This document shows, in pieces, positions 1 through 64,000 of a stretch of DNA of 64,000 nt; position 1 is the first letter of the stretch, and the number at the start of each line of letters is the position of its first letter. The notes under the pieces were generated by a model. The model was not told the origin of the DNA. It searched no databases and worked only from the letters and a program-made list of their open reading frames with translations. Source of the DNA: Candidatus Bipolaricaulis sibiricus. GTDB taxonomy: Bacteria > Bipolaricaulota > Bipolaricaulia > Bipolaricaulales > Bipolaricaulaceae. The stretch lies in contig CP034928.1 of the NCBI GenBank assembly GCA_004102645.1, positions 310,001-374,000 on the forward strand. The letters run 5' to 3'. The position numbers and the translations under genes are program-made.

Positions 1-291
1 GGGTACGACTTCCAGCTCCTCGACCTCGCTGACCCTGCGGTCGCCCCCGTGACCCTGTACTGGATCGAGGAGATCCTTGATCCTCCCGATGACGTTCCCG
101 GTGCGCCGGTGGGCCCTCCGTCGGCAGCGGGCATGTGGGAACGAGGGGAAGACGCGACCGTCCAGCTCCGGCCCGTACTCCGGCTCCACAGCGACCCGGC
201 GAGCACCGTGCGCTGGCCCGCTTCGTCGCGGGTTCAGCCGCTCGTCCCGGGCGCTGATGATCTGACGACCGCGATCTGGGACGGCCCGTAG
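1..291 (+). CDS. C-terminal end of an unidentified protein (partial)
   Basis: The frame is open from the first base and ends at a TAG at 289-291, so about 96 residues of a protein starting outside the window are visible. The first 25 residues (YDFQLLDLADP, then VTLYWIEEI) resemble the last beta-strands of a secreted domain in which a YWIEE-type strand is followed by a Gly-Pro turn; this is a resemblance only. The remainder is Pro/Arg-rich and reads like low-quality coding sequence, so a frameshift after about residue 30 is possible. No domain can be named. It lies upstream of glpX on the same strand, but a separate promoter precedes glpX. Confidence 0.35.
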   Translation, partial: GYDFQLLDLADPAVAPVTLYWIEEILDPPDDVPGAPVGPPSAAGMWERGEDATVQLRPVLRLHSDPASTVRWPASSRVQPLVPGADDLTTAIWDGP

Positions 292-392
292 CCCACGCGT
301 TCTCACGCGGAGCTGGCGCCGAAGCGAGACGGCGGGGTCCCCCTTCCTTCTGGCCCCTCCCGCAGTGGCGAGAGGGGTAGGGCATGACCGAG

Positions 393-421
393 TTGGCGGT
401 GAGCAGCACGCCCGCTACAGT
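393..421 (+). promoter_or_regulatory. Sigma-70-type promoter for glpX
   Basis: TTGGCG (393-398) and TACAGT (416-421) are separated by exactly 17 bases. Transcription would begin near 428, giving a leader of only about 9 bases before the ATG at 437. Confidence 0.55.
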
Positions 422-436
422 AGCAGCGGGAACCTT

Positions 437-1417
437 ATGACGACACCCACGCGCAACCTGGCTCTGGAACTTGTCCGCGTGACAGAGGCCGCAGCTATGG
501 CGGCGGGGCGGTTCATGGGTCGGGGCGACAAGGCGGCTGCGGACCAGGCTGCGGTCGAGGCGATGCGGTTCATGCTCGCCAGCGTCGAGATGGACGGGAT
601 CGTCGTCATCGGAGAGGGGGAGAAGGACGAGGCCCCCATGCTCTACAACGGGGAGCGCGTCGGCACGGGAGCCCTGCCCAAGGTGGACATCGCGGTGGAC
701 CCGATCGACGGGACCCGCCCGCTGGCTACGGGAAACCTGAACGCGATTTCCACCGTGGCGATCGCCCCGCGGGGAACGATGTTCGATCCTGGACCGTTCG
801 TGTACATGGACAAGCTCGCCGTGGGCCCGGCCGCAAAGGGGAAGGTGGACATCACCGCCCCGGTGGACGCGAACCTCGCTGCCGTCGCCCGGGCCAAAGG
901 AGATCGCGTCGAGGACCTCACGGTGATCATCCTCGACCGCCCCCGCCACGAGCGGCTCATCGCCGACGTCCGTCGGTGCCGGGCCCGGATCCGGCTCATT
1001 CCCGACGGCGACGTGGCGGCAGCGCTCATGACGGCGTGGCCGGAGTCAGGGATCGACGTCCTCCTCGGGATCGGGGGGACGCCGGAGGGCGTCCTCGCCG
1101 CGTGTGCGCTGCGGGCGATGGGGGGAGAGATCCAGGGGAGGCTTGTGGCTCGGGACGAGGACGAGCTCCGCCGCGGCCGCGATCTCGGCTACGACTTCGA
1201 CAGGATCCTGACGATGGACGACCTCGTGGCCTCGGACGATGTGTGCTTTGCCGCCACCGGGATCACCGACGGAGAGCTCCTGCGCGGGGTGAAATACTCC
1301 GGCGGCGGGGCGACCACGGATAGCCTCGTCGTGCGCGGGCTGTCCGGCACCGTGCGTCAGGTGCGGGCCACGCACCGGCTGGAGAAGCTGAACCGGATCA
1401 GTTCGATTCCGTACTAG
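437..1417 (+). CDS. glpX: Class II fructose-1,6-bisphosphatase (GlpX)
   Basis: Hydrolyses fructose-1,6-bisphosphate to fructose-6-phosphate in gluconeogenesis; cytosolic and metal-dependent. The 326-residue product has the usual GlpX length and is recognisable throughout: RNLALELVRVTEAAA at the N-terminus, DGIVVIGEGEKDEAPML, the metal-binding VDPIDGTRPLA, and a C-terminal TGITDGELLRGVKY. I chose the ATG at 437 because family members begin close to the RNLALELVRVTE segment. The open frame extends upstream to 365, but a -35/-10 pair lies inside that extension. No class I fructose bisphosphatase or other gluconeogenic gene is adjacent. The family call is secure. Confidence 0.95.
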   Translation: MTTPTRNLALELVRVTEAAAMAAGRFMGRGDKAAADQAAVEAMRFMLASVEMDGIVVIGEGEKDEAPMLYNGERVGTGALPKVDIAVDPIDGTRPLATGNLNAISTVAIAPRGTMFDPGPFVYMDKLAVGPAAKGKVDITAPVDANLAAVARAKGDRVEDLTVIILDRPRHERLIADVRRCRARIRLIPDGDVAAALMTAWPESGIDVLLGIGGTPEGVLAACALRAMGGEIQGRLVARDEDELRRGRDLGYDFDRILTMDDLVASDDVCFAATGITDGELLRGVKYSGGGATTDSLVVRGLSGTVRQVRATHRLEKLNRISSIPY

Positions 1418-1565
1418 CAGCCAGTGTGAGAACTGCCCGCGGGGCCTTCGGCCACGCGGAGACCGGATCCCCGCCGGAAGCAGGTTCTCTACCGCTGAGC
1501 ACGCGGGGATCGCGGAGGAACCCTGGACCCCCTTCACCACGAAGGTCACCCAGGGATCGTGGGTG
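1418..1565. other. Intergenic region with two stem-loops
   Basis: This lies between the convergent glpX and DUF454 genes. A 9-bp perfect inverted repeat (gatccccgc 1466-1474 / gcggggatc 1503-1511) is followed by a second hairpin in which ccctgg (1521-1526) pairs with ccaggg (1550-1555) and ccttc (1531-1535) with gaagg (1541-1545). They could act as a bidirectional terminator, although there is no clear T-tract. On the minus strand the first loop contains GCTCAGCGGTAGAG, which looks like a tRNA D-arm, but no complete tRNA can be folded. Confidence 0.4.
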
Positions 1566-2024
1566 TCAAGTCCCAGGGCCTGAGGTCGCCCCCTCCTTGG
1601 TTGCCGTTGTGTCCTGGTCCGTGGGTGGTCGGTTCTGTGGGCGACCTCGAGCCCGGGTGGGGAGGCGAAGGATGTGCCACGTCGTCCCGAGGGCCATCGC
1701 TCCGATGAGGACGCGCAGCCACGTCGCGCGGGCGAAAAACGTCGCGGAGAATGCCACCGAACCCCAAATGAAGGCCAGGGTAGCGGCCTTCCACGTCCAG
1801 GGAAGCCCCCGCCCTGCCTCGTAGTCACGGATGTACCGCCCGAACAGGCGGTTCTCGAGGAGCCACGTGTGAAGGCGCGGCGAGCTGCGGGCGAAGCACC
1901 ACGCGGCCGCAAGAAGGAACGGCGTCGCCGGCAGGACGGGCAGGATCCAGCCAAGGATTGCCAGGCCCACGCCGAGGAGTCCACAGGAGGCGAGGAGGAG
2001 CCGCCGTGCCCGTGCCGACGCCAC
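1566..2024 (-). CDS. DUF454 (YbaN-like) small inner-membrane protein
   Basis: A 152-residue membrane protein. The core matches DUF454/YbaN: two N-terminal hydrophobic helices (LLASCGLLGVGLAILGWILP, then LPATPFLLAAAWCFARSSPR), the motif LLENRLFGRYIRDYEAGRGLP, and two more helices. The function of DUF454 proteins is not known. The last 30 residues are a polar tail beyond the usual family length. I placed the start at a GTG (2024-2022) five bases after the stop of the upstream glycosyltransferase gene, so the two probably form an operon. A longer upstream frame exists but overlaps the glycosyltransferase. Confidence 0.75.
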   Translation of the reverse strand: MASARARRLLLASCGLLGVGLAILGWILPVLPATPFLLAAAWCFARSSPRLHTWLLENRLFGRYIRDYEAGRGLPWTWKAATLAFIWGSVAFSATFFARATWLRVLIGAMALGTTWHILRLPTRARGRPQNRPPTDQDTTATKEGATSGPGT

Positions 2025-2029
2025 GCGGC

Positions 2030-3160
2030 TCAGGGGGACGCCACCGTCCGCGCCCGGGCCAGAGCGGCGATCTCGTCTGCGATGTCGAGCGCCGCGTTGG
2101 GGTACGCGATCCTCTTCGTGTTCTCCCGGTACCGGGCGAGCTCGGCGGGGGAGGCGACCCAGGAAGCGAGGGCCGCCCGCACCTCGTCGGGTGTCTTCGC
2201 GTACACGCCGGCCCCAGCCTCGGTGACGTACTGGGCGTTGGCGAGCTCGTTCACCATCCCGCCCGTGAGGATCATGGGCAGGCCCATGATCGCGGCCTCG
2301 GCGATTACCCCGGGCCCCGGCTTCCCCACCAGCACGTCCGCGCCCCGCATGAGGGTCTCCATGTTCGTCACGAATCCGTAAACGTGGGTCGGGCCTCCCC
2401 ACGGGACCACGCGCAGCCGCATGGCGAGGGGTTCGTTCTTCCCGGCGACGATCACCAGCTGCGCCCCCACTCCATCGAGGGAGCGGGCGAGTCGCTCCAT
2501 CCCACCCATCCCCTCGGCCCCGCTCACCACAAGGGCGGTGGGGAGCTCAGGGTCCCAGCCCAGCTCGTGTCGGGCCTCGGCCCTCGTCTTCGCGAGGAGG
2601 GCGAACTTCGGGTGGGCAGGATGCCCCACCAGCCGCAGCTTCGTGGGCGCGAGTCCTAGCCTGAGCCCCTTTGCGATGGCGCTCTCGGTGGGAACAAGGC
2701 ACCGGTCCACCTCGGGATGGAACCACCCGCTGTGAGGGGACGCCATGTCGGTGATCACCGTCACCAAGGGGATCGAGGCGCCCGACGCCCGGCGGGCCGC
2801 CACCGCCAGCCCGCTGAACCCGGCGTGGAGGATCACCGCCACCGACCAGGTGGCGTAGGCCCTGGCCAAGGGCTCCTTTCGGCCGATGACGTGGGCGAGC
2901 CCCCCCCGTCCGGCCCGCGAGGCCATGGCGCGGTCGACCGCGGACACGAACAGGTCGTACGAGGGTTGATGGTGGCGCACCCACCACGGGTAGATCTCCG
3001 GAGCCCGGTTGAGGGGGGGCATGCCGCATCTCCGGAACACATCGAAGTACTCGCACTCGAACGTACCGGGATAGCGGTGGTGGAGCGCGGCCTCGATCGC
3101 CTGGCCGGCAGCACGGTGGCCGCCGCCCGTGTCGGACATGAGGAACCCGATCCGCGTCAT
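2030..3160 (-). CDS. MGDG-synthase-like glycosyltransferase (GT28 family)
   Basis: A 376-residue enzyme resembling monogalactosyldiacylglycerol synthase and bacterial processive diacylglycerol glucosyltransferases, which transfer a hexose from a UDP-sugar to diacylglycerol at the membrane. The N-terminal acceptor domain begins MTRIGFLMSDTGGGHRAA, the family's SxTGGGH signature. The C-terminal donor domain carries VVSGAEGMGG, the loop VYGFVTNMETLMRGADVLV and GKPGPGVIAEA, which corresponds to the usual KPGGLTxxEA motif. The ATG at 3160 immediately precedes the Rossmann-like first strand. A glycolipid role is inferred from the family; the actual sugar and acceptor cannot be read. It is co-directional with the DUF454 membrane-protein gene. 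Confidence 0.85.
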   Translation of the reverse strand: MTRIGFLMSDTGGGHRAAGQAIEAALHHRYPGTFECEYFDVFRRCGMPPLNRAPEIYPWWVRHHQPSYDLFVSAVDRAMASRAGRGGLAHVIGRKEPLARAYATWSVAVILHAGFSGLAVAARRASGASIPLVTVITDMASPHSGWFHPEVDRCLVPTESAIAKGLRLGLAPTKLRLVGHPAHPKFALLAKTRAEARHELGWDPELPTALVVSGAEGMGGMERLARSLDGVGAQLVIVAGKNEPLAMRLRVVPWGGPTHVYGFVTNMETLMRGADVLVGKPGPGVIAEAAIMGLPMILTGGMVNELANAQYVTEAGAGVYAKTPDEVRAALASWVASPAELARYRENTKRIAYPNAALDIADEIAALARARTVASP

Positions 3161-3238
3161 AGGGTACCCCGAACGATGCGATCCAAGCACGCTGACCTGA
3201 GGGTTGCGTCTAACCCTGAGCCGCAACCCCAACGACGG

Positions 3239-3315
3239 TGGTCGGAGCGAGCGGATTTGAACCGCTGACCCCTGGCCCCCCATGCCAGTGCGCTACCATG
3301 CTGCGCCACGCTCCG
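3239..3315 (-). tRNA. tRNA-Pro (anticodon GGG)
   Basis: On the minus strand the acceptor CGGAGCG pairs with CGCTCCG, the D-arm reads GCGCAGC...GCGC, the anticodon stem is CTGGC/GCCAG around loop ATGGGGG (anticodon GGG), and the T-arm is AGCGG-TTCAAAT-CCGCT. Discriminator A and a genomically encoded CCA follow (3241-3239). It has 77 nt including CCA and reads CCC/CCT proline codons. Confidence 0.95.
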
Positions 3316-3451
3316 CCACAACGGATGGTATCGCCCCCGCCTCCCCTCGCCAACCTGAGGCGGCCGCGCCCGCGGGTTCGGGCAGGCGCGGGGGACGTCT
3401 CCTGGCTTGCGCCGGGATCCGCGGTTATCCTGACTCACAGAGAGGCGCGGT

Positions 3452-6184
3452 ATGAGAGACGGCACCCCACAACGGGCATGGCACGCGTTGGCAGTCGATG
3501 AGGTTCTTCAAAGCGTCAAAGCTGACCGGGAGGGGTTGGCAACCGGGGAGATCCCCCATCGGCTGGAGCGGTTCGGCCGCAACGCCCTTGAGGCGGAGAG
3601 GGCGACGACTCCCCTCCAGGTCCTCGCCCACCAGCTCCACCATCCGCTGATCTACCTTCTGCTCGGCGCGGCCGTGGTGTCGGTGGTGGCGGGGCACGCC
3701 GTGGACGCGATCGTCATCGGTGGCGTCGTCGTCCTGAACACGATTCTGGGCGCGATGCAGGAGTGGAGGGCGGACAAGGCGCTGGAGGCGCTCCACCGCA
3801 TGGCCTCCCCCCACGCCCGGGTGCGACGCGACGGCCAGATCGTGGAAGTGGACGCCAGTGAGGTCGTCCCCGGCGACATCCTGCTCCTGGAGACCGGGGA
3901 CCGCGTGGCGGCCGATGCGCGCGTGCTCGAAGCGACGGACCTCACGGTAGACGAGTCCGCTCTCACGGGGGAGAGCGAACCGGTGACCAAGGCGCCCGGC
4001 GTCCTCCCCGAGGAGACCCCGCTTGCCGACCGGACGAACATGGTGTGGTCCTCCACCGCGGTGACCGGAGGGCGCGGGTTGGCGGTGGTCGTCGCCACCG
4101 GGATGCACACCGCCCTGGGGAAGGTCGCGGCCCGGGTCCGCGAGACGGGGCGAGAGCAGACCCCGCTCCAACGCCGACTGGCCCGCCTGGGAACCGTGCT
4201 CGGTGTGGCGGGGATCGCCCTCGCCGGCCTCATGTTCCTCGTCGGCCTCCTCAAGGGCTTCGACTGGCTGGAGATGGTCCTGTTTTCGGTGGCGGTGGCC
4301 GTGTCGGCGATCCCGGAGGGCCTCCCGGCGGTGATCAGCGTCACCCTCGCCCTCGGTGTCCAGCGAATGGCCCGCCGCCACGCGATCATCCGCCGCCTCC
4401 CCGCTGTGGAGACCCTCGGCTCCACGACCGTGATCTGTTCGGACAAGACGGGCACGATCACCCGCAACGAGATGACCGTGACCGCCCTCTGGACGCGAAG
4501 GCGCGCCTACGAGGTGACGGGGTCGGGATTTGCTCCGGACGGAGAGATCCGCGCTACAGGCGGAGGGAACGGAGACGGACTCGACCCGGGAGCTGAGCTC
4601 CTCCTCCAGATCGGCGCTCTGTGCAACAATGCCGGGCTTGTCCAAGAGAACGGGGCGTGGCGGGTACGGGGCACGCCCACGGAAGGGGCGCTCGTTGTCG
4701 CCGCCCGCAAGGGAGGGATTGACCTCGAGAAGTTGGCCGGGGAACGGCCCCGCCTCGCCGAGGTTCCCTTCTCCAGCGACCGGAAGTACATGGCGACCCT
4801 CCACCCCGGGAAGAACGGAGGGGGACCGGTGGTGTACGTCAAGGGTGCCCCCGACCGGGTGCTCGCGTTCTGCACGCGGATCGTCGACGGAGGTGACGTG
4901 CGGGATCTCACCGACGACGACCGTCGGGAGATCGAGGAGACGATCGAGGCCTTTGCCGGCCGCGCGCTGCGGGTCGTGGCCGGCGCGGTGCGGGAGTTCC
5001 CCGGGGAGCGGGGCGACCTGGCCGAAGAGGACGTGGAGAGCGCGCTGACGTTCGTCGGGCTGTGGGGGATGGTGGATCCGCCGCGACCAGAGGCGATCCA
5101 GGCCATCGCCGACGCCCAAGGCGCGGGGATCCGCGTGGTGATGATCACCGGTGACCACAAGGCGACCGCCGCGGCGATCGCCCACGAGGTGGGGATCATC
5201 GGCCACGGGGAGGAGGCCATCACCGGGACCGAGCTCGACGCGATGTCGGATGAGGATCTCGCGCGGAGGGTCCAGCACGTGGGCGTGTTCGCCCGCGTCA
5301 CCCCGGCCCATAAGCTGCGCATCCTCCAAGCCCTCAAGGCCCACGGCGAGGTCGTGGCGATGACCGGCGATGGGGTGAACGACGCCCCGGCCCTCAAGGG
5401 CGCGGATATCGGCGTTGCCATGGGCCGGGCCGGCACCGAGGTCGCCAAGGAGTCCTCGGACATGATCCTCACCGACGACAACTTCGCCACCATCGTCCAC
5501 GCTGTGGAGGAGGGGCGGGTCATCTTCGCCAACCTGCGCCGGGTGGTGTTCTTCCTCATCACGACGAACCTCGGGGAGATCCTCACCCTGACCGCGGCGT
5601 TGGTCGTGGGGCTTCCCCTTCCCCTCACGGCGATCATGATCCTGTGGATCAACCTCGTCACGGACGGGGCGTGCACGATCCCGTTGGGGCTCGAGCCCAA
5701 GCACCGGGACGTGCTCCAGCAGCCGCCGCGGCCGCCTCGGGAGGGGGTCCTGAACCTGCCCGTGGTCCGGCGGATGTTCCTCCTCGCCCCGGTGATGGCG
5801 GCGGGGACCCTCGGGCTGTTCGCGTACGAGCTCCGGACGGGGACGGTCGAGCACGCGATGACGGTCGCGTTCGCCGTCCTCGCGTCGTTCCAATGGTTCC
5901 AGGCCCTCAACGCGCGCGCGAGCCGGCTGTCGGTCTTCTCTCTGGGGTTGTTCTCCAACCGGGCGCTGTGGGTGGGGATCGGGATTGCGGTGGCGTTGCA
6001 GTTGCTGGTGGTCTACACCCCGCTCGGGCACATGCTGTTTGGCACCGTCTCACTCACGGCAAGCGACTGGCTCAAGATCCTGGCCGTGGGAGGCTCGATC
6101 CTCGTCGTCGACGAGGTTCTCAAGGCCCTCGGCGTGCACGGGAAGCGGCCGACCCTCGCGAGTCGGGGGCCCCGTGCGGGATGA
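3452..6184 (+). CDS. P-type cation-transporting ATPase (Ca2+-ATPase-like, type II)
   Basis: A 910-residue ion pump. Visible in order are an N-terminal cation-ATPase segment, the actuator motif DESALTGESEPV, the M4 motif AIPEGLPAVIS, the phosphorylation site DKTGTITRNE with Asp331, a nucleotide-binding domain with KGAPDRVLAFC, the hinge MTGDGVNDAPALKGADIGVAMG, and a C-terminal six-helix block. The M5/M6 residues that bind Ca2+ in SERCA are retained: Asn and Glu in FFLITTNLGEIL, and Asn, Thr and Asp in LWINLVTDGA. This favours Ca2+ or a related divalent ion over H+ or Na+/K+, though specificity is inferred. It stands alone behind tRNA-Pro, with gagag upstream of the ATG. Confidence 0.9.
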   Translation: MRDGTPQRAWHALAVDEVLQSVKADREGLATGEIPHRLERFGRNALEAERATTPLQVLAHQLHHPLIYLLLGAAVVSVVAGHAVDAIVIGGVVVLNTILGAMQEWRADKALEALHRMASPHARVRRDGQIVEVDASEVVPGDILLLETGDRVAADARVLEATDLTVDESALTGESEPVTKAPGVLPEETPLADRTNMVWSSTAVTGGRGLAVVVATGMHTALGKVAARVRETGREQTPLQRRLARLGTVLGVAGIALAGLMFLVGLLKGFDWLEMVLFSVAVAVSAIPEGLPAVISVTLALGVQRMARRHAIIRRLPAVETLGSTTVICSDKTGTITRNEMTVTALWTRRRAYEVTGSGFAPDGEIRATGGGNGDGLDPGAELLLQIGALCNNAGLVQENGAWRVRGTPTEGALVVAARKGGIDLEKLAGERPRLAEVPFSSDRKYMATLHPGKNGGGPVVYVKGAPDRVLAFCTRIVDGGDVRDLTDDDRREIEETIEAFAGRALRVVAGAVREFPGERGDLAEEDVESALTFVGLWGMVDPPRPEAIQAIADAQGAGIRVVMITGDHKATAAAIAHEVGIIGHGEEAITGTELDAMSDEDLARRVQHVGVFARVTPAHKLRILQALKAHGEVVAMTGDGVNDAPALKGADIGVAMGRAGTEVAKESSDMILTDDNFATIVHAVEEGRVIFANLRRVVFFLITTNLGEILTLTAALVVGLPLPLTAIMILWINLVTDGACTIPLGLEPKHRDVLQQPPRPPREGVLNLPVVRRMFLLAPVMAAGTLGLFAYELRTGTVEHAMTVAFAVLASFQWFQALNARASRLSVFSLGLFSNRALWVGIGIAVALQLLVVYTPLGHMLFGTVSLTASDWLKILAVGGSILVVDEVLKALGVHGKRPTLASRGPRAG

Positions 6185-6231
6185 CGTCGCCGTAGGCAGA
6201 GACGAGTCTCTCGGGTCCCGAAGGGGGTCTG

Positions 6232-7686
6232 ATGATTGAGGTGGGTGTGGCGGTGGGAGCGGGGCTGGCTGGGCTGATGGGCGTCCTCAAGGCGCGGGCG
6301 CTGCGGTTGCGGCCGGAGTGGCCCGGAGAGGCGGTCGAGGCACCGCCCGTCGACCAGGAGCGGGTCGCCGCGCACCTCGCCGCGGCGATTCGCTGTCCGA
6401 CGATCTCCCATCAGGACCCGGCCCAGTTCGCCCCGGGTCCGTTTGCGGAGCTCCACCGCGTCTTCGCGCGTTCCTTCCCCCGCCTCCACGCGGCGCTTCG
6501 GCGGGAGGTCGTGTCCGAGCACAGCCTCCTCTACACGTGGGAGGGCTCCGACCCCTCGCTCCGACCGGCCCTCCTCGTGGGCCACCTTGATGTTGTGCCG
6601 ATCGAGGCCGGCACGGAGGAGAAGTGGACGCATCCCCCGTTCGCGGGGGCGATCGAGGGCGGGTTCGTCTGGGGCCGGGGAACGCTCGATACGAAGGGGA
6701 GCGTGGTGGCGATCCTCGAGGCGGTGGAGGCGCTCCTCGAACGGGGGTTCCGCCCCCGGCGCACGGTGTACCTTGCGTTCGGCCACGACGAGGAGGTCTC
6801 CGGCCGCCGCGGCGCGAAGGCGATCGCCGACCTCCTCCGCTCCCGGGGCGTGGAGCTCGAGTGGGCCATCGACGAAGGGGGGGCGATCCTCGCCGAGGGG
6901 GCGGTGCCCGGGGTGCGCGCCGCAGTGGCGCTGGTCGGCGTCGCGGAGAAGGGGTACCTCTCCCTACGCCTCGTCGCGGAGGGGAAGGGCGGCCACTCCG
7001 CGCTGCCGGCCCGCGATCAGGCGGTGGTGAGGCTTGCCCGGGCGATCCACCGTCTCGAGCGACGTCCGTTCCCGCCCCGGCTGCAGGAGCCCGCGCTCGG
7101 GTTCCTCCGCGCGACCGCGCCGTGGATGCCGTTGGGGCGGAAGCTCGCGCTCGCCAACCTCTGGCTCACCCGCCCCTTCGTGGCGCGGGCGATGACGCGG
7201 AGCCCGGCTACGGCGGCCCTCGTCCGCACCACAACGGCGACCACGACCCTCCAGGCCGGAACGAAGGAGAACATCGTTCCCCAGAGGGCGGAGGCCACGG
7301 TCAACCTGCGGCTCCTCCCCGGCGAGACGACCGAGGCGGCCCTCGCCCGCGTGCGGCGGGTCGTGGGCCCCGGCGTTCGCGTCGAGCCCGTGTCCGCGGG
7401 CTGGAACCCGTCCCCGGTGAGTTCGACGGACACCGAGGCGTACCGGGCCCTCTCCCGGGTGGTCCGGGAGCTGTTTCCACGGGCGGTCGTCGCCCCGAAC
7501 CTCGTCGTCGGGGCCACGGACTCCCGGTACTACGCCCCGATCGCGGGGAGCACGTTCCGGTTCGTCCCGATCGTGATGACCCGCGAGGACATGGGACGGA
7601 TCCACGGGACCGACGAGCGCATCTCGGTCGAGTCTCTCGCCCAGTGCGTGGCGTTCTTCGTCCGGCTCATCGAGGAGGCAGCATGA
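6232..7686 (+). CDS. M20 family metallopeptidase (PM20D1 / carboxypeptidase S-like)
   Basis: A 484-residue di-zinc peptidase or aminoacylase. The metal-site residues of the M20 family are all present: His118 and Asp120 in GHLDVVP, Asp153 in GRGTLDTKG, the catalytic and ligand Glu187-Glu188 in GHDEEVSGRRGA, Asp214 in AIDEGG, and His458 in RIHGTDERIS. The N-terminal hydrophobic stretch (first ~22 residues) could be a membrane anchor, as in carboxypeptidase S and PM20D1. A typical dimerisation lid domain with KGGHSALP lies between. The substrate is probably a peptide or N-acyl amino acid. Its stop overlaps the next gene's start (ATGA), so it heads a three-gene translationally coupled operon. Confidence 0.9.
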   Translation: MIEVGVAVGAGLAGLMGVLKARALRLRPEWPGEAVEAPPVDQERVAAHLAAAIRCPTISHQDPAQFAPGPFAELHRVFARSFPRLHAALRREVVSEHSLLYTWEGSDPSLRPALLVGHLDVVPIEAGTEEKWTHPPFAGAIEGGFVWGRGTLDTKGSVVAILEAVEALLERGFRPRRTVYLAFGHDEEVSGRRGAKAIADLLRSRGVELEWAIDEGGAILAEGAVPGVRAAVALVGVAEKGYLSLRLVAEGKGGHSALPARDQAVVRLARAIHRLERRPFPPRLQEPALGFLRATAPWMPLGRKLALANLWLTRPFVARAMTRSPATAALVRTTTATTTLQAGTKENIVPQRAEATVNLRLLPGETTEAALARVRRVVGPGVRVEPVSAGWNPSPVSSTDTEAYRALSRVVRELFPRAVVAPNLVVGATDSRYYAPIAGSTFRFVPIVMTREDMGRIHGTDERISVESLAQCVAFFVRLIEEAA

Positions 7687-8498
7687 CGATTGTGGACTTG
7701 AACCCAGATCTGGAGCCCCTGTACCTGGTGTGCCTTGAGGACTGGTCCTCGGAGATGGCCTCGGCCGGCGATCACAAGCGCCGCTGGTACGAGAAGATGA
7801 AGGACCAGGGCCTGCGGGTGAAAGTGGCGCTCGACAACCGGGACGTCCCGGGCGGGATGATCCAGTACCTCCCGATCGAGCACGCCTTTGCCGAGGGAGA
7901 TAAGCTCTACATGATCCTCTGCATCTGGGTCCACGGGTACGCGGAGGGGCGGGGGAACTTCCAGGGGAAGGGGATGGGCCAGGCCCTCCTCCGTGCCGCG
8001 GAGGAGGACGCCCGCGCCCTCGGAGCCCAAGGGATGGCAGCGTGGGGCGTGGACCTCCCGTTTTGGATGAAGGCGGCCTGGTTTGGCCACCACGGGTACC
8101 GCGTTGCGGACCGGGTGGGCACTCAGGTCCTCCTCTGGAAGCCGTTCGTCCCCCAGGCCAACCCTCCACGGTGGATCCGCGGGAAGAGGCGCCCCGAGCC
8201 TGTGCCAGGTGTGGTGTCCGTGGTGGCGTTCGTCAACGGGTGGTGCCAGGCGGCGAATCTCGTGGCCGAACGCGCCCGCCGTGCCGCGGCCGGGTTCGGG
8301 CACCGCGTACGGTTCGAGATCGTCGACACCTCGGACCGGGCGACGTTCCTCGCGTGGGGGATTTCCGACGCCCTGTTCGTCGACGGGACGGAAGTCCGCA
8401 CCGGTCCCCCGCCGTCGGAGGAGGAGCTCCGCGCGCTGATTGCCCGTCGGGTGCAGAGGCTGCCGGACAGAACTCCTCCCGACAAAGGGCGAAGATGA
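7683..8498 (+). CDS. GNAT family N-acetyltransferase with C-terminal thioredoxin-like extension
   Basis: A 271-residue protein. Residues ~1-155 look like a GNAT acetyltransferase: VKVALDNRDVPGGMIQYLPI (beta strands), then the acetyl-CoA-binding loop GNFQGKGMGQALLRAAEEDARALGA and the strand GVDLPFWMKAAWFGHHGYRV. Residues ~175-271 (VSVVAFVNGWCQAANLVAER... and DALFVDGTEVRTG) resemble a thioredoxin-like fold with only one Cys in the redox position. Similar two-part GNAT proteins are seen in archaea and anaerobes; the substrate is unknown. The ATG overlaps the stop of the peptidase gene by four bases, and its own stop overlaps the next ATG. Membership of an operon is clear; the function is not. 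Confidence 0.75.
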   Translation: MTIVDLNPDLEPLYLVCLEDWSSEMASAGDHKRRWYEKMKDQGLRVKVALDNRDVPGGMIQYLPIEHAFAEGDKLYMILCIWVHGYAEGRGNFQGKGMGQALLRAAEEDARALGAQGMAAWGVDLPFWMKAAWFGHHGYRVADRVGTQVLLWKPFVPQANPPRWIRGKRRPEPVPGVVSVVAFVNGWCQAANLVAERARRAAAGFGHRVRFEIVDTSDRATFLAWGISDALFVDGTEVRTGPPPSEEELRALIARRVQRLPDRTPPDKGRR

Positions 8499-9178
8499 AC
8501 CGGCCGCGGAAGACGACCGCGCCAGCGAAGGCGATCGCCCGCGCCATCCACGACGAGATCGAAGCGCTGCCCACGCGGGACGCGTCGAGCGTGGACCGTA
8601 TCCGCCGCCGTTACTCCGCTCTGCTTTCCCCCGAGTCTCCCGAACTCGTCGGCGAGGTGGCACGGGAGCTCCTCTCCCAGGGGCACCGCTGGTTCTCGTG
8701 CGCGATTGTTCGGTATCACAGGGCTGCATTTGCGTGTCTAGGAGCGGGGCAACTGGAGGAGCTGGGGCAAGGCATGGCCAGCTGGGGAGCGGTGGACGCG
8801 TTCGCCCGCACCTTGGCCGGGCCGGCATGGCTCGCGGGCCGGGTGCCGGACCGGCTCATCCACCGCTGGGCCAGATCCTCGGATCGCTGGTGGCGCCGGG
8901 CAGCCCTCGTCAGCACGGTCGCCCTCAACGTGCGCTCCCACGGCGGGACAGGGGATGCCCGCCGCACGCTGCGCGTGTGCGCGATGCTCGCCGCTGACCG
9001 CGACGACATGGTGGTGAAGGCCCTCTCGTGGGCGTTGCGCGAGCTCGTCGTTCACGATCGGGATGCGGTTGCCGCGTTCCTCGCCGAATACGAGGGCGTG
9101 CTCGCCGCACGGGTGAAGCGAGAAGTGCGCCACAAGATCGAGACCGGCGTCAAGAACCCCCGCCGCCGTTCCCGATAG
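8495..9178 (+). CDS. DNA alkylation repair (AlkD-like HEAT-repeat) protein
   Basis: A 227-residue all-helical protein of the AlkD/AlkC-like superfamily, which removes alkylated bases using a stack of HEAT-like repeats. Diagnostic segments are RRRYSALLSPES near the N-terminus, SWGAVDAFARTLAG, WARSSDRWWRRAALVSTVAL (the conserved Trp/Arg helix), and DRDDMVVKALSWALRELVVHD followed by FLAEYEGVLAARVKREVRHKIETG. In characterised members the conserved Trp, Asp and Arg line the DNA groove; equivalents are visible (W and R in WWRRAAL). It is the last gene of the M20-GNAT-AlkD trio, beginning with an ATGA overlap. The biochemical substrate is not established for this subfamily. Confidence 0.8.
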   Translation: MNRPRKTTAPAKAIARAIHDEIEALPTRDASSVDRIRRRYSALLSPESPELVGEVARELLSQGHRWFSCAIVRYHRAAFACLGAGQLEELGQGMASWGAVDAFARTLAGPAWLAGRVPDRLIHRWARSSDRWWRRAALVSTVALNVRSHGGTGDARRTLRVCAMLAADRDDMVVKALSWALRELVVHDRDAVAAFLAEYEGVLAARVKREVRHKIETGVKNPRRRSR

Positions 9179-9671
9179 GTCGGGGGTGGGATTGCGGCGG
9201 ACCCTCGTGGGGCGTGGCTCCCGTCGCGCGAACTGCCCGCGCCGGTCCCGGGTCTACAAACCCGCCTGCGGCTCTGAAGAGGAACAGGGCTGCCGGGCTG
9301 ACGGCGTTCCTCAACATGCCGGCGACCACCGACGCGGTGAGGTCCGTCGTCATCATGACTGGAGCTGGGATGCCTTCCCGCGCTGCCCTGCTGGCAGGAG
9401 ATCTGCGGCTGGGATCGCTGGACCCTAAGAATGAAGGTCTGAACCGACGCCGCGTCGCAAACACCTTCGCTGAGGCAACTCGCACCCTCAGCGAGCGTAG
9501 GTCGTCCAGAGACGGGCCAACCAAGCGACGCGACGGGGGCAACGTGGTGTGCGGCGTCGGCGGTCTGCGGGTCCGAGGAGTACAATCCGCCCGCTCCGTC
9601 CGGCTGTGAACGCTGACCAGGACGGGAGTTGAGTTCCAGCGGGAGGCGGAGTGGAGAGAGGAGACAGGGGG
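9179..9671 (+). other. Intergenic region without a convincing gene
   Basis: About 490 bases separate the AlkD-like gene from the MFS gene. Open frames occur on both strands, but none has a ribosome-binding site or recognisable residues. A TACAAT at 9581-9586 could be a -10 box for the MFS gene, without a matching -35. No repeat or RNA fold stands out. Confidence 0.4.
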
Positions 9672-10904
9672 ATGCGGGTCTGGCTGGCCCAGCTGGTGGA
9701 GTTTCTCGGCCTGAAGCGGAGCATTCTTGGGCTTCTCGTGATGGCCATCCTCGTGGGGATGGGGGAGCACATGGCGGAGCAGTTCCTTCCCCTCTTCCTC
9801 CTCGCCCTTGGGGGCGGGTTCCTTTCGGTGGGGTTCCTGAACGGAATGGACAATCTTCTCGGTGCGCTGTACGCCTTCCCGGGCGGTTACCTCGCAGATC
9901 GCCTGGGCACGAAGCGGGCCCTCCTCCTGTTCAACGTCCTGTCGATGGTCGGGTTCCTCATCGTCGTCCTCATCCCGGCGTGGCCCGCGGTGTTGGCGGG
10001 AGCGGTCCTCTTTCTCTCTTGGACGGCGATCTCGCTCCCGGCAACGATGGGCCTGGTGGCCCGCGCCCTGCCCAAGGACAAGCGGACGATGGGGGTGTCG
10101 GTTCACTCCCTGGTCCGCCGTGTTCCGATGGCCCTCGGGCCGATGGTTGGGGGCGCGTTCATCGGCGTGTGGGGGGTGGAGCTGGGGGTACGGTTGGCGT
10201 TCGTGGGAGCGCTCCTCCTGGCCCTCGTGGCAGCGGTTCTCCAACAGGTGCTGATCGAGGACGACCGGAGGGATGGAGAAGGGACCGCGGCCCAGGCGGA
10301 GGGAAACCCGCTCCGGCTGTGGAAAGAGATGAGCGGGGACCTGCGGCGGCTCCTCGTGGCGGACATCCTCGTTCGGTTTTGCGAGCAGATCCCGTACGCG
10401 TTCGTCGTGGTGTGGGCGGTGGGGACGGCGGCCGCCCCCGGCCCGGTGACGGCCCTCCAATTCGGGATCCTCCGGTCGATCGAGATGGCCACAGCGGTCC
10501 TCGTCTACATCCCAGTCGCCTACCTCGCCGACCGGGGGCAGAAGAAACCGTTCGTCGTCGCCACGTTCGCCTTCTTCACCCTGTTTCCGGTCCTGCTCCT
10601 CTTCTCCCGCTCGTTCGGGATGCTCGTAGCGGCGTTCATCCTTCGTGGGCTGAAGGAGTTTGGCGAGCCGACGCGCAAGGCGCTCATCATGGACCTCGCC
10701 CCCGAGGGCCGGAAGGCGGGGATGTTCGGGCTGTACTACCTCGTGCGCGACGTGATCGTGTCGGTGGCGGCGTTCGGCGGGGCGCTCTTGTGGTCGGTGC
10801 GGCCGGAGGTGAACCTCCTTGCTGCGTTTGGGTTTGGGGCCGCGGGGACGTTGTGGTTCGCCCTGAAGGGGCGCGATCTGGGACCGGCCCGTGCCAGCGG
10901 CTGA
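9672..10904 (+). CDS. Major facilitator superfamily transporter
   Basis: A 410-residue protein with about 12 hydrophobic helices. The loop between helices 2 and 3 carries the MFS signature as GGYLADRLGTKRALL, and the equivalent loop in the second half reads AYLADRGQKKPFVVA, so both six-helix halves are present. A charged cytoplasmic loop (about residues 195-220, DDRRDGEGTAAQAEG) divides them. The substrate cannot be read; the sequence resembles drug/metabolite exporters. I chose the ATG at 9672, with aggag about nine bases upstream, over an in-frame GTG at 9651. It is apparently monocistronic. Confidence 0.85.
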   Translation: MRVWLAQLVEFLGLKRSILGLLVMAILVGMGEHMAEQFLPLFLLALGGGFLSVGFLNGMDNLLGALYAFPGGYLADRLGTKRALLLFNVLSMVGFLIVVLIPAWPAVLAGAVLFLSWTAISLPATMGLVARALPKDKRTMGVSVHSLVRRVPMALGPMVGGAFIGVWGVELGVRLAFVGALLLALVAAVLQQVLIEDDRRDGEGTAAQAEGNPLRLWKEMSGDLRRLLVADILVRFCEQIPYAFVVVWAVGTAAAPGPVTALQFGILRSIEMATAVLVYIPVAYLADRGQKKPFVVATFAFFTLFPVLLLFSRSFGMLVAAFILRGLKEFGEPTRKALIMDLAPEGRKAGMFGLYYLVRDVIVSVAAFGGALLWSVRPEVNLLAAFGFGAAGTLWFALKGRDLGPARASG

Positions 10905-10975
10905 CCCCGCCCTGGGGCCGACCCCTTGATCGGGCCGAGCCTCATCCTCCGACAGCCGCGCGGGGTGGAGGTGGC

Positions 10976-10981
10976 TACAAT
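10976..10981 (+). promoter_or_regulatory. Putative -10 box
   Basis: TACAAT, 26 bases before the ATG at 11008 and followed by the ribosome-binding site aaggagg. No good -35 is present. The same hexamer recurs at several gene starts in this window. Confidence 0.35.
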
Positions 10982-11007
10982 GGCCGGGGTACCCCAAGGA
11001 GGCATCG

Positions 11008-11463
11008 ATGTCTGAGCGACCACGGGGCGAGAAGGACGAGAAGGAAGAGGAGAAAGAGGAAGAGAAACGGCACGAGAAGCAGGAGAAGAGTTGGGATGAG
11101 AAGTGGCGTCAGGATCCGGTGGGCGCATTCATCTGGGCATCCATCTTCATCTGGGCCGGGCTCGTGCTCCTCGCCGCGAACACGGGGTACCTGGGACGGG
11201 TTGCCGACGCGTGGGGCCTGCCACGCCTCAGCACGTGGTCTGTGATCCTCGCTGGGGCGGGGGCACTGGTCCTCCTGGGGGCTCTCGTCCGCGTCCTCAT
11301 CCCCTCCCTGCGACGCGGGGTGGCGGGCGCGTTCATCATCGGTGCTGTCCTTGTCGGGATCGGATTGCACGAGGTGGTCGGCTGGGACGTGGTGTGGCCG
11401 ACGATCCTCATCGTGGTCGGGCTCTCGATTCTGCTCCAGGGCGTCCTGTTCCGCCGTCGCTAA
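11008..11463 (+). CDS. Small membrane protein with charged N-terminus (LiaF-TM/DUF5668-like)
   Basis: A 151-residue protein. Residues 1-36 are almost entirely Lys, Glu, Arg and Asp (KDEKEEEKEEEKRHEKQEK) and likely form a cytoplasmic helix. Four hydrophobic segments follow (FIWASIFIWAGLVLLAAN; STWSVILAGAGALVLLGALV; GAFIIGAVLVGIGL; VVWPTILIVVGLSILLQGVL). The pattern of a short aromatic first helix followed by a 'WPTILIVVGL' helix resembles the transmembrane part of LiaF/DUF5668 proteins, which sense envelope stress; this is a resemblance, not a firm assignment. A strong aaggagg precedes the ATG. It stands alone. Confidence 0.65.
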   Translation: MSERPRGEKDEKEEEKEEEKRHEKQEKSWDEKWRQDPVGAFIWASIFIWAGLVLLAANTGYLGRVADAWGLPRLSTWSVILAGAGALVLLGALVRVLIPSLRRGVAGAFIIGAVLVGIGLHEVVGWDVVWPTILIVVGLSILLQGVLFRRR

Positions 11464-11686
11464 CCCAGACCGCCCAGAATCCGGCCTGCCCCCCGAGGTC
11501 GCAAAGCGCGCCGGGCAGAGCAGCGGGACCGTCCACCGATTCGCGGTCTCGCAGTCGGGGAAGAAGGCATCGAGAATCCGGGACCGCGGACCATGGGGTA
11601 GTGAACGGCGCCCCACGGATGACGGACCACCGACAACGGTGTTCCCCTGCGTTCTCTGCGACCCCAGCGGCGGGAGCTCGTCCGAT
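11464..11686. other. Intergenic region between convergent genes
   Basis: About 220 bases between the small membrane protein (+) and the GH3-like gene (-). I see no coding signal, no tRNA and no clear terminator hairpin with a T-tract. Confidence 0.3.
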
Positions 11687-12832
11687 CTACAGGCGGCCGA
11701 GGTTGAGGGTGGAGAGCTCGTCCCACAGGTACCGGAGCGGTGTCCACCACCGGTCGCGGCCGATGCAGCGGAAGTAGGGAGGTCGCAGCGCGAGGATGAG
11801 ATCCCCGATCTTGTACCGGGGGAGGATCGGGGTGGACACGACGAGGCTTCCCCTCTCTCCCGGCCGCATCTCGTGGAGGAGCTTGATCCTGCGCCGTCGG
11901 GTTTCCACCTCGAACAGGAACAGGTCGTAGTTCGGAACCCATGCCCTCTGGCTATCTCTCTGTTGGCCGAACATCCCCTCGGTCGCGCCGTAGATCTCTC
12001 GGATCGCGGCGTGCCCGTACAGGGCGTGGAGGGCTGGCGCGAGGCGGGTGTTGATCCCGGGCACGCTCCCCAGCGTCATGATCTGGACCTTCCACAGCGT
12101 CTTGGGGTACAGCCCGTGAGCTCGCCTGAGCCAGCGGCCGAACCGGATCGCCGTCGGGGCGACTCCGCCGACGAGGGTCACGTTCTCCTCCCGGCACTTC
12201 TGGTAGGCGAGCTCGAACCGGGCGTTCCAGTCGCGGGCTGTCTTTCCGCCACCGAGGGCATCGATCTCGTCCTGCGACGGCACGGACCGGATCGGGGTCT
12301 CGCGGGACACGTGCTTGGTGTAGATCCCTGAGCTGTAGCCGTACTCGACCTCTCGATCTCCCATGCGCACCGTCCCCACCACGGATGGGAAGTTGAGGTT
12401 CAAGTTCACCCCGTCGAACAGGTCGAACCGCCTCGTCTCGAGCGCGTAGTTGACCATCGCCCGCCCCGCGGAGACGCGCATCCGGAGGTCGGTGGGCGTC
12501 ATCGGGATGAACTTCTCCTCTCCCTGCGTCGTACCGCGGGTGATCGCCCACCCGATCGGCGGCTCGGTCAGCAGGAGGTCCGCTTCCCCGGCCATCACCC
12601 GGCCGATGAGGGGTTTGTAGTCCTCGTAGGTGGCGATCGGGAACGCCTTCCGGTAATCGGCGAGGCTTCCCACCGACCCCGCCCCGCGGTCACGGCCGTA
12701 GCCCGTCGCGCGGTAGAACGCGAGGAGTGTCTCCAGAACCCTTGCCTGTGCCGCGACCGGGTCGGCTACGCTCTCGTGCCACGGGGTCACGAGGGCCTGA
12801 AGCCGCCCCATCATCTGCTCCAAGGGGGGCAT
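11687..12832 (-). CDS. GH3-superfamily acyl-adenylating enzyme, short form
   Basis: A 381-residue member of the GH3 branch of acyl-adenylate-forming enzymes, which in plants conjugate amino acids to hormones; bacterial substrates are mostly unknown. The ATP/AMP signatures are present: TRGTTQGEEKFIPMT (residues ~98-112, the phosphate-binding loop), REIYGATEGMFGQ (motif II) and RYKIGDLI (motif III with the ribose-binding Asp). Typical GH3 proteins have over 500 residues with a C-terminal mobile domain. This one ends soon after motif III, so the lid domain that normally completes ligation is reduced or absent. The ATG lies six bases after the stop of an upstream secreted-protein gene, so they are probably cotranscribed. 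Confidence 0.8.
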   Translation of the reverse strand: MPPLEQMMGRLQALVTPWHESVADPVAAQARVLETLLAFYRATGYGRDRGAGSVGSLADYRKAFPIATYEDYKPLIGRVMAGEADLLLTEPPIGWAITRGTTQGEEKFIPMTPTDLRMRVSAGRAMVNYALETRRFDLFDGVNLNLNFPSVVGTVRMGDREVEYGYSSGIYTKHVSRETPIRSVPSQDEIDALGGGKTARDWNARFELAYQKCREENVTLVGGVAPTAIRFGRWLRRAHGLYPKTLWKVQIMTLGSVPGINTRLAPALHALYGHAAIREIYGATEGMFGQQRDSQRAWVPNYDLFLFEVETRRRRIKLLHEMRPGERGSLVVSTPILPRYKIGDLILALRPPYFRCIGRDRWWTPLRYLWDELSTLNLGRL

Positions 12833-12838
12833 GAGGGG

Positions 12839-13597
12839 CTAGAACCCGCAGCGCTCGAAGAGTTCGACCTCGCCGATCTCCTCGACGACGATCGCCGGCA
12901 AGGGGTAGGTCGCCGACCGATCCTCACTGAGCGGAACGTCTTCCCCCGCCGGGACCAGCCGTCCCCGGACCTGGACGTTCTTTCCCACGAGTGGCTGGAG
13001 CAACGGGTCGTCGAGCCACGGCCAGCGCGGTTCCCCGACGAGCACGTAGAACCCATCCAGCCCCACGCCAAACTCGCCCGTCTGGAGGAGGTACAGCGGC
13101 CCCTCGCTTCGCGAACACCAGAACTGACGCACCGCGAGAAGGTATCCCGCCAGGACAACGCCCTCTTCCCGGTGTTCATCACCTAGCCGAACGGTGATGC
13201 GAAGGGTTCCCTCTTCGTAGACCGTGACCGGGCCGAGGGGGGAGATCGTCACCGCTAGGCTGTCCATCGTCGGTCCGGGCGGACCTTTCCGGCCGAGAAG
13301 GACCACAGCGGTCGGCGTCTCCTGAAGCTCGAACGGCCCCAGCGAACGGGTTTGCCCCGCTGTCACCACCAGGAAGGGGTAGAACGAGCGAATGGAGATC
13401 GAAGTCGTGTTCCGCATGAACACGGCGGCCGAGAACTCGTACACGGTGGCGCCAGGAAGCGCAGGATCTGCGGTGTTCGCGATCTCGATCGTGGCCTGCA
13501 CCGCCTGTTCCCCCCGCGCGACGGTGTTCCCTAGGGCGAGTCCAGCCGCGATCCCCAACAGCAGCAGTGGCCAGTTGATCTTCGTGTGCGTCCGCAT
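12839..13597 (-). CDS. Secreted protein of unknown function
   Basis: A 252-residue protein with a signal peptide (MRTHTKINWPLLLLGIAAGL..., cleavage plausible after ALGNTVARG). The mature part is rich in beta-strand patterns (TVYEFSAAVFMRNTTSIS, SLAVTISPLGPVTVYEEGTLRITVRL) and ends with a segment resembling an OB-like strand set (GKNVQVRGRLVPAG) and one Cys three residues from the end. I recognise no family. The start is supported by aaggaggcgtc just upstream of the ATG, and a TACAAT lies further upstream (13646-13641). It is followed directly by the GH3-like gene, so the pair may act together, but the sequence does not say how. Confidence 0.65.
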   Translation of the reverse strand: MRTHTKINWPLLLLGIAAGLALGNTVARGEQAVQATIEIANTADPALPGATVYEFSAAVFMRNTTSISIRSFYPFLVVTAGQTRSLGPFELQETPTAVVLLGRKGPPGPTMDSLAVTISPLGPVTVYEEGTLRITVRLGDEHREEGVVLAGYLLAVRQFWCSRSEGPLYLLQTGEFGVGLDGFYVLVGEPRWPWLDDPLLQPLVGKNVQVRGRLVPAGEDVPLSEDRSATYPLPAIVVEEIGEVELFERCGF

Positions 13598-13640
13598 GAC
13601 GCCTCCTTGGCCTAGGGCAAGACGCCCTCGGTCCCGTCCC

Positions 13641-13646
13641 ATTGTA
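13641..13646 (-). promoter_or_regulatory. Putative -10 box
   Basis: TACAAT on the minus strand, 43 bases upstream of the secreted-protein ATG at 13597. It lies between that gene and the end of the metallopeptidase gene. No convincing -35 is visible. Confidence 0.35.
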
Positions 13647-13656
13647 TGCACGGTGC

Positions 13657-14365
13657 TCAACGCTGCCTGCCCGCGCCCTCCAGGTCCCGGAGGAGGGCGG
13701 AGAGCGCATGATCGGCCCGGCGCGCGATCGAGTCGAGGATGAACGCGAACTGGAAATGCCCGTACTTCGCCGGATCCACGGCGAGGTCGGCGTACCGCTC
13801 GTTGAAGAACTGCGCCCGATCCTCCCCCAGGGGCACGGGGTCGGCCAGGTTCTGCAGGGCGCGGTCGACGAGCTGGCCGAGGTGGAGCAGCCGCGCCTCG
13901 TCCCCCTCGGCCATGAAGAACGCCACCGCGAAGTCGTTGGCCATCCTCTCCTCATCGTACCGGTCGGGGACGACGTTCAACTCTCGCTGGAGCCAGTGCG
14001 TCATCTCGTGGGCGACGAGAAACCACCCGAAGAGCTCCTCGAACAGGCGCTCTGCCTCGTTGGGATCCGGGAGGAGGAAGGTGAAGAACGCCTGGATCTC
14101 GGCGTCGAGCGTGGGCCAGTGGGGGAGGGTGATCCGCCGCGTGCGAGCGTCGAAGTAGGCGAGCGCAGGCGTGTTCATGACTCGCACCGTGGGCACGTAC
14201 CCCCGCTCCCACCCACGCCTCCACCTGGGCGGCATAGGAGCGGATGATCTCCTCCGCCTGAGCCTTGATGTCGGTTGGGGACAGGCTTTGTGCCCACCCG
14301 CGTGGTGCGGCCCATGCTGCGGCCATCGCCGCCAGGCACACGGTGGCGCGCGCTCGACGGGTCAT
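13657..14365 (-). pseudogene. Secreted HExxH metallopeptidase, interrupted by a one-base frameshift
   Basis: Two reading frames together make one protein. The 5' part starts with ATG at 14365 and encodes a signal peptide (MTRRARATVCLAAMAAAWAA) and about 30 further residues ending QVEAW. After a G-rich run at about 14207-14216 (minus strand GTGGGAGCGGGGG) the sense continues in another frame as ERGYVPTVRVMNTPALAYFD and on to a zinc-protease motif HEMTHWLQRELNVV, then EERMANDFAVAFFMAEGDE. Removing one G joins the frames as ...VEAWVERGYVPT.... The architecture resembles the DUF4344 putative metallopeptidases. The start overlaps the upstream stop (ATGA). It could be a genuine mutation, programmed slippage or an assembly error in a homopolymer. 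Confidence 0.7.
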
Positions 14366-14832
14366 CGTACCGTGTCGCCCCCCTCGCGGGCCCGGGCCCC
14401 GACGTTGAACCCCGCCGTCGCTCCCGCAGCTGCGGCAGGAGGGGCAAACGGAAGGATCGTCTCCGGAAGCTGCAAGGCGAACCCAAGGCCGAACGCGGCG
14501 CCCGTCCCTGCGGCGGCGCCGAGGAACGCGAGGCCGACGTTCCCCTCGACCCCGAGCCACGACCCGATCGCGATCACGCCGAGGCTTGACCCGCCGATCG
14601 TCCCCCCCGCGAACCCGAGGAACGCTCCGAGGATCGCCCGGCCGAGGGCCTCCCACCCCGTGGCCCCGAACGAGAACGCCCACGCCAGCGTGTAGGCGCC
14701 GAGCGCGGCCCCGGCGTAGCCTCCAGCAGTGCCGGCCAAGAACTCAAGCAGAACAGCATCTTGGGGCTCCACCGCAACCGCTGAGGCGCCCACGAGCGCC
14801 AGGACTAACACAACGGTCCACACCGTCCGCAT
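14362..14832 (-). CDS. Glycine/alanine-rich membrane protein of unknown function
   Basis: A 156-residue protein with an N-terminal signal or anchor segment (MRTVWTVVLVLALVGASAVA) followed by at least three Gly/Ala-rich hydrophobic helices (GGYAGAALGAYTLAWAFSFG; AILGAFLGFAGGTIGGSSLGV; GLAFLGAAAGTGAAFGLGFA). Glycine zippers of this kind are common in small membrane proteins, but I cannot assign a family. A good gaggcggaggtga precedes the ATG. Its TGA overlaps the ATG of the metallopeptidase, so the two are translationally coupled. It diverges from the secreted-protein gene at 14947. Confidence 0.6.
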   Translation of the reverse strand: MRTVWTVVLVLALVGASAVAVEPQDAVLLEFLAGTAGGYAGAALGAYTLAWAFSFGATGWEALGRAILGAFLGFAGGTIGGSSLGVIAIGSWLGVEGNVGLAFLGAAAGTGAAFGLGFALQLPETILPFAPPAAAAGATAGFNVGARAREGGDTVR

Positions 14833-14899
14833 GATCCGTCACCTCCGCCTCGAGTCTACCGCGGGCCGCGTCCAACGCGCAGATACCTGCCGGCCCGAC

Positions 14900-14928
14900 T
14901 CGTCAGGCAACGCCCCCGTGGGTATCAT
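14900..14928 (+). promoter_or_regulatory. Possible promoter for the secreted protein at 14947
   Basis: TCGTCA (14900-14905) and TATCAT (14923-14928) are separated by 17 bases in the 114-base gap between divergent genes. The -35 matches consensus at four of six positions. Confidence 0.35.
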
Positions 14929-14946
14929 GCTGTGGAAGGAGGCGGG

Positions 14947-15372
14947 ATGAGAAAGGCGTGGATCTCTTGTGGGGTCTTGCTCTTGGCCGGCGCGATGGCG
15001 GTGGCCGTCGACCTGTCGGGCGAGTGGGCGTCGCAGCTCACGTTCGGCTCCGCGGCCGTCTCCGCCCGCACCACGTTCACCCTCCATCTGGCGGGGTCGG
15101 GGTGGCAGCTCACCAGCTCGTGGAACCCGTTCCTGCCGGAGGTGAGCAGCCACACGCTCGTCTTGAGGGGGGGCCTCGGTGCGCTCACCTGGACCGCCGG
15201 AGCTTCGTTCGACCTCGCCCCGCGCGGGGGGGGTCTCCCCCTCTCCCGGGCCCACGGGCAGGCCCTCTGGGCGGCCGAGGGTTTCGCCGTGCGGAGTGGG
15301 TTCGTCTCCTTCGACCTCGTGTTGGGAAACCTGACCCTTCGGCTGACCCTGCACGGAGCCCCGGCGGAGTAG
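14947..15372 (+). CDS. Small secreted beta-rich protein of unknown function
   Basis: A 141-residue protein with a signal peptide (MRKAWISCGVLLLAGAMAVA, cleavage before VDLSGEW). The mature part alternates hydrophobic and polar residues typical of outer-membrane or extracytoplasmic beta structure (LTFGSAAVSARTTFTLHLAG, SGFVSFDLVLGNLTLRLTLH). The opening 'DLSGEW' resembles repeat modules of larger envelope proteins, but I know no family. The start is fixed by ggaaggaggcggg immediately before the ATG. It is followed 22 bases later by the ICMT-like methyltransferase gene on the same strand, so the two may be cotranscribed. Confidence 0.6.
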   Translation: MRKAWISCGVLLLAGAMAVAVDLSGEWASQLTFGSAAVSARTTFTLHLAGSGWQLTSSWNPFLPEVSSHTLVLRGGLGALTWTAGASFDLAPRGGGLPLSRAHGQALWAAEGFAVRSGFVSFDLVLGNLTLRLTLHGAPAE

Positions 15373-15394
15373 GGTCCCGCGGGGGGCGTCGCCG

Positions 15395-16000
15395 ATGCGC
15401 TGGGTGGTCGTGGGCACGTTATCGGTCCTGGTCGTCGGTCGCACCTACTTCAAGCTCCGCTACCACGCCTTGTGGGATAGCTACACCGGAAGGGAACCCC
15501 GGTGCCTGGTCCTGTACCGGACCGTAGTTGGGGCGGCCCTCGGCACGGGGGTAGCGCTGTACGTTCTCGACCGGGATTGGACCTGGATGAGCCATCCCAC
15601 GGTTGGCATCCTGCGGTGGCTGGGGTTGGCAGCGATGTGGGGCGGCGTGGCGGTTGTGTTCTGGGCCCACTGGAGTCTGGGAGAGAACTTCAGTCCGTCG
15701 GTTGGGAAGGGTCGCACTCTCGTGACCGACGGCCCGTACCGGTGGATTCGTCATCCGATGTACGTGGGGTACGTTGTGCTCTTTGCGGGGGTGTGGCTTG
15801 TCACCGGTCAGTGGGTCATCGCGCTGTTCGCGGAGCTCATCCTGTTCTCCCTGGTTGCCTGGCGCCTGCCGATCGAGGAACGCCTCCTGGCCGAGCGATT
15901 CGGGGAGGGGTACCAGGTCTACGCGCAGCAGACCCCACGTTTCTTCCCCGTTGCCAGGCCGCGCAAGGCGACGCCCAGCAAGGCCCCTTCAGGGACCTGA
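15395..16000 (+). CDS. Isoprenylcysteine carboxyl methyltransferase-like membrane methyltransferase
   Basis: A 201-residue membrane protein of the ICMT/phospholipid methyltransferase superfamily, which uses S-adenosylmethionine. The C-terminal half carries the hallmark LVTDGPYRWIRHPMYVGYVV and, after a further hydrophobic hairpin, the conserved IEERLLAERFGEGYQVYAQQTPRF. Four to five helices are predicted, with helix 1 at the N-terminus (VVVGTLSVLVVG). Bacterial members methylate diverse small or lipid substrates; true isoprenylcysteine is not implied. It follows a small secreted protein gene and is not near other lipid genes, so the substrate is unknown. Confidence 0.85.
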   Translation: MRWVVVGTLSVLVVGRTYFKLRYHALWDSYTGREPRCLVLYRTVVGAALGTGVALYVLDRDWTWMSHPTVGILRWLGLAAMWGGVAVVFWAHWSLGENFSPSVGKGRTLVTDGPYRWIRHPMYVGYVVLFAGVWLVTGQWVIALFAELILFSLVAWRLPIEERLLAERFGEGYQVYAQQTPRFFPVARPRKATPSKAPSGT

Positions 16001-16076
16001 ACTTGAGCTAGGCTGCAACGTGCGGCCAACGGGGGACCTACGCTCGCGGCGGGCTCCTACGTCGACGAGGCCGCCC

Positions 16077-17225
16077 CTAGGGTTGAAGGCACTCGGGCGG
16101 CAGAATGCGGACCTCCTTCACGTCGGGGAACTGGAGGGCAGTCTTCTCGATCTGAGCGCGCAGGATTCCCGTTCGGCATGCCCCGCCAGAGGTCCGGTGC
16201 TCGGGATCCCCGAGGAGGACGGTTAGGGTCCCATTGCTCAGGAACAACGCCGCCACCCTCACGCCCGGAAGGGGAAACTCCGACGCGAAGCCTTCCGCCA
16301 CCTCCCACGGAGCGAGCCGCTGCCCGAGAAGGAGGTTCAGCGCTCCCCGGGCGGGATCCGCGTCGCCCGGGACCCAGCGAGCGAGGGGGAGCACCGCCTC
16401 GGGGCTGCACGTCACGTCCCCATGGAGGAGGAGGTCAACGCCGACGTGGTAGGCGTACACGCGGACAGCCCACACGTCATCGGGGATCGGCCCCTGCGGG
16501 AGATCGGGGACACGCACGAGAAGTCCGCCTGCCACCCGGTACTCGAACGCCCGCTCTCCTGCCCTCAGCCGAACGATGTAGCCCGGAGTAACGACCTGGG
16601 CGTAGAGCACCCCCGGCTCGCGGACCCCGAGGCTTGTGTCGGAGAAGTCGCGGGTGAGGGCCTCGGCTACCTCGATCTTCCGCGTGCAGATCGCGAGATC
16701 CTCAGCGAGAGAAGCTCGCGCCCACGCAACGGCGCGCCGGGCCTCGGGGTCGGCGGTCCACGCCGGTTCGTCCGCCCCAGCGACGGCGTGCGGCGTGCGG
16801 GGGGACAGGAACCGTGCCGGGGCCATCAGGACCCGCTTGCCAATCTCGTCCTGGCGAATCACGAACGTGGCGCTGACCCACCCCTCGCACGCGTTACCCC
16901 AGGAGAGCGTGTACGCGCCGGCGGGAAGACGGATCCGCCAGTCTACGAATGTCCGCTCCTCACCTGCATCGAGGGACAGGACCTCGCCGAACGCGGCGAC
17001 GATGCGCCACGGGCCGACCTGCGGCACGAGCGTCCACTCGAGCTCCGCCGGACGGTCGCGGTACCCCGCCGGTCCAACCGGCGTCACCCAGGACTGGATT
17101 CGGACGACTCCATCGGCCTCCATGCTCAGGGTGATCTCCGGCCGCAGCGCTTCGACCAGCGGCCCCGCGATCGCCACGCAACCTGCCAGAACCCCCGCAA
17201 TCACCGCGCCCACTCCACGCTTCAT
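16077..17225 (-). CDS. Secreted GerMN-domain protein
   Basis: A 382-residue exported protein. The signal peptide is MKRGVGAVIAGVLAGCVAIA; a weak lipobox (LAGC) falls inside it, so lipidation is possible. The middle contains two beta-rich domains (TLVPQVGPWRIVAAFGEVL..., FEYRVAGGLLVRVPDLPQG). The final 110 residues form a GerMN domain: PARGALNLLLGQRL, a strand with dG (FLSNGTLTVLLGD), and AQIEKTALQFPDVKEVRIL. GerMN domains occur in spore germination GerM and in lipoproteins of non-sporulating bacteria, so sporulation is not implied. I chose the second in-frame ATG at 17225 because gaggaggtgc precedes it. It is divergent from the glycosylase gene. Confidence 0.75.
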   Translation of the reverse strand: MKRGVGAVIAGVLAGCVAIAGPLVEALRPEITLSMEADGVVRIQSWVTPVGPAGYRDRPAELEWTLVPQVGPWRIVAAFGEVLSLDAGEERTFVDWRIRLPAGAYTLSWGNACEGWVSATFVIRQDEIGKRVLMAPARFLSPRTPHAVAGADEPAWTADPEARRAVAWARASLAEDLAICTRKIEVAEALTRDFSDTSLGVREPGVLYAQVVTPGYIVRLRAGERAFEYRVAGGLLVRVPDLPQGPIPDDVWAVRVYAYHVGVDLLLHGDVTCSPEAVLPLARWVPGDADPARGALNLLLGQRLAPWEVAEGFASEFPLPGVRVAALFLSNGTLTVLLGDPEHRTSGGACRTGILRAQIEKTALQFPDVKEVRILPPECLQP

Positions 17226-17356
17226 GTCGCACCTCCTCTGACTCACGACCCGACGTTCCCCCGGACGATGTCGTGTACAGTATAGGGCGGACGTTCACTC
17301 CAGCCCATGATGACCACTGGTGGCGGCAGCGAGGGAGCAGCGAACGAGGCGTTGGC

Positions 17357-18550
17357 GTGACCCTGAACTGGTCGCGGGAGGAGGCGCGGCTGTACCAGCT
17401 CGCCGCGGTGGGGCTGCACGGCAAGCGCTATCCCGAGGGCGAAGACGGTGTTCGTGAGGCGTTTCGGGACCTCCGCGGGGTGCAGCTCGATCCGCTCCCG
17501 ATCCTGGGGCGGAACCACGACCTCGTCCTCCAGTCCCGCGTGGACGGGACGCACCCGGGGACCTTCCTCGACCTCGTCCACCGCGAGCGGCTGGGGTTCG
17601 AGTACTGGGACAAGATGCTGTGCGCGGTCCCGATCGAAGAGTTCCCCCTCCTGCGCGGTCTCATGGAAATGGGTGGGGAACGGTGGGAACAGCAGCGCGA
17701 AGCGCGCCTGGATCGGGATCACCCTGGAGCGAAGGACGAGGTGCTGAAGGCGATACGCGAGTCCGGCCCCTTGTCCACAGCCGAACTGAGAAAGCTCTCC
17801 GTGGCCCAGGGTGCGCACCGCGGGTGGAAGACGACCCACGCCGCCGGGGCAGCGCTCGAGGTCCTGTGGAACCGAGGTCACCTGTCCGTAGGCCATCGCG
17901 TGAACTACCGGCGGTACTTCGACCTCACGGAGCGGGTGATCCCACCCGACGTCCTGACGCAACCCACAGTGATTGGCGAGGCGTTCCTGGCCGGGCTCCT
18001 CCGGAAGCGGGTGGAGATGGTGGGGCTCCTCCCCGCGGGCGGCGCCGCCGAAACCTGGATGTCGCTTCGCCAAGCCCGTAGCGACGGTCTGCCGCAACGG
18101 ATGGTCGAAGCGGGGGAACTCACCCTCGTCCAAGTGGATGGAGTGCGCACACGGTTCTACGCCCGGCCAGATGCGGTAGGTCTCCTTCACGCGGCGGAGA
18201 AAGTCGCCGTCGACGATCGCGCGAGGCTGATCGCTCCCTTGGATCCCCTCCTGTGGTGCCGGGACGCGCTGGCCAAGGTGTGGGGGTTCGTGTACGCGTG
18301 GGAGGTGTACAAGAGACCGGAGCAGCGCACGTACGGGTACTACGTGCTCCCCATCGTCCACCGGGGCCGGTTCGTGGGGCGGTTTGACGGTCGGTACGAG
18401 ACGAAGACGAGGACCCTCCGCGTGCTCGGGTACTGGAAGGAGCCGCACGGACTTCCCCTCACGCACCCGGCGATTCGCGATGCGTTCGGGCGGTTTCTGG
18501 CGTACGTTGAGGGGAAGAAGATCTCCTGGCCCACGCGCACGGCTTCATAG
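17357..18550 (+). CDS. Winged-helix DNA glycosylase of the AlkZ/YcaQ family
   Basis: A 397-residue HTH_42-superfamily protein. AlkZ and YcaQ excise alkylated bases and unhook interstrand crosslinks using three winged-helix domains and a catalytic QxQ or QxD motif. Here the motif is GVQLDPLPILGRNHDLVLQSRV, with Gln43 and Asp45, matching the YcaQ-type QxD. Other conserved parts are SREEARLYQLAAVGL at the start, RRYFDLTERVIPPDV in the middle, and RLIAPLDPLLWCRDAL followed by VYKRPEQRTYGYYVLPIV and VGRFDGRYETKT near the end. I chose the GTG at 17357, directly before the first conserved helix. It stands alone. Confidence 0.85.
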   Translation: MTLNWSREEARLYQLAAVGLHGKRYPEGEDGVREAFRDLRGVQLDPLPILGRNHDLVLQSRVDGTHPGTFLDLVHRERLGFEYWDKMLCAVPIEEFPLLRGLMEMGGERWEQQREARLDRDHPGAKDEVLKAIRESGPLSTAELRKLSVAQGAHRGWKTTHAAGAALEVLWNRGHLSVGHRVNYRRYFDLTERVIPPDVLTQPTVIGEAFLAGLLRKRVEMVGLLPAGGAAETWMSLRQARSDGLPQRMVEAGELTLVQVDGVRTRFYARPDAVGLLHAAEKVAVDDRARLIAPLDPLLWCRDALAKVWGFVYAWEVYKRPEQRTYGYYVLPIVHRGRFVGRFDGRYETKTRTLRVLGYWKEPHGLPLTHPAIRDAFGRFLAYVEGKKISWPTRTAS

Positions 18551-18759
18551 CTCGGCTCCGACGGACCTGGGGTTCTCGCATCCGAGGGTGGCGTGTTTCC
18601 CCGTCTGGGGATTGGCGCGGGAGGATCGTCTTCCACCCGTTCCTGGGGCGCGGAGCCCGAAGGACTCTGGGGAGCGAAGTCTGCACGTCAGACACGGTCG
18701 ATGAACCTGGTGCCACCGGACTCGTGACGGGCCTAGCTCGCCGGTGACGGTCCAGGCGA

Positions 18760-18765
18760 TAGAAT
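18760..18765 (+). promoter_or_regulatory. Putative -10 box
   Basis: TAGAAT, 33 bases before the ATG at 18799. A strong aggagg follows. The remaining ~200 bases between the glycosylase gene and this site hold nothing I recognise. Confidence 0.35.
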
Positions 18766-18798
18766 GACTCTCGGAACTTCACAGGAGGTGGACTGAAG

Positions 18799-19185
18799 AT
18801 GAGGTTGCTGACGAGACTTGTGGCGGGCGGTGGCGTGGCGGCGTTCTTCTTCTTCTCCTGGGTGATCATGATGCTCTGGAACAGCATCGTCGCCGGTCAG
18901 CTCGGGCTGGTCGGCACCCTGTCGTACCTGCAGACCTGCGGGTTGTGGTTCATGATCATCCTTCTCTTCGCCTGGACCGGGATCGGGGTGCGGTGGCAGT
19001 TCCGGAGGGTGTGGCATTCGGAGCGCCGGAGCGAGGACTACGGCCGCGATATCGAGCGGAAGATCAAGAGCGGGTTCGCCCGCTGGGTGGGGGCGGACAA
19101 GGACATGGACTGGGACGAACTTGGGGAGAGGATCGAGAAGAAGATCAAGTCTCGCATCAAGGACTGGCTCGCCGAGGAAGGCTGA
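18799..19185 (+). CDS. Small two-helix membrane protein with charged cytoplasmic tail
   Basis: A 128-residue protein with two transmembrane helices (VAAFFFFSWVIMMLWNSIVAG and GLWFMIILLFAWTGIGV), followed by about 65 residues very rich in Arg, Lys, Glu and Asp. The tail is amphipathic (DIERKIKSGFARWV..., DELGERIEKKIKSRIKDWL) with two related KIKSxxxxW motifs, which suggests a membrane-parallel or coiled-coil region. I recognise no family. The start is supported by caggaggtgg upstream of the ATG. It is monocistronic and convergent with the NfeD gene. Confidence 0.65.
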   Translation: MRLLTRLVAGGGVAAFFFFSWVIMMLWNSIVAGQLGLVGTLSYLQTCGLWFMIILLFAWTGIGVRWQFRRVWHSERRSEDYGRDIERKIKSGFARWVGADKDMDWDELGERIEKKIKSRIKDWLAEEG

Positions 19186-19288
19186 TCGAGGTAGCAGACC
19201 ACGAGAACAGCGCAGCCGCAGGCCAGCGAGGCAAGTCACGACCCTGGGTTGTGCTGTCCTCTCTGGGGCGATCGGTTGGTGGGCGCGG

Positions 19289-20554
19289 CTAGTCCTCGCG
19301 GCGGACGGTGAGGCGGGACCGGTTCTGGCCGACTACCCGGACGCGATCTCCAGCGTGCACAGGCTCCCCCTCTGCCCGAGCCCGCCAATACTCGCCCTTC
19401 ACGAACACCCAGCCCTCGGGCTGCAGATCGTCCTTTGCCACACCGGACAAGCCCACCATCGTCGTCAGAGGGCGGGGCTTGCGGCGTTGGGCGAGCAGGC
19501 CCTTCGAAGCGATGAACAGGAACAGGAGGGTCAGCGTGCCCACCGTGGTGGCGACGGTGATCCACGACAGCCGCAGCGGCGTTCCCTCGAGCTCAAACAG
19601 CGAGAACGATCCGATGACTAGGCTTACTACTCCACCGATGGTGAGGATCCCGTCGGTGGGCGTGAGCGCATCGAGGACCATCAGTAGGACCCCAAAGAGG
19701 ATGAGTGCGACGCCAACGAAGCTGATGGGGAGCACTTGAAGACCGAGGAGGGCGAGGAGGAGGGAGATTCCTCCTCCCACAAGGCCGATCCCGATCCCCG
19801 GCGTGAAGAACTCGTAGATCAAGCCGTACAGCCCCAGCATGAGAAGGATGTAGACGAGGTTTGGGTCAGCAAGGTAGGAGAACAGCCTGTCCTTGAACGT
19901 CATCCCGATCTCCCGCACCGGAACCCCGGCCGTGCGGAGGGTCCGTCCGTCGCGGAGCGTGTACCCGTCGAGTGCTGCGAGGAGTGATGCGAAGGAGTCT
20001 GCCAGCAGCTCAATCACTCCGAGGTCGAGGGCCTCGGTCGCGGTCACGGTTGCCGACTCGCGCACGGCACGCTCAACCCAGTCAGCGTTTCGGCCTCGGA
20101 GCTCAGCGACGGACCGGATCCGCGACACGGCGTCGTTGACTGCCTTCTGGATGACCGGGTCGTCTTCCTTCGCTGTCTCCCCGGTGATCGCCACGGGGTG
20201 AGCAGCGCCGGTGCTCGTTCCTCGGGCCATTGCCGCCACGTCTGCCGAGACGAGGATGAACGTGCCAGCAGAGGCAGCGCGGGCTCCTGCGGGTCCGACC
20301 CAGACCACGACGGGAACCTTCGAGGCGAGGATCGCCTCCACCATCTCCTTCATCGCCGTGTCGAGCCCGCCCGGAGTGTCGAGCACCAGCACCACCAGCG
20401 ATGCGCCGATGCGGTCTGCCTCCGCCAGCCCACGCACAACGTAGGCGCTCGTGGCCGGGTTCACCGTGCCGTCGAGCGACAGCCGCACCACCTCGCCTGT
20501 CCCGGCGAGGGACACCACCAGGAAGGCCACCGCCGCAATCACGGATCGTCGCAT
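19289..20554 (-). CDS. Long-form NfeD membrane-bound serine protease (ClpP class)
   Basis: A 421-residue protein of the NfeD1/stomatin-operon-partner family, a membrane protease that in archaea cleaves the stomatin-like partner. After a signal peptide comes a ClpP-like domain with Ser95 in GARAASAGTFI and Lys137 in DPVIQKAVNDA, matching the Ser-Lys dyad known from Pyrococcus PH1510. Four transmembrane helices occupy residues ~215-345, followed by a cytoplasmic OB-fold NfeD domain (residues ~355-421, GLSGVAKDDLQPEGWVFVKG...). No stomatin/SPFH gene is adjacent, although the two usually form an operon. A TACAAT lies only eight bases upstream of the ATG, with no ribosome-binding site, so the message may be leaderless. 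Confidence 0.9.
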   Translation of the reverse strand: MRRSVIAAVAFLVVSLAGTGEVVRLSLDGTVNPATSAYVVRGLAEADRIGASLVVLVLDTPGGLDTAMKEMVEAILASKVPVVVWVGPAGARAASAGTFILVSADVAAMARGTSTGAAHPVAITGETAKEDDPVIQKAVNDAVSRIRSVAELRGRNADWVERAVRESATVTATEALDLGVIELLADSFASLLAALDGYTLRDGRTLRTAGVPVREIGMTFKDRLFSYLADPNLVYILLMLGLYGLIYEFFTPGIGIGLVGGGISLLLALLGLQVLPISFVGVALILFGVLLMVLDALTPTDGILTIGGVVSLVIGSFSLFELEGTPLRLSWITVATTVGTLTLLFLFIASKGLLAQRRKPRPLTTMVGLSGVAKDDLQPEGWVFVKGEYWRARAEGEPVHAGDRVRVVGQNRSRLTVRRED

Positions 20555-20562
20555 CGCGGTTC

Positions 20563-20568
20563 ATTGTA
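20563..20568 (-). promoter_or_regulatory. -10 box of a probably leaderless nfeD transcript
   Basis: TACAAT on the minus strand ends eight bases before the ATG at 20554. Initiation about seven bases downstream would fall at or next to the start codon. Confidence 0.45.
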
Positions 20569-20649
20569 GCGCCGGGATGCAGCTCGAGCTGCCGCTGCTC
20601 AGCTGCGAGCGGGCGGTTCGCCCGCATCCGGGAAATGCGGGGCGTCCGC

Positions 20650-20655
20650 TATACT
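20650..20655 (+). promoter_or_regulatory. -10 box of a probably leaderless Mrp operon transcript
   Basis: TATACT ends seven bases before the ATG of mnhE at 20663, and no Shine-Dalgarno sequence fits between them. It faces the nfeD promoter within 108 bases of divergent intergenic DNA. Confidence 0.5.
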
Positions 20656-20662
20656 TGTCCCG

Positions 20663-21142
20663 ATGAGGCGGTGGATCGGCGGGATCGCGGTCGGGGGACT
20701 TCTTTGGGGGATGTGGGTTCTCCTCTGGCGGGGCGCGGGATGGCCCATCCTCGTAGTGGGTGGCCTGTTTCCCACAGTTGCCCTCGGCGCGGTGAAGGCG
20801 GGCATCCTGCCGATGGACTTCCCCCTCGCGGCGTGGGTCCGTCTGGACTTGTGGCTAGTGTTGGGGATCACGGTCTTCGCTCTCATCGTCGCGGCAGTTG
20901 CCCGCACCGGGTGGGCGATCCTCACCGGCGGCGTCCGATCCGGGATCATTGCCATCCCGGTCCGGGTCCGGTCGGAGATGGGGCAGCTCCTCCTCCTGTG
21001 GACGATCACCGTCACGCCGGGGACGATCGCCCTGCTCGTCGAAGGCGACGTGGCCTATGTGCACTGTCTACACCAACCGTCGGGTCCGTGCCTTCCCGGA
21101 ACAACGTTCGTCCAGAGCTTGTTGCTGAGGTTGTGGGGATGA
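20663..21142 (+). CDS. mnhE: Mrp Na+/H+ antiporter subunit E
   Basis: A 159-residue membrane subunit of the multi-subunit cation/proton antiporter. The N-terminal two-helix part (GGIAVGGLLWGMWVLLWRG, then PILVVGGLFPTVALGAVKAG) is followed by another helix (LWLVLGITVFALIVAAVARTGWAIL) and the MnhE-type tail SEMGQLLLLWTITVTPGTIALLVEGDVAYVHCL, in which the 'TPGT' turn is a family hallmark. It is the first gene of an eight-gene operon. In Mrp complexes, E is a structural subunit on the side of the assembly distal to the channel-forming subunits. Confidence 0.85.
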   Translation: MRRWIGGIAVGGLLWGMWVLLWRGAGWPILVVGGLFPTVALGAVKAGILPMDFPLAAWVRLDLWLVLGITVFALIVAAVARTGWAILTGGVRSGIIAIPVRVRSEMGQLLLLWTITVTPGTIALLVEGDVAYVHCLHQPSGPCLPGTTFVQSLLLRLWG

Positions 21143-21390
21143 GAACGGCTGTTCTGGTTGCGCTGATCTGCACCGCGATTCCTCCGCTGGGAAGGTTGTG
21201 GGCGGGGCCAACTCTGTGGGACCGGCTGACCGGCGCGGCGTCGCTGAACGTGCGGATCACTCTCGCTCTGGCTGCGGAGGCCGCGTTCGCTGGCTACGGA
21301 ATCCTCCTCGACGTGGCCCTGGCGTACGCCGTACTTGGGTTCCTGGGAACGGTGCTCGTGGCGCGGTTTGCGGAACGGGGGCAGCGATGA
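21139..21390 (+). CDS. mnhF: Mrp Na+/H+ antiporter subunit F
   Basis: An 83-residue, three-helix protein matching MnhF/MrpF in size and position. The conserved segment GPTLWDRLTGAASLNVRI corresponds to the family's GPTxxDRixAxdxl motif after helix 1. The ATG overlaps the TGA of mnhE (ATGA), so translation is coupled. Its role in the complex is structural and it contributes to cation translocation. Confidence 0.85.
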   Translation: MRTAVLVALICTAIPPLGRLWAGPTLWDRLTGAASLNVRITLALAAEAAFAGYGILLDVALAYAVLGFLGTVLVARFAERGQR

Positions 21391-21671
21391 TCGGGACCGT
21401 GTTCCTCGCTGCCGGGCTGGCTCTGCTCCTCCTCGGCGGGGTGGGGCTGCTACGGTTCCGGGGCCCGTACGAGCGGCTTCAGGCGGCGGGGGTTGGCGAC
21501 ATCGGGGGTGCGTTCTTGTTCTTAGTAGGACTGATTCTCCGCCTTGGTTGGCCTGCGACCGGGGGGATTCTCGTTGCGCTGATTGGCTTCTTCCTGTTCA
21601 CTGGGCCGCTGTCAACCCATGCCATCGCCAAGGCTGCGTTTGTGCGGGGCGAGCGGCCCAGCGAGGACTGA
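21387..21671 (+). CDS. mnhG: Mrp Na+/H+ antiporter subunit G
   Basis: A 94-residue, three-helix subunit. The family motif LGGVGLLRFRGPYERLQAAGVGDIGG (usually GvlRfpDxytRlHAaskxxtlG) and the final FLFTGPLSTHAIAKAAF (usually FxxltxPvsaHaiaRAA) are clear. The ATG overlaps the mnhF stop as ATGA. It is followed three bases later by the DUF4040 fusion gene. Confidence 0.85.
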   Translation: MIGTVFLAAGLALLLLGGVGLLRFRGPYERLQAAGVGDIGGAFLFLVGLILRLGWPATGGILVALIGFFLFTGPLSTHAIAKAAFVRGERPSED

Positions 21672-21673
21672 CG

Positions 21674-22486
21674 ATGGCGGTGATCCTGTTCTCGGCTCTG
21701 ACGCTGGCGCTGGCCGTGTTCGCCCTTGCCCAGCGCCGGCTGCTGTGGGGGGTGATCGGGGTTGGCGCGCACTCGCTGGCCCTCGCGGGGGTGTACCTGT
21801 TCCTGGCTGCGCCTGACGTCGCGCTCACCCAAGCTGCGATCGGGTTCGGCCTCGTCACCTTCATCTACCTTCTCGCCCTCCGGAGGACGGGAAGGCTGAC
21901 CGTGGTTGCCGTTGAGACCCCCCCTCTCCTCCATCAGGACGGGCAACAGGTGGTTGGGCTGGAGTGGGAGATCCTGGCTCGGCTCGGCCGTCAGCTCCAT
22001 CGGGACATCGAGGTGCTGTGGGTGACCCGGGCTGAGATCCCGCGCCTTCTCTGTTCCGGCGAGGCCGACATCGGTGCCGGAGGCTACCTTCCGCGAGCTG
22101 AGGAGCAGGTTCTCCTTTCGCGTCCCCTTGTACCGACCCGCATCGTGACGGTGCGGTGCGGTTCTGGCCCGCTCGGGGCAGTGGATGGAGATCGAGGGCA
22201 GGATCGGCTCCCTCCGGACGGCATAGCGTACGAGGACCACCAGCAGCTGGTGGCCGCCGTGCGCACTGGGGAGATCGGGGGTGCGGTGGCCGATCTGCTC
22301 CATGTCCGACACTGGGTACTGGCGGACGAGATCCAACCGATCCAGACGACGGACGAGGAGGAGACGGCGTTCCGGTTTGCCGTAGCGCCGAGCGAGGGCG
22401 ACCTTCGCCAGGCACTTGACACGCTCATTGCTGAGCTGGAAGCGAGTGGACAACTGGCGAAGTGGCTGGAGAGGTACGTCGGATGA
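21674..22486 (+). CDS. DUF4040 (MbhD-like) antiporter subunit fused to a solute-binding-protein domain
   Basis: A 270-residue fusion. Residues ~1-75 form the three-helix DUF4040/MbhD domain, equivalent to part of the C-terminal region of MrpA, including FLAAPDVALTQAAIGFGLVT. Residues ~80-270 look like a family 3 extracellular solute-binding protein: VAVETPPLLHQDGQQVVGLE, the sugar/amino-acid-binding 'LLCSGEADIGAGGYLPRAEEQ' type segment, AVADLLHVRHWV, and a tail FRFAVAPSEGDLRQALDTLI. The gene lies between mnhG and mnhB where DUF4040 is expected. Positive charges after helix 3 (ALRRTGR) favour a cytoplasmic solute-binding domain, but this is only a prediction. It might sense a ligand and regulate the antiporter. 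Confidence 0.8.
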   Translation: MAVILFSALTLALAVFALAQRRLLWGVIGVGAHSLALAGVYLFLAAPDVALTQAAIGFGLVTFIYLLALRRTGRLTVVAVETPPLLHQDGQQVVGLEWEILARLGRQLHRDIEVLWVTRAEIPRLLCSGEADIGAGGYLPRAEEQVLLSRPLVPTRIVTVRCGSGPLGAVDGDRGQDRLPPDGIAYEDHQQLVAAVRTGEIGGAVADLLHVRHWVLADEIQPIQTTDEEETAFRFAVAPSEGDLRQALDTLIAELEASGQLAKWLERYVG

Positions 22487-23121
22487 GGGTCTGGACCGCC
22501 GTCGCTCTCCTGGGGTTAGTGGGTCTGCTCGCGCTCGGCGTGAGTGGGGTGTTCCCCCGGCCGGAGCTTCCGCCCGTGGACGAGGTGGCCGCCGAGTGGG
22601 GCGCGCAGAACGTTGTTGCGGCGATCATCCTTGGCGTTCGCCTGTGGGATACCTTGTTCGAGATCCTCGTCTATGCGATGACGATGGTCGGAGTGAAACT
22701 GGGGCTACGCCTTCTCCGCTGGGAGCACCCGCTTCCCCCGGTCCCGGAGACCCCCCTTCTCCGTCGTTCGGCCGACCTTCTCCTTGGTCCGGTCGTCGTC
22801 TTCGCCCTGTACGTGGCCATGAGCGGGCACCTCGGCCCCGGGGGTGGGTTCCCGGCTGGGGCGATCCTTGGCACGGCCCTTCTCCTCCTTGCCCTGGCCA
22901 AGGGGGTCGAGCGGCTGAGCGCCGAGATCCACGAGCCGGCTCTGGAGTGGGCCGAGTACGGGGCGATCGTCGTGATCCTCGCTGTGGCAGGGGGCATGCT
23001 CCTCCTGGGGCGCCGGGGGAGCGGGTACCTCGTCGCCGCGAACCTGTTCATCGCCCTTGAGGTGGCGATCGGAGCGTGGGTTGTCCTGCACCGGTTCGCG
23101 AGTTCGCGAGGGGAGGTGTAG
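22483..23121 (+). CDS. mnhB: Mrp antiporter MbhE-like/MnhB fusion subunit
   Basis: A 212-residue protein. The first ~75 residues resemble MbhE, the small subunit equivalent to the end of MrpA (ELPPVDEVAAEWGAQNVVAAIILGVRLWDTLFEILVY). From residue ~88 the MnhB domain follows: DLLLGPVVVFALYVAMSGHLGPGGGFPAGAILGTALLL, with the diagnostic GHxxPGGGFxgG motif. It overlaps the previous stop by four bases. Fusion or juxtaposition of MbhE and MnhB is known in archaeal and hydrogenase-linked Mrp modules, which this operon resembles more than the seven-gene Bacillus type. Confidence 0.85.
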   Translation: MRVWTAVALLGLVGLLALGVSGVFPRPELPPVDEVAAEWGAQNVVAAIILGVRLWDTLFEILVYAMTMVGVKLGLRLLRWEHPLPPVPETPLLRRSADLLLGPVVVFALYVAMSGHLGPGGGFPAGAILGTALLLLALAKGVERLSAEIHEPALEWAEYGAIVVILAVAGGMLLLGRRGSGYLVAANLFIALEVAIGAWVVLHRFASSRGEV

Positions 23122-23122
23122 G

Positions 23123-23482
23123 GTGGAGGGTCTGACTGCGGTGGCCCTCGCGATCGCCCTTGCTGCGCTCGGGCTCTGGAATCTCATTGTGCGGCGAAAC
23201 CTCATCTGGAAACTCCTCGGCCTGAACGTAGCTGCGAGCGGTGCGATCCTGTTCCTGGTTGCGCTGGCCCATCGACCGGGTGCGAGCCCGCCCATTGTCG
23301 GCCTCGGGCCGGGACCGTCCGCGGATCCACTGCCTCATGCACTGGTCTTGACCGCAATCGTGATCGATTTCGCCACGCTCGCCCTGGCGCTCGTGTACGT
23401 CATCTTCTTGACCGAGCACCGCCACACCCAGGACGTCGAGCGGCTGGAGCGAGATGAGGAGCGCGGGTGGCCGCAGCCCTGA
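23123..23482 (+). CDS. mnhC: Mrp antiporter subunit C (NuoK-like)
   Basis: A 119-residue, three-helix homolog of complex I NuoK. Conserved parts are LWNLIVRRNLIWKLLGLNVAASGAILFLVAL (usually GlyxxlxrnllrxiiGlnllxnavNLlll) and the C-terminal DPLPHALVLTAIVIDFATLALALVYVIFL, the family's DPxpQALvLTAIVIxfa signature. The start is a GTG at 23123 behind gaggggaggtg. Its end overlaps the mnhD start by 16 bases. Confidence 0.88.
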   Translation: MEGLTAVALAIALAALGLWNLIVRRNLIWKLLGLNVAASGAILFLVALAHRPGASPPIVGLGPGPSADPLPHALVLTAIVIDFATLALALVYVIFLTEHRHTQDVERLERDEERGWPQP

Positions 23483-24921
23483 GTGGAGTGCTGGCCTACT
23501 TGGGTTGTGGTCTCCTCGGATGTGTGAGGGCGCCGCGGGCGTTCTCGCTTCTGGCCTTGCTCGCAGGGATCGCCTCGTTCTCGTTGTGGGCTCCCGGGTT
23601 TGCGGAGACCCTGGTGGGGGGTCTTCCCTGGGGAATCGCCGTCGCCGGCGACGTGTGGGCGGCGGGCGTATGGGTGCTCGGCCTGGTCCTCCACGCGGCG
23701 CTTCTCCTCCATGCTTGGACGAAGGACAGCGCCTTCCACCCGCTGGCCACGGTACTCATCGGCGCGTGCTTGGCAGGCTCGCTGTCCCGGGATCTGTTCA
23801 ACCTGTACGTGTTGATGGACCTCTCCTCCCTCATTGCCCTCGTCCTGATCGCTTCTGGCCGCCGGGTGAAGGCAGTCTGGGCGGGCCTGCAGTACCTGGT
23901 GCTGACCGAGGTCGGGCTCACCCTGTACCTGTTCGGGCTGGGCCTTGTGTACGCCCGGCTGGGCACCCTGTCGGTCACAGCGTTGGCGCAGCGGGGGCCA
24001 AGCCTGTCCGACCCGGCCCTCGCGGTGGGGGTCGGTCTTCTCCTCGCCGGGGCCGCGGTGAAGACTGGCGTGTTCCTCCTTGGACTGTGGCTTCCCCAAG
24101 CCCACGGCCAGGCCCCGACCGAAGCCTCGGTTCTCCTCTCGGGAATCGTGGTCAAGATCGGGGTCGTCACACTGGCTCGGCTTTCTGAGGCGTTCCCGGT
24201 GGGCACCGTCCTGCTCCTTCTCGGGATCGTGACCGGTTTCGGCGGGCTGGCGTACGCACTCTGGGAGAAGGACCTCAAGGTGTTTCTCGCCTTCCACACC
24301 GTGTCCCAACTTGGATACATGCTGGTGGGTCTTGGCTTGGGAGCAGGGATGGGGGCCCTCTTGTACGTCGTCGCGCACGGCTTGTTCAAAGGGCTCCTCT
24401 TTCTCGCTGCCGGTGAGGCGGTTGACCGGGCTGACCGCCGCGAGATCGCGGCACTTGCCGGGCGCCTTTCCATCCCTGTGGCGGTGGGACTGGGAGTGGG
24501 TACGTGCGCGATCGCAGGGCTCCCTCCACTCGTCGGATTCGCAGCCAAGGGGCTCCTCGCCCAAGGAGCGCCGGCATGGGCCAAAGGAGTGTTCTACGCC
24601 CTGGGGCTTGGCACTGCCGCATCGTTCTCCAAGCTCGTGCCCCTGTTCCGACCGCGGGACGTCGGCCCTGTCGGTGGAATTCCCGTACTCGTCGTCGCGG
24701 TGCTGGCTCTTGGTCTTGGGGCGACTCTCGCCGTGGGCGGTCTCCTCTCCCTGCGGGTGTGGGGCGAGGCGGTCCTGATCGTGGTGATGGGGTATGGTCT
24801 GTACTTCGCCCTGCGCCGGGTTCGTCCTCGGCTTCCTCGTTGGGGGTTCGACTGGAGCGTGGTGAGCCTACTTGTGGCCTCGGTCGGGGTGGCTGGTCTG
24901 GTTGTGCTCGGTGGGCTGTAA
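23467..24921 (+). CDS. mnhD: Mrp antiporter subunit D, first copy (NuoL/M/N-like)
   Basis: A 484-residue, ~14-helix antiporter-like subunit homologous to NuoL/M/N. Conserved elements include SRDLFNLYVLMDLSSL (Asp118 where MrpD usually has the essential Glu), GAAVKTGVFLLGLWLPQAHGQAPTEASVLLSGIVVKIGV with Lys199, His213 and Lys230, LWEKDLKVFLAFHTVSQLGYML, and IAGLPPLVGFAAKGLL. This copy retains the AHGQAP signature typical of functional MrpD. It begins with GTG inside the end of mnhC. A second, gap-free paralog follows 30 bases downstream. Confidence 0.88.
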   Translation: MAAALSGVLAYLGCGLLGCVRAPRAFSLLALLAGIASFSLWAPGFAETLVGGLPWGIAVAGDVWAAGVWVLGLVLHAALLLHAWTKDSAFHPLATVLIGACLAGSLSRDLFNLYVLMDLSSLIALVLIASGRRVKAVWAGLQYLVLTEVGLTLYLFGLGLVYARLGTLSVTALAQRGPSLSDPALAVGVGLLLAGAAVKTGVFLLGLWLPQAHGQAPTEASVLLSGIVVKIGVVTLARLSEAFPVGTVLLLLGIVTGFGGLAYALWEKDLKVFLAFHTVSQLGYMLVGLGLGAGMGALLYVVAHGLFKGLLFLAAGEAVDRADRREIAALAGRLSIPVAVGLGVGTCAIAGLPPLVGFAAKGLLAQGAPAWAKGVFYALGLGTAASFSKLVPLFRPRDVGPVGGIPVLVVAVLALGLGATLAVGGLLSLRVWGEAVLIVVMGYGLYFALRRVRPRLPRWGFDWSVVSLLVASVGVAGLVVLGGL

Positions 24922-24951
24922 GGTGGGGCGTCCCGCGCGAGAGGGGAAGGC

Positions 24952-26409
24952 GTGACGGCGGCACTGGCCGGGGTCCTCGTCTACCTTGCCTGTGGGGTGG
25001 CAGGGATTCTCGGCGCGGGCCGGCTAACGGCTCTCTTCGCGATCGTCGTGGCTTGGGTCTCTCTTCTGTTCTGGGCACCGGGGTTTCCCGTCGGCTTGGT
25101 GGGGGGACCCCCGTGGGGGATCCCCGTTGCCGGGGACACTCTCGCCCTCGCACTGTGGGTGCTGGCCCCCCTCATCCATGCGACTGCAGCGTGGCACGAG
25201 CGTCACCGCTCGACCACGTTCCACGGACTCGTCACGCTTCTTGTCGGCACGTGTCTGGCCACCGTTCTGTCCCGCGACCTGTTCAACCTGTACGTTCTCC
25301 TCGACCTTGGTTCGCTCCTCGCTGTTGTGCTCATCGCGTACGATCGGCGGTCACAGGCTGTCTGGGCTGGGTTCCGGTACCTTCTTCTGTCTGCCCTGGG
25401 GATGCTCCTCTACCTGTTCGGGGTGGGGCTCGTCTATGCAGACCTCGGTACCCTATCGCTCGTTCAGATCGCGGAGATCGCACCCAGCCTATCCCGCCCG
25501 CCGCTTGCGGTGGGGGCGAGTCTGCTTGTGGTGGGTGCAGCAGTGAAGGCAGGGGTATTCCTTATTGGGTTCTGGCTCCCTGGCGCCTACCGTCTCGCCC
25601 CGGTGGGGGTGGTCACCCTTCTTGCGGGGTTGGCAGGGAAGACGGGGATCGTGGCCCTGGCCCGCCTGAGCGAGGCGCTTCCCGTAGGACCGGTCGTGGC
25701 GGTGTTGGGTGTGGTCACGGGATTCGGGGGCCTCATCTACGCCCTATGGGAACGCGACCTGATGCGGTTCCTTGCCTACCACATCCTCTCGCAGTACGGG
25801 TACATGCTGGTCGGGTTCGGCCTCGGAGGAGCTGCGTTCACCGGAGCGATCTACTACACCCTGGCCCACTGCTTGTTCAAGGGCCTTCTCTTCTACGCCG
25901 CGGGTAGCGGGATCGAGGCAGTTGGGATCCGCGAGATTCCGAATCTGGCGGGTCGGCTCCCCCGCAGCGCTGCGGGGGGCCTTGCTCTGGGAGCGTTGTC
26001 CATCGCGGGCATCCCTCCTCTGGCAGGGTTTGTGGCCAAGGAGTTCCTCGGCACCCTTGTTCCTGGGGGGTATGGGTGGGCGTTGACCCTGCTTGGGGTG
26101 GGGACGGCAGCCTCGTTCAGCAAACTTCTCCCCCTCTTGCGCCCCACATCGGAGCACGGAGAGTGGGGTGGGGTTGTCCTTCTCAGCATGGGGGTGGTGG
26201 GCTTCTCTGTATGGGGTGCAGCCAGCCTGCCCGGGCTCCTCACCCCCATCGTTTGGGCGAAGGCGCTTGCCGCTGTTGCGGCGGGGTTCGCGCTGTACCA
26301 CCTGGTGAGGAGGGTCCAGGTGCCGCTCCCGCAGGTCAGGGTACACCACATGTCGTTGGCGATGCTGATGGTCACTGCGGTGCTGGCGGCGGTGCACCTT
26401 GTGAGCTAG
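24952..26409 (+). CDS. Mrp antiporter subunit D, second divergent copy
   Basis: A 485-residue paralog of the preceding mnhD product; the two align without gaps over at least the first 230 residues. It has LFNLYVLLDLGSL with Asp118, Lys199 in AAVKAGVFLIG, and Lys230, but His213 is replaced by Tyr (PGAYRLAP) and the TM5-region Glu148 by Ala. IPPLAGFVAKEFLG near the end is retained. Because no MrpA-type large subunit is present, this copy may take the MrpA (NuoL-like) position and the pair may provide two unequal proton/cation channels. It starts with GTG and ends the antiporter operon proper. Confidence 0.82.
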   Translation: MTAALAGVLVYLACGVAGILGAGRLTALFAIVVAWVSLLFWAPGFPVGLVGGPPWGIPVAGDTLALALWVLAPLIHATAAWHERHRSTTFHGLVTLLVGTCLATVLSRDLFNLYVLLDLGSLLAVVLIAYDRRSQAVWAGFRYLLLSALGMLLYLFGVGLVYADLGTLSLVQIAEIAPSLSRPPLAVGASLLVVGAAVKAGVFLIGFWLPGAYRLAPVGVVTLLAGLAGKTGIVALARLSEALPVGPVVAVLGVVTGFGGLIYALWERDLMRFLAYHILSQYGYMLVGFGLGGAAFTGAIYYTLAHCLFKGLLFYAAGSGIEAVGIREIPNLAGRLPRSAAGGLALGALSIAGIPPLAGFVAKEFLGTLVPGGYGWALTLLGVGTAASFSKLLPLLRPTSEHGEWGGVVLLSMGVVGFSVWGAASLPGLLTPIVWAKALAAVAAGFALYHLVRRVQVPLPQVRVHHMSLAMLMVTAVLAAVHLVS

Positions 26410-26501
26410 GCCCGATCCACGTGCTGACGGGCTGGCAGACCGTACGGGGTTGCGCCGTCGGGCCGGATGTGCAAAGCGCAGTTCGCGAGGGCAATTGACG
26501 G

Positions 26502-26507
26502 TACAAT
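26502..26507 (+). promoter_or_regulatory. Putative -10 box before the 50-residue membrane protein
   Basis: TACAAT, 23 bases before the ATG at 26531 and followed by ggaggaggg. It may allow transcription independent of the Mrp operon. Confidence 0.35.
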
Positions 26508-26530
26508 GTGCCGGTTCTGGAGGAGGGACC

Positions 26531-26683
26531 ATGGCCGACAAGATCAGGGTTAGGGGCGAATTGTCAGGGATGTTCTGGTTCGCGGGGTGGCTGTTCACGC
26601 TGGCGTTCACCCAGCTTCTGTGGTGGCAGGCGATCCTCGCGCTCGTGATCTGGCCGTACTACCTGGGGGTCCGGCTGCGGTAG
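26531..26683 (+). CDS. 50-residue single-span or hairpin membrane protein
   Basis: A short protein (MADKIRVRGELSG, then hydrophobic FWFAGWLFTLAFTQL and WQAILALVIWPYYLGVRL) with a conserved-looking WPYYLG end. The ATG is preceded by a strong ggaggaggg, which supports its reality despite its size. It sits 120 bases after the Mrp operon and might be a small accessory subunit, but it also has a possible -10 of its own. I cannot name a family. Confidence 0.6.
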   Translation: MADKIRVRGELSGMFWFAGWLFTLAFTQLLWWQAILALVIWPYYLGVRLR

Positions 26684-26910
26684 TCGATAGGCTCCTCTCG
26701 CGGTGTCCAGGGCCTCTCGAGGTCGCCCCGCAGCGCGACCGGCACCTGTGTGGCTTCGAGTGCAGCAGCACGGGCGTGCCTCTGGACCTTCTGAGGAGAC
26801 CGGCCGGCTCGCGCGCGGCGTCGTGGCTGCGCCTGTCCTCGGCGATCCTGGTTGCCGAGAGCCGTACCGGTCTACGGGACAGCGGACTCTGACGTACCAA
26901 GATCGGCGCC
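26684..26910. other. Intergenic region upstream of a strong promoter
   Basis: No coding signal, repeat or RNA fold that I can support. The gap continues to 27027 and includes the promoter at 26911-26940 and about 85 bases of leader. Confidence 0.3.
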
Positions 26911-26940
26911 TTGACAGGACAGGGGGGGCGCTGCTATGGT
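26911..26940 (+). promoter_or_regulatory. Strong sigma-70-type promoter for the secreted repeat protein
   Basis: A perfect TTGACA (26911-26916) and TATGGT (26935-26940) are spaced by 18 bases. The leader to the ATG at 27028 is about 80 bases and ends with ggggaggagg. Confidence 0.65.
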
Positions 26941-27027
26941 AGCTCAGCGGCGCAGGTCGGAGCTGTTGCGGGTTTCCACGCTCTGCCCAGCCGGAACGCA
27001 CACCCGCTACAGGGGAGGAGGAGCGCT

Positions 27028-28365
27028 ATGGGAAAGAAGATTGGCGTAGGGCTTGTTCTTATGTTGATGTTCCTGGCGATTGTGGGCCCGGCAGCAATCG
27101 GATCCACGCGGTTCCAGGGCATTGCTGGCGACTACCAGATCGACATCACGCGACTTGGGATGCCGCTGGTGTTCTACCTGCGGATCAACCCCGACGGGAC
27201 GTTCATGCTGTCCCCGAACACGAAGTTCGATCCCAGCGAGAGCCGCGGAACGGGAGTGCTTGCCGAGAGCCGGGGTGTCTACATGATGATCTACAAGGAG
27301 CACACGCCAGACAATCCCAAGACGGCTACGTTCGTGCTCGATGGTCCTAACCTCGTCTTCCAATCACGACTGCCCTATGGCCAAAGCAACATTCTGAATA
27401 CGGCTGAAGATCCTGACAACCCTGAGATCATCTACACCCTGACGGCCGACACGCTGGCTTTGTCGGAGTATTACGGCACATACGTTGGTTCCCATTCCAC
27501 CCCGGCCATGGGTGCAACGGTGGAATACGTCTACACTCTTCAGCTCAAGGCGGGGTTGCGGTATGTGTTCACCAGTGAGTTTGCGATGGGGGGGACCACC
27601 TACACCTACAGCGAGACCGGAACGTGGAACGTGTCTGGACAGGAGTTCACCCTCGATCCCACGGATGAACCCGCAGTACAGGGAACGATCAGCACCGATG
27701 GCCGAATCACGGTCGGCATCCGCCCCTCGGCCATGGCTGCGGCGAGGACTCCTCGGGAGCTGCGTCTGGCTACCCATGCTCACGTGGCCGGCACGTACTT
27801 CGCCGAGAAGTCCACGCCGATGTACACCGCCAAGGTGACCCTGGTCTTGGACATGTTTGGCCACTATCGCTACACCGCAGACGTCGGGCAGCCGCAGCTG
27901 TACGAGGAGTTGGGGTCGTACGATGTGACCGGGTCTACGATCACGTTCCGACCGGAGGGCGGGAGTGCGTACACGGCAACACTCGAGAACTTGGTGCTGA
28001 CCGGTAGCTTCCGGGTAATCGGCGCCATGCCGGCGACGCAAATGGTCATGTACGGTCGGGCCATCCAAGGGACGTTTGCGGGAACGGCAACGCACGAGGG
28101 GGTCGAGTACCAAGCGGTTCTTACCCTGAACCCGAATGGCACTTACCAGCTGTTGGTCTCCGATGAGGCTGGACACGCAGTCGTCGACAAGACGGGAACC
28201 TTCCAGATGCGGCGCGCGATGACCCTCAATGTGGTGCTGACAGGAATCGATCCTGCGCCCACTTGTTCTGTGAGCGACTCCGGACTGAACTTCAGCATCA
28301 TCCTCCCAGGCATGACTGCAACGTCGAGCATGGGCGGACTCGGCTTCAGTCTGAAGCGAAAGTGA
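27028..28365 (+). CDS. Secreted protein with about four tandem beta-rich repeats
   Basis: A 445-residue exported protein with a signal peptide (MGKKIGVGLVLMLMFLAIVG). About four modules of ~90-110 residues follow the pattern G-x-Y at the start, an alternating L-x-L strand, a 'G-x-Y' turn and a 'G-T-W/Y-x-V' strand: GDYQIDITRLGMP..., GTYVGSHSTPAMG..., GTYFAEKSTPMYT... and GTFAGTATHEGVE... . This looks like repeated small beta-barrels of the lipocalin or NlpE type, but sequence similarity between repeats is low. Location and function are unknown. It has its own strong promoter and a strong terminator hairpin downstream, so it is probably abundant and monocistronic. Confidence 0.65.
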   Translation: MGKKIGVGLVLMLMFLAIVGPAAIGSTRFQGIAGDYQIDITRLGMPLVFYLRINPDGTFMLSPNTKFDPSESRGTGVLAESRGVYMMIYKEHTPDNPKTATFVLDGPNLVFQSRLPYGQSNILNTAEDPDNPEIIYTLTADTLALSEYYGTYVGSHSTPAMGATVEYVYTLQLKAGLRYVFTSEFAMGGTTYTYSETGTWNVSGQEFTLDPTDEPAVQGTISTDGRITVGIRPSAMAAARTPRELRLATHAHVAGTYFAEKSTPMYTAKVTLVLDMFGHYRYTADVGQPQLYEELGSYDVTGSTITFRPEGGSAYTATLENLVLTGSFRVIGAMPATQMVMYGRAIQGTFAGTATHEGVEYQAVLTLNPNGTYQLLVSDEAGHAVVDKTGTFQMRRAMTLNVVLTGIDPAPTCSVSDSGLNFSIILPGMTATSSMGGLGFSLKRK

Positions 28366-28396
28366 GGCAGTGAACCACCACAGAGACTAGCTTGGG

Positions 28397-28437
28397 CCCC
28401 GCCAAGCCCAGCAGAGGCTGGGCTTGGCGGGGGTTGT
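28397..28437 (+). terminator. Long perfect hairpin terminator
   Basis: A 16-bp perfect stem (28397-28412 with 28417-28432) closes a four-base loop and is followed by gttgt. The T-tract is weak. It lies between the secreted repeat protein and the ABC transporter operon. Confidence 0.65.
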
Positions 28438-28475
28438 CTGCGATCCGGCGGTCTTGCGACCGCAGGGAGGAGGGA

Positions 28476-30443
28476 GTGCCCAGAAGGTGGGGAAGCTGGT
28501 TCCTTCGCGTCGCCCTGCTCGTGAGCGCAGCGACTCTTCTGGCGGGTTGCCAGCGCAACGAGTACCCCCGCCGGACGGATCCCACGAACACCTTGTACGT
28601 GGGGGTGGTCGAGTCGTCTTTTCCCACCGCGTTCATGCCGTGGCTCTCGCGGGAAGGGATCGCACCCACAATCGCTAGCATGCTGTACAGCACTTTGTTT
28701 GCATACGATGACGAAACCGGCGGATTCCTCCCCAACCTCGCCCAGAACTGGTACTACGTGGATGTGCAGGGCCGGCCGATCGTGACGGAGTCAGGGAGTG
28801 TCGACTACGGACGCCTGGAGAAAGATGGTGTGCGAACCCTTCGCAACCCCCAGACGGGTCAGACAGAGCGGTACCTTGTTGTTCGAGTTGAGCTCGACCC
28901 GCGCGCCCGGTGGAGTGACGGACAGCCGGTGACTGCTGAGGACGTGTACTACACCCTGGACATCGCCCGCAACAACTACCTGTCGAACCACGCGGGTGCT
29001 CTGGCGTGGACGGCCGATCTCCTACACCTGTACTCCAACGCGGGCCAGTTGCAGCTACAGGGGATCTTCACGTACAGCCGGGGGGCGGCGGAGCAGGGTT
29101 ACCCGGTTGAAGATAGCGATCGGGACCATGTGGTCTACCTCCACGTCCGAAGCGTCCTGGGCGCGGTGACGAGCCTGTTCACCACCGTTCTCATTCTACC
29201 CCGGCATCTTTGGGAGCCGGTCGTCAGCCGGGACAACCAGCTCAACAGCCGAAACCCCGACGCGCGGATGCAGCTTCTGTACCAGAACCCCGTGGGGAGT
29301 GGTCCGTACGTGCTCGACCCGTTAGCGTCGGGACCGTCGCAACTCGTCCTGCGACGCAACGAGCTCTACCACCTGACCCATGACGATGGCAGCCCGCTGT
29401 ATGCCGTGGAGACGATCCGCCTCATCCTCTACCAGGAGCTCAACGTTGCCATCTACGCGGTCATGCAGGGCCACATCGACATGCTTAGCGCTGCCCTGAG
29501 CCCCAACTACGTGCGTCTGTTCGAAGGGCGGGATGACCTCTTCCTGTCGATTGCCGAGGGCACGTTCACACAGACGTTGGTGTTCAACGTGAACCCCGTC
29601 GCGAGCGAGCGGACTCCCCTGCGCGCCCTCCTGGCGAACCGGGATCTGCGTCATGCCATAGCGTTGGCGATCGACAGCGAGATGCTCATTCGTCTGGTAG
29701 CCAACGGTGCGGCCACACGAGTCAGCGCCGGCCTGATCCGCGAAAGCTTGACCGACTTCTACAATCCCAACGCCGACATCCTCAAGGGGGATTACGCAGC
29801 GCGGTTGGAGCGAGCGAACCAGCTGCTGGACCAGATCCTGCCGGAGAGAGACCAGCACGGGTACCGTCTCCACAACGGCGAACGCGTGTCCTTCGGGATT
29901 CTGGGGCATCCGGGTGAGATCGAGCTGATTGCGTTTCTCCAAGTCCAGCTCCAGAAGATCGGGATCGAGATCCGGTATCAGGCGAAAGGCAGCTCTCCGG
30001 AGACCACCTACCTGTGGACGAGTCGCTTCGACATGACCATTCACGGGGTGATTTTCTCGTTGGCAAACGTGGACATCATGTTCAACGCCCACTTTGTGGC
30101 CCTTGGGCGTACCTCCAACTACGGACGGTTGGTCAACCCCGATCTGGCCAGGGGGATTGAAGAGATGCGTTCCACTCTGAACCTGCACCGCAAGTACCAG
30201 CTTCTGTACGAGCTGCAGCCCGTGATCGCTGAGCTGTTCTACAAGGTTCCTCTGTACAGCCCGCAGGTGATCTCCATTGCTCGCACGGACCGGTACACCG
30301 GCTACGAAGTGGTTCCCGGAGCTACGGTCTTCAACACCACCAATCTGCAGCAAATCCGCCGGGTTGACTCCGTCCCCCGCATCGCGTCATCGGGGCAGAG
30401 GATTGAGAGAGTGTCGCAAGGCATCGGGGGTGAGGGGATGTGA
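28476..30443 (+). CDS. Peptide ABC transporter substrate-binding lipoprotein
   Basis: A 655-residue family 5 solute-binding protein (DppA/OppA type) that captures peptides outside the membrane. The lipobox SAATLLAGC places the lipid-modified Cys at about residue 25 after a GTG start chosen because cagggaggaggga precedes it. Family features are visible: ARWSDGQPVTAEDVYYTLD, VGSGPYVLDPL, DMLSAALSPNYVR, and a segment with FNVNPV and RDLRHAIALAIDSEML. At 655 residues it is longer than E. coli OppA (~540) owing to extra N-terminal insertions. It is the first gene of the complete five-gene transporter operon; the next gene overlaps its stop (GTGA). Confidence 0.88.
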   Translation: MPRRWGSWFLRVALLVSAATLLAGCQRNEYPRRTDPTNTLYVGVVESSFPTAFMPWLSREGIAPTIASMLYSTLFAYDDETGGFLPNLAQNWYYVDVQGRPIVTESGSVDYGRLEKDGVRTLRNPQTGQTERYLVVRVELDPRARWSDGQPVTAEDVYYTLDIARNNYLSNHAGALAWTADLLHLYSNAGQLQLQGIFTYSRGAAEQGYPVEDSDRDHVVYLHVRSVLGAVTSLFTTVLILPRHLWEPVVSRDNQLNSRNPDARMQLLYQNPVGSGPYVLDPLASGPSQLVLRRNELYHLTHDDGSPLYAVETIRLILYQELNVAIYAVMQGHIDMLSAALSPNYVRLFEGRDDLFLSIAEGTFTQTLVFNVNPVASERTPLRALLANRDLRHAIALAIDSEMLIRLVANGAATRVSAGLIRESLTDFYNPNADILKGDYAARLERANQLLDQILPERDQHGYRLHNGERVSFGILGHPGEIELIAFLQVQLQKIGIEIRYQAKGSSPETTYLWTSRFDMTIHGVIFSLANVDIMFNAHFVALGRTSNYGRLVNPDLARGIEEMRSTLNLHRKYQLLYELQPVIAELFYKVPLYSPQVISIARTDRYTGYEVVPGATVFNTTNLQQIRRVDSVPRIASSGQRIERVSQGIGGEGM

Positions 30444-31438
30444 GGAGAAGTTACGTGATCAAGAGGGTTCTGTACGCGGTGTTCATCTTCTTTGTCGTGC
30501 TGACGCTCAACTTCTTCATCCCCCGCATCGGCGTACACGATCCCGCGGAACGCTACTACCCGCCGCAGGGGGGGATGTCCACCATCGAGTACGAGATCAT
30601 CAAGCAGTTCACCCGTGAGCAGTACGGCTTCGACGTGTCGACCTTCCAGCAGTACGTCCGCTACCTGCGAGGGTTGTTGCGTCTGGACTTGGGCACCTCG
30701 CTGCGGTCTGGATCCCCCAAAGTGACTGCTCTGATCGCCCAGCGGCTGCCGTGGACCCTTGTCCTGTCGGTGAGCACGCTCGTCATCAGCTTGGTCGTTG
30801 GCCTCTTGTTTGGCACGGTGGCGGCCTGGAAGCGCGGTCGGTGGCAGGACACCTTGCTACTGAACGCGTCTACCGTCAGCGTTGCTCTGCCCAGCTTCTT
30901 CATCGCCTTGATGCTGTCCTTCTACCTCGGGTTCAGACTGGAGCTATTTCCGGCGTACACGAACCCCAACATGGTCGCCCAGTTCGACTGGAGTTGGAGC
31001 GCGATCCGGATGGTGTTCACCAATGCCGCCCTGCCGATCATGAGCATGTCGCTGGGGGGGATCATCGGCTATTCCCAGATGACCCGGAACAGCGTGATTG
31101 CTGTAACGAACGAGGACTACGTCGTCACGGCCCGAGCCAAGGGACTGCCTCAGGCCGCCGTCCTGTACAAACACGTGCTGCGGAACGCGCTGCTTCCGTT
31201 AGCCACCTCGATCGGCATGAACATCGGAGGGCTCATCGGCGGGGCGATCATCATCGAGCAGGTGTTCAACTGGCAAGGCATGGGGACCCTGTTTCTGGAA
31301 GCGAACAGCACCAAGGACTACCCGCTGATGATGGGTATAATGTTGTTTCTGTCGGCGTTCGCTATTCTCGCCAATCTGGTCACTGAGTTGCTCTACGTTG
31401 TTCTGGATCCGCGCGTCACAGTTGGGGACAAGCGATGA
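30440..31438 (+). CDS. Peptide ABC transporter permease (DppB/OppB type)
   Basis: A 332-residue inner-membrane permease with about six helices. The ATPase-contact (EAA) loop reads YVVTARAKGLPQAAVLYKHVLRNALLPL, typical for DppB. It ends with LYVVLDPRVTVGDKR, the usual 'DPRv' tail. The GTG start overlaps the upstream stop. It would pair with the next permease to form the transmembrane channel. Confidence 0.9.
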   Translation: MRRSYVIKRVLYAVFIFFVVLTLNFFIPRIGVHDPAERYYPPQGGMSTIEYEIIKQFTREQYGFDVSTFQQYVRYLRGLLRLDLGTSLRSGSPKVTALIAQRLPWTLVLSVSTLVISLVVGLLFGTVAAWKRGRWQDTLLLNASTVSVALPSFFIALMLSFYLGFRLELFPAYTNPNMVAQFDWSWSAIRMVFTNAALPIMSMSLGGIIGYSQMTRNSVIAVTNEDYVVTARAKGLPQAAVLYKHVLRNALLPLATSIGMNIGGLIGGAIIIEQVFNWQGMGTLFLEANSTKDYPLMMGIMLFLSAFAILANLVTELLYVVLDPRVTVGDKR

Positions 31439-32469
31439 GCGGATCCAGCGTGCTCCTGCGAGTTGCCCAGCGGGGGGGCTCACTTGCGAGCTTTGTCAGG
31501 AAGCTGTGGCGGCATCCTCAAGGCCGACTGGGCCTTACTCTGGCGGGGTGTCTGGTGCTCGTGGCGATCCTCGCTCCGGTACTGGCACCCTACGATCCGT
31601 ACGATGTCACCCAGCGGGCTGCGAAGGGATTGCGGCCGAGCTGGCAGCACTTGCTGGGAACCACCACCACCACCGGCCAGGACATCTTCAGCATGCTGAT
31701 CTATGGGGCTCGCGTCTCGCTGACGATTGGCATTGGCACCGGAGTAGCCCTCGCTTTCCTGGGTGCCTTAATGGGGGTCATGGCTGGGTATATCGGTGGA
31801 TTCGTGGACAACCTCATCATGCGGGTTGTTGACATCATGCTGGTCATACCGACGCTGCCCCTCATCATTGTCCTGACGAGCCTTCTGGGGCGCAGCTACT
31901 TCGTGATCGTCCTGGTGTTTGTGATCTTCGGTTGGACAGGTCTAGCACGGGTTATCCGGTCCTTGGTGCTGGTGCTGAAGAACAGCAACTACGTGAAGGC
32001 CGCCGAACTGGCGGGTGCCAGCCGGTGGTACATCATGACCAAGCACATCCTCCCCGGGACGTCCCATCTCATCATCATGAACACCGCCCTGACGAGCGCG
32101 GGCATCATGGTTGCGGAGGCGGGGCTGAGCTTCCTTGGGCTGGGCGATCCTACGGCCATCAGCTGGGGGAAGATGCTGGCGGAAGCGCAGGGTGGTGGAG
32201 CTCTGCTGTTCGGGGCTTGGTGGTGGATCATCGCCCCCGGGATCGGCATATTCCTGTCAGTGTTCTCGTTCATGCGGATCGGCATCGTGATGGAAGAGGT
32301 TTTCAATCCCAGGATGAAAGCATCGAGCGGCATCTACAAGCTGTTCAAGCACTTGAACAACACGTATCTGGAGGATGTATTTCGGTCGATGGAGGACGCA
32401 GAAGAGGACCCCGTTCCACAACCACCCCGCAGGTTGGATGCTGGAGCCTCCGAAGGGCGCCATGGCTGA
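31435..32469 (+). CDS. Peptide ABC transporter permease (DppC/OppC type)
   Basis: A 344-residue permease. The N-terminal OppC domain (HPQGRLGLTLAGCLVLVAIL) precedes the binding-protein-dependent transport domain containing NYVKAAELAGASRWYIMTKHILPG (EAA loop) and AGLSFLGLGDPTAISWGKML. The tail extends ~55 residues beyond the last helix, with a polar end. The ATG overlaps the previous stop (ATGA), and its end overlaps the ATPase gene by eight bases. Confidence 0.9.
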   Translation: MSGSSVLLRVAQRGGSLASFVRKLWRHPQGRLGLTLAGCLVLVAILAPVLAPYDPYDVTQRAAKGLRPSWQHLLGTTTTTGQDIFSMLIYGARVSLTIGIGTGVALAFLGALMGVMAGYIGGFVDNLIMRVVDIMLVIPTLPLIIVLTSLLGRSYFVIVLVFVIFGWTGLARVIRSLVLVLKNSNYVKAAELAGASRWYIMTKHILPGTSHLIIMNTALTSAGIMVAEAGLSFLGLGDPTAISWGKMLAEAQGGGALLFGAWWWIIAPGIGIFLSVFSFMRIGIVMEEVFNPRMKASSGIYKLFKHLNNTYLEDVFRSMEDAEEDPVPQPPRRLDAGASEGRHG

Positions 32470-33454
32470 TGCCGTGCTTGAAGTCAGGAATCTGAAGGTT
32501 GCTTTCCCGTGCCCAGGTGGGGTGATCCGAGCGGTGGAGGGCATCGACCTCGACATCGAGCAGGGGCGGTGTGCGGCCTTGGTAGGGGAGTCTGGCTGTG
32601 GCAAGAGCGTCAGTGCCTTGGCGATCATGAAGCTTCTCAACACCCCCCCAGCGGTCTGGCGAGTCGACAGGCTCCGGCTCGATGATCTTGACCTGGCCCA
32701 TCTACCTGACAGACAGATGGAACGGATCCGCGGGAAGCACATGGCGATCGTTTTCCAGGACGCGATGACTGCGCTGAACCCCGTGATGACCGTGGGCAAG
32801 CAGATCGACGAGGTCTACCTCCGGCACAGCCGGTTGTCGCGACGGGAGGCTCGGCAGCGCACGATCAAAGCTCTGGAGCTGGTGGGGGTTCCCGAGGCCC
32901 GATCGCGGGCCAACAGCTATCCCCATCAGCTGTCGGGAGGGATGCGCCAGCGAGTTCTCATCGCCTTGGCCTTCGCCTGCGTGCCCAAGCTCATCATCGC
33001 CGACGAGCCCACCACCGCACTTGACGTTACGATCCAGGCCCAGGTACTGGACGTACTGAAGAGCATGCAGCGGGTCCATAGGGTATCCGCACTGCTGATC
33101 ACCCACGATCTGAGCGTGGTAGCCAACATGGCTGACCACGTGTACGTCATGTACGCGGGCAAGATCGTGGAGCGGGCGGCGCTGCAGGAGCTGTTCGTGG
33201 CGCCGCTGCACCCGTACACCGATGGCCTTCTGGCCTCCGTCCCCCGGATCTCCGACGAGAGGCAGCCTTTTGTCCAGATCCCAGATGCCGTTCCCCACCC
33301 GATGCGCAAGCCGACCGGGTGCTACTTTCATCCTCGCTGCCCGCGTTCGAGCGAGCTGTGCGAGCGACGGATGCCCCACCTAGAGGCCCGGGCTGACGAG
33401 CGGGCCGTCCGCTGTTGGCACCCGTTGCTTCAGCGTGACGAGGTGCGATCATGA
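32462..33454 (+). CDS. Peptide ABC transporter ATPase (DppD/OppD type)
   Basis: A 330-residue ATPase with Walker A GESGCGKSVSAL, Q-loop FQDAMTALNP, signature LSGGMRQRVLIALA, Walker B LIIADEPTTALD and switch His in LLITHDLSVVA. The C-terminal oligopeptide/dipeptide domain with several Cys residues (CYFHPRCPRSSELCERR) is typical of OppD/DppD and may bind an Fe-S cluster in some members. It forms a heterodimer with the next product. As one of only two such ATPases in this window, it may also energise the permeases at 39 kb and 50 kb. Confidence 0.92.
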   Translation: MADAVLEVRNLKVAFPCPGGVIRAVEGIDLDIEQGRCAALVGESGCGKSVSALAIMKLLNTPPAVWRVDRLRLDDLDLAHLPDRQMERIRGKHMAIVFQDAMTALNPVMTVGKQIDEVYLRHSRLSRREARQRTIKALELVGVPEARSRANSYPHQLSGGMRQRVLIALAFACVPKLIIADEPTTALDVTIQAQVLDVLKSMQRVHRVSALLITHDLSVVANMADHVYVMYAGKIVERAALQELFVAPLHPYTDGLLASVPRISDERQPFVQIPDAVPHPMRKPTGCYFHPRCPRSSELCERRMPHLEARADERAVRCWHPLLQRDEVRS

Positions 33455-34500
33455 GCTGGGGCCACTCTGATGCCCGGCCCTTGTTGGAGATGGAGAGAGT
33501 CTCGGTCAACTTCCCGGTCAAGGGAGCCTATCCGTTCAGCAAGAAGCGGTGGATCCAGGCAGTGACTGACGTTAGCCTGGAGGTGTCGGACGGCGAGACA
33601 TTCGGCATCGTCGGGGAGTCAGGATGCGGGAAGACCACCCTTGCCAACGCCATGATCGGCATGGTACGACCGACCGCGGGGATCGTCCGCTTCCGAGGTG
33701 TAGACCTGTACGCGCTCAAGCCAAGAGCATTCAGAGAGGCGCGGCGCGAAATGCAGATGATCTTCCAGGATCCGTTCTCTTCGCTGAACCCGCGGTTCAC
33801 GGTCTACGAGATCATCCGGGAACCGATGTACATTCGCGGACAGGCCACCGAGGCGGAGATGAAGGCGAAGGTGGTCGAGCTGCTGAAGCTTGTGGGGCTA
33901 GACGAAGACGATATGTACCGGTACCCATCGGACTTTTCGGGTGGCCAGCGGCAGCGAATTGGAATTGCCCGCGCCATCATCCTCAATCCGCGATTCCTGG
34001 TCTGTGACGAGCCCGTCAGCGCGCTGGACGTATCCGTTCACGCGCAGATTCTGAACCTGTTGATGGACATCCAGCGGAACCGCCGGCTCACGTACGTGTT
34101 CGTCTCGCACAATCTGGCGGTAGTCAAGAACATCTGCCAGCACACGGCCGTCATGTATTTGGGTGTGGTCATGGAGTCGGGATCGACCGATGCCATCTTC
34201 GCGAATCCCCTCCATCCCTACACCCGAGCCCTGCTGTCGGCAGTCCTGGACGTGGATGTGACGAGGCAACGGGAGAGGATTCTGCTCAAGGGCGACACGC
34301 CCAGCCCGATCGACCCTCCTCGGGGCTGCCGCTTCTGGCAGCGGTGCCCGTCGGCGATGAAGGGCTGTCGGGACGTGCCCGCGGAGCTGGTGGAGGTAGA
34401 GCCTGACCACCATGTCGCCTGCCACCTCATCTCCGGGTTCTCGACTCAGCAAGTGGCAGAGGGTTTTCACGAACCCGTATCCCCGCGCTCCGGTGGGTGA
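33451..34500 (+). CDS. Peptide ABC transporter ATPase (DppF/OppF type)
   Basis: A 349-residue ATPase: Walker A GESGCGKTTLANAMIG, Q-loop FQDPFSSLNPR, signature FSGGQRQRIGIARA, Walker B FLVCDEPVSALDVSV and switch VFVSHNLAVVK. The C-terminal extension carries the Cys pattern CRFWQRCPSAMKGC. Its ATG overlaps the stop of the DppD-like gene. It is the last member of the complete transporter operon. Confidence 0.92.
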   Translation: MSWGHSDARPLLEMERVSVNFPVKGAYPFSKKRWIQAVTDVSLEVSDGETFGIVGESGCGKTTLANAMIGMVRPTAGIVRFRGVDLYALKPRAFREARREMQMIFQDPFSSLNPRFTVYEIIREPMYIRGQATEAEMKAKVVELLKLVGLDEDDMYRYPSDFSGGQRQRIGIARAIILNPRFLVCDEPVSALDVSVHAQILNLLMDIQRNRRLTYVFVSHNLAVVKNICQHTAVMYLGVVMESGSTDAIFANPLHPYTRALLSAVLDVDVTRQRERILLKGDTPSPIDPPRGCRFWQRCPSAMKGCRDVPAELVEVEPDHHVACHLISGFSTQQVAEGFHEPVSPRSGG

Positions 34501-34510
34501 GAGACCGGGC

Positions 34511-34933
34511 ATGGCCAGGACCTCGACCGCGCTGGCCTTCGGCGCAGCGCAGTTCCTGGTGTTTGGTTCCCTCAGTGTTCTCCAGGTCGCACCAGGTGAG
34601 CTGTTCGTCCCGCTTCTTCTGACGATGCACGGGGGCCTCCTGCTGTTCGCGAAGCTAGGCAGGGTTGAGTCCAGTCGGGTTGAACGTGCCCGGATCAAGC
34701 GTGGCACGTACCTGCTCATGGCGATGTACCTGCCAGCCCTCGCCTACCGACTCTTCGGCAAGCTGGGCCTACTCGAGGTCCGCCGTCCTGTTCTCTGCGG
34801 GGGAACTCTTGCGCTGGCGGTCCTCGCAATGCTGCTAATCGTCTGGAGTGTGCGCGTCGCCGGCAGCGTGGCGGGAGGCGGGCACGCCCCGGTGAGCGAC
34901 CGCCTCTCCCCTCCCGGGAACGGCCCACGGTGA
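34511..34933 (+). CDS. Small multi-span membrane protein of unknown function
   Basis: A 140-residue protein with four hydrophobic helices (STALAFGAAQFLVFGSLSVL; LFVPLLLTMHGGLLLFAKL; LMAMYLPALAYRLFG; GGTLALAVLAMLLIVWSVRV) and a short polar tail. No conserved motif is recognisable. It starts ten bases after the DppF-like gene, so it may be cotranscribed, but there is no clear ribosome-binding site; a functional link to peptide uptake is unproven. Confidence 0.55.
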   Translation: MARTSTALAFGAAQFLVFGSLSVLQVAPGELFVPLLLTMHGGLLLFAKLGRVESSRVERARIKRGTYLLMAMYLPALAYRLFGKLGLLEVRRPVLCGGTLALAVLAMLLIVWSVRVAGSVAGGGHAPVSDRLSPPGNGPR

Positions 34934-35044
34934 CCTGATTGGTGAGGCCGCTGCGGGCTTGCGCCGCCCAGACCGACGGGCCAGCCGACCGGATGTGCCT
35001 GGCCCGAGGAGCGCAGTGGCGCCGGCCGTGCGCGGTTCGGCGGT

Positions 35045-35698
35045 TCAGAACGGGTACTGCATCTTGGAGCCGAACCCGTCCTTCGAGGCGCAGTTGTCCC
35101 AGACCTCTTCGATGGTGAATACGTAGGCGGGATACCTGATCCAGCGACTCATATCGGGCCGGTGGTACACATCATGCTGCGCATTGATGAACTGCTGATA
35201 CAGCTCACGCCTGCCCGATGCTGCTTCATCGAAGATCTCGATGGTACCCCGAAGCTCGTACGAGATGACCGGCGGCTGGTAGTAGATGAGCGTTGCCTCT
35301 GGGTTCACGCGGTAGTTGTCCCAGCTGTGTTTCTTGGCCATCTCCAGGCTGCCCAGCCGTGTGAAGTCGATCCGGTCATGGGCTTCGGGCCTATAGAGGT
35401 GTTTGACCAACAGCGCCAGGCCCCGCTTGCTGTACGCCTCGTCATCCCCATCGTAGCTCTTGATATGCTGCATGTAGGCGTCGAGGGTCTCTTCGAGGTA
35501 CTCCGGCTTGGGGAGGAACCCGACCCCCTTGATGCTGCCGTTGAGGCCGCCCGGGCCGTGGGAGATGAACGCCGGGTTGTGGGAGCAGAAGCTGAGAAAG
35601 ACCTGCTCCCTGGACATCCTTTCCCCCTCGTGGAGTTTGATCACGGTTTGAGCTCGGGAACGGAACGCCCAATTGAAGAACGCTTCGGCTGACTTCAC
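35045..35698 (-). CDS. Conserved-looking soluble protein, possibly PPOX-like flavin-binding split barrel
   Basis: A 217-residue soluble protein. VFLSFCSHNPAFISHGPGGL near the start and ATLIYYQPPVISYELRGTIEIFDEAA in the middle suggest the strand pattern of the pyridoxamine-5'-phosphate oxidase-like (flavin split-barrel) superfamily. The segment QFINAQHDVYHRPDMSRWI is strongly patterned and may be functional. The assignment is tentative. It starts at GTG (35698), with gaggga upstream, and has its own near-consensus promoter. It stands alone between the peptide transporter and a pair of tRNA genes. Confidence 0.5.
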   Translation of the reverse strand: MKSAEAFFNWAFRSRAQTVIKLHEGERMSREQVFLSFCSHNPAFISHGPGGLNGSIKGVGFLPKPEYLEETLDAYMQHIKSYDGDDEAYSKRGLALLVKHLYRPEAHDRIDFTRLGSLEMAKKHSWDNYRVNPEATLIYYQPPVISYELRGTIEIFDEAASGRRELYQQFINAQHDVYHRPDMSRWIRYPAYVFTIEEVWDNCASKDGFGSKMQYPF

Positions 35699-35730
35699 GG
35701 CTGGCTCCCTCGGTGCTGTGTTTGGCCGTG

Positions 35731-35759
35731 ATCATAGCGTGCCCCCACAGGCTGTTCAA
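35731..35759 (-). promoter_or_regulatory. Near-consensus promoter for the 217-residue protein
   Basis: On the minus strand TTGAAC (35759-35754) and TATGAT (35736-35731) are spaced by exactly 17 bases, 32 bases upstream of the GTG start. Confidence 0.65.
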
Positions 35760-35879
35760 CGACATCCCGTCCCTGTCTGGGATTGCCCAGAGGGCTGTCT
35801 CCGAGGGCCGGCCGGGCATCGCGACGACGGTGAACCTCCCTCCCTCAGCAATCGCCGCAGTCCGCGGGCCGGAGGAGTC

Positions 35880-35955
35880 TGGTACGCCCGGCAGGATTTG
35901 AACCTGCGTCCTCTGCCTCCGCAGGGCAGCGCTCTATCCCCTGAGCTACGGGCGC
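35880..35955 (-). tRNA. tRNA-Arg (anticodon GCG)
   Basis: On the minus strand the acceptor GCGCCCG pairs with CGGGCGT (one G-U), the D-arm is GCTC...GAGC, the anticodon stem CTGCC/GGCAG encloses CTGCGGA (anticodon GCG), and the T-arm is GCAGG-TTCAAAT-CCTGC. Discriminator A and an encoded CCA end at 35880. Most bacteria use ACG (edited to ICG) here; the body otherwise closely resembles the usual bacterial tRNA-Arg(ACG). Confidence 0.93.
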
Positions 35956-36043
35956 GCAACTTCGGTTGGCGGTCGACGGCACGTCAGTTCACGGTTCAAG
36001 GCCACCGAACGACCGATCACTACCCCGCCTGCAACCGCCCTCC

Positions 36044-36130
36044 TGGCGGAGGGACGGGGATTCGAACCCCGAAGGCCTTTCAGCCGTACCGGTTTTCGAG
36101 ACCGGCTCCTTGCCGTTCGGACATCCCTCC
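36044..36130 (-). tRNA. tRNA-Ser (anticodon CGA)
   Basis: On the minus strand the acceptor GGAGGGA pairs with TCCCTCC, followed by the serine-type TGTCCGAACGGCAAGGAG D-arm. The anticodon stem CCGGT/ACCGG encloses CTCGAAA (anticodon CGA), and a long variable arm (about TACGGCTGAAAGGCCTT) precedes GGGG-TTCGAAT-CCCC. Discriminator G and encoded CCA are present. It has 87 nt and reads TCG. Confidence 0.95.
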
Positions 36131-36176
36131 GCCTCAAGTATCGTCCGCGCGGGGTGACGCGTCAACAGAACACCGA

Positions 36177-37010
36177 TCAGGAGCGCTGGGAGAGGATCCC
36201 AGCCATCACCAGCACCCCACCTGCCAGCTGCACGGGGAGGAGCACCTCGCCCAGCAGCCACCACCCAAACAGCGCCGCGAACGCCGGCTCGGTGGACAGC
36301 ACGATCGCCATCCGCGCGGCCGATGCCCGGCGTCCGGCCCACAGGACGAGGGCGAACGCGCCGGTCGTCGCGAGGGCGGCCGTCACCCCCAGGGCGATCC
36401 ACACCAGGGACGAGAAGGCGAAGGTGACCTCGCGCTGCCATCCGGCCCCGGCGAGGGACAGAAGGGCCACGAGCGCGAGCTGGGGAGCGAGGAGGGCCTG
36501 GGGATCGCCCTCCTTCGCGTAGCGGTCAAGGAGGACGAGGTGCAGGGCAAACGCGATCGCGCACAGCGCGGTGAGCACATCACCCCACCACGATCCCCCC
36601 GCAAGGGCGTCTCCGCCCAGGGCGAGAAGGGCTACCCCGCTGCCGGCCAGGGCAACGCCGATCCACGCGCGACCGCTCGGGCGGCGGCCGAACGCCCACG
36701 CCACCAGGGGCACGAGGACCACCGAGAGCCCGGTGATCAGCCCGGACTTCTGCGCGGTGGTGAACACGAGCCCCCACGTCTGGAGGGCGTACCCTCCGAA
36801 CAGGGCGAGCCCGAGGAGCGCTCCCCAGCGCCAATTCCGCCGTCGACGGGCCTCCCGCCGTCCCCACAGGAGGGGGAGGGCGAGGAGGGTCGCCAAGGTG
36901 AACCGCAAGGCAAGAAACCACAACGGACCAACTTCCTGGAGCGCGTCCTTCACCAAGACGAAGGTCCATCCCCACACCGCGCTGGCGAGGAGGAGAGCCA
37001 GCGTGACCAT
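36177..37010 (-). CDS. EamA (DMT) family transporter
   Basis: A 277-residue protein with ten predicted helices in two EamA repeats. Typical sequence includes ASAVWGWTFVLVKDALQEVGPLWFLALRF in the first repeat and STEPAFAALFGWWLLGEVLLPVQLAGGVLVMAGI in the second. Such proteins export amino acids or other metabolites, and the substrate is not evident. Its ATG overlaps the TGA of ychF by one base (TGATG), so it is the last gene of the sucD-ychF-eamA operon. Confidence 0.88.
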   Translation of the reverse strand: MVTLALLLASAVWGWTFVLVKDALQEVGPLWFLALRFTLATLLALPLLWGRREARRRRNWRWGALLGLALFGGYALQTWGLVFTTAQKSGLITGLSVVLVPLVAWAFGRRPSGRAWIGVALAGSGVALLALGGDALAGGSWWGDVLTALCAIAFALHLVLLDRYAKEGDPQALLAPQLALVALLSLAGAGWQREVTFAFSSLVWIALGVTAALATTGAFALVLWAGRRASAARMAIVLSTEPAFAALFGWWLLGEVLLPVQLAGGVLVMAGILSQRS

Positions 37011-38098
37011 CAGGCGGAGATGAAGTGGATCACGTCGCCATCCTGAACGATGTAATCGCGACCGGCGCGGTGAATCTTGCCCGCCTCTCGCAACGCCCGC
37101 TCGGACCCGGCGGCGAGGAGGTCGGGGAGGTGCATGACCTCGGCGAGGACGAACCGGTCCCGGAAGTCGGTGTGAATCGCCGCTCCCGCGTCGGGGGCCC
37201 TCGTCCCGGCGGGGATGGTCCACGCGCGCACCTCCGGACCCTCGACCGTGTAGAACGTGATGACGGACAGAAGGCGGTACGCCTCGGCCACCAACCGCAC
37301 GAGCGCGGATTCGGCGAGCCCGTACTCCCGGAGGAACGCCTGCCGCTCTCGTTCATCGGGGCACGCCTCCCCGAGCTCGGCCTCGAGCTTCCCCCGAACG
37401 GCGATCCACCCCGCCCCGTTCTCCTGGGCCAGGGCAGCCAGGGCTCGCGCGAGGTCGTTTTCCCCATCGTCGCCAACGTTGGCCACGAACAGGACGGGCT
37501 TGGCGGTGAGGGGAGCGAGCTCGCGGAGGAGGGGCTGGTCGTGGGAGGAGAACTGCAGCGCGCGGATCGGCTTCCCTTCCTTGACCGTGGCCAGCAGGCG
37601 GTCGAGGAACGCGACCTCTTCCTGCGCGGCCTTGTCCCCGGTGCGGGCGACCTTGGCCGACCGCTCCCGGCGCCGCTCGAGGGTCTCCTTATCCTTGGCG
37701 AGGAGTTCCCCCTCGACCACCGCAACGTCCCGCCGCACGTCGGGCTCGCCCATCGGGTGGGCGATGTCGGGATCGCTGAAGCAGCGGACGACGTGCAGGA
37801 TCGCCTCTACGCCGCGAATCTCGGCGAGGAACTGGTTCCCCAGGCCCTCTCCCTGGCAGGCGCCCTCGACCAGCCCGGCGATGTCCACGACCTCGATCGT
37901 GGTCGGGACCTTCTTCTTGGTCGGGAACAGGCGGTGGAGGCGGTCCAGCCGCTCGTCGGGGACCGCTGCGACCCCGTGGTGGGGTTCAATCGTGCAGAAG
38001 GGATAAGCCTCAACCTTCGCTCCGGCCAGGGTGAGGGCGTTGAAGATGGTCGACTTCCCCGCGTTGGGGAGCCCCACCAGGCCGAAGCTGCGGCTCAC
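37010..38098 (-). CDS. ychF: Universal Obg-like ATPase YchF
   Basis: A 362-residue P-loop ATPase that binds ribosomes and affects translation and stress responses. It shows the G1 loop [18 protein letters not shown], the G3 region [22 protein letters not shown], a coiled-coil insert around [17 protein letters not shown], the YchF-specific NxxE-type region in LFVANVGDD, and a C-terminal TGS-like domain ending [14 protein letters not shown]. The start is a GTG that overlaps the sucD stop (GTGA). The pairing with sucD is unusual, but the assignment is secure. Confidence 0.93.
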
Positions 38099-38964
38099 CG
38101 CAGTGCCCTCCGGACGAGAACGGCGACCTCCCCGGGGGTGCGGGCAACGGGGATTCCCGCCTTCTCCAGGCGCTCCGCCTTTGCCTGGGCCGTTCCCTCG
38201 CTTCCGGTGACGATCGCTCCGGCGTGCCCCATCCGCTTCCCGGGCGGCGCGGAGAACCCGGCGATGTAGGCAACGGCGGGCTTCGTGCCCTTCTCCGCCA
38301 GGTAGGCCGCGGCCTCCTCCTCGGCGCTTCCCCCGATCTCCCCGACGAGAACAATCACCTTCGTCTCCGGGTCCTGTTCGTAGAGAGGAAGGAGGTCGGT
38401 GAACGAGCTCCCGATGATGGGATCGCCGCCGATTCCGATCACGGTGGACTGCCCGATCCCCGCCTGGGAGAGGTGGCTCGCGATCTCGTAGGTGAGCGTT
38501 CCGGAGCGGGACACGATCCCGACGGGGCCCGGCGTGAACGCGGCAGGGGGGATGACCCCGACCTTCGCCTTCCCTGGCGAGATGAGGCCGGGGCAGTTGG
38601 GGCCGATCAGCCGGACCGGGTATGTCCTGAGGAGGGGATACGTGCGGAGCATCGCATGGAGGGCGATCCCCTCGGTGATACACACGAGAAGGGGGATGCC
38701 GGCGTCGGCGGCCTCGAGGAGAGCCTCGGGGGCGAACGCCGCGGGAACGAATAGGACCGAGACGTCCGGGCGGTGCGCTTCCGCGGCCTCGGCCACCGAG
38801 TCGTAGACCGGGATCCCGTCGAGGGCTGTCCCCCCTTTTCCCGGGGTGACCCCGGCCACGACCTTCGTCCCGTACGCCACCATCTGCCGGGTGTGGAACG
38901 CCCCCTCCCCCCCGGTGATGCCCTGGACCAGGACCCGCGTGTTCTCGTCTACCAGGATTGCCAC
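38095..38964 (-). CDS. sucD: Succinyl-CoA synthetase alpha subunit (orphan)
   Basis: A 289-residue subunit of succinate-CoA ligase (ADP/GDP-forming), which interconverts succinyl-CoA and succinate with substrate-level phosphorylation. The CoA-binding Rossmann part ([34 protein letters not shown]) and the phospho-His region ([20 protein letters not shown]) are clear, as is [12 protein letters not shown]. The start is GTG at 38964 with gaaggggga upstream. The beta subunit sucC, normally directly upstream, is not in this window; ychF and an exporter follow instead. It could partner a remote sucC or a related acyl-CoA synthetase beta chain. Confidence 0.9.
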
Positions 38965-39033
38965 GTTCTCCCCCTTCTCCGCCGAAGGATAGCACGTCGG
39001 GGGAGGGTCCGCCTCAGCCTGAACGGGCATAGG

Positions 39034-39062
39034 TTGACAGGCACGGACACCGGATGTATAAA
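39034..39062 (+). promoter_or_regulatory. Consensus promoter for the second peptide transporter cluster
   Basis: TTGACA (39034-39039) and TATAAA (39057-39062) are spaced by exactly 17 bases. The ATG at 39075 lies 12 bases after the -10, so the leader would be only about six bases with no Shine-Dalgarno sequence. An in-frame ATG at 39054 overlaps the -10 region and is unlikely to be the start. Confidence 0.7.
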
Positions 39063-39074
39063 CCGCTGCTCGCC

Positions 39075-40052
39075 ATGATCTCATATGTAGTACGGCGGCT
39101 CCTGTGGGCGATCCCGGTTCTTCTCGCGATCATGGTGGTTACGTTCTTCCTGGCTCGTGCGATCCCGGGAGGCCCGTTCGACTTCCGGGGTGAGAAACAG
39201 CTCCCGGAGACGATTCGCAAGAACCTGGAGAAGAAGTACGGCCTGGACCGCCCTTTGCACGAGCAACTGGGCCGCTGGATCTGGGACGCGATCCGGTTCG
39301 ACTTCGGCCCCTCCTATGCCTCACGCGCACAGACCGTCAACGACATCTTGGCCCGGACGTTCCCGATCTCCTTCCAGCTGGGAGTCCTTGCCCTTCTGCT
39401 TGCGCTGTGCATCGGCATCCCGATGGGAACGATTGCGGCCATGAAGCAGAACTCGATCATCGACTACGGGGCAACGTTTGTGGCCATTCTCGGTGTGTCC
39501 ATGCCCACGATGGTCATTGGTCCGCTGCTGATGTGGGTGTTTGCCCTCATCCTGGGGTGGCTGCCGGCAGCCCGCTGGGGAACCGACTACACGCAGCTCT
39601 ACCTGGGGTTCTTCCCGAACATCTTCTCGAGCAAGTTCTGGCTCCACGCGATTCTGCCCTCGGTCACGCTCGGGCTGGCCTACTCGGCATCCATCGCTCG
39701 GCTCACGCGGGCCAGCCTTCTGCAGGTGATCCGCGAGGACTACATGCGCACGGCATCTGCCAAGGGCCTGCCGCAGCGGCGGGTGATCATCCTCCACGGA
39801 CTGCGAAACAGCCTGATCCCCGTGGCGACGGTGCTGGGGCCCATGTTCGCGGGGATCGTGACGGGCAGCATGGTTGTGGAACAGATCTTCGGAATCGCCG
39901 GGATGGGGAAGTACTTCGTGACCTCGGTGACGAACCGAGACTACCCCCTGATCATGGGAGCCGTTCTCCTCTACTCGGTGCTCCTTGTTGCTGCCAACTT
40001 GCTCGTGGACATCAGCTACGCCTGGCTTGATCCGAGGATTCGGTACGACTGA
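39075..40052 (+). CDS. Peptide ABC transporter permease (DppB/OppB type)
   Basis: A 325-residue permease with an N-terminal helix ([32 protein letters not shown]), the EAA loop [29 protein letters not shown], and the end [10 protein letters not shown]. It opens a three-gene cluster (permease, permease, SBP) without its own ATPases. I preferred ATG 39075 to ATG 39054 because the latter lies in the promoter. The gene order, permeases before SBP, differs from the other two clusters. Confidence 0.9.
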
Positions 40053-40054
40053 CC

Positions 40055-41050
40055 ATGGCTCGCCTGCGACGACGTCGCGAGTTCGAGGAGCTACGGGGGC
40101 GCAGTCCCCTTCAAGACGCATTTCGACGCCTGTTCAAACATCGTGCGGCAACCGCTGGAGGGGTGTTTGTCATCCTTCTCGTGTTGGTGGCGCTGTTTGT
40201 GGACACGACCATCCCCGCCGCGATCTTCGGTTGGGAGACGAGACCCCTCATTGCCCCGAAGCACTATGCGGAGACGAGCTTTTTCGAGCGTGACCTGCCA
40301 CCAGGGACCCCGGGGTTCCCGTTGGGAACGGACTACCTGGGGCGAGACATCCTGAGCCGAACTCTGTACGGGACCCGGGTGTCCCTCTCCGTTGCGGTGG
40401 TGGCGGCGACAGTGGCGCTGATCGTGGGGCTTACGTACGGCGTGATCTCCGGGTTTGCCCCTCCGGGTGTGGACAACGCGATGATGCGGTTCGTGGACTT
40501 TCTCTATGGATTCCCGTTGCTCATCTTCATCATCCTTCTTCAGGCCCTGTTCAAGGCGATCAGCCGTCGGGGCGCAACGGGGTTCGTGGGGATGATGGTG
40601 GGCATTGACAAGGCCCTGGGCGGGATGTTCTTCCTGTTCGTGGCGCTGGGGATTCTGAACTGGATCGGGATGGCCCGTCTTGCGCGAGGGCAGACGCTGT
40701 CGGTCAAGCAGAAGGAATACATCGAGTCGGCCCGGGCCCTCGGGGCCGGCAATCTGCGCATCGTGTTCCGCCACGTGCTCCCCAACATCATCGGGCCGTG
40801 CATCGTCTCTGAGACGCTGGCGATCCCTGGGTACATCCTGACTGAGGCGTTCCTCAGCTTCATCGGGTTGGGCGTGACGCCGCCGACCCCGAGCTGGGGC
40901 CTCATGATCTCGGAGACGTATCAGGGGATCCGTACCTACCCCTGGGAGACCCTCGTGCCGGGGGGGGCCTTGGCGATGACCACGCTTGCGTTCAACTTCC
41001 TGGGCGACGGGCTGCGAGACGCCTTTGACCCCCGGTTGAGGGGGACATAG
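40055..41050 (+). CDS. Peptide ABC transporter permease (DppC/OppC type)
   Basis: A 331-residue permease starting two bases after the preceding stop. The OppC N-terminal domain (RHRAATAGGVFVILLVLVALFVDTT in divided form) is followed by FPLGTDYLGRDILSRTLYGTRVSL and an EAA loop EYIESARALGAGNLRIVFRHVLPN, then ILTEAFLSFIGLGVTPPTPSWG. Between helices it has an insertion around AISRRGATGFVGMMVGIDKALGG that is longer than in E. coli DppC. It ends DAFDPRLRGT. Confidence 0.9.
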   Translation: MARLRRRREFEELRGRSPLQDAFRRLFKHRAATAGGVFVILLVLVALFVDTTIPAAIFGWETRPLIAPKHYAETSFFERDLPPGTPGFPLGTDYLGRDILSRTLYGTRVSLSVAVVAATVALIVGLTYGVISGFAPPGVDNAMMRFVDFLYGFPLLIFIILLQALFKAISRRGATGFVGMMVGIDKALGGMFFLFVALGILNWIGMARLARGQTLSVKQKEYIESARALGAGNLRIVFRHVLPNIIGPCIVSETLAIPGYILTEAFLSFIGLGVTPPTPSWGLMISETYQGIRTYPWETLVPGGALAMTTLAFNFLGDGLRDAFDPRLRGT

Positions 41051-41184
41051 TGCCACTTTATCTTGTGTAGATCAGGCCAGTGCCTGGCGAGGGGGGGTGG
41101 TGAGCGGAGAGAATCGGAAGGGCTGGGATAGCAGAGGAAGTGCCTGGTATTCGTGTTGCGGTGGGGATGCAAAGGAGGTTTGCG

Positions 41185-42909
41185 ATGAAGCTGAGCAGGT
41201 TGGCGGTGTTGCTCGTAGTTGGGCTGATGGTGTGGCCAGCGTTTGCGGCTCCCGTGATCCTGAACCGGAACCTGGGCACCGAACCCCCGACGGCGGACCC
41301 GGCGTTGGGCGAGGACACGACGTCGATCGAGATCATCGAGCACATGTTCCTGGGGCTGGTGGACCTCGACGAGAACACGATGGCGCCCATTCCCGAGCTC
41401 GCCAAGACGTGGGATGTCTCGGCAGATGGCCTGACGTGGACGTTCCACATGCGGAACGACGTGTACTGGGTAAAGTTCGACGCCAAGACCGGGAAAGTCG
41501 TCTACGATCTTGACGCCAACGGCCAGAAGCGCCTGGTCACGGCGAACGATGTGGTGTACGGCGTGAAGCGGACGCTGGATCCGGACACAGGTTCCAACTA
41601 TGCCTACGTTCTCTACATCATCGAGGGCGCGATCGAGGCCAACGAGGGAACGGGATCCCTGGACGCGGTGGGTGTGAAGGCCCTTGATCCGTTCACAGTT
41701 CAGTTCAAGCTGATTGCCCCGGCGGGGTACTTCGGCCAGATTGCCTCGATGTGGGTGGCCCGGCCCCAGCCGCAGTGGGCAATCGCGGCGCACGGTGACT
41801 CGTGGATCGAGCCGGAGAACATCGTCACCAACGGCTCCTATGTCATGAAGTCCTGGGTGCACAACGACAGCACGGTCTTTGTCCGCAACCCGTACCTTCC
41901 GGATGAGCTGTGGGGCGGCGGGAACATCGACGAGGTGCACTGCGTGATGGTCGTCGAGGCCTCCACCGAGTTCGCGATGTACCTCAACAACGAGCTCGAC
42001 ACGGCGGGCGTGCCGCTGCCGGAGATGGACCGGGTGAAGGCTGATCCGGTGCTGTCCAAGCAGCTGACGATCCGGCCGTTCCCGTGCACGTACTACTACG
42101 GGTTCATTGTCACCAAGAAACCGACGGACGACGTGCGGGTACGCAAGGCCCTCTCGATGACGATCGATCGGCAGACGCTGATCGACCAGGTCACCAAGGG
42201 AAACCAGCTCCCGGCGAACACGTTCGCGGGTGGGACCATCTTCGGAAACGCCGCCCTCGACCCGCGGATTGCCCCGTGGGCCCTTCCCGAGAAGCTGGGC
42301 GGGTGGGGCTACGACAAGGCCGTCACCGAGGCCCAGAACCTGATGAAGGCCGCGGGCTACCCCGACGGGCAGGGCCTGGAGATCGTGCTCATGCACAACG
42401 TGTCCGAGGGCCACGCGCGGATCGCTCAGGCGATTCAGTCCATGTGGCAGAAGGCGTTCCCGAAGGCGAAGTTCATCATCGAGACCCAGGAGTGGAAGGT
42501 CTACCTCCAGACGCTGCTGAAGACGACGCCGGTGGAGAACGTCCCCAACGTGTACCGCCTGGGCTGGTGCCAGGACTACCCGGACCAGAACAACTGGGTC
42601 CACGAGGTGTTCAACCCCACGCTGGGGGAGAACAAAACCCGGATGAGTGCTGACGACCCGCAGGTTGGAAAGTTCGTGGCCGAGTTCGACCGGCTGACGA
42701 CGCTCGCGGGCCGGCTTGCGGATCCGGCAGAGCGCGAGGCGCTGTACTTCGAGGCGGAGCGGCTGCTCGTCGACGAGATCGTGGCCATCGCCCCGATCTA
42801 CTACTACACGCAGATCAGCCTCAACAAGCCGTGGCTCGAGCGGCGCTGGCATGACACGCCGCACTGGGACACGTGGAAGATCGACGCGGCCCTCAAGGCC
42901 AAGGGCTAG
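41185..42909 (+). CDS. Peptide ABC transporter substrate-binding protein (OppA type)
   Basis: A 574-residue exported family 5 binding protein. The signal peptide is MKLSRLAVLLVVGLMVWPAFA, with cleavage before APVIL and no lipobox. It resembles OppA/MppA proteins: NRNLGTEPPTADPALGEDTT, EIIEHMFLGLVDLDE, LAKTWDVSADGLTWTFHMRN and VRVRKALSMTIDRQTLIDQV. The aromatic-rich start 'NLGTEPPTLDPA' usually indicates an oligopeptide ligand. The start is fixed by aaaggagg just upstream. It closes this cluster and is followed by a clear terminator. Confidence 0.9.
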   Translation: MKLSRLAVLLVVGLMVWPAFAAPVILNRNLGTEPPTADPALGEDTTSIEIIEHMFLGLVDLDENTMAPIPELAKTWDVSADGLTWTFHMRNDVYWVKFDAKTGKVVYDLDANGQKRLVTANDVVYGVKRTLDPDTGSNYAYVLYIIEGAIEANEGTGSLDAVGVKALDPFTVQFKLIAPAGYFGQIASMWVARPQPQWAIAAHGDSWIEPENIVTNGSYVMKSWVHNDSTVFVRNPYLPDELWGGGNIDEVHCVMVVEASTEFAMYLNNELDTAGVPLPEMDRVKADPVLSKQLTIRPFPCTYYYGFIVTKKPTDDVRVRKALSMTIDRQTLIDQVTKGNQLPANTFAGGTIFGNAALDPRIAPWALPEKLGGWGYDKAVTEAQNLMKAAGYPDGQGLEIVLMHNVSEGHARIAQAIQSMWQKAFPKAKFIIETQEWKVYLQTLLKTTPVENVPNVYRLGWCQDYPDQNNWVHEVFNPTLGENKTRMSADDPQVGKFVAEFDRLTTLAGRLADPAEREALYFEAERLLVDEIVAIAPIYYYTQISLNKPWLERRWHDTPHWDTWKIDAALKAKG

Positions 42910-42929
42910 ACAGGGCTGTGTGGGTGGGT

Positions 42930-42962
42930 GGGCCTCCCCTTCAGGGGAGGCCCGCTGTTTCT
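42930..42962 (+). terminator. Rho-independent terminator after the OppA-like gene
   Basis: A 10-bp perfect stem (42930-42939 with 42944-42953) with a TTCA loop is followed by gctgtttctt. Confidence 0.8.
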
Positions 42963-43015
42963 TGCCTTGGCGCCGACCGGATAGGCCCGCGCTTGGTGCC
43001 ATCCTTCGGGTTGGC

Positions 43016-44752
43016 ATGACCAGGCGTTGCTTGCGGCCTCTGTTGATCGCCGTCCTCCTCGGGCAGCTCACCCTCTCGCTGACTGGATGCACGGATAGGA
43101 AGACGGACCCGGTGCGATCGGGATGGAGTCGAGGCCTGCCGGTGGCCACGACCAACCTTCGGGACGCGCCCGCGGCTGCCTGGACCTCGGCAGGCCGGTG
43201 GGTTGCCTGGACCTCGACTGCCGGCGACAGAGCTCGCCTCACCCTAACCCGAGTGAGCCCTGGGGGCGACGTCGTGGTTGTGCCGTTGGACCTCGGCCAG
43301 GAATCGGCCCGTGCGCCTCGCCTCGTCGCAGCACCGGATGGGCTCATCCTGTTCTTCTTGGGCTCGGCTGCCACCGGTCGTGGTACCCTCCTTGTCCAGC
43401 GACTGAGCCACGATGGCATTCCTGTCGGTCCTTCGGCCAGGCTGGGGCAGCAAGGAGAGGGGGTATCGGCGTACTGCGTGGCGTCCGCTGACCGAACGAC
43501 GCTCGTTGCGTGGGCCAGCCGTGAGTCAGGTGTTCGGATCACCGCATTGGGAGAAGACCCTGCAGTCGCTGACCCTGGGCGGCCGGTTGCCCAGAGCGGG
43601 GACTCGCCTACGTTGGCAGTTGACGAGGAAGGAGCGGCACACCTAGCGTGGATCTATGAACCCGCTCTCGGGCGGCGGGAGGTTCTCTATGCTCGGATCT
43701 CGTCCGATCTCTCGCAGATCGAGGGTCCGTGGGTGCTCGGGGTGGCAACCGGTGGGCTGGGAGCGATCTTCTCTCCTCCGATCCTGCTCTTGGATGCAGA
43801 TTGGATCTACGCCTTCCTGACCATCGAGTACCGAAGCGGACCCAAAGCGGGGACCACAGAGACCTACGCGTTCGCCGCTCCGCGACAGAACCCAGAGCTT
43901 GTGCGCCCTTTCGTGGTTGCTCTCCCCGACCTCACGCCCGAGGGGCATGCCTGTTGTCTGGAGGGGGCGCCCTTCGGTTCGGTGTCGACTGCTCTGGCAG
44001 GGAACACAAGCGTTCGCACGTTAGGGGGGGACCCCAAGGCACGCCAGCACGCCGTGCTGCTGGCCAGCGCCAAGCTTCCTGTGGGCCGCAGGGTTGAGTT
44101 TCAGCCCGTCCTGGTCTTCCTTCATGGGGGGGAGGTCTCGGGGTGGTCTCCCATCGCCTCCACCCCGGACAGTGCGATCGCTGGAGTGGTTATCCAGTCC
44201 CCCGAAGGGTGGCACGCGGTGTGGCTTGATATGAGGGCAACGAACGAGTACAGGGTTCTGTACGCGACCACCGCTCCTTCGGAGGCAAGGCGCATCAACC
44301 GGTTCGATGCCTCCGATCTCGCGTATGTCGTGGTGACCATTCTCTCGGGGTTGCTTGCCGGATTGGCGGCGATCCCGTTGTTCCTTCTGGCTGCGATCCC
44401 GGGGCTTCTGCTGACGGCTGGCCACTACGTGTTCGGGGGGGAGGGTGACCTTCGATCCTTCACCGGCAAGCTCCTGCTTGGCCTCTCTGCCTCGGTCTAC
44501 AGCATGACCAAGCTCATGTTCACTGCGGGAATGGTGCCGTCGCTGCCGTTCGCCATCTGGCTCCCACCCGCGCTGGCCCGCCTGCTGGCCACGGCAGCGC
44601 CGATCCTCTTCCTGGCGGGAGGTGTCGGCGCGGTCGCCGTGTACTGGCGAAGGTCGGATCAACCTGGCCTTCTCCCCGCGTACGGGCTGTTCGTGGGCAC
44701 CGATCTGATCCTGTCGCTTCTCCTGGTGGGTCCCGCGCTGGCCGGGGCCTAG
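43016..44752 (+). CDS. Lipoprotein-like protein with beta-repeat ectodomain and C-terminal membrane block
   Basis: A 578-residue protein of unusual design. A signal peptide with a lipobox-like LSLTGC (Cys ~25) is followed by about 400 residues of repeated W-x-A-W/L-x-L strands (AAAWTSAGRWVAWTSTAG, APRLVAAPDGLILFFLGSA, DSPTLAVDEEGAAHLAWIYE, EGWHAVWLDMRATNEYRVLYA), which look like beta-propeller blades. About 150 residues at the C-terminus contain four to five hydrophobic helices (LAYVVVTILSGLLAGLAAIPLFLL..., IWLPPALARLLATAAPILFLAGG...). No ribosome-binding site is evident before the ATG. The combination suggests an anchored extracytoplasmic sensor or binding protein; I know no matching family. 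Confidence 0.65.
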   Translation: MTRRCLRPLLIAVLLGQLTLSLTGCTDRKTDPVRSGWSRGLPVATTNLRDAPAAAWTSAGRWVAWTSTAGDRARLTLTRVSPGGDVVVVPLDLGQESARAPRLVAAPDGLILFFLGSAATGRGTLLVQRLSHDGIPVGPSARLGQQGEGVSAYCVASADRTTLVAWASRESGVRITALGEDPAVADPGRPVAQSGDSPTLAVDEEGAAHLAWIYEPALGRREVLYARISSDLSQIEGPWVLGVATGGLGAIFSPPILLLDADWIYAFLTIEYRSGPKAGTTETYAFAAPRQNPELVRPFVVALPDLTPEGHACCLEGAPFGSVSTALAGNTSVRTLGGDPKARQHAVLLASAKLPVGRRVEFQPVLVFLHGGEVSGWSPIASTPDSAIAGVVIQSPEGWHAVWLDMRATNEYRVLYATTAPSEARRINRFDASDLAYVVVTILSGLLAGLAAIPLFLLAAIPGLLLTAGHYVFGGEGDLRSFTGKLLLGLSASVYSMTKLMFTAGMVPSLPFAIWLPPALARLLATAAPILFLAGGVGAVAVYWRRSDQPGLLPAYGLFVGTDLILSLLLVGPALAGA

Positions 44753-44968
44753 GCGGCGCCGAGAGGACGGGGGATGCCCCAGGCCCAGCGCCCCCCCTGG
44801 CCTGTGCGGGAGGTGGTCCGCGCGCTCTTCTCCCGGGCGGACTGTCCGTCGCAGGACTCGGTTGTCGGCAAGCGGAGATCCCTCCGAGCAGTGACGCCGG
44901 TGGCGGGTTGTTGCACCCGCTGCAGGAGCTGGGTCGTGACCCTCGGTCGGGCGTAGGGCGTCGCGCGC
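44753..44968. other. Intergenic region, no gene seen
   Basis: GC-rich DNA after the mixed lipoprotein/membrane protein. No coding signal, tRNA or terminator with a T-tract can be supported. The promoter at 44969 follows. Confidence 0.3.
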
Positions 44969-44998
44969 TTGACGCCCGGGGGGCACTCGTTGTATCCT
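44969..44998 (+). promoter_or_regulatory. Promoter for the duplicated micro-proteins
   Basis: TTGACG (44969-44974) and TATCCT (44993-44998) are spaced by 18 bases. The transcript would have a leader of about 100 bases before the first micro-protein ATG at 45112. Confidence 0.55.
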
Positions 44999-45111
44999 GC
45001 GGCGTAACCTTCAATCAACGGTCAAAGGAGGGGAGAGAGGGCAGAGTCGTGGTGGGTGATGGAAGTTCGTACCGGCAACACACATCCAGATGGGACCTAA
45101 GGAGGCGAATG

Positions 45112-45222
45112 ATGAAGTGGGGAGAGAAGGTCGCGAAGAAGCTGAGCGTTCGGGGGCTGTACGTTCTCATTGCGGTGACGCTGCTGGCGATGCTGAGCGG
45201 GGCCAACCACAAGTGGGGATAG
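45112..45222 (+). CDS. 36-residue membrane micro-protein, copy 1
   Basis: The product has a Lys-rich amphipathic start (MKWGEKVAKKLSVRG), a hydrophobic segment (LYVLIAVTLLAMLSG) and a polar end ANHKWG. The ribosome-binding site aaggaggcg precedes two adjacent in-frame ATGs (45109 and 45112); I use the second because it matches copy 2. It could be a membrane peptide, a regulatory peptide for the downstream HD-GYP protein, or an exported signal peptide; no known family is recognised. Near-identical duplication and a dedicated promoter argue for real expression. Confidence 0.6.
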   Translation: MKWGEKVAKKLSVRGLYVLIAVTLLAMLSGANHKWG

Positions 45223-45262
45223 GGCGAGGCGAGGAACCAGATCTGACCGAAGGAGGGAGACG

Positions 45263-45373
45263 ATGAAGTGGGAAGAGAAGGTCGCGAAGAAGCTGAGCGT
45301 TCGGGGGCTGTACGTTCTCATTGCGGTGACGCTGCTGGCGATGCTGAGCGGGGCCAACCACAAGTGGGGCTGA
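45263..45373 (+). CDS. 36-residue membrane micro-protein, copy 2
   Basis: Identical to copy 1 except that residue 4 is Glu instead of Gly, a single base change (GGA to GAA); the stop codon differs (TGA for TAG). The ATG follows its own aaggaggga. It lies 84 bases upstream of the HD-GYP gene. The 151-base offset between copies covers the gene and its ribosome-binding site, consistent with recent tandem duplication. Confidence 0.6.
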   Translation: MKWEEKVAKKLSVRGLYVLIAVTLLAMLSGANHKWG

Positions 45374-45457
45374 GGTTGGGTTAGATAGCACGAGTCTCTC
45401 CAAAGGGGCAGTTCACCAGCCAGGCTGGAGGTTACGGTGTTCGCAGTGTAGAGTGTA

Positions 45458-46714
45458 ATGGTGAGCCACCTGCCCTGCGGAGCGCGGGTCTACTGGGGGT
45501 TGGTAGTAGGAGCCGGCATCCTCTGCGCGGCTCTCTTTTTGCCTCAGGCAAGACTGACTCCGCAGTTCCTGACGATCTGGGCGATTCTCGTGGTCCTCGA
45601 GTTTCTGTCCGAGATCTACGAAGTTGAGCTTGTCGTACAGCGGAAGACGTCAACGGCGATGGCTATCTGTGCCGTTGCGATCTACATTGGCGGTACTCCT
45701 CTTGGGATCCTTACGGTTCTTGCGGGGTCTCTGGCTGCCGAGATTCTCCTTCGGTGGAGCAAGCTGCGTCAAGGTCCCGCCAGGTTCCTCACCTATGTTG
45801 GGTTCAACCTTGCCCAGCTTGTGCTGTCAGTCACCGCGGCGGGTCTCGTCTTCCGGTTCGCCGGCGGCACGCCCCCCCCCTACACCAGCTGGATGCAGTT
45901 CGTTCCGCTCCCGGTGGCGTTCCTGGCCTACGTCATCACCAACACGTCATTGGTGGCGGGGATCATCCATCTTACTGAAGGGGTGCAGCTGGGCTACCTC
46001 CTGCGGTTTGACCTCCGCCATCTCCACATTCAGCTGATGACGTTGGGGGTGCTCGCCATCCTCATGGCGATCGTGTATCCCCTGTCGCCGTGGTACGTGC
46101 TTCTGGTGGGGAGCCCGTTGATGGTTGTACAGATCTCGATCCGCAGCTACGCGCGGCTGCGTGACCAAGCGAAGGAAGCCTTCCAGCGGATCGCCGAGAT
46201 CGTCGGACAACGTGACACGTACACCGGAACCCACTCCGCAGAGGTGGCGGAGTTGGCCACGAAGCTGGCGCGGGCGGTCCGGCTTCCCGACGAGGCCGTC
46301 GACCAGATCGGTGCGGCAGCCCGCGTGCACGACCTGGGGAAGATCGCTGTGCCAGACCGCATACTTCTCAAGCCAGGCAAGCTCAGCGAGGACGAATGGG
46401 CGGTGATCAAGCGTCATCCCGTGACAAGCGCGGAGATCCTCGAGGGTCTGGAGATCTACGAGGGGATCACGGACCTCGTGCGGCACGAGCACGAGCACTG
46501 GGATGGGGGTGGGTATCCCGACGGCCTGGCCGGTGAGAAGATCCCCTTGGGGTCGAGGATCCTCGCTGTGGCCGACGTGTGGAATGCCCTTACTACCGAC
46601 CGCCCGTACCGCAGGGCGTACGGCCACGAGGAAGCCCGCAGGATCCTCCGGGAGATGGCGGGGACGGTGCTCGACCCGAAGCTGGTGGACGCGTTCCTTG
46701 GGCGTGTGGTGTAG
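45458..46714 (+). CDS. HD-GYP domain protein with N-terminal multi-span sensor domain
   Basis: A 418-residue protein. Residues ~1-215 contain about six or seven helices (YWGLVVGAGILCAALFL..., MAICAVAIYIGGTPLGILTVLAG..., FLAYVITNTSLVAGIIHL...), a MASE-like membrane input region. Residues ~230-418 are an HD-GYP phosphodiesterase that would hydrolyse cyclic di-GMP (or another cyclic dinucleotide): His291-Asp292 in VHDLGKIAVPDRILLKPGKL, HEHEHWDGGGYPDG with the GYP triad at 352-354, and AVADVWNALTTDRPYR. All catalytic residues visible in active HD-GYPs are retained. It begins 84 bases after the micro-proteins and is followed by a DUF5317 protein. Confidence 0.88.
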   Translation: MVSHLPCGARVYWGLVVGAGILCAALFLPQARLTPQFLTIWAILVVLEFLSEIYEVELVVQRKTSTAMAICAVAIYIGGTPLGILTVLAGSLAAEILLRWSKLRQGPARFLTYVGFNLAQLVLSVTAAGLVFRFAGGTPPPYTSWMQFVPLPVAFLAYVITNTSLVAGIIHLTEGVQLGYLLRFDLRHLHIQLMTLGVLAILMAIVYPLSPWYVLLVGSPLMVVQISIRSYARLRDQAKEAFQRIAEIVGQRDTYTGTHSAEVAELATKLARAVRLPDEAVDQIGAAARVHDLGKIAVPDRILLKPGKLSEDEWAVIKRHPVTSAEILEGLEIYEGITDLVRHEHEHWDGGGYPDGLAGEKIPLGSRILAVADVWNALTTDRPYRRAYGHEEARRILREMAGTVLDPKLVDAFLGRVV

Positions 46715-46717
46715 CTG

Positions 46718-47272
46718 ATGCCCCTTCTGTGGGCGGTTGCCATTGGCGTGGTGGCAGGGCTCCTCCGTCGTGGGAGCCTGACGAACCTTGGTCAGCTGAA
46801 GCTCCGCTGTCTGTGGTTGATCCTCGTCGCTCTCCTCATCCAGGTGCTCATCTTCCCGCTGGGCTCGAGCGGGCCCCTCCTCTCCGTGGGCACCGCGTGG
46901 CTCCACATCGTGTCCTACGTCTTTCTCATCGTGTTCGTCGTTCTCAACCGACGTTACCCGGAGATCCTCGTCATGGGGGCTGGGCTCGTTCTCAACCTCG
47001 TTGTCATCGCTGCCAACGGCGGGTACATGCCGGCCTCGACCACCGCCCTCACCCGGGCGGGGCTCCCCGAGGTGGCCACGGCGTTGGAGGAGGGGGTCGG
47101 CCTGGGGAACACGGTGTTGATGGGAGAGAGGACGCGGCTCAACTTCCTCGGGGACTTCCTCTACCTGCCGGCTGGCGTGCCCCTTGCCTCGGCGTTCAGC
47201 ATCGGGGACATCGTCCTGGGTCTCGGATTGGCGCTTCTCCTCGCACGGCGGATGGTGCGACCGGACCGGTAG
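46718..47272 (+). CDS. DUF5317 membrane protein
   Basis: A 184-residue protein with five to six helices matching DUF5317 (N-terminal WAVAIGVVAGLLRRGSLTNLGQLKLR, the middle LHIVSYVFLIVFVVLNRRYPEILVMGAGLVLNLVVIAANGGYMPAS, and the end FSIGDIVLGLGLALLLARRM). The function of DUF5317 is unknown, but its members are often encoded beside HD-GYP genes, and this ATG lies three bases after the HD-GYP stop. The two are therefore probably one operon and may form a sensory pair. Confidence 0.8.
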   Translation: MPLLWAVAIGVVAGLLRRGSLTNLGQLKLRCLWLILVALLIQVLIFPLGSSGPLLSVGTAWLHIVSYVFLIVFVVLNRRYPEILVMGAGLVLNLVVIAANGGYMPASTTALTRAGLPEVATALEEGVGLGNTVLMGERTRLNFLGDFLYLPAGVPLASAFSIGDIVLGLGLALLLARRMVRPDR

Positions 47273-47418
47273 GTTGTGGAAGCACCCTCCGTGTGGCTGA
47301 GGGTCCACGGCATCTGCTCCGGCGGGCTGCGTGACCGGCTGGGCGGCGGGAGAGCACAAGCCGATGTGTGAAGCGGAACGGCCGACGGAGGGGGGGGAGA
47401 CGTCAAGTCGTTAACGGA

Positions 47419-47447
47419 TTGACACGGGCTTCAACCCGGACTATGAT
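47419..47447 (+). promoter_or_regulatory. Consensus sigma-70 promoter for the HEAT/ABC operon
   Basis: TTGACA (47419-47424) and TATGAT (47442-47447) with a 17-base spacer, matching consensus at 11 of 12 positions. It is about 105 bases upstream of the ATG at 47552. Confidence 0.8.
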
Positions 47448-47551
47448 GAACGCGCCAAGCAGTCATGGTTGCCGCTGGGCAGGGGGTGAGCGAGGAAGGG
47501 ATGCAGGAGTGGAGACGGGGAGCCTTGGGATGTTCATTGAGGAGGTGCACC

Positions 47552-48334
47552 ATGAGGGTCGTTGGGTGTCTTCTTGCAGTGCTGGCAGCAGCGCCGGCAT
47601 TCGCCGGTCCTTCGGTGGGCAGCCTCGAGCGGGTTGCGGTGGAACACGTTGTACCAGAGATGCGGCTTGCCGCGGGGTTCGCTCTCGCGGGGCACTTCGA
47701 AGCGACGCAGACAGAGCAAGAGCTTCTCGTTCTCGCCCAAGAGGGCGTGTCGGACGGAATCCAGCGAGGCGCGGGAATCGCCCTGGGCAGAGTATGGCTG
47801 GGTAGCGAGAAGACGAGGGCCTTCCTGCTCAACACGGTGACCGAGAGTGCGTCCGAGCAGGTTCGACGTGCGGCGGTGCCCGCGCTGCTCGAGTTTTTGG
47901 TCTCCTACAACACGACTGCGCTTGAGTACTTGTACAGCCGGGGAGCGTCTGAAGAGCTTCAGTACGCTGCCGGTGTCGCCTATTTCCAGAACAACCGCGG
48001 CAAGTTCAACAAGGCGTCGTTGGAGGCCATCTGTCGGGACGAAGCGGCCTCATCCGGGTTCCGACGAGCGGCGGCGGAGCTGCTTGCCGGTCATTACCTG
48101 TTCCCCCTGGCGTCCGCTCTTGGGCGCGCGGAGCTGGAGCAGTTGGCTCTCGGGGGCGACAACGAGTACCTTCGCTACGCGGCAGCGTATGCGCTTGTGA
48201 ACGTTCTGGTTGCGGACCCGGTGCCATCGCTCTACGCGAAGGTCGCATCGTTCCTGGACGGTTCTGGCTTGAGTGCAGAGTACAGATGGGCCTACGGTCA
48301 AGCGCTGGGGATCCGGTGGGCACAGGGGAATTGA
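47552..48334 (+). CDS. Secreted HEAT-repeat protein
   Basis: A 260-residue exported protein with a signal peptide (MRVVGCLLAVLAAAPAFAGPS). The mature part is alpha-helical with HEAT-like periodicity: VVPEMRLAAGFALAGHF, SDGIQRGAGIALGRVWL, SEQVRRAAVPALLEFLV, SEELQYAAGVAYFQNN, SGFRRAAAELLAGHYL and NEYLRYAAAYALVNVL. Each begins with a conserved R/Y-A-A pattern. Such proteins usually serve as binding scaffolds. It has gaggaggtgc before the ATG and is followed 25 bases later by a peptide-binding protein gene, so an extracytoplasmic role linked to that transporter is possible but unproven. Confidence 0.75.
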   Translation: MRVVGCLLAVLAAAPAFAGPSVGSLERVAVEHVVPEMRLAAGFALAGHFEATQTEQELLVLAQEGVSDGIQRGAGIALGRVWLGSEKTRAFLLNTVTESASEQVRRAAVPALLEFLVSYNTTALEYLYSRGASEELQYAAGVAYFQNNRGKFNKASLEAICRDEAASSGFRRAAAELLAGHYLFPLASALGRAELEQLALGGDNEYLRYAAAYALVNVLVADPVPSLYAKVASFLDGSGLSAEYRWAYGQALGIRWAQGN

Positions 48335-48359
48335 CGAACACCATCAGGAGGTAGAAGCG

Positions 48360-50117
48360 ATGAGACGTGTTGGATGTACGCTGTTGTGCGCTGTTCTGGT
48401 CGCGGGTGTGGCATTCGCGGCGGACTACCTGATCGTTCCGCTGGGTCAGGGGGACTGGGCGAAGCTTGAGCCCGGCAAGTACGGTGGGTACCTTGTTCTG
48501 GGTTCGCTCGACAACCCCAAGACCTTCAACCACCACGTGGCGCAGGAGACGTCCTCGACCGACATCACGAGTCGGCTCCACGCTGGGCTGGTGGATGTGA
48601 ATCCCATTACGGACAAGCCAGAGCCGGGGCTCGCCAAGTCCTGGGAGATCTCGCCGGACGGACTCACGATCACGTTCCACCTGCGGAAGGGCATCGTCTG
48701 GTCCGACGGGGCGCCGTTCACGGCTGACGACGTGATCTTCACCTTCTCCGGCGTCATCTACAACGATGATGTTCGCACGGACTACCGGGACGTGCTCCCC
48801 GAGGGGATGACGTGGACCAAGGTGGACGACTACACGGTCGCATTCACACTTCAGGAGCCGTTCCGTCCTTTCCTGAATCAGATCGGCGGCGCGATCTACC
48901 CCGCCCACAAACTCAAGTCCCTGTCGCGGGTGTACAACCCCGATGCCAGCGCGGAGGCCCTGAACAGCGTGTGGGGAGTTGATGCCGACCCCAAGGATGT
49001 CGTCGGCCTCGGGCCCTTTGTCCTGGGGCAGTTCATCCCGGACCAGCTGGTCGTGCTCGAGCGGAACCCCAACTACTGGAAGTTCGACTCCGCCGGCAAT
49101 CGGCTGCCATACCTCGACGGAATCAAGTTCGTCATCAGCTTCTCGCTGGACACGCTGATGCTCAAGTTCCGGAACGGCGAGCTTGATGTGTACGCCCCGC
49201 GACCAGAGGACCTCGCGACGCTGATTGGCGAGAAGGCGCTAAAGGGGTTCGAGGTGGTCGTCGACCCGACGAAGCCGCTGTACGGAACGACCTGGATCTC
49301 GTTCAACCAAGATGTCCCGAATCCGAAGCTCCAGACCTACTTCCAGATGGTCGATTTCCGACGGGCGATGTCCCATCTTGTGGATCGGAAGGCGATCATC
49401 GAGAACGTGTACCTCGGCCTGGGCGTGCCCCAGTGGAGCCCGGTGTCCATGCTCTCCCCGTTCTACTATCCGGATGTCCCCAAGTACGACTACGACCTCG
49501 AGGCAGCCGCGAAGCTCCTCGACAAGATCGGCCTGGTGGACAGGAACGGTGATGGATGGAGGGACTTCCCCGACGGGACCACGTTCGAGTTCACACTCCA
49601 GACGAACTCGGGAAACACCGTTCGTGAGCAGGTTTGCCAGATCTTTGTCTCCGATGCGGCCAAGGTCGGGGTGAAGGTGAACTTCAACCCCATCGCGTTC
49701 AACGCGCTGGTGAACATCCTCCTCGGCGGGACGGGCGAGGCCGTGCTGTTGGGTCTGACCGGGTCCTCGGAGCCCCACGGTGGGGCCAACGTCGAGCTGT
49801 CGTGCGGTGGCCTCCACTTCTGGAAGTACTCGGACTGTGAGGATCCCACGCCGGTGGCCCAGCGAATCGACGAGCTGTTTGCCCTGGGGGTCAGCACGTA
49901 CGACTTCGACGAGGCCTACGAGTACTACAAGGAGTACCAGATCCTCGCTGCGGAGAACGTGCTCCTCGTCTACACGGTGAACATGCTGTATCGGACAGCG
50001 TACTACGTGAACCTCCGCAACACAGAGGAATTCAGCCCGCTTGCCGGCTCGCTGGGGTTCTCTGAGTACCTGTGGAAGAGCGATCCCAACGTAGTTGGCA
50101 ACAGGAGGGTGAACTAA
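48360..50117 (+). CDS. Peptide ABC transporter substrate-binding protein
   Basis: A 585-residue exported family 5 binding protein. The signal peptide is MRRVGCTLLCAVLVAGVAFA, cleaved before ADYLIVPL. Family hallmarks include YGGYLVLGSLDNPKTFNHHV, SDGAPFTADDVIFTFSGV, VGLGPFVLGQFIPDQLVVLERNPNYW, and VDFRRAMSHLVDRKAIIENVY. It is the first gene of the third cluster, preceded by caggagg and followed by a strong terminator hairpin before the permease genes, an arrangement that usually gives excess binding protein relative to permease. No ATPase accompanies this cluster. Confidence 0.9.
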   Translation: MRRVGCTLLCAVLVAGVAFAADYLIVPLGQGDWAKLEPGKYGGYLVLGSLDNPKTFNHHVAQETSSTDITSRLHAGLVDVNPITDKPEPGLAKSWEISPDGLTITFHLRKGIVWSDGAPFTADDVIFTFSGVIYNDDVRTDYRDVLPEGMTWTKVDDYTVAFTLQEPFRPFLNQIGGAIYPAHKLKSLSRVYNPDASAEALNSVWGVDADPKDVVGLGPFVLGQFIPDQLVVLERNPNYWKFDSAGNRLPYLDGIKFVISFSLDTLMLKFRNGELDVYAPRPEDLATLIGEKALKGFEVVVDPTKPLYGTTWISFNQDVPNPKLQTYFQMVDFRRAMSHLVDRKAIIENVYLGLGVPQWSPVSMLSPFYYPDVPKYDYDLEAAAKLLDKIGLVDRNGDGWRDFPDGTTFEFTLQTNSGNTVREQVCQIFVSDAAKVGVKVNFNPIAFNALVNILLGGTGEAVLLGLTGSSEPHGGANVELSCGGLHFWKYSDCEDPTPVAQRIDELFALGVSTYDFDEAYEYYKEYQILAAENVLLVYTVNMLYRTAYYVNLRNTEEFSPLAGSLGFSEYLWKSDPNVVGNRRVN

Positions 50118-50130
50118 GGGTACTGACGAA

Positions 50131-50184
50131 CAGGGCGGTCGGGAGGGCGGTGGAGGCGCCGCCCTCCCGCCCTGTATCCTTTTT
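50131..50184 (+). terminator. Terminator or attenuator between SBP and permease genes
   Basis: A 10-bp stem (50141-50150 with 50159-50168) extended by six pairs beyond a four-base bulge is followed by tatcctttttc. The permease ATG is at 50190, with no ribosome-binding site, and the TATCCT at 50175-50180 could itself serve as a -10 element. Confidence 0.75.
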
Positions 50185-50189
50185 CGACC

Positions 50190-51179
50190 ATGGGCGGCTA
50201 CCTGATCCGGCGTCTGCTGTACATGATCCCGGTGCTGATCATCATCTCGTTGATCAGCTTCTTCGTAATCCAGCTCATGCCGGGCGACTTCACGACCCAG
50301 TTTCGCCTGAACCCTCGGTTCAGCAAGGAGACGATCGCCAGGCTAGAGGAGCAGTACGGCCTCGATCAGCCGGCGCACGTTCGCTACTGGAGGTGGGTCA
50401 GCGGGATCATCACCCGTGGCGACTTCGGCTACTCGATGGAGACGATGCAGCCCGCCTTCGACGCCCTGTTCAAGGGACGCCTCGGGTGGACCCTCTTGAT
50501 CTCGTTCGGGACGCTCATCTTCACATGGGTGCTGGCAATCCCCATTGGCATCTACTCGGCGCGGCGCCAGTACTCGGTGGGGGACTACGCGCTGACGCTG
50601 TTCGGGTTTCTCGGGTTGTCGATCCCCAACTTTTTCTTCGCCCTGGTCGTGATCTGGTTTCTCGTCTCGGTCCTCAACGTGGGTGCCGCTGGCCTGGGGG
50701 TGGGAGGGTTGTTCGACGTTCACTACATCACCGCTCCCTGGAGCTGGGGAAAGTTCGTGAACTTCCTGTGGCACCTGTGGCCTGTCCTCTTGGTCGTGGG
50801 AACGTCGGGCATGGCGGGTCTGATCCGGTACATGAGAGGACAGATGCTGGAGACCCTGTCCCGCCAGTACGTCATGACAGCCCGGGCCAAGGGTCTTGAC
50901 GAGCGAAAAGTCATCTGGAGACACACGGTCCGGAACGCGATCAACCCTCTGATCTCGATGCTCGGCATGTCGTTGCCGGACTTGTTTGCGGGAGCGTTTT
51001 TCGCCGCGATCATCCTTGGGCTCCCGACCGTCGAACGGGCGTTCTGGAACGCCCTCCAGCGGCAGGATGAGTACGTGATCATGTCGGGGCTTCTCTTCTT
51101 CGCGTTCCTTCTCCAGGTCGGGAATCTCCTGGGGGACGTGATGTTGGCGTGGGTGGACCCCCGCATCCGCTATGACTAG
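50190..51179 (+). CDS. Peptide ABC transporter permease (DppB/OppB type)
   Basis: A 329-residue permease with a typical N-terminal helix (GGYLIRRLLYMIPVLIIISLISFFVIQLMPGDF), an EAA loop QYVMTARAKGLDERKVIWRHTVRNAINPL, and the end AWVDPRIRYD. It overlaps the next gene by eight bases. The absence of a Shine-Dalgarno sequence and the hairpin just upstream imply limited or separately initiated expression. Confidence 0.9.
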   Translation: MGGYLIRRLLYMIPVLIIISLISFFVIQLMPGDFTTQFRLNPRFSKETIARLEEQYGLDQPAHVRYWRWVSGIITRGDFGYSMETMQPAFDALFKGRLGWTLLISFGTLIFTWVLAIPIGIYSARRQYSVGDYALTLFGFLGLSIPNFFFALVVIWFLVSVLNVGAAGLGVGGLFDVHYITAPWSWGKFVNFLWHLWPVLLVVGTSGMAGLIRYMRGQMLETLSRQYVMTARAKGLDERKVIWRHTVRNAINPLISMLGMSLPDLFAGAFFAAIILGLPTVERAFWNALQRQDEYVIMSGLLFFAFLLQVGNLLGDVMLAWVDPRIRYD

Positions 51180-52281
51180 ACCGTATCGGAAGTCGAAGGA
51201 GGAGAAGGGCCTCAGCCAATGGGCCCTCTCGCTGCGCCGGTTCCGACGGCACAAGGTTGGCCTCGTCGGGGCAGGCATCGTGTTCCTCCTGTTCTTGGTG
51301 CTGGTGTTCGCGGAGTTCATCGCCCCGTACTCGCACACTGAGCAATTCAGGACTGCTACGTACGCCGGCCCGACACGCGTCCACTTCTTTGATGCGGAAG
51401 GCCGGTGGCAGGGGCCCTTTGTGTACCGGCTGACCCGCGAGCTCAACCGCGAGACGTGGTCTTGGGAGTACAGAGAGGACAAGACCCAAATCCACAGGGT
51501 GAGGTTCTTCGTCCGCGGGCATTCGTACCGACTGCTGGGACTCATACCGACAGACGTTCACCTGTTCGGCGTCGAGGGGGGTGGGCAGATCTTCTTGTTC
51601 GGGACTGACGAGATGGGTCGCGACCTCTTCTCCCGGGTGGTCATGGGCACCCGTGTCTCGCTGGTCGTTGGGCCGTTTGTGGTTGCGCTTTCGTTCCCGA
51701 TTGCGCTGTTGATGGGGGGGCTGTCCGGGTTCTACGGGGGAGGACTCGACATGATCCTCCAGCGAGCCTTCGAGATCGTGATGTCAATTCCCGCTCTTCC
51801 GCTGTGGCTGGCGCTCGGCCTCGCGCTGCCCAAAGGGTGGTCGCCGACAATGCGGTTCTTCGGGATTGTGGCCATCATGTCCCTCATCGGCTGGGCAGCT
51901 CGAGCAAGGGTCGTTCGCGGCGTGGTGCTGTCCATCCGCTCCATGGACTACACCGAGGCGGCGCGGGCCGCAGGGGCCGACGATCTCCGGATCATCATGC
52001 GCCACATCATGCCAAACCTGAGCTCCTATCTCATCGTCGGTGCAACCCTTACCATCCCCGGCGCGATCCTCGGGGAGAGCGGACTGAGCTTCCTCGGGAT
52101 CGGAATCAACGAGCCGATGGTCAGCTGGGGACTGCTTCTCTCCAAGGCGAACAACGCGTCGACGATCCAGAGCTACCCTTGGCTTCTCATCCCCGGGATC
52201 TTCATCACGGTCACTGTGCTCGCGTTCAATTTTCTCGGTGACGCGCTGAGGGACGCCTTCGATCCGTTCAAGGTTGTCTGA
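51172..52281 (+). CDS. Peptide ABC transporter permease (DppC/OppC type) with extracytoplasmic insertion
   Basis: A 369-residue permease. After the first helix (VGLVGAGIVFLLFLVLVFAEFI) it has about 90 residues (PYSHTEQF... through FLFGTDEMG) that include a beta-rich insertion absent from E. coli DppC but seen in some thermophile-type transporters. The remainder is canonical: GTDEMGRDLFSRVVMGTRVSL, an EAA loop DYTEAARAAGADDLRIIMRHIMPN and AILGESGLSFLGIGINEPMVSWG. Its end overlaps by 14 bases the end of the convergent gene on the other strand. Confidence 0.9.
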   Translation: MTRPYRKSKEEKGLSQWALSLRRFRRHKVGLVGAGIVFLLFLVLVFAEFIAPYSHTEQFRTATYAGPTRVHFFDAEGRWQGPFVYRLTRELNRETWSWEYREDKTQIHRVRFFVRGHSYRLLGLIPTDVHLFGVEGGGQIFLFGTDEMGRDLFSRVVMGTRVSLVVGPFVVALSFPIALLMGGLSGFYGGGLDMILQRAFEIVMSIPALPLWLALGLALPKGWSPTMRFFGIVAIMSLIGWAARARVVRGVVLSIRSMDYTEAARAAGADDLRIIMRHIMPNLSSYLIVGATLTIPGAILGESGLSFLGIGINEPMVSWGLLLSKANNASTIQSYPWLLIPGIFITVTVLAFNFLGDALRDAFDPFKVV

Positions 52282-53992
52282 CCCACGCTTGAAGAGTCTG
52301 CTCGAAGTCGGAGAGCCTGAGTCCGAGAACCTGTTCCACAGCGGAGAACACGCTGGCCCCGTCTGCCAGACGGGACCACAGGTCCCGAACGGCGCGGTTG
52401 CCGTACTTGTCCGCGATGAAGCGCACGAGTGCTCCCGCCTGGGCCTCCGCCACAGGAAGAGGATAGACCCCGAACAGCGGCTGCGAGAGCGGCACCCACT
52501 GGTTAGACCTCATGACGTTCGCGGCCTCCGTGCGGAAGTCCCGGTCTGGCCAGGCGAGGTGGAGGACAAGGCCTTCGATGAACGTCTTGTAGGCAGGGAG
52601 CCCGTACGGCGTGATCAAGTCCAGGACGACCCGTACCCCCAGCGCTGGCATCACCTCTGGGGAACCCGCTACCCACACGACTCCCGGCGGGACCGTCACC
52701 GAAGGCGCTGCCGAGACGAAGTAGAACACAACTCGATCCGGAAGAATCTGTTCTGACAACTCCCACAGGTCAAGCGTGCGCTCAACCGCTTGCCGTGCTG
52801 CGCGCAGGGAGGGCGCTGCCGTCGTTGGGGCTCCCACGGCGAGGAACCTCCCGTCCTCCAGATGCGGTGCGCCAGCAAGGGACTGAGCGATGGAGAGAAG
52901 AACGCCGGGACGCGAGGCCTCCCATGCGGCAGCGGCGGCTGCGGGATCACCGAGGGCGAAGAGGGCTAGGCCCACCAAATCTGCTGACTCATCCGAGGGT
53001 ACCCCCTGTAGTTCCTCCAACGCTGCTCGTGCATGGCCCTGGAAAAGATGGGTCACCCCGCGCAGGTAGGCCGACCGAGGGGATTGGGCGAGCGCCTCGG
53101 CGGCGAAGGCATCCAGGGCTTCCCGCATCGCTTGGGTGTCAAGTCCCAGTGCAGCCGCTGCACTCTGCCAAGATGTCGCCTGCCACATCGCCTCGATGCC
53201 ATGCCTGCCGCGCGTGGCCACCGCCCACTGGGCAAGGGCACCGGCCATGGACTCCCACATCCGTCCGAGGCCCGTGGCGGGAAGCTCGGAAGGAACCTGG
53301 AGGATCGCCCGGATCAGCTCCAGGGAAGGGGCGGCGGAACCCCACGGCGCGTTGATCACAAAGTACAGGCGGTCGAAAGGGTCAGGGGGAAGTAGCTGTT
53401 CAGCTCGTTCCCAGAGGACGGACCACGGAGGGGGGGATGACCAAGCCTGAGCCTCTGCTGCCCACGGACGACTGGGGTCCGTAACGTAGAGCGGGAGTCC
53501 GCGACGAAGGACCGGGTTGCCCGGCCGTCCGAAGGCGAGGGAACAGGCGAGACGTGACAGCGGGGTGGCGAGGGGCTGCCCCCACAGGAGGTCCACCGAG
53601 CCCAGCTGAACACCCTCTCCGGCCAGCCGGGCCGAAGTTGCGGTGGCCAACTCATCGAGGTCCGCGCAGAGGTACACGTGGATCGGGACACGGATCTCCG
53701 CTCGAGCCACCCCCAGCGTGTCAAGGACTCTGTGCCATTCGCGCTGAACCTCCGAAGCGTGCTTCGTGACCTCAGCCGCGAGTGGGGACGAACGCACGTA
53801 GTAGACGGTGAGATCCGACAGGACTACCGCACGGAGGGGGCTCCGTGCGCTGCGAACAGCGGGGTGCACCCAGAGCACAACGATGCCGAGCACAGCTGCG
53901 ATGAGCCCGCCCAGGGCAAGCCCGCCTACGGTCCACAGGACAGACCGAGTCCAACGGCCCTCTTCGCTTGCCCTGAAGTTGCGGCGCGGCAT
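52268..53992 (-). CDS. Membrane-anchored, degenerate peptidase-MA-like protein with TPR-like middle
   Basis: A 574-residue protein with one N-terminal helix (SVLWTVGGLALGGLIAAVLGIVVLWV). Residues ~50-130 (VVLSDLTVYYVRSSPLAAEVTKHASEVQREWHRVL..., IHVYLCADLDELA) and the last 60 residues (GALVRFIADKYGNRAVRDLWSRLADG..., LRLSDFEQTLQAW) resemble the two ends of peptidase-MA (gluzincin) domains, but no HExxH motif is present, so it is probably inactive as a protease. The centre (SAYLRGVTHLFQGHARAALEELQG...) looks TPR-like. The ATG at 53992 has TACACT nine bases upstream. It could start earlier (54079). Role unknown. Confidence 0.6.
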   Translation of the reverse strand: MPRRNFRASEEGRWTRSVLWTVGGLALGGLIAAVLGIVVLWVHPAVRSARSPLRAVVLSDLTVYYVRSSPLAAEVTKHASEVQREWHRVLDTLGVARAEIRVPIHVYLCADLDELATATSARLAGEGVQLGSVDLLWGQPLATPLSRLACSLAFGRPGNPVLRRGLPLYVTDPSRPWAAEAQAWSSPPPWSVLWERAEQLLPPDPFDRLYFVINAPWGSAAPSLELIRAILQVPSELPATGLGRMWESMAGALAQWAVATRGRHGIEAMWQATSWQSAAAALGLDTQAMREALDAFAAEALAQSPRSAYLRGVTHLFQGHARAALEELQGVPSDESADLVGLALFALGDPAAAAAAWEASRPGVLLSIAQSLAGAPHLEDGRFLAVGAPTTAAPSLRAARQAVERTLDLWELSEQILPDRVVFYFVSAAPSVTVPPGVVWVAGSPEVMPALGVRVVLDLITPYGLPAYKTFIEGLVLHLAWPDRDFRTEAANVMRSNQWVPLSQPLFGVYPLPVAEAQAGALVRFIADKYGNRAVRDLWSRLADGASVFSAVEQVLGLRLSDFEQTLQAWVRQP

Positions 53993-54168
53993 GTCCCTGC
54001 GAGTGTACCGTGGCCCAACGGAGTGTCGCGGGCGAGGGGAGACTGTCGACGGCTGCCCTCGCGTGCCCCTGCGAGGCATCGAAGGCGGATCGGGAATGGT
54101 TCGCCGGGGGATGACCTCGTCGGTCTGCGAGTCTTCCGAACTCCCATCCCCATCGGGGCTGGGGTCCG

Positions 54169-55170
54169 CTAGATCCACCCATCGATCGAGAGGTTGGGTT
54201 CCGGCATCAGCGCCAGTGACCCACGATGGCCGAGCGCGGTGAATCGGTGGTGGGCGCAGGCCGCGACGATCGCCGCGTTGTCGGTGCACAGGCTGGGAGG
54301 GGGGAACGACACAGCGATCTCCCGCTCGCGTGCTCGTGCGGGCAGGACCTCACGTAATCGTCGGCTGGCGGCCACGCCGCCCACGACGACGATCCGGTTG
54401 AGCGAAAGCCGCCGCGCGGCGCGAACCGCCTTCTCCGTGAGCACATCCACCACCGCCGCGAGGTAGGAGGCACAGAGGTCGGAGACCGGTGTCGAGGGAT
54501 GGTCGCGCACCCAGTACACAGCTGCAGTCTTGAGGCCGGCGAAGCTCATGTCCAGCCCGGATTCGATCAGTGGCCGGGGAAACGGAATCGCGGCAGGGTC
54601 TCCCTGTTGGGCGAGTTCGTCCATCCTCGGGCCAGCCGGGTAGCCGAGGCCGAGGAGTCGCCCCACCTTGTCCAGCGCCTCGCCCGCCGCGTCGTCCCGG
54701 GTGGTGCCCACTACCTTGTACTGTCCCCATTGCGGCACCGCGACGAGTAGCGTGTGCCCCCCAGAGACGATCAAGCCCAGGAACGGAGGGGCGACTTCGG
54801 GCTCGCTCAGCTTGTGGGCAAACAGGTGCGCGGCGAGGTGGTTCACCCCGACCAGCGGAACCTCCCGCGCCAGGGCGATCCCCGCCGCGTGAGCGATTCC
54901 CACGAGGAGGGGCCCGACGAGCCCGGGTCCGTAGGTCACCCCGACGAGTTCGACCTCGCCCCACCCGGTCCCGGCCGCGGCAAGCGCTTCGTCAAGCAGC
55001 CCGGGGAGCTTCCGGACGTGGTCCCGCGACGCGGCCTCTGGCATCACCCCCCCGTAGCGGGCGTGGAGATTGGTCTGGGAGTAGACGAGGTTCGCCACAA
55101 CCTCGCGCCCACCCCGGAGAAGGGCGACGGCCGTCTCGTCACACGAGGTCTCGATCCCGAGGACGATCAT
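54169..55170 (-). CDS. tsaD: tRNA N6-threonylcarbamoyladenosine synthase subunit TsaD
   Basis: A 333-residue subunit that transfers the threonylcarbamoyl group to A37 of tRNAs reading ANN codons. Conserved features are MIVLGIETSCDETAVALL, the metal-binding His111 and His115 in VNHLAAH, GLIVSGGHTLLV, DDAAGEALDKVGRLLGLGYPAGP, FAGLKTAAVYW, VGGVAASRRLRE and the end SFPPPSLCTDNAAIVA. I chose the ATG at 55170 directly before the first strand; a longer frame upstream overlaps repeat DNA. It is co-directional with hpt. Confidence 0.95.
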   Translation of the reverse strand: MIVLGIETSCDETAVALLRGGREVVANLVYSQTNLHARYGGVMPEAASRDHVRKLPGLLDEALAAAGTGWGEVELVGVTYGPGLVGPLLVGIAHAAGIALAREVPLVGVNHLAAHLFAHKLSEPEVAPPFLGLIVSGGHTLLVAVPQWGQYKVVGTTRDDAAGEALDKVGRLLGLGYPAGPRMDELAQQGDPAAIPFPRPLIESGLDMSFAGLKTAAVYWVRDHPSTPVSDLCASYLAAVVDVLTEKAVRAARRLSLNRIVVVGGVAASRRLREVLPARAREREIAVSFPPPSLCTDNAAIVAACAHHRFTALGHRGSLALMPEPNLSIDGWI

Positions 55171-55268
55171 CGGGCGGTGGCACGGGACAGGTGACGTGGG
55201 CCGGGGAAGCGCAGGGTCGGGCGACTCCTCCCCGCCGGCTGCCCCTTCCGCCATCGCCCCATCGCGAC

Positions 55269-55303
55269 CCTTCACCCGTTTCCCGTCACCCTTCACGCGT
55301 CAC
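55269..55303 (-). repeat. Heptamer tandem repeat (five units, consensus GTGACGG)
   Basis: Minus strand units GTGACGC, GTGAAGG, GTGACGG, GAAACGG and GTGAAGG are in perfect 7-base register. The hpt stop codon (55293-55295) falls within it. A second array is at 57372-57413. Confidence 0.7.
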
Positions 55304-55871
55304 GGACGCACTCTGGCTTGAGCACGCCCACGAACGGGAGGTTGCGGTACACCTCGGCGTAGTCGAGGCCGTACCCCACCACGAACAGGTTCTCGGGGAG
55401 GACAAACCCCACGAAGTCCACCGGGACCTCGACCTCCCGGCGGTGAGGCTTGTCGAGGAGGGTGCAGACGCGGAGCGAGGCCGGGCCACGGACGGACAGG
55501 CCCCGGAGGAGGTGCTGGAGGGTGTGGCCGGTGTCGACGATGTCCTCGACGATGAGGACATCGCGGCCCCCGATCGCGCAGTCAAGGTCCTTCAGAATCC
55601 GTACCTCGCCCGGGCTGGTGCCGTTCCCGTAACTCGACACGGCCATGAAGTCGTACTCGAGGGGGAAGTCCATCGCCCGGACGAGATCGGCCATGAACGG
55701 CATTGCCCCTTTGAGGATCCCCACCACGAGAAGGGGCCGCCCGCGAGGGTCCTTGGCCGCTCCCGTTCGGTACTGCTCGGAGATCTGGCTCCCCAGTTCC
55801 CGCACCCGGCGGGCGATCGCCTCCGCCTCGATCACCACCCGTTCGATCCCGTCGGTCAACGCCCTCTCCAC
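55293..55871 (-). CDS. hpt: Hypoxanthine phosphoribosyltransferase
   Basis: A 192-residue purine salvage enzyme making IMP or GMP from hypoxanthine or guanine and PRPP. It contains the PRPP-binding [19 protein letters not shown], the flexible-loop region [20 protein letters not shown] and the end [25 protein letters not shown], all typical of Hpt. The start is a GTG at 55871 preceded by the strong aggaggtgct. It lies just downstream of the purine-catabolism cluster on the same strand, consistent with salvage of free bases, and its end is embedded in a heptamer repeat. Confidence 0.93.
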
Positions 55872-55968
55872 AGCACCTCCTGAGAAACACCCTCCCCGCC
55901 AGGACCTGACTGGGGGAGAAACCCGAGCATACACCGCGCGCTTCCGAGGTTCCACTGACGCGGCCAGG

Positions 55969-56817
55969 CTAGACCGAGCGGAGGGAGACGAGGTCGAGGA
56001 GGAGGTTTCCCGCCACCTGGCGGCGGTACCCGGCGGAGGCGCGCAGATCCGAGATCGGCTGCACGGCTGACGACAGGGCATCCCGCAGCCCCGCAAGCGT
56101 CTCCACCGCGAGCGGGTGGCCCACGAGGGCCCGCTCGACCTCCCGCGGGCGGAGGACGGTCGGGGCGACCGACCCCAGGGCAAGCCGCGCCTCCCGGATC
56201 ATCTCCCCGTCCAGCCACAGGAGCGCGCCCAGCGAGGCCACGGAGATGAGGAGGGCCCGCCTCCGGCCCACCTTGCGGAAGTACGCCCGGGCACCGTCGG
56301 GAGGCCAGGGCACGGTGATCGAGCGGACGAGCTCTGTGGGGCGAAGGGCGGTCTTCCCTGGGCCAAGGATGAACTCGGCGACCGGGTACGATGCCTCACC
56401 GCCCGGTCCGATCACGTTCACGCGTGCCTCGAGAAGGTAGAGTGGGACGATCCCGTCTCCAGCCGGGGAGGCGTTGACGAGGTTCCCTCCGAGCGTCCCC
56501 ATCGCCCGCAGCGCGGGCGAGCCGATCGTCTGGAGGGCCAGCCGGAGGACTGGGAGCCGGTCCGTCGCCGGATGGGAGAGGATTTGGGCGTGGGTGGCCG
56601 CGGCCCCGATCTCAACCCCGGTTTCTGTTTCCCGCACCCCCTGCAGGTCCGCGATCTCGCCGATGTAGACCAAGAACGGGGAGGCATCTGTTCCTTTGCG
56701 GACGCGGACGAAGAGGTCCGTCCCTCCGGCAAGGGGGCGTCCGCCGGCGGCGACCTCGCGCAGCGCCTCGCCCAGATCGCGAGGGCGGACGATCTCCACC
56801 GGCCCCGTTCTACGCAT
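55969..56817 (-). CDS. FAD-binding medium subunit of a molybdenum hydroxylase (XdhB/CoxM-like)
   Basis: A 282-residue flavoprotein subunit of the xanthine dehydrogenase family that passes electrons from the 2Fe-2S subunit to NAD+ or another acceptor. The FAD signatures are [20 protein letters not shown] and [35 protein letters not shown], followed by a CO-dehydrogenase flavoprotein C-terminal domain ([24 protein letters not shown]...). It overlaps mocA by eight bases. The matching 2Fe-2S subunit is two genes upstream, but the molybdopterin-binding large subunit is not in the window. Confidence 0.9.
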
Positions 56818-57421
56818 GGAGAAGGTCCTCCACACGATCCACGTCCCGGATCACCCGGTCGTCCGGCCACGCGATGAGGTCGCAGTCCTGCAGAAGGTCC
56901 CGAGCCCCGCGGTCTCCGGCCAGTGCCCGCACCTCGGGTCGCAGCGACGGAGGAAGGTACACCGGGAATCCCCGAACTCCCCGGTAGGCCGGTGCGGCAG
57001 GCCGGCCCCCGGCGCGGGCGAGCACAGCCCGCGCTGCCTCCTCCGGAACCCACGGCATGTCGCCGAGGAACACGAGCATCCCCCCGTCCACCTCCTCCGC
57101 CGCGCAGCGGAGGGAGCTCCCCATCCCCTCGCGCCAACCCTCGTTCACGAGCACCGTCCATCCGAATCGACCCCCCGGATGCGCACCGTCGGCCGGGAAG
57201 AGCGCGCTGCGCACGGTTTCGGCTTGCGCCCCAAGCACGATCACCCGCCGGTCGTGGGGCAGGCGGTTCACGAGGTCCACCACCCACAAGACGAGGGGGC
57301 GCCCGTCCACGGGCAGGAGAAGCTTTGGCTGTCCCATCCGGGTTCCCGCGCCCGCGGCGAGCACGACGCCCGTGACGGTTGACGGGTGGCGGGGGACGGA
57401 AGACCGGTGGCGGTCGGTCAT
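56810..57421 (-). CDS. mocA: Molybdenum cofactor cytidylyltransferase-like protein (MocA)
   Basis: A 203-residue nucleotidyltransferase with the N-terminal GVVLAAGAGTRMGQPKLLLPVDG and the motif MLVFLGDMPWVP, matching MocA/MobA-like enzymes that add CMP or GMP to molybdopterin. In this context, between the two small subunits of a molybdenum hydroxylase, cytidylylation for the dinucleotide cofactor is most likely. Its first ~15 residues (MTDRHRSSVPRHPST) are encoded by a heptamer repeat and may be dispensable. Its ATG overlaps the upstream stop (ATGA), and its end overlaps the FAD-subunit gene. Confidence 0.85.
   Translation of the reverse strand: MTDRHRSSVPRHPSTVTGVVLAAGAGTRMGQPKLLLPVDGRPLVLWVVDLVNRLPHDRRVIVLGAQAETVRSALFPADGAHPGGRFGWTVLVNEGWREGMGSSLRCAAEEVDGGMLVFLGDMPWVPEEAARAVLARAGGRPAAPAYRGVRGFPVYLPPSLRPEVRALAGDRGARDLLQDCDLIAWPDDRVIRDVDRVEDLLHA
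57372..57413 (+). repeat. Heptamer tandem repeat (six units, consensus GTGACGG)
   Basis: Units GTGACGG, TTGACGG, GTGGCGG, GGGACGG, AAGACCG and GTGGCGG are in 7-base register at the 5' end of mocA. They share their consensus with the array at 55269-55303 on the opposite strand. Confidence 0.7.
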
Positions 57422-57885
57422 CGCTCGGCGAGCTCCCTCGCGGCCCGCTCGACCGCCTCCACCACCTGGGCGTAGCCCGTGCAGCGACACAGGTTCCCCC
57501 CCAGGTAGTCCCGGATCTCGTCGCGGGTGGGGCGCGGGTTTTGCTGGAGAAGGGCGTAGGCGGCCATGATCAACCCCGGCGTGCAGAACCCGCACTGAAC
57601 ACCGGCTGTGGCGATGAACGCCTCCTGCAGGGGATGGAGCTTTCCCGTAGCGGCGAGGCCCTCGATGGTGAGAACGTCCTTCCCTTCAACGTGGATCGCC
57701 GCGGTGAGGCATGCCAGACGTGGCTTTCCATCCACGAGCACGGTGCACGCTCCGCACTCGCCCTCGCCGCACCCTTCCTTGGTCCCGGTGAGGCCCAGGT
57801 CCTCGCGGAGGAGATCGAGGAGCCGCCTTCCCGTGGGGGTCTCCACCGTCAGATCCCGTCCGTTGAGCCGGAAGCGAAGGGTCAT
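57418..57885 (-). CDS. 2Fe-2S small subunit of a molybdenum hydroxylase (XdhC/CoxS-like)
   Basis: A 155-residue two-domain iron-sulfur protein. The plant-type ferredoxin domain has GCGEGECGACTVLVDGKPRLAC and the all-helical domain has QCGFCTPGLIMAAYALL and GNLCRCTGY, giving the eight Cys ligands of two 2Fe-2S clusters. It passes electrons from the molybdenum site to the FAD subunit (55969-56817). It overlaps mocA and the PLP-enzyme gene by four bases each, so these genes are translationally coupled. Confidence 0.93.
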   Translation of the reverse strand: MTLRFRLNGRDLTVETPTGRRLLDLLREDLGLTGTKEGCGEGECGACTVLVDGKPRLACLTAAIHVEGKDVLTIEGLAATGKLHPLQEAFIATAGVQCGFCTPGLIMAAYALLQQNPRPTRDEIRDYLGGNLCRCTGYAQVVEAVERAARELAER

Positions 57886-59129
57886 CCCAGCGCCTCCTCG
57901 ACGGCGGACAGGGTGGGGGCGATCACGGGCGGCTCGGCCACGCCCTCCAGCCCCCCGCGGGGATCCTTGAGCCCCGATCCGGTGATGAACAGAAGCACGC
58001 GTCCCCCGGCCGGGATCGTGCCATCAGCGGCCAGCCGACGCAGGCCGGCAAGCGGGGCGGCGCCCGAGGGCTCGGCGAAGACCCCACCTCGGCGGGCGAG
58101 CTCACGCACCGCCGCGACGATCTCGCCGTCGCTCACTGTGACGAACCCGCCCCCCGTCTCGGCCACGGTCCGCACCGCCCGCAGGGCGTCCCGGGGTGTC
58201 CCAACGCAGATCGAGTCGGCGATCGTCTGTGCTCGTTCCGAGGCGGGCAGGGCCGGCTTCCCAGCCTGGAACCGGGCAGAGGCGTGCGCAATTGCCGCTG
58301 CCCCCTCGGCCTGCACGCCGTACACCACCGGAACCCGGTCGGTCAACCCGACCCGCTTCAGCTCCAGGAACCCTTTGGCGATCCCGGCGACGACCGATCC
58401 GTCCCCGGCCGAGACGAGGGCGAAGTCCGGTAGGTCGCCCTTCAGCTCCTCCCACGCCTCGAACGCCGCGGTCTTGTTCCCCTCGACGACGATCGGGTTC
58501 TGGCCGTCGGAGCGGTTGTACCACCCGAAGCGGTCGCACGCCTCGAGGGCCAGTGCGTACGCCTGATCGTAGGTCCCGTCAACCTTGAACACCACCGCGC
58601 CGTAGGCGGTGAGCTGGGCAAGCTTCGCCGTGGGCGCGGTTCGCGGGACAAAGATGTAGCACGGAATCCCGGCCGCCGCAGCGAACCCGGCCAGTGACGA
58701 CGCGGCGTTGCCGGTCGACGCGCAGGCGAGCGCCGGTCGGCCCAGCTTCCGGGCCACGGCCACCGTCACCGCGGTCCCACGGTCCTTGCACGATGCCGTC
58801 GGGTGCAGGGTGTCATCCTTGAGCCACAGGGCCCCGACCCCAAGCTCGCGCGCGAGATCCGGGGACGTGTACAGGGGGGTCCAGCCTGCCCGCAGCTGGA
58901 CCGCGTAGTCCGCGGAGACAGGTAGCAGGGTCTCGTACCGCCACAGCGAGAGCCGCCGCGTCTCGGCGAAGGTTCCCGGGCCTATCCGCTGGGACAGGAG
59001 GCGGTAGTCGTAGACGAGGTCGAGTGCCCCGGCCACCGGGCCGCAGCGGGGGCATACGTAGTCCACAGCCCACGGCCGGTACTCGCGGTTGCAGCCTATG
59101 CAGCGTAACCCTAGCAGAAGTTCACCCAC
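57882..59129 (-). CDS. Threonine-synthase-like PLP enzyme
   Basis: A 415-residue fold-type II PLP enzyme with an N-terminal zinc ribbon (CIGCNREYRPWAVDYVCPRC), a cofactor lysine in TASCKDRGTAVTVAVA, ACASTGNAASSLAGFAAAAG, and a phosphate-type GDGSVVAGIAKGF. It is most like threonine synthase, which makes threonine from O-phosphohomoserine. However, it is embedded between ygfK and molybdenum hydroxylase subunits, where related clusters carry a diaminopropionate ammonia-lyase (YgeX), so a lyase role in purine or amino-acid breakdown is possible. The GTG start overlaps ygfK's end, and its stop overlaps the 2Fe-2S gene. Confidence 0.8.
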   Translation of the reverse strand: MGELLLGLRCIGCNREYRPWAVDYVCPRCGPVAGALDLVYDYRLLSQRIGPGTFAETRRLSLWRYETLLPVSADYAVQLRAGWTPLYTSPDLARELGVGALWLKDDTLHPTASCKDRGTAVTVAVARKLGRPALACASTGNAASSLAGFAAAAGIPCYIFVPRTAPTAKLAQLTAYGAVVFKVDGTYDQAYALALEACDRFGWYNRSDGQNPIVVEGNKTAAFEAWEELKGDLPDFALVSAGDGSVVAGIAKGFLELKRVGLTDRVPVVYGVQAEGAAAIAHASARFQAGKPALPASERAQTIADSICVGTPRDALRAVRTVAETGGGFVTVSDGEIVAAVRELARRGGVFAEPSGAAPLAGLRRLAADGTIPAGGRVLLFITGSGLKDPRGGLEGVAEPPVIAPTLSAVEEALG

Positions 59130-62100
59130 GGCATCCTCCCACCCACACCGTGCCCTCCAGGCCGGTGAGGAGGATCGCCATCTCCGCCGCCGGCCGGAGC
59201 GACTTCGGCCCTTTAAGGGCCCGCTTCAGGCGGAGCTCGCGGGGACGGAACACGCGGTCCAAGACAGCCACGATCTCGTCGTCCTCGTAGGCCCAGGGAT
59301 CGGGACCGGACAATCGGGCCTCGCGGCCGTCCTGCCGCATCACGATCCCACCACCTGCAACGTGGAACCCCGGCCCGCCCGCACGGCGGAACTCGTGGGG
59401 ATCGAGGTAGAGGCGTGGCTTGTCCAGGAACGGGCGTCCCTGGTGGACGCAGAAGGTTCCGCAGTTCCCGCACTCGTTGCACAGGTCGACGACGTGGGCG
59501 ATCTGGCGGCCTTGGGCCAGGACGAACGGCTCCTCGCCCACGACGACGGGCGTCCCGCCGCGGTCCGCGACCACCGGAACCGCCCATCGCACCGGTTCCA
59601 CCGTCCACGCGAAGTTGGCCCGGTTGGGGCACACCTCGACGCACTTGTCACACACGGACGAACATTGGAGGCACCGCAGAGCCTCGGCGCGAGCGGCGTC
59701 AGGGGTGAGGGGGGCCTCCACGAGGTCCCAGCCGCCCCGCCGGTCGGCTGGGAGCGTTGGTGTCGCACACCGGCCCTCCCGCTGGGTGCGAGCGACTTTC
59801 ACCGCGCGGATGCCAGCCGGGGAGAGAACGGCACCAGGCACCGGGATGGAGCGGAACGGAACTCCCAGGTCACGGCAGATCGCCTCGGCGGCTCGGCGGC
59901 CGTCGGCGCACGCTGCGACGATCGTCGCTGCCCCGCGGACGAGGTCGCCTCCAGCGTAGACCGGATCAGCCGAAGCGCGGCCGGTCGCAGCGTCCACGCG
60001 GATCCGTCCGTCGGCCGTCCGGGCGATCCGGCTCCCGCCGAGGAACGGGGCGTCCGCCCTCTGGCCGACGGCGACGATCACCGTGTCGGCGGGGAGGTCG
60101 AACTCCGACCCTGGGACGGCGGCGAATGCCCGCCGGCCGTCTTCCCCCGGAGGTCCGAGCTCCGTCCGCACCAGACGCAGGGTCACCACCCGGCCGTCGC
60201 GGCGCACGATCTCCACCGGTGCCACTTGCTCCAGGACCTCGTTTCCCTCCAACAGGAGCTCCTCGAGCTCGTCCCGGTCAGCAGGCATCTCCGCCCGGGA
60301 GCGGCGGTAGGCAACTGTCACTGGGCGGCCGGCGAGGCGGGCGGCGGTCCGCGCCGCGTCCATCGCCACGTTCCCGCCACCGACGACTACTACCCGGGGC
60401 CCGACTGCGACCGCTTCCCCGCGTCGGACCCGGCGCAGGAAGTCCACTGCCCCGAACACCCCTGGGCCGTCCTCCCTGGGGATCCCCAGCCGAGCGTCGG
60501 CGGGGAGGCCGACGGCGACGAACACCGCGTCGAACCCCTGCTCGAGCAGCCGCTCCGGTGCCTCGCGCACGGGCGACCGAGGGCGCAGCTCGACCCCGAG
60601 GTTCCGGACCCGTCCCACATCGCGGTCGATGACTGCCTGCGGGATCCGGAACGCGGGGGCGAGGGCAGGCATGCCCCCCAGCTGGTCCCCGGCTTCGAAC
60701 ACGGTCACCCCGACACCCGACAGAGCGAGGAAATAGGCCGCCGACAGCCCTGCGGGCCCTCCACCGATCACCGCAACCCGGCGGCCAGTCGGTGGGGCTG
60801 GGCGGAGTTCCGGTTCACGACCGCCGTCGAACGCTACCCGCTTGAGGGCCCGAATCGCCACCGGTTCCTCGTAGGTGTTCCGCGTGCACCGCGTCTCGCA
60901 GACGTGGGTGCAGATGTAGCCCAAGATCCCCGGGAGCGGGTTCCGGGCGAGCACCACCGCCAGTGCCTGGTCGAGATCGCCGTGCGCGATTGCCCACGCG
61001 TACTCCGGGACGTCCTGGCCGATCGGGCACTTCTCGACACACGGTGCGGCGATGCAGTCAAACGCGGTCAGGGACCGTTCCGTCTTCGGCAGCCCGTGGG
61101 GGAAGGCGGCCTTGTGATAGCGGGGATCGCTGGTCGCGTCGGCGGCAGCCTGGGCGAGAGCCCGCCGACGGTCTGCGGCGAGCTCGGCGAGGTTCCGGGC
61201 GCCGCGCCGTTCCATGGCCGCGCCGAGCTTCGTGAGCCAATCCCGCAGTCGACCATACCCGCCCGGTTTGAGGAGATCCGACGCCGCGGTCACGGTCTGG
61301 GCACCGCAGGCGAGAACCGTCGCCACGTTGACGGAGTCCGCGCCGCCGGCGAACGAGACGGGCAGATCGCCCGCGAACTCCTCCTCCAAACGGTGGAATA
61401 GGGTCATCGTGATCGGGTACAGGGCCCGCCCCGACATGTACACCTCGTCCCCGGGGAGGTACCGCTTGTGGTTCGCCATGGCGAGGGTGTTCGAGAGCTT
61501 GACCCCGAACGCGAGCCCCCTCTCCCGGGCCACCGCCCGCAGCTCGCGGAGGAGGGCCACCGCCCGGTCGTACTGGAGGTCGTGGTCGAACACCTGGTTC
61601 GGAATCTCGATCTCCCGGAATCCGAGCGCGTGGTGGAGGATCCCCAGGACCTCGTCCTTCCCGAGGAGCGTGGGGTTCAGCTTGATGTACGTGTGGACCC
61701 CCCGCTCCTCGAGGAGGTACCGCCCGATCTTCTCGATCTCGTCGGGCGGGCAGCCGTGCATCGTAGACAGGGTCACGCTGTCCGCGATCCGACCTGGGAT
61801 CTCAATCTCCGCAACCCGAGGAAACTGCGCCCGGAGACACTTCTGGAGCTCAGCGATCTCGTCCGCGGCGTCGGTCAGGCGGTCCATGAACGCCGTCATC
61901 CGCCCGCTGCGTATTCCATCCAGGTTGTAGCCCACGCTCATGTTGAACACCGTCTCCACCTGGCCCGGGAACCCGAGGTGGCGGTGGAGGACGTGGACGA
62001 GGACCCACGCCTTCACGTATTCCCCTGCGGACTGGTCGAGCCTGAGCTCCTGGGACCACTCCACGTTGTACCCCTCGTCCTCCATGTCGATGCACGGGCG

Positions 62101-62376
62101 GGGGATGTCGAGCTCGTCCATGATCTGGACGGTCTTGAGCTCGATGAACCGCCCGCCGCAGAGCCAGGCGGCGACGATGTTCTGGGCGAGCTGGGTGTGG
62201 GGGCCGGCGGCGGGACCGACCGGGGTCCCGAGCGGGTGGCCGAAGAGGTCCGATCGGTACGGAACATCGGGGGCTGGAACCCAGAACGCCTCCCGGGGGA
62301 TCCCGTAGATCGCCCCCGCGCGGTCGAGCTCGTCCAGGGCCCACGACAGGAGCGTCTCGGCGGGCAGCGGGCGCAT
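59122..62376 (-). CDS. ygfK: YgfK-like multidomain iron-sulfur flavoprotein
   Basis: A 1084-residue protein matching YgfK, annotated in the literature as a putative selenate reductase subunit and found in purine/selenium clusters. Residues ~1-430 form a dihydroorotate-dehydrogenase-like barrel. A GltD-like Fe-S segment begins near 443 (CVEKCPIGQDVPEY, later CTHVCETRCTRN). The FAD motif VAVIGGGPAGLSAAYFLAL is near 530 and a NADPH-type motif VVVVGGGNVAMDAART near 660. Two ferredoxin-like clusters lie near 898 (CLQCSSVCDKCVEVCP) and 963 (CNECGNCGTFC). It probably transfers electrons for purine catabolism. ssnA ends one base upstream of its start. Confidence 0.92.
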   Translation of the reverse strand: MRPLPAETLLSWALDELDRAGAIYGIPREAFWVPAPDVPYRSDLFGHPLGTPVGPAAGPHTQLAQNIVAAWLCGGRFIELKTVQIMDELDIPRPCIDMEDEGYNVEWSQELRLDQSAGEYVKAWVLVHVLHRHLGFPGQVETVFNMSVGYNLDGIRSGRMTAFMDRLTDAADEIAELQKCLRAQFPRVAEIEIPGRIADSVTLSTMHGCPPDEIEKIGRYLLEERGVHTYIKLNPTLLGKDEVLGILHHALGFREIEIPNQVFDHDLQYDRAVALLRELRAVARERGLAFGVKLSNTLAMANHKRYLPGDEVYMSGRALYPITMTLFHRLEEEFAGDLPVSFAGGADSVNVATVLACGAQTVTAASDLLKPGGYGRLRDWLTKLGAAMERRGARNLAELAADRRRALAQAAADATSDPRYHKAAFPHGLPKTERSLTAFDCIAAPCVEKCPIGQDVPEYAWAIAHGDLDQALAVVLARNPLPGILGYICTHVCETRCTRNTYEEPVAIRALKRVAFDGGREPELRPAPPTGRRVAVIGGGPAGLSAAYFLALSGVGVTVFEAGDQLGGMPALAPAFRIPQAVIDRDVGRVRNLGVELRPRSPVREAPERLLEQGFDAVFVAVGLPADARLGIPREDGPGVFGAVDFLRRVRRGEAVAVGPRVVVVGGGNVAMDAARTAARLAGRPVTVAYRRSRAEMPADRDELEELLLEGNEVLEQVAPVEIVRRDGRVVTLRLVRTELGPPGEDGRRAFAAVPGSEFDLPADTVIVAVGQRADAPFLGGSRIARTADGRIRVDAATGRASADPVYAGGDLVRGAATIVAACADGRRAAEAICRDLGVPFRSIPVPGAVLSPAGIRAVKVARTQREGRCATPTLPADRRGGWDLVEAPLTPDAARAEALRCLQCSSVCDKCVEVCPNRANFAWTVEPVRWAVPVVADRGGTPVVVGEEPFVLAQGRQIAHVVDLCNECGNCGTFCVHQGRPFLDKPRLYLDPHEFRRAGGPGFHVAGGGIVMRQDGREARLSGPDPWAYEDDEIVAVLDRVFRPRELRLKRALKGPKSLRPAAEMAILLTGLEGTVWVGGCRG

Positions 62377-62377
62377 G

Positions 62378-63697
62378 CTAGATCCTCCCCCACAGGGCGC
62401 GGGCCGCCTCCCGGGCCGCGGCCAGCGCTGTCCGTTCGTCGAGGCCCGTCACCACCCCGTCCCGGAGGCGGGGAACCCCGGCGACGAGCACCGTCCGCGG
62501 CCGGACCCCCTCAGAGATCGAACCGAACAGGAGGTGGGAGAGGAGGCTCCCCGCGTCGAGTGGGGTCGGGGGCACGTAGTCCCACACCACGAGGTCCGCC
62601 GCGAACCCCGGAGTCACCTTCCCCATCGGAACCCCGAACGCCCGCTCGGCAAGGCGATAGTTCTCGCGGAGGATGCCCAGGAGTTGGGGGTCGGGGAGCG
62701 TGGTCGGACTCCCCGAGGCGTGGTGGGCGAGAAGCCGGGCGGTGAGCGCCTCGGTGAGGAGGTCGGACCCGAACCCGTCCGTCCCCAGGGCGACCCGGAT
62801 TCCTTTCCCGAGCATCGCCAGGACAGGTGCGGCCCCCACAGCGTTGTTCATGTTCGAACGGGGGTTGTGGACCACCGTCCCCCCCCGCGCGGCGAGGAGG
62901 TCGAGCTCCGCCCCCGAGAGCTGGATCCCGTGGACCAGGAGCGACTCCTCCCCGAGGATCCCGAACCGGTCCAGCCGCTCCGCCGTGCGTACCCCGTGCT
63001 TGTGGAGGGCATCGACGGGGTCCTCCTTCCCCTCTGCGAGATGGACGTGGTACCCGAGGCCCAGTTCCTCCGCCGCGGCCCGCGCCCGGCCGAGCGTCTC
63101 GTCGGACAGGGTGAACGAGGCGTGGAGCCCCATGTGGGCGGACGTGAACCCGGGGATCCGGTCCTCGCGGGCGAACCGGACGTTTTCCGCGATCCCCGCG
63201 TCCCGCTCTCCCGATCCCCCGCGGTCGGTGACCTCGTAGCACAGGTCGGCCCGCAGCCCGACCTCGATCAGGGCCCGCTTGAGCTGGGCGAGAGACCCTT
63301 CGATCGCGGTCGGCGAGGCGTGGTGGTCGAACAGGGCCGTCACCCCAGCCCGGAGGTGCCCCAGCGCCCCCACGACTCCGGAGTGGTACACGCCGTCGAG
63401 GTCGAGGGCCCGGTCGAGCTTCCACCACAGCTGCTCCAGGATTTCCCCGAACGAGGTCGGATCGAACCGCCGGAGGGGGACTCCTCGAGCGAGGGCGGAG
63501 TAGAGGTGGGCGTGGGCGTTGACGAGCCCCGGCGTGACGAGCCGGCCGCCGGCATCGACGACCTCCGCGCCCGGGACCGCCGGGGCCGGTCCGGGCCCAG
63601 CTCGCGCGATCCGATCTCCTTCCACCACGAGGTGGCCGCTCTCCCAGTACGTACCGAACAGGTCACCGACCCGCGCGCTCGTGATCACCTGTGCCAT
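62378..63697 (-). CDS. ssnA: Amidohydrolase SsnA
   Basis: A 439-residue amidohydrolase of the SsnA family, related to guanine deaminase and chlorohydrolases. The metal-binding HxH is in TPGLVNAHAHLYSAL; further ligands occur in YHVHLAEG and the Asp in ALGTDGFGSDLL. SsnA is co-located with ygfK in E. coli and many anaerobes and is thought to act in purine breakdown; its exact reaction is unresolved. It lies between adenine deaminase and ygfK in the same direction, with the next gene starting one base after its stop. Confidence 0.9.
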   Translation of the reverse strand: MAQVITSARVGDLFGTYWESGHLVVEGDRIARAGPGPAPAVPGAEVVDAGGRLVTPGLVNAHAHLYSALARGVPLRRFDPTSFGEILEQLWWKLDRALDLDGVYHSGVVGALGHLRAGVTALFDHHASPTAIEGSLAQLKRALIEVGLRADLCYEVTDRGGSGERDAGIAENVRFAREDRIPGFTSAHMGLHASFTLSDETLGRARAAAEELGLGYHVHLAEGKEDPVDALHKHGVRTAERLDRFGILGEESLLVHGIQLSGAELDLLAARGGTVVHNPRSNMNNAVGAAPVLAMLGKGIRVALGTDGFGSDLLTEALTARLLAHHASGSPTTLPDPQLLGILRENYRLAERAFGVPMGKVTPGFAADLVVWDYVPPTPLDAGSLLSHLLFGSISEGVRPRTVLVAGVPRLRDGVVTGLDERTALAAAREAARALWGRI

Positions 63698-63728
63698 GGC
63701 CTGAGTCTACCCCCCTCTGTCCCCCAGA

Positions 63729-64000
63729 CTACACGAACGGGGAGACGATCTCCCCGCGCTCGACGTCCACCAGACCGCGGTCCGTGACCCGCAACGCGGG
63801 GATCACGGGCAGGGCGAGAAGCGATAGCGTCATCAGCCCGTCGGCGAGCCGTACCCCACACGCCCGCAGGGCGGCGTGCACCGTTGCCAGCCCGGCCGCG
63901 ACTTCCTCAGCCGGTCGGTCGGAGAGGAGCCCCGCGATCGGGAGCGGGAGGAAGGCCACCACCTCCTCGCCCCGGACGACCGCGATCCCGCCGCCCACCC
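63729..64000 (-). CDS. ade: Adenine deaminase, C-terminal part (partial)
   Basis: The visible ~90 residues (GGGIAVVRGEEVVAFLPLPIAGLLSDRP, AEEVAAGLATVHAALRACG, and SLLALPVIPALRVTDRGLVDVERGEIV) are the characteristic C-terminal domain of adenine deaminase, which converts adenine to hypoxanthine with release of ammonia. The gene runs out of the window. It would be the first known member of the purine cluster, feeding hypoxanthine to the molybdenum hydroxylase or to Hpt. Confidence 0.9.
   Translation of the reverse strand, partial: VGGGIAVVRGEEVVAFLPLPIAGLLSDRPAEEVAAGLATVHAALRACGVRLADGLMTLSLLALPVIPALRVTDRGLVDVERGEIVSPFV

Follow-up and report, generated by a model that had tools for sequence, protein, structure and literature searches.

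In the SHP/Rgg and ComS/ComR systems of streptococci, a tiny open reading frame (ORF) for a basic and hydrophobic peptide lies beside the gene of its receptor, and the functional part of the peptide is its C-terminus, which is rich in Trp in tails of the ComS type. Small proteins of the MgrB/SafA type span the membrane once and act on membrane sensor kinases. The locus described here lies in a window of 64,000 nucleotides (the whole stretch that was analysed, read on the forward strand) from Candidatus Bipolaricaulis sibiricus and consists of two micropeptide genes followed by the genes of a membrane HD-GYP protein and a DUF5317 membrane protein. It resembles the streptococcal systems in having a tiny ORF beside a presumed receptor gene and a functional C-terminus, an analogy in action and not a relationship: the receptors of SHP and ComS are cytosolic RRNPPA regulators, whereas a c-di-GMP phosphodiesterase in the membrane is presumed to be the receptor here, the organisms belong to other phyla, and the peptide had no sequence family match. 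The conserved neighbor of the peptide genes is the MASE9-HD-GYP gene, and no adjacent gene for a cytosolic HTH-TPR (RRNPPA) receptor was found.

In Rap-Phr systems, Phr propeptides can carry duplicated units, with several pheromones per propeptide, and the duplicated units serve one cytosolic receptor, whereas the present locus repeats entire genes and its presumed receptor lies in the membrane (PMC11343458). An arrangement of the AgrD/AgrB/AgrC type was not seen, the neighbors being HD-GYP and DUF5317 genes instead of genes for an AgrB peptidase and a histidine kinase; nor is there a candidate thiolactone residue, as no conserved Cys occurs in the alignment of 58 peptide members. The likeness to proteins of the MgrB/SafA type is one of role only, since no sequence similarity was found, the partner here is an HD-GYP enzyme and the peptide genes form arrays.

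Peptide genes and partner proteins in the window

The window genome is a single contig of 1.70 Mb (99.8% complete), whose named relatives are Candidatus Bipolaricaulota/Acetothermia. Translation of the ORFs and analysis of the Shine-Dalgarno (SD) sites confirmed two 36-codon ORFs that differ at one residue and have strong ribosome-binding sites of their own, as claimed by an earlier sequence-only reading. Both are on the forward strand, at 45112-45222 (copy 1, MKWGEKVAKKLSVRGLYVLIAVTLLAMLSGANHKWG, with an additional in-frame ATG at 45109) and 45263-45373 (copy 2), and encode MKW[G/E]EKVAKKLSVRGLYVLIAVTLLAMLSGANHKWG, the sole difference being Gly or Glu, respectively, at position 4; the 35 compared codons contain one nonsynonymous and no synonymous difference. 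Each is preceded by a strong SD site, AAGGAGG, in the contexts CTAAGGAGGCGAATG and CGAAGGAGGGAGACGATG, and the genome contains no further copies. The promoter postulated ahead of the ORFs was recovered as a putative promoter-like site, TTGACG-N18-TATCCT (44969-44998, forward strand), with nine of 12 consensus matches in a scan of 2.8 kb that found three such sites versus 0.3 expected. A search of the window against Rfam revealed tRNAs only and no match at the peptide locus. Just upstream on the same strand (39054-42909) are oligopeptide-type ABC transporter genes, which encode a family 5 binding protein along with two permeases. Genes of this kind are also present ahead of the peptide in one further family and in several more genera.

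The HD-GYP gene (45458-46714, forward strand; 418 aa, with GTG at 45461 as an alternative start) begins 84 bases past the second peptide ORF and encodes a predicted multi-span input domain, both features as described by the sequence-only reading. Its catalytic domain (46196-46684, residues 247-409) matched PF13487 (HD_5) with 137.6 bits and, in Foldseek, the solved HD-GYP domains 4mcw, 4r8z and 9rbz. The catalytic motifs (HD, HDxGK and GYP) are intact, with H259, H291-D292, K295, H320, H345 and G352-Y353-P354 being invariant, and the protein is predicted from its sequence to be a phosphodiesterase that hydrolyzes c-di-GMP. No other HD-GYP gene is present in the genome; the same genome encodes three GGDEF proteins, and the c-di-GMP signal can thus be made.

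The input domain (45458-46162) did not match PF20972 (MASE9) in the window protein itself; four homologs (L154, L169, L263 and L265) scored over the cut-off and 16 of 31 phylum relatives matched at E<=0.1, by which the domain would belong with MASE9, a family for which the literature searched describes no accompanying peptide. In Foldseek, the AlphaFold2 model of the domain (mean pLDDT 92) was matched to TmRibU with a probability of 1.00 and a TM-score of 0.62 of the target but an E-value of only 0.03; the matches to BioY (TM-score 0.63, E 0.7) and ThiT were weaker. The predicted fold therefore resembles that of the vitamin-binding ECF S-components RibU, BioY and ThiT; unlike these, the domain is fused to an enzyme instead of being paired with EcfT, and the window protein had no match to the ECF S-component families of Pfam.

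The third, conserved member of the operon, the DUF5317 gene (46718-47272, forward strand), starts 3 bases behind the HD-GYP gene, and its product matched PF17248 with 126.2 bits versus a cut-off of 25. The protein and its homologs share invariant NGxMP and SxGD motifs, and its model (mean pLDDT 94) had no fold match in the PDB, possibly representing a new membrane fold. The invariant SxGD and a second Asp raised the candidate of a GxGD-type intramembrane protease, which was unsupported because there was no fold match and the Asp residues are 18 residues apart.

Distribution of the peptide family and its linkage to HD-GYP genes

A homolog search in related genomes, proposed by the sequence-only reading, found the family phylum-wide: of 100 Bipolaricaulota genomes, 58 had a tblastn match to the window peptide at E<=1, and an iterated profile on six-frame translations located about 84 copies. 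The members share a signature consisting of MKWG, a variable basic or charged part, a hydrophobic segment and GAxxKWx, with W3, K34 and W35 invariant in 58 aligned phylum members. Within the genus, pairwise dN/dS was mostly 0.1-0.5 (mean pS 0.34, mean pN 0.10) and third codon positions varied most, so that the amino-acid conservation asked for by the same reading is borne out as purifying selection. An SD match of at least six bases preceded 85 of 113 peptide starts, compared with 12 of 70 HD-GYP starts and 34 of 768 random ATGs. Homologs across the phylum, dN/dS and SD sites together reject the possibility that these are chance ORFs. The sequence-only reading knew of no described family with this sequence, in agreement with the literature searched and with our database searches, in which no consistent match was found for the 58 members in Pfam or, as a profile, among PDB sequences, nor for four members in NCBIfam.

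One to five tandem copies occur per locus and arrays of two to five are common, although assemblies often break inside the arrays, a copy being located within 200 bp of the contig or locus end in 20 of 76 loci. Paralogs in other genomes have diverged except for their tails, whereas the window copies are nearly identical. In one genome, two copies 8 kb apart (L058:3961-4071 and L058:11819-11929) differ mainly in the tail (NHKWC vs HWKWC), and the first of these is followed by antisense ORFs resembling transposase instead of an HD-GYP gene.

Linkage to HD-GYP and DUF5317 genes, which the sequence-only reading had set as a test, was observed throughout the phylum and then in three further phyla. 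In Bipolaricaulota, 65 of the 69 sensor loci have a peptide gene within the 450 bp preceding this HD-GYP gene; the four exceptions were two contig ends, one N-filled locus with copies further off and one aberrant sensor lacking HD. Among 20 further loci, all with enough upstream sequence had the peptide, bar one aberrant HD-less gene. The input domain is present in 72 of 100 phylum genomes, nearly always once. Clustering of the neighbors showed that the same HD-GYP family directly follows the peptide in nearly all loci and is usually followed by DUF5317; the upstream genes vary between families while the order peptide-HD-GYP-DUF5317 persists. Peptides with no sensor in view were at contig ends, except for one copy beside a transposase-like antisense ORF. 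A divergent MASE9-like membrane protein that stands alone and lacks HD-GYP (L133:7663-8600) has a weak peptide-like ORF, ending in SAANDKFCC, just upstream.

The same gene order, with a shorter upstream peptide, was found beside the DUF5317 relatives of other phyla: peptides of about 23-33 aa precede homologous genes of Bacillota, Chloroflexota and Actinomycetota. For example, in Bacillota relatives of Carboxydothermus, nearly all of 40 loci have a micro-ORF like MKLFKVLMALATLVLAGGAGFRWGP or MKFNATLVKILLALMALVLAGGANFKLG upstream of HD-GYP. An HMM trained only on Bipolaricaulota peptides and run on the micro-ORFs in the 500 bp upstream of the sensor scored at least 7 bits at 55 of 79 sensor sites in other phyla, as compared with seven of 2075 control windows. 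Several of the misses were second tandem HD-GYP genes behind a peptide-bearing first, and two tandem MASE9-HD-GYP genes behind a single peptide gene were seen in L262, L263, L264, L306, L308 and L312; the second enzyme may have lost parts or be degenerate. As judged from these sequence matches, the peptide family occurs in at least four bacterial phyla. Of 14 control genomes, two (Thermotoga maritima and Thermus composti) had a match, in each case to both MASE9 and DUF5317; DUF5317 relatives were not found on viral contigs, nor was there an input domain on plasmids. In many Bacillota loci, among them L248, L260, L274, L275, L279 and L280, the peptide is preceded by a conserved cytosolic ORF of about 100-130 aa (...ATLxAxNRR...); a 60-residue piece of it had no Pfam match.

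When genes were sampled by MASE9 instead of DUF5317, a peptide scoring at least 5 bits was present at 30 of 39 MASE9-HD-GYP genes versus about one of ten MASE9 genes without HD-GYP. The latter include four MASE9-GAF-GGDEF proteins (L335, L348, L352 and L354, all lacking an adjacent peptide), a MASE9-GAF protein and a histidine kinase, and the peptide is specific to the HD-GYP architecture; as a universal companion of MASE9 it was rejected, being missing at the MASE9-GGDEF genes. Some of the genomes with MASE9-GAF-GGDEF also carry the peptide-MASE9-HD-GYP operon, and the opposing enzymes, GGDEF and HD-GYP, may share one sensor type.

The C-terminal tail and possible modes of action

Outside Bipolaricaulota, conservation was confined to the C-terminus, where a small residue and Gly-Ala are followed typically by x-hydrophobic-[K/R]-Trp. 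In copy 2 of the window the tail, A-N-H-K-W-G (45353-45370, forward strand), contains the invariant K34 and W35. Counted over pairs that are not independent, tail identity within arrays was 0.85-0.99 even with N-terminal parts 20-80% identical, as opposed to about 0.5 between genomes at equal divergence of the N-terminal part, and within-array pairs had 68 synonymous versus seven nonsynonymous differences in the eight tail codons compared with 104 versus 101 in the 14 codons preceding them. Because the tail codons differ mostly synonymously and those of the preceding segment do not, the tail is the part held by selection; the synonymous differences also show that gene conversion alone does not account for the identity of the tails. 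A tail whose sequence is specific to the lineage is what one would expect if it were the end of a ligand, recognized by a receptor that evolves along with it, and not if it served to arrest ribosomes. The residue K-3 is Ala, Gly or Ser in all 53 members outside the phylum and in 57 of 66 inside, and position -3 is often S, G or L; such small residues before the tail would fit either a signal-peptidase -3/-1 site or small-residue helix packing. After correction for HD and DUF5317, peptide divergence tracked that of the sensor with partial r of 0.32 and 0.19 in two phyla, but in one phylum distance correlations also pointed to DUF5317, and in Bacillota they pointed to the HD domain as well, and since the partial correlations are not clean in Bacillota they carry little weight.

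We consider it probable that the window ORFs are genuine genes and belong to a widespread family of micropeptides that is the dedicated partner of MASE9-HD-GYP phosphodiesterases, as a ligand or as a membrane subunit; an action of the peptides on the HD-GYP protein is our inference. Given its strong ribosome-binding sites and, in many cases, more than one gene copy, the peptide would be made in excess over the enzyme and would insert in the membrane with its basic N-terminus inside. The tail (small-Gly-Ala, then x-hydrophobic-[K/R]-Trp) would be exposed on the outside, where it could stay attached or be freed through a cut by signal peptidase after Gly-Ala. Recognition of the tail by the S-component-like MASE9 domain, in which DUF5317 may take part, would set c-di-GMP hydrolysis, whether upward or downward. 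An invariant Trp3 would be odd for a mere signal peptide. Three observations weigh against MASE9-HD-GYP as the partner: MASE9-GGDEF proteins have no adjacent peptide, so that MASE9 alone needs none in cis; the Bacillota peptide also correlates with the HD domain; and some Chloroflexota peptides lie directly before DUF5317 without HD-GYP, by which DUF5317 could be the real partner. In the Chloroflexota loci L285, L286, L288, L289, L292 and L293, a peptide-like ORF ending in GAPxDGGG is located 2-9 bp before DUF5317, with no HD-GYP gene between.

As a ligand, the peptide might be exported and cut after Gly-Ala, releasing a Trp-containing pheromone of four to nine residues to be sensed by MASE9 in quorum or self-sensing control of c-di-GMP. 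We regard this as a tentative possibility, in keeping with the short hydrophobic run (median 15-17), basic N-terminus, small -3/-1 residues and tail of 4-9 aa, the multiple gene copies, and a tail that is common to all paralogs of a genome but differs between genomes while the N-terminal parts are free to diverge; oligopeptide ABC genes just upstream, in the window's genus and some others, point the same way. It is harder to reconcile with Glu at the proposed -1 position in nine of 66 phylum members (in one lineage), with the conservation of Trp3 in the N-terminus within the phylum, and with the facts that no dedicated exporter or protease was identified and that DUF5317 had no fold match. The peptide may instead, about as tentatively, remain uncleaved as a single-span subunit of a MASE9-HD-GYP or DUF5317 complex, with a role comparable to that of MgrB with PhoQ. 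The Lys-Trp pairs that flank the span on either side within the phylum, the GG/GA small-residue motif at the helix end and the strict operon linkage are consistent with such a subunit, as are the few bases between peptide and DUF5317 in some Chloroflexota, whereas the hydrophobic run is very short outside the phylum and array-specific selection on the tail would be less likely if the helix served packing alone.

That the peptide is a leader or nascent-chain arrest peptide like TnaC, SecM or MifM, controlling downstream translation in cis, seems improbable. A short ORF directly upstream, with a hydrophobic segment and a conserved Trp-containing C-terminus, would suit this role, but arrays contain up to five complete copies, each with its own SD site, and the tails are lineage-specific although the ribosome is universal. 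In addition, the spacers have no terminator-like site and no Rfam match, and their folding does not surpass that of shuffled sequences (z about +1), grounds on which an RNA element or attenuator in the spacers was also rejected. Small hydrophobic tandem peptides resemble Ldr/Ibs arrays in outline. The sequence-only reading had held independent membrane peptides to be equally possible, but a peptide of that kind located here by chance, for instance a lysis peptide or a toxin of type I, is now very unlikely, given that the peptide is linked to the same gene family in four phyla, that the genome has a single locus and that Rfam gave no antisense RNA family match in the window.

Meaning for c-di-GMP signaling

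The signals sensed by HD-GYP enzymes with membrane input domains are, to our knowledge, mostly unknown, and we know of no function for MASE9 or DUF5317. The literature searched had no mention of DUF5317, and its only text match to MASE9 was one unrelated cancer review, which does not prove absence from the literature. In a census of c-di-GMP sensory inputs, the terms 'small protein' and 'autoinducing peptide' never occur, and the sole mention of MASE is of MASE1, listed with domains that have no discernible purpose (PMC8846402). The family has been missed by annotation as a whole because its members are only 23-50 codons long. A micropeptide almost obligatorily tied to MASE9-HD-GYP in four phyla represents a concrete candidate ligand or subunit, and the linkage makes the question of what the HD-GYP sensor perceives directly testable. 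It is conceivable, as a tentative extension, that Bipolaricaulota, Bacillota, Chloroflexota and Actinomycetota have a peptide-signaling system in which an S-component-like membrane receptor fused to HD-GYP reads the lineage-specific Lys/Arg-Trp tail that a micropeptide of 23-50 residues sets free or presents, with DUF5317 as an accessory or processing protein. If true, this would be a peptide-controlled c-di-GMP phosphodiesterase and a previously unseen peptide-signaling system.
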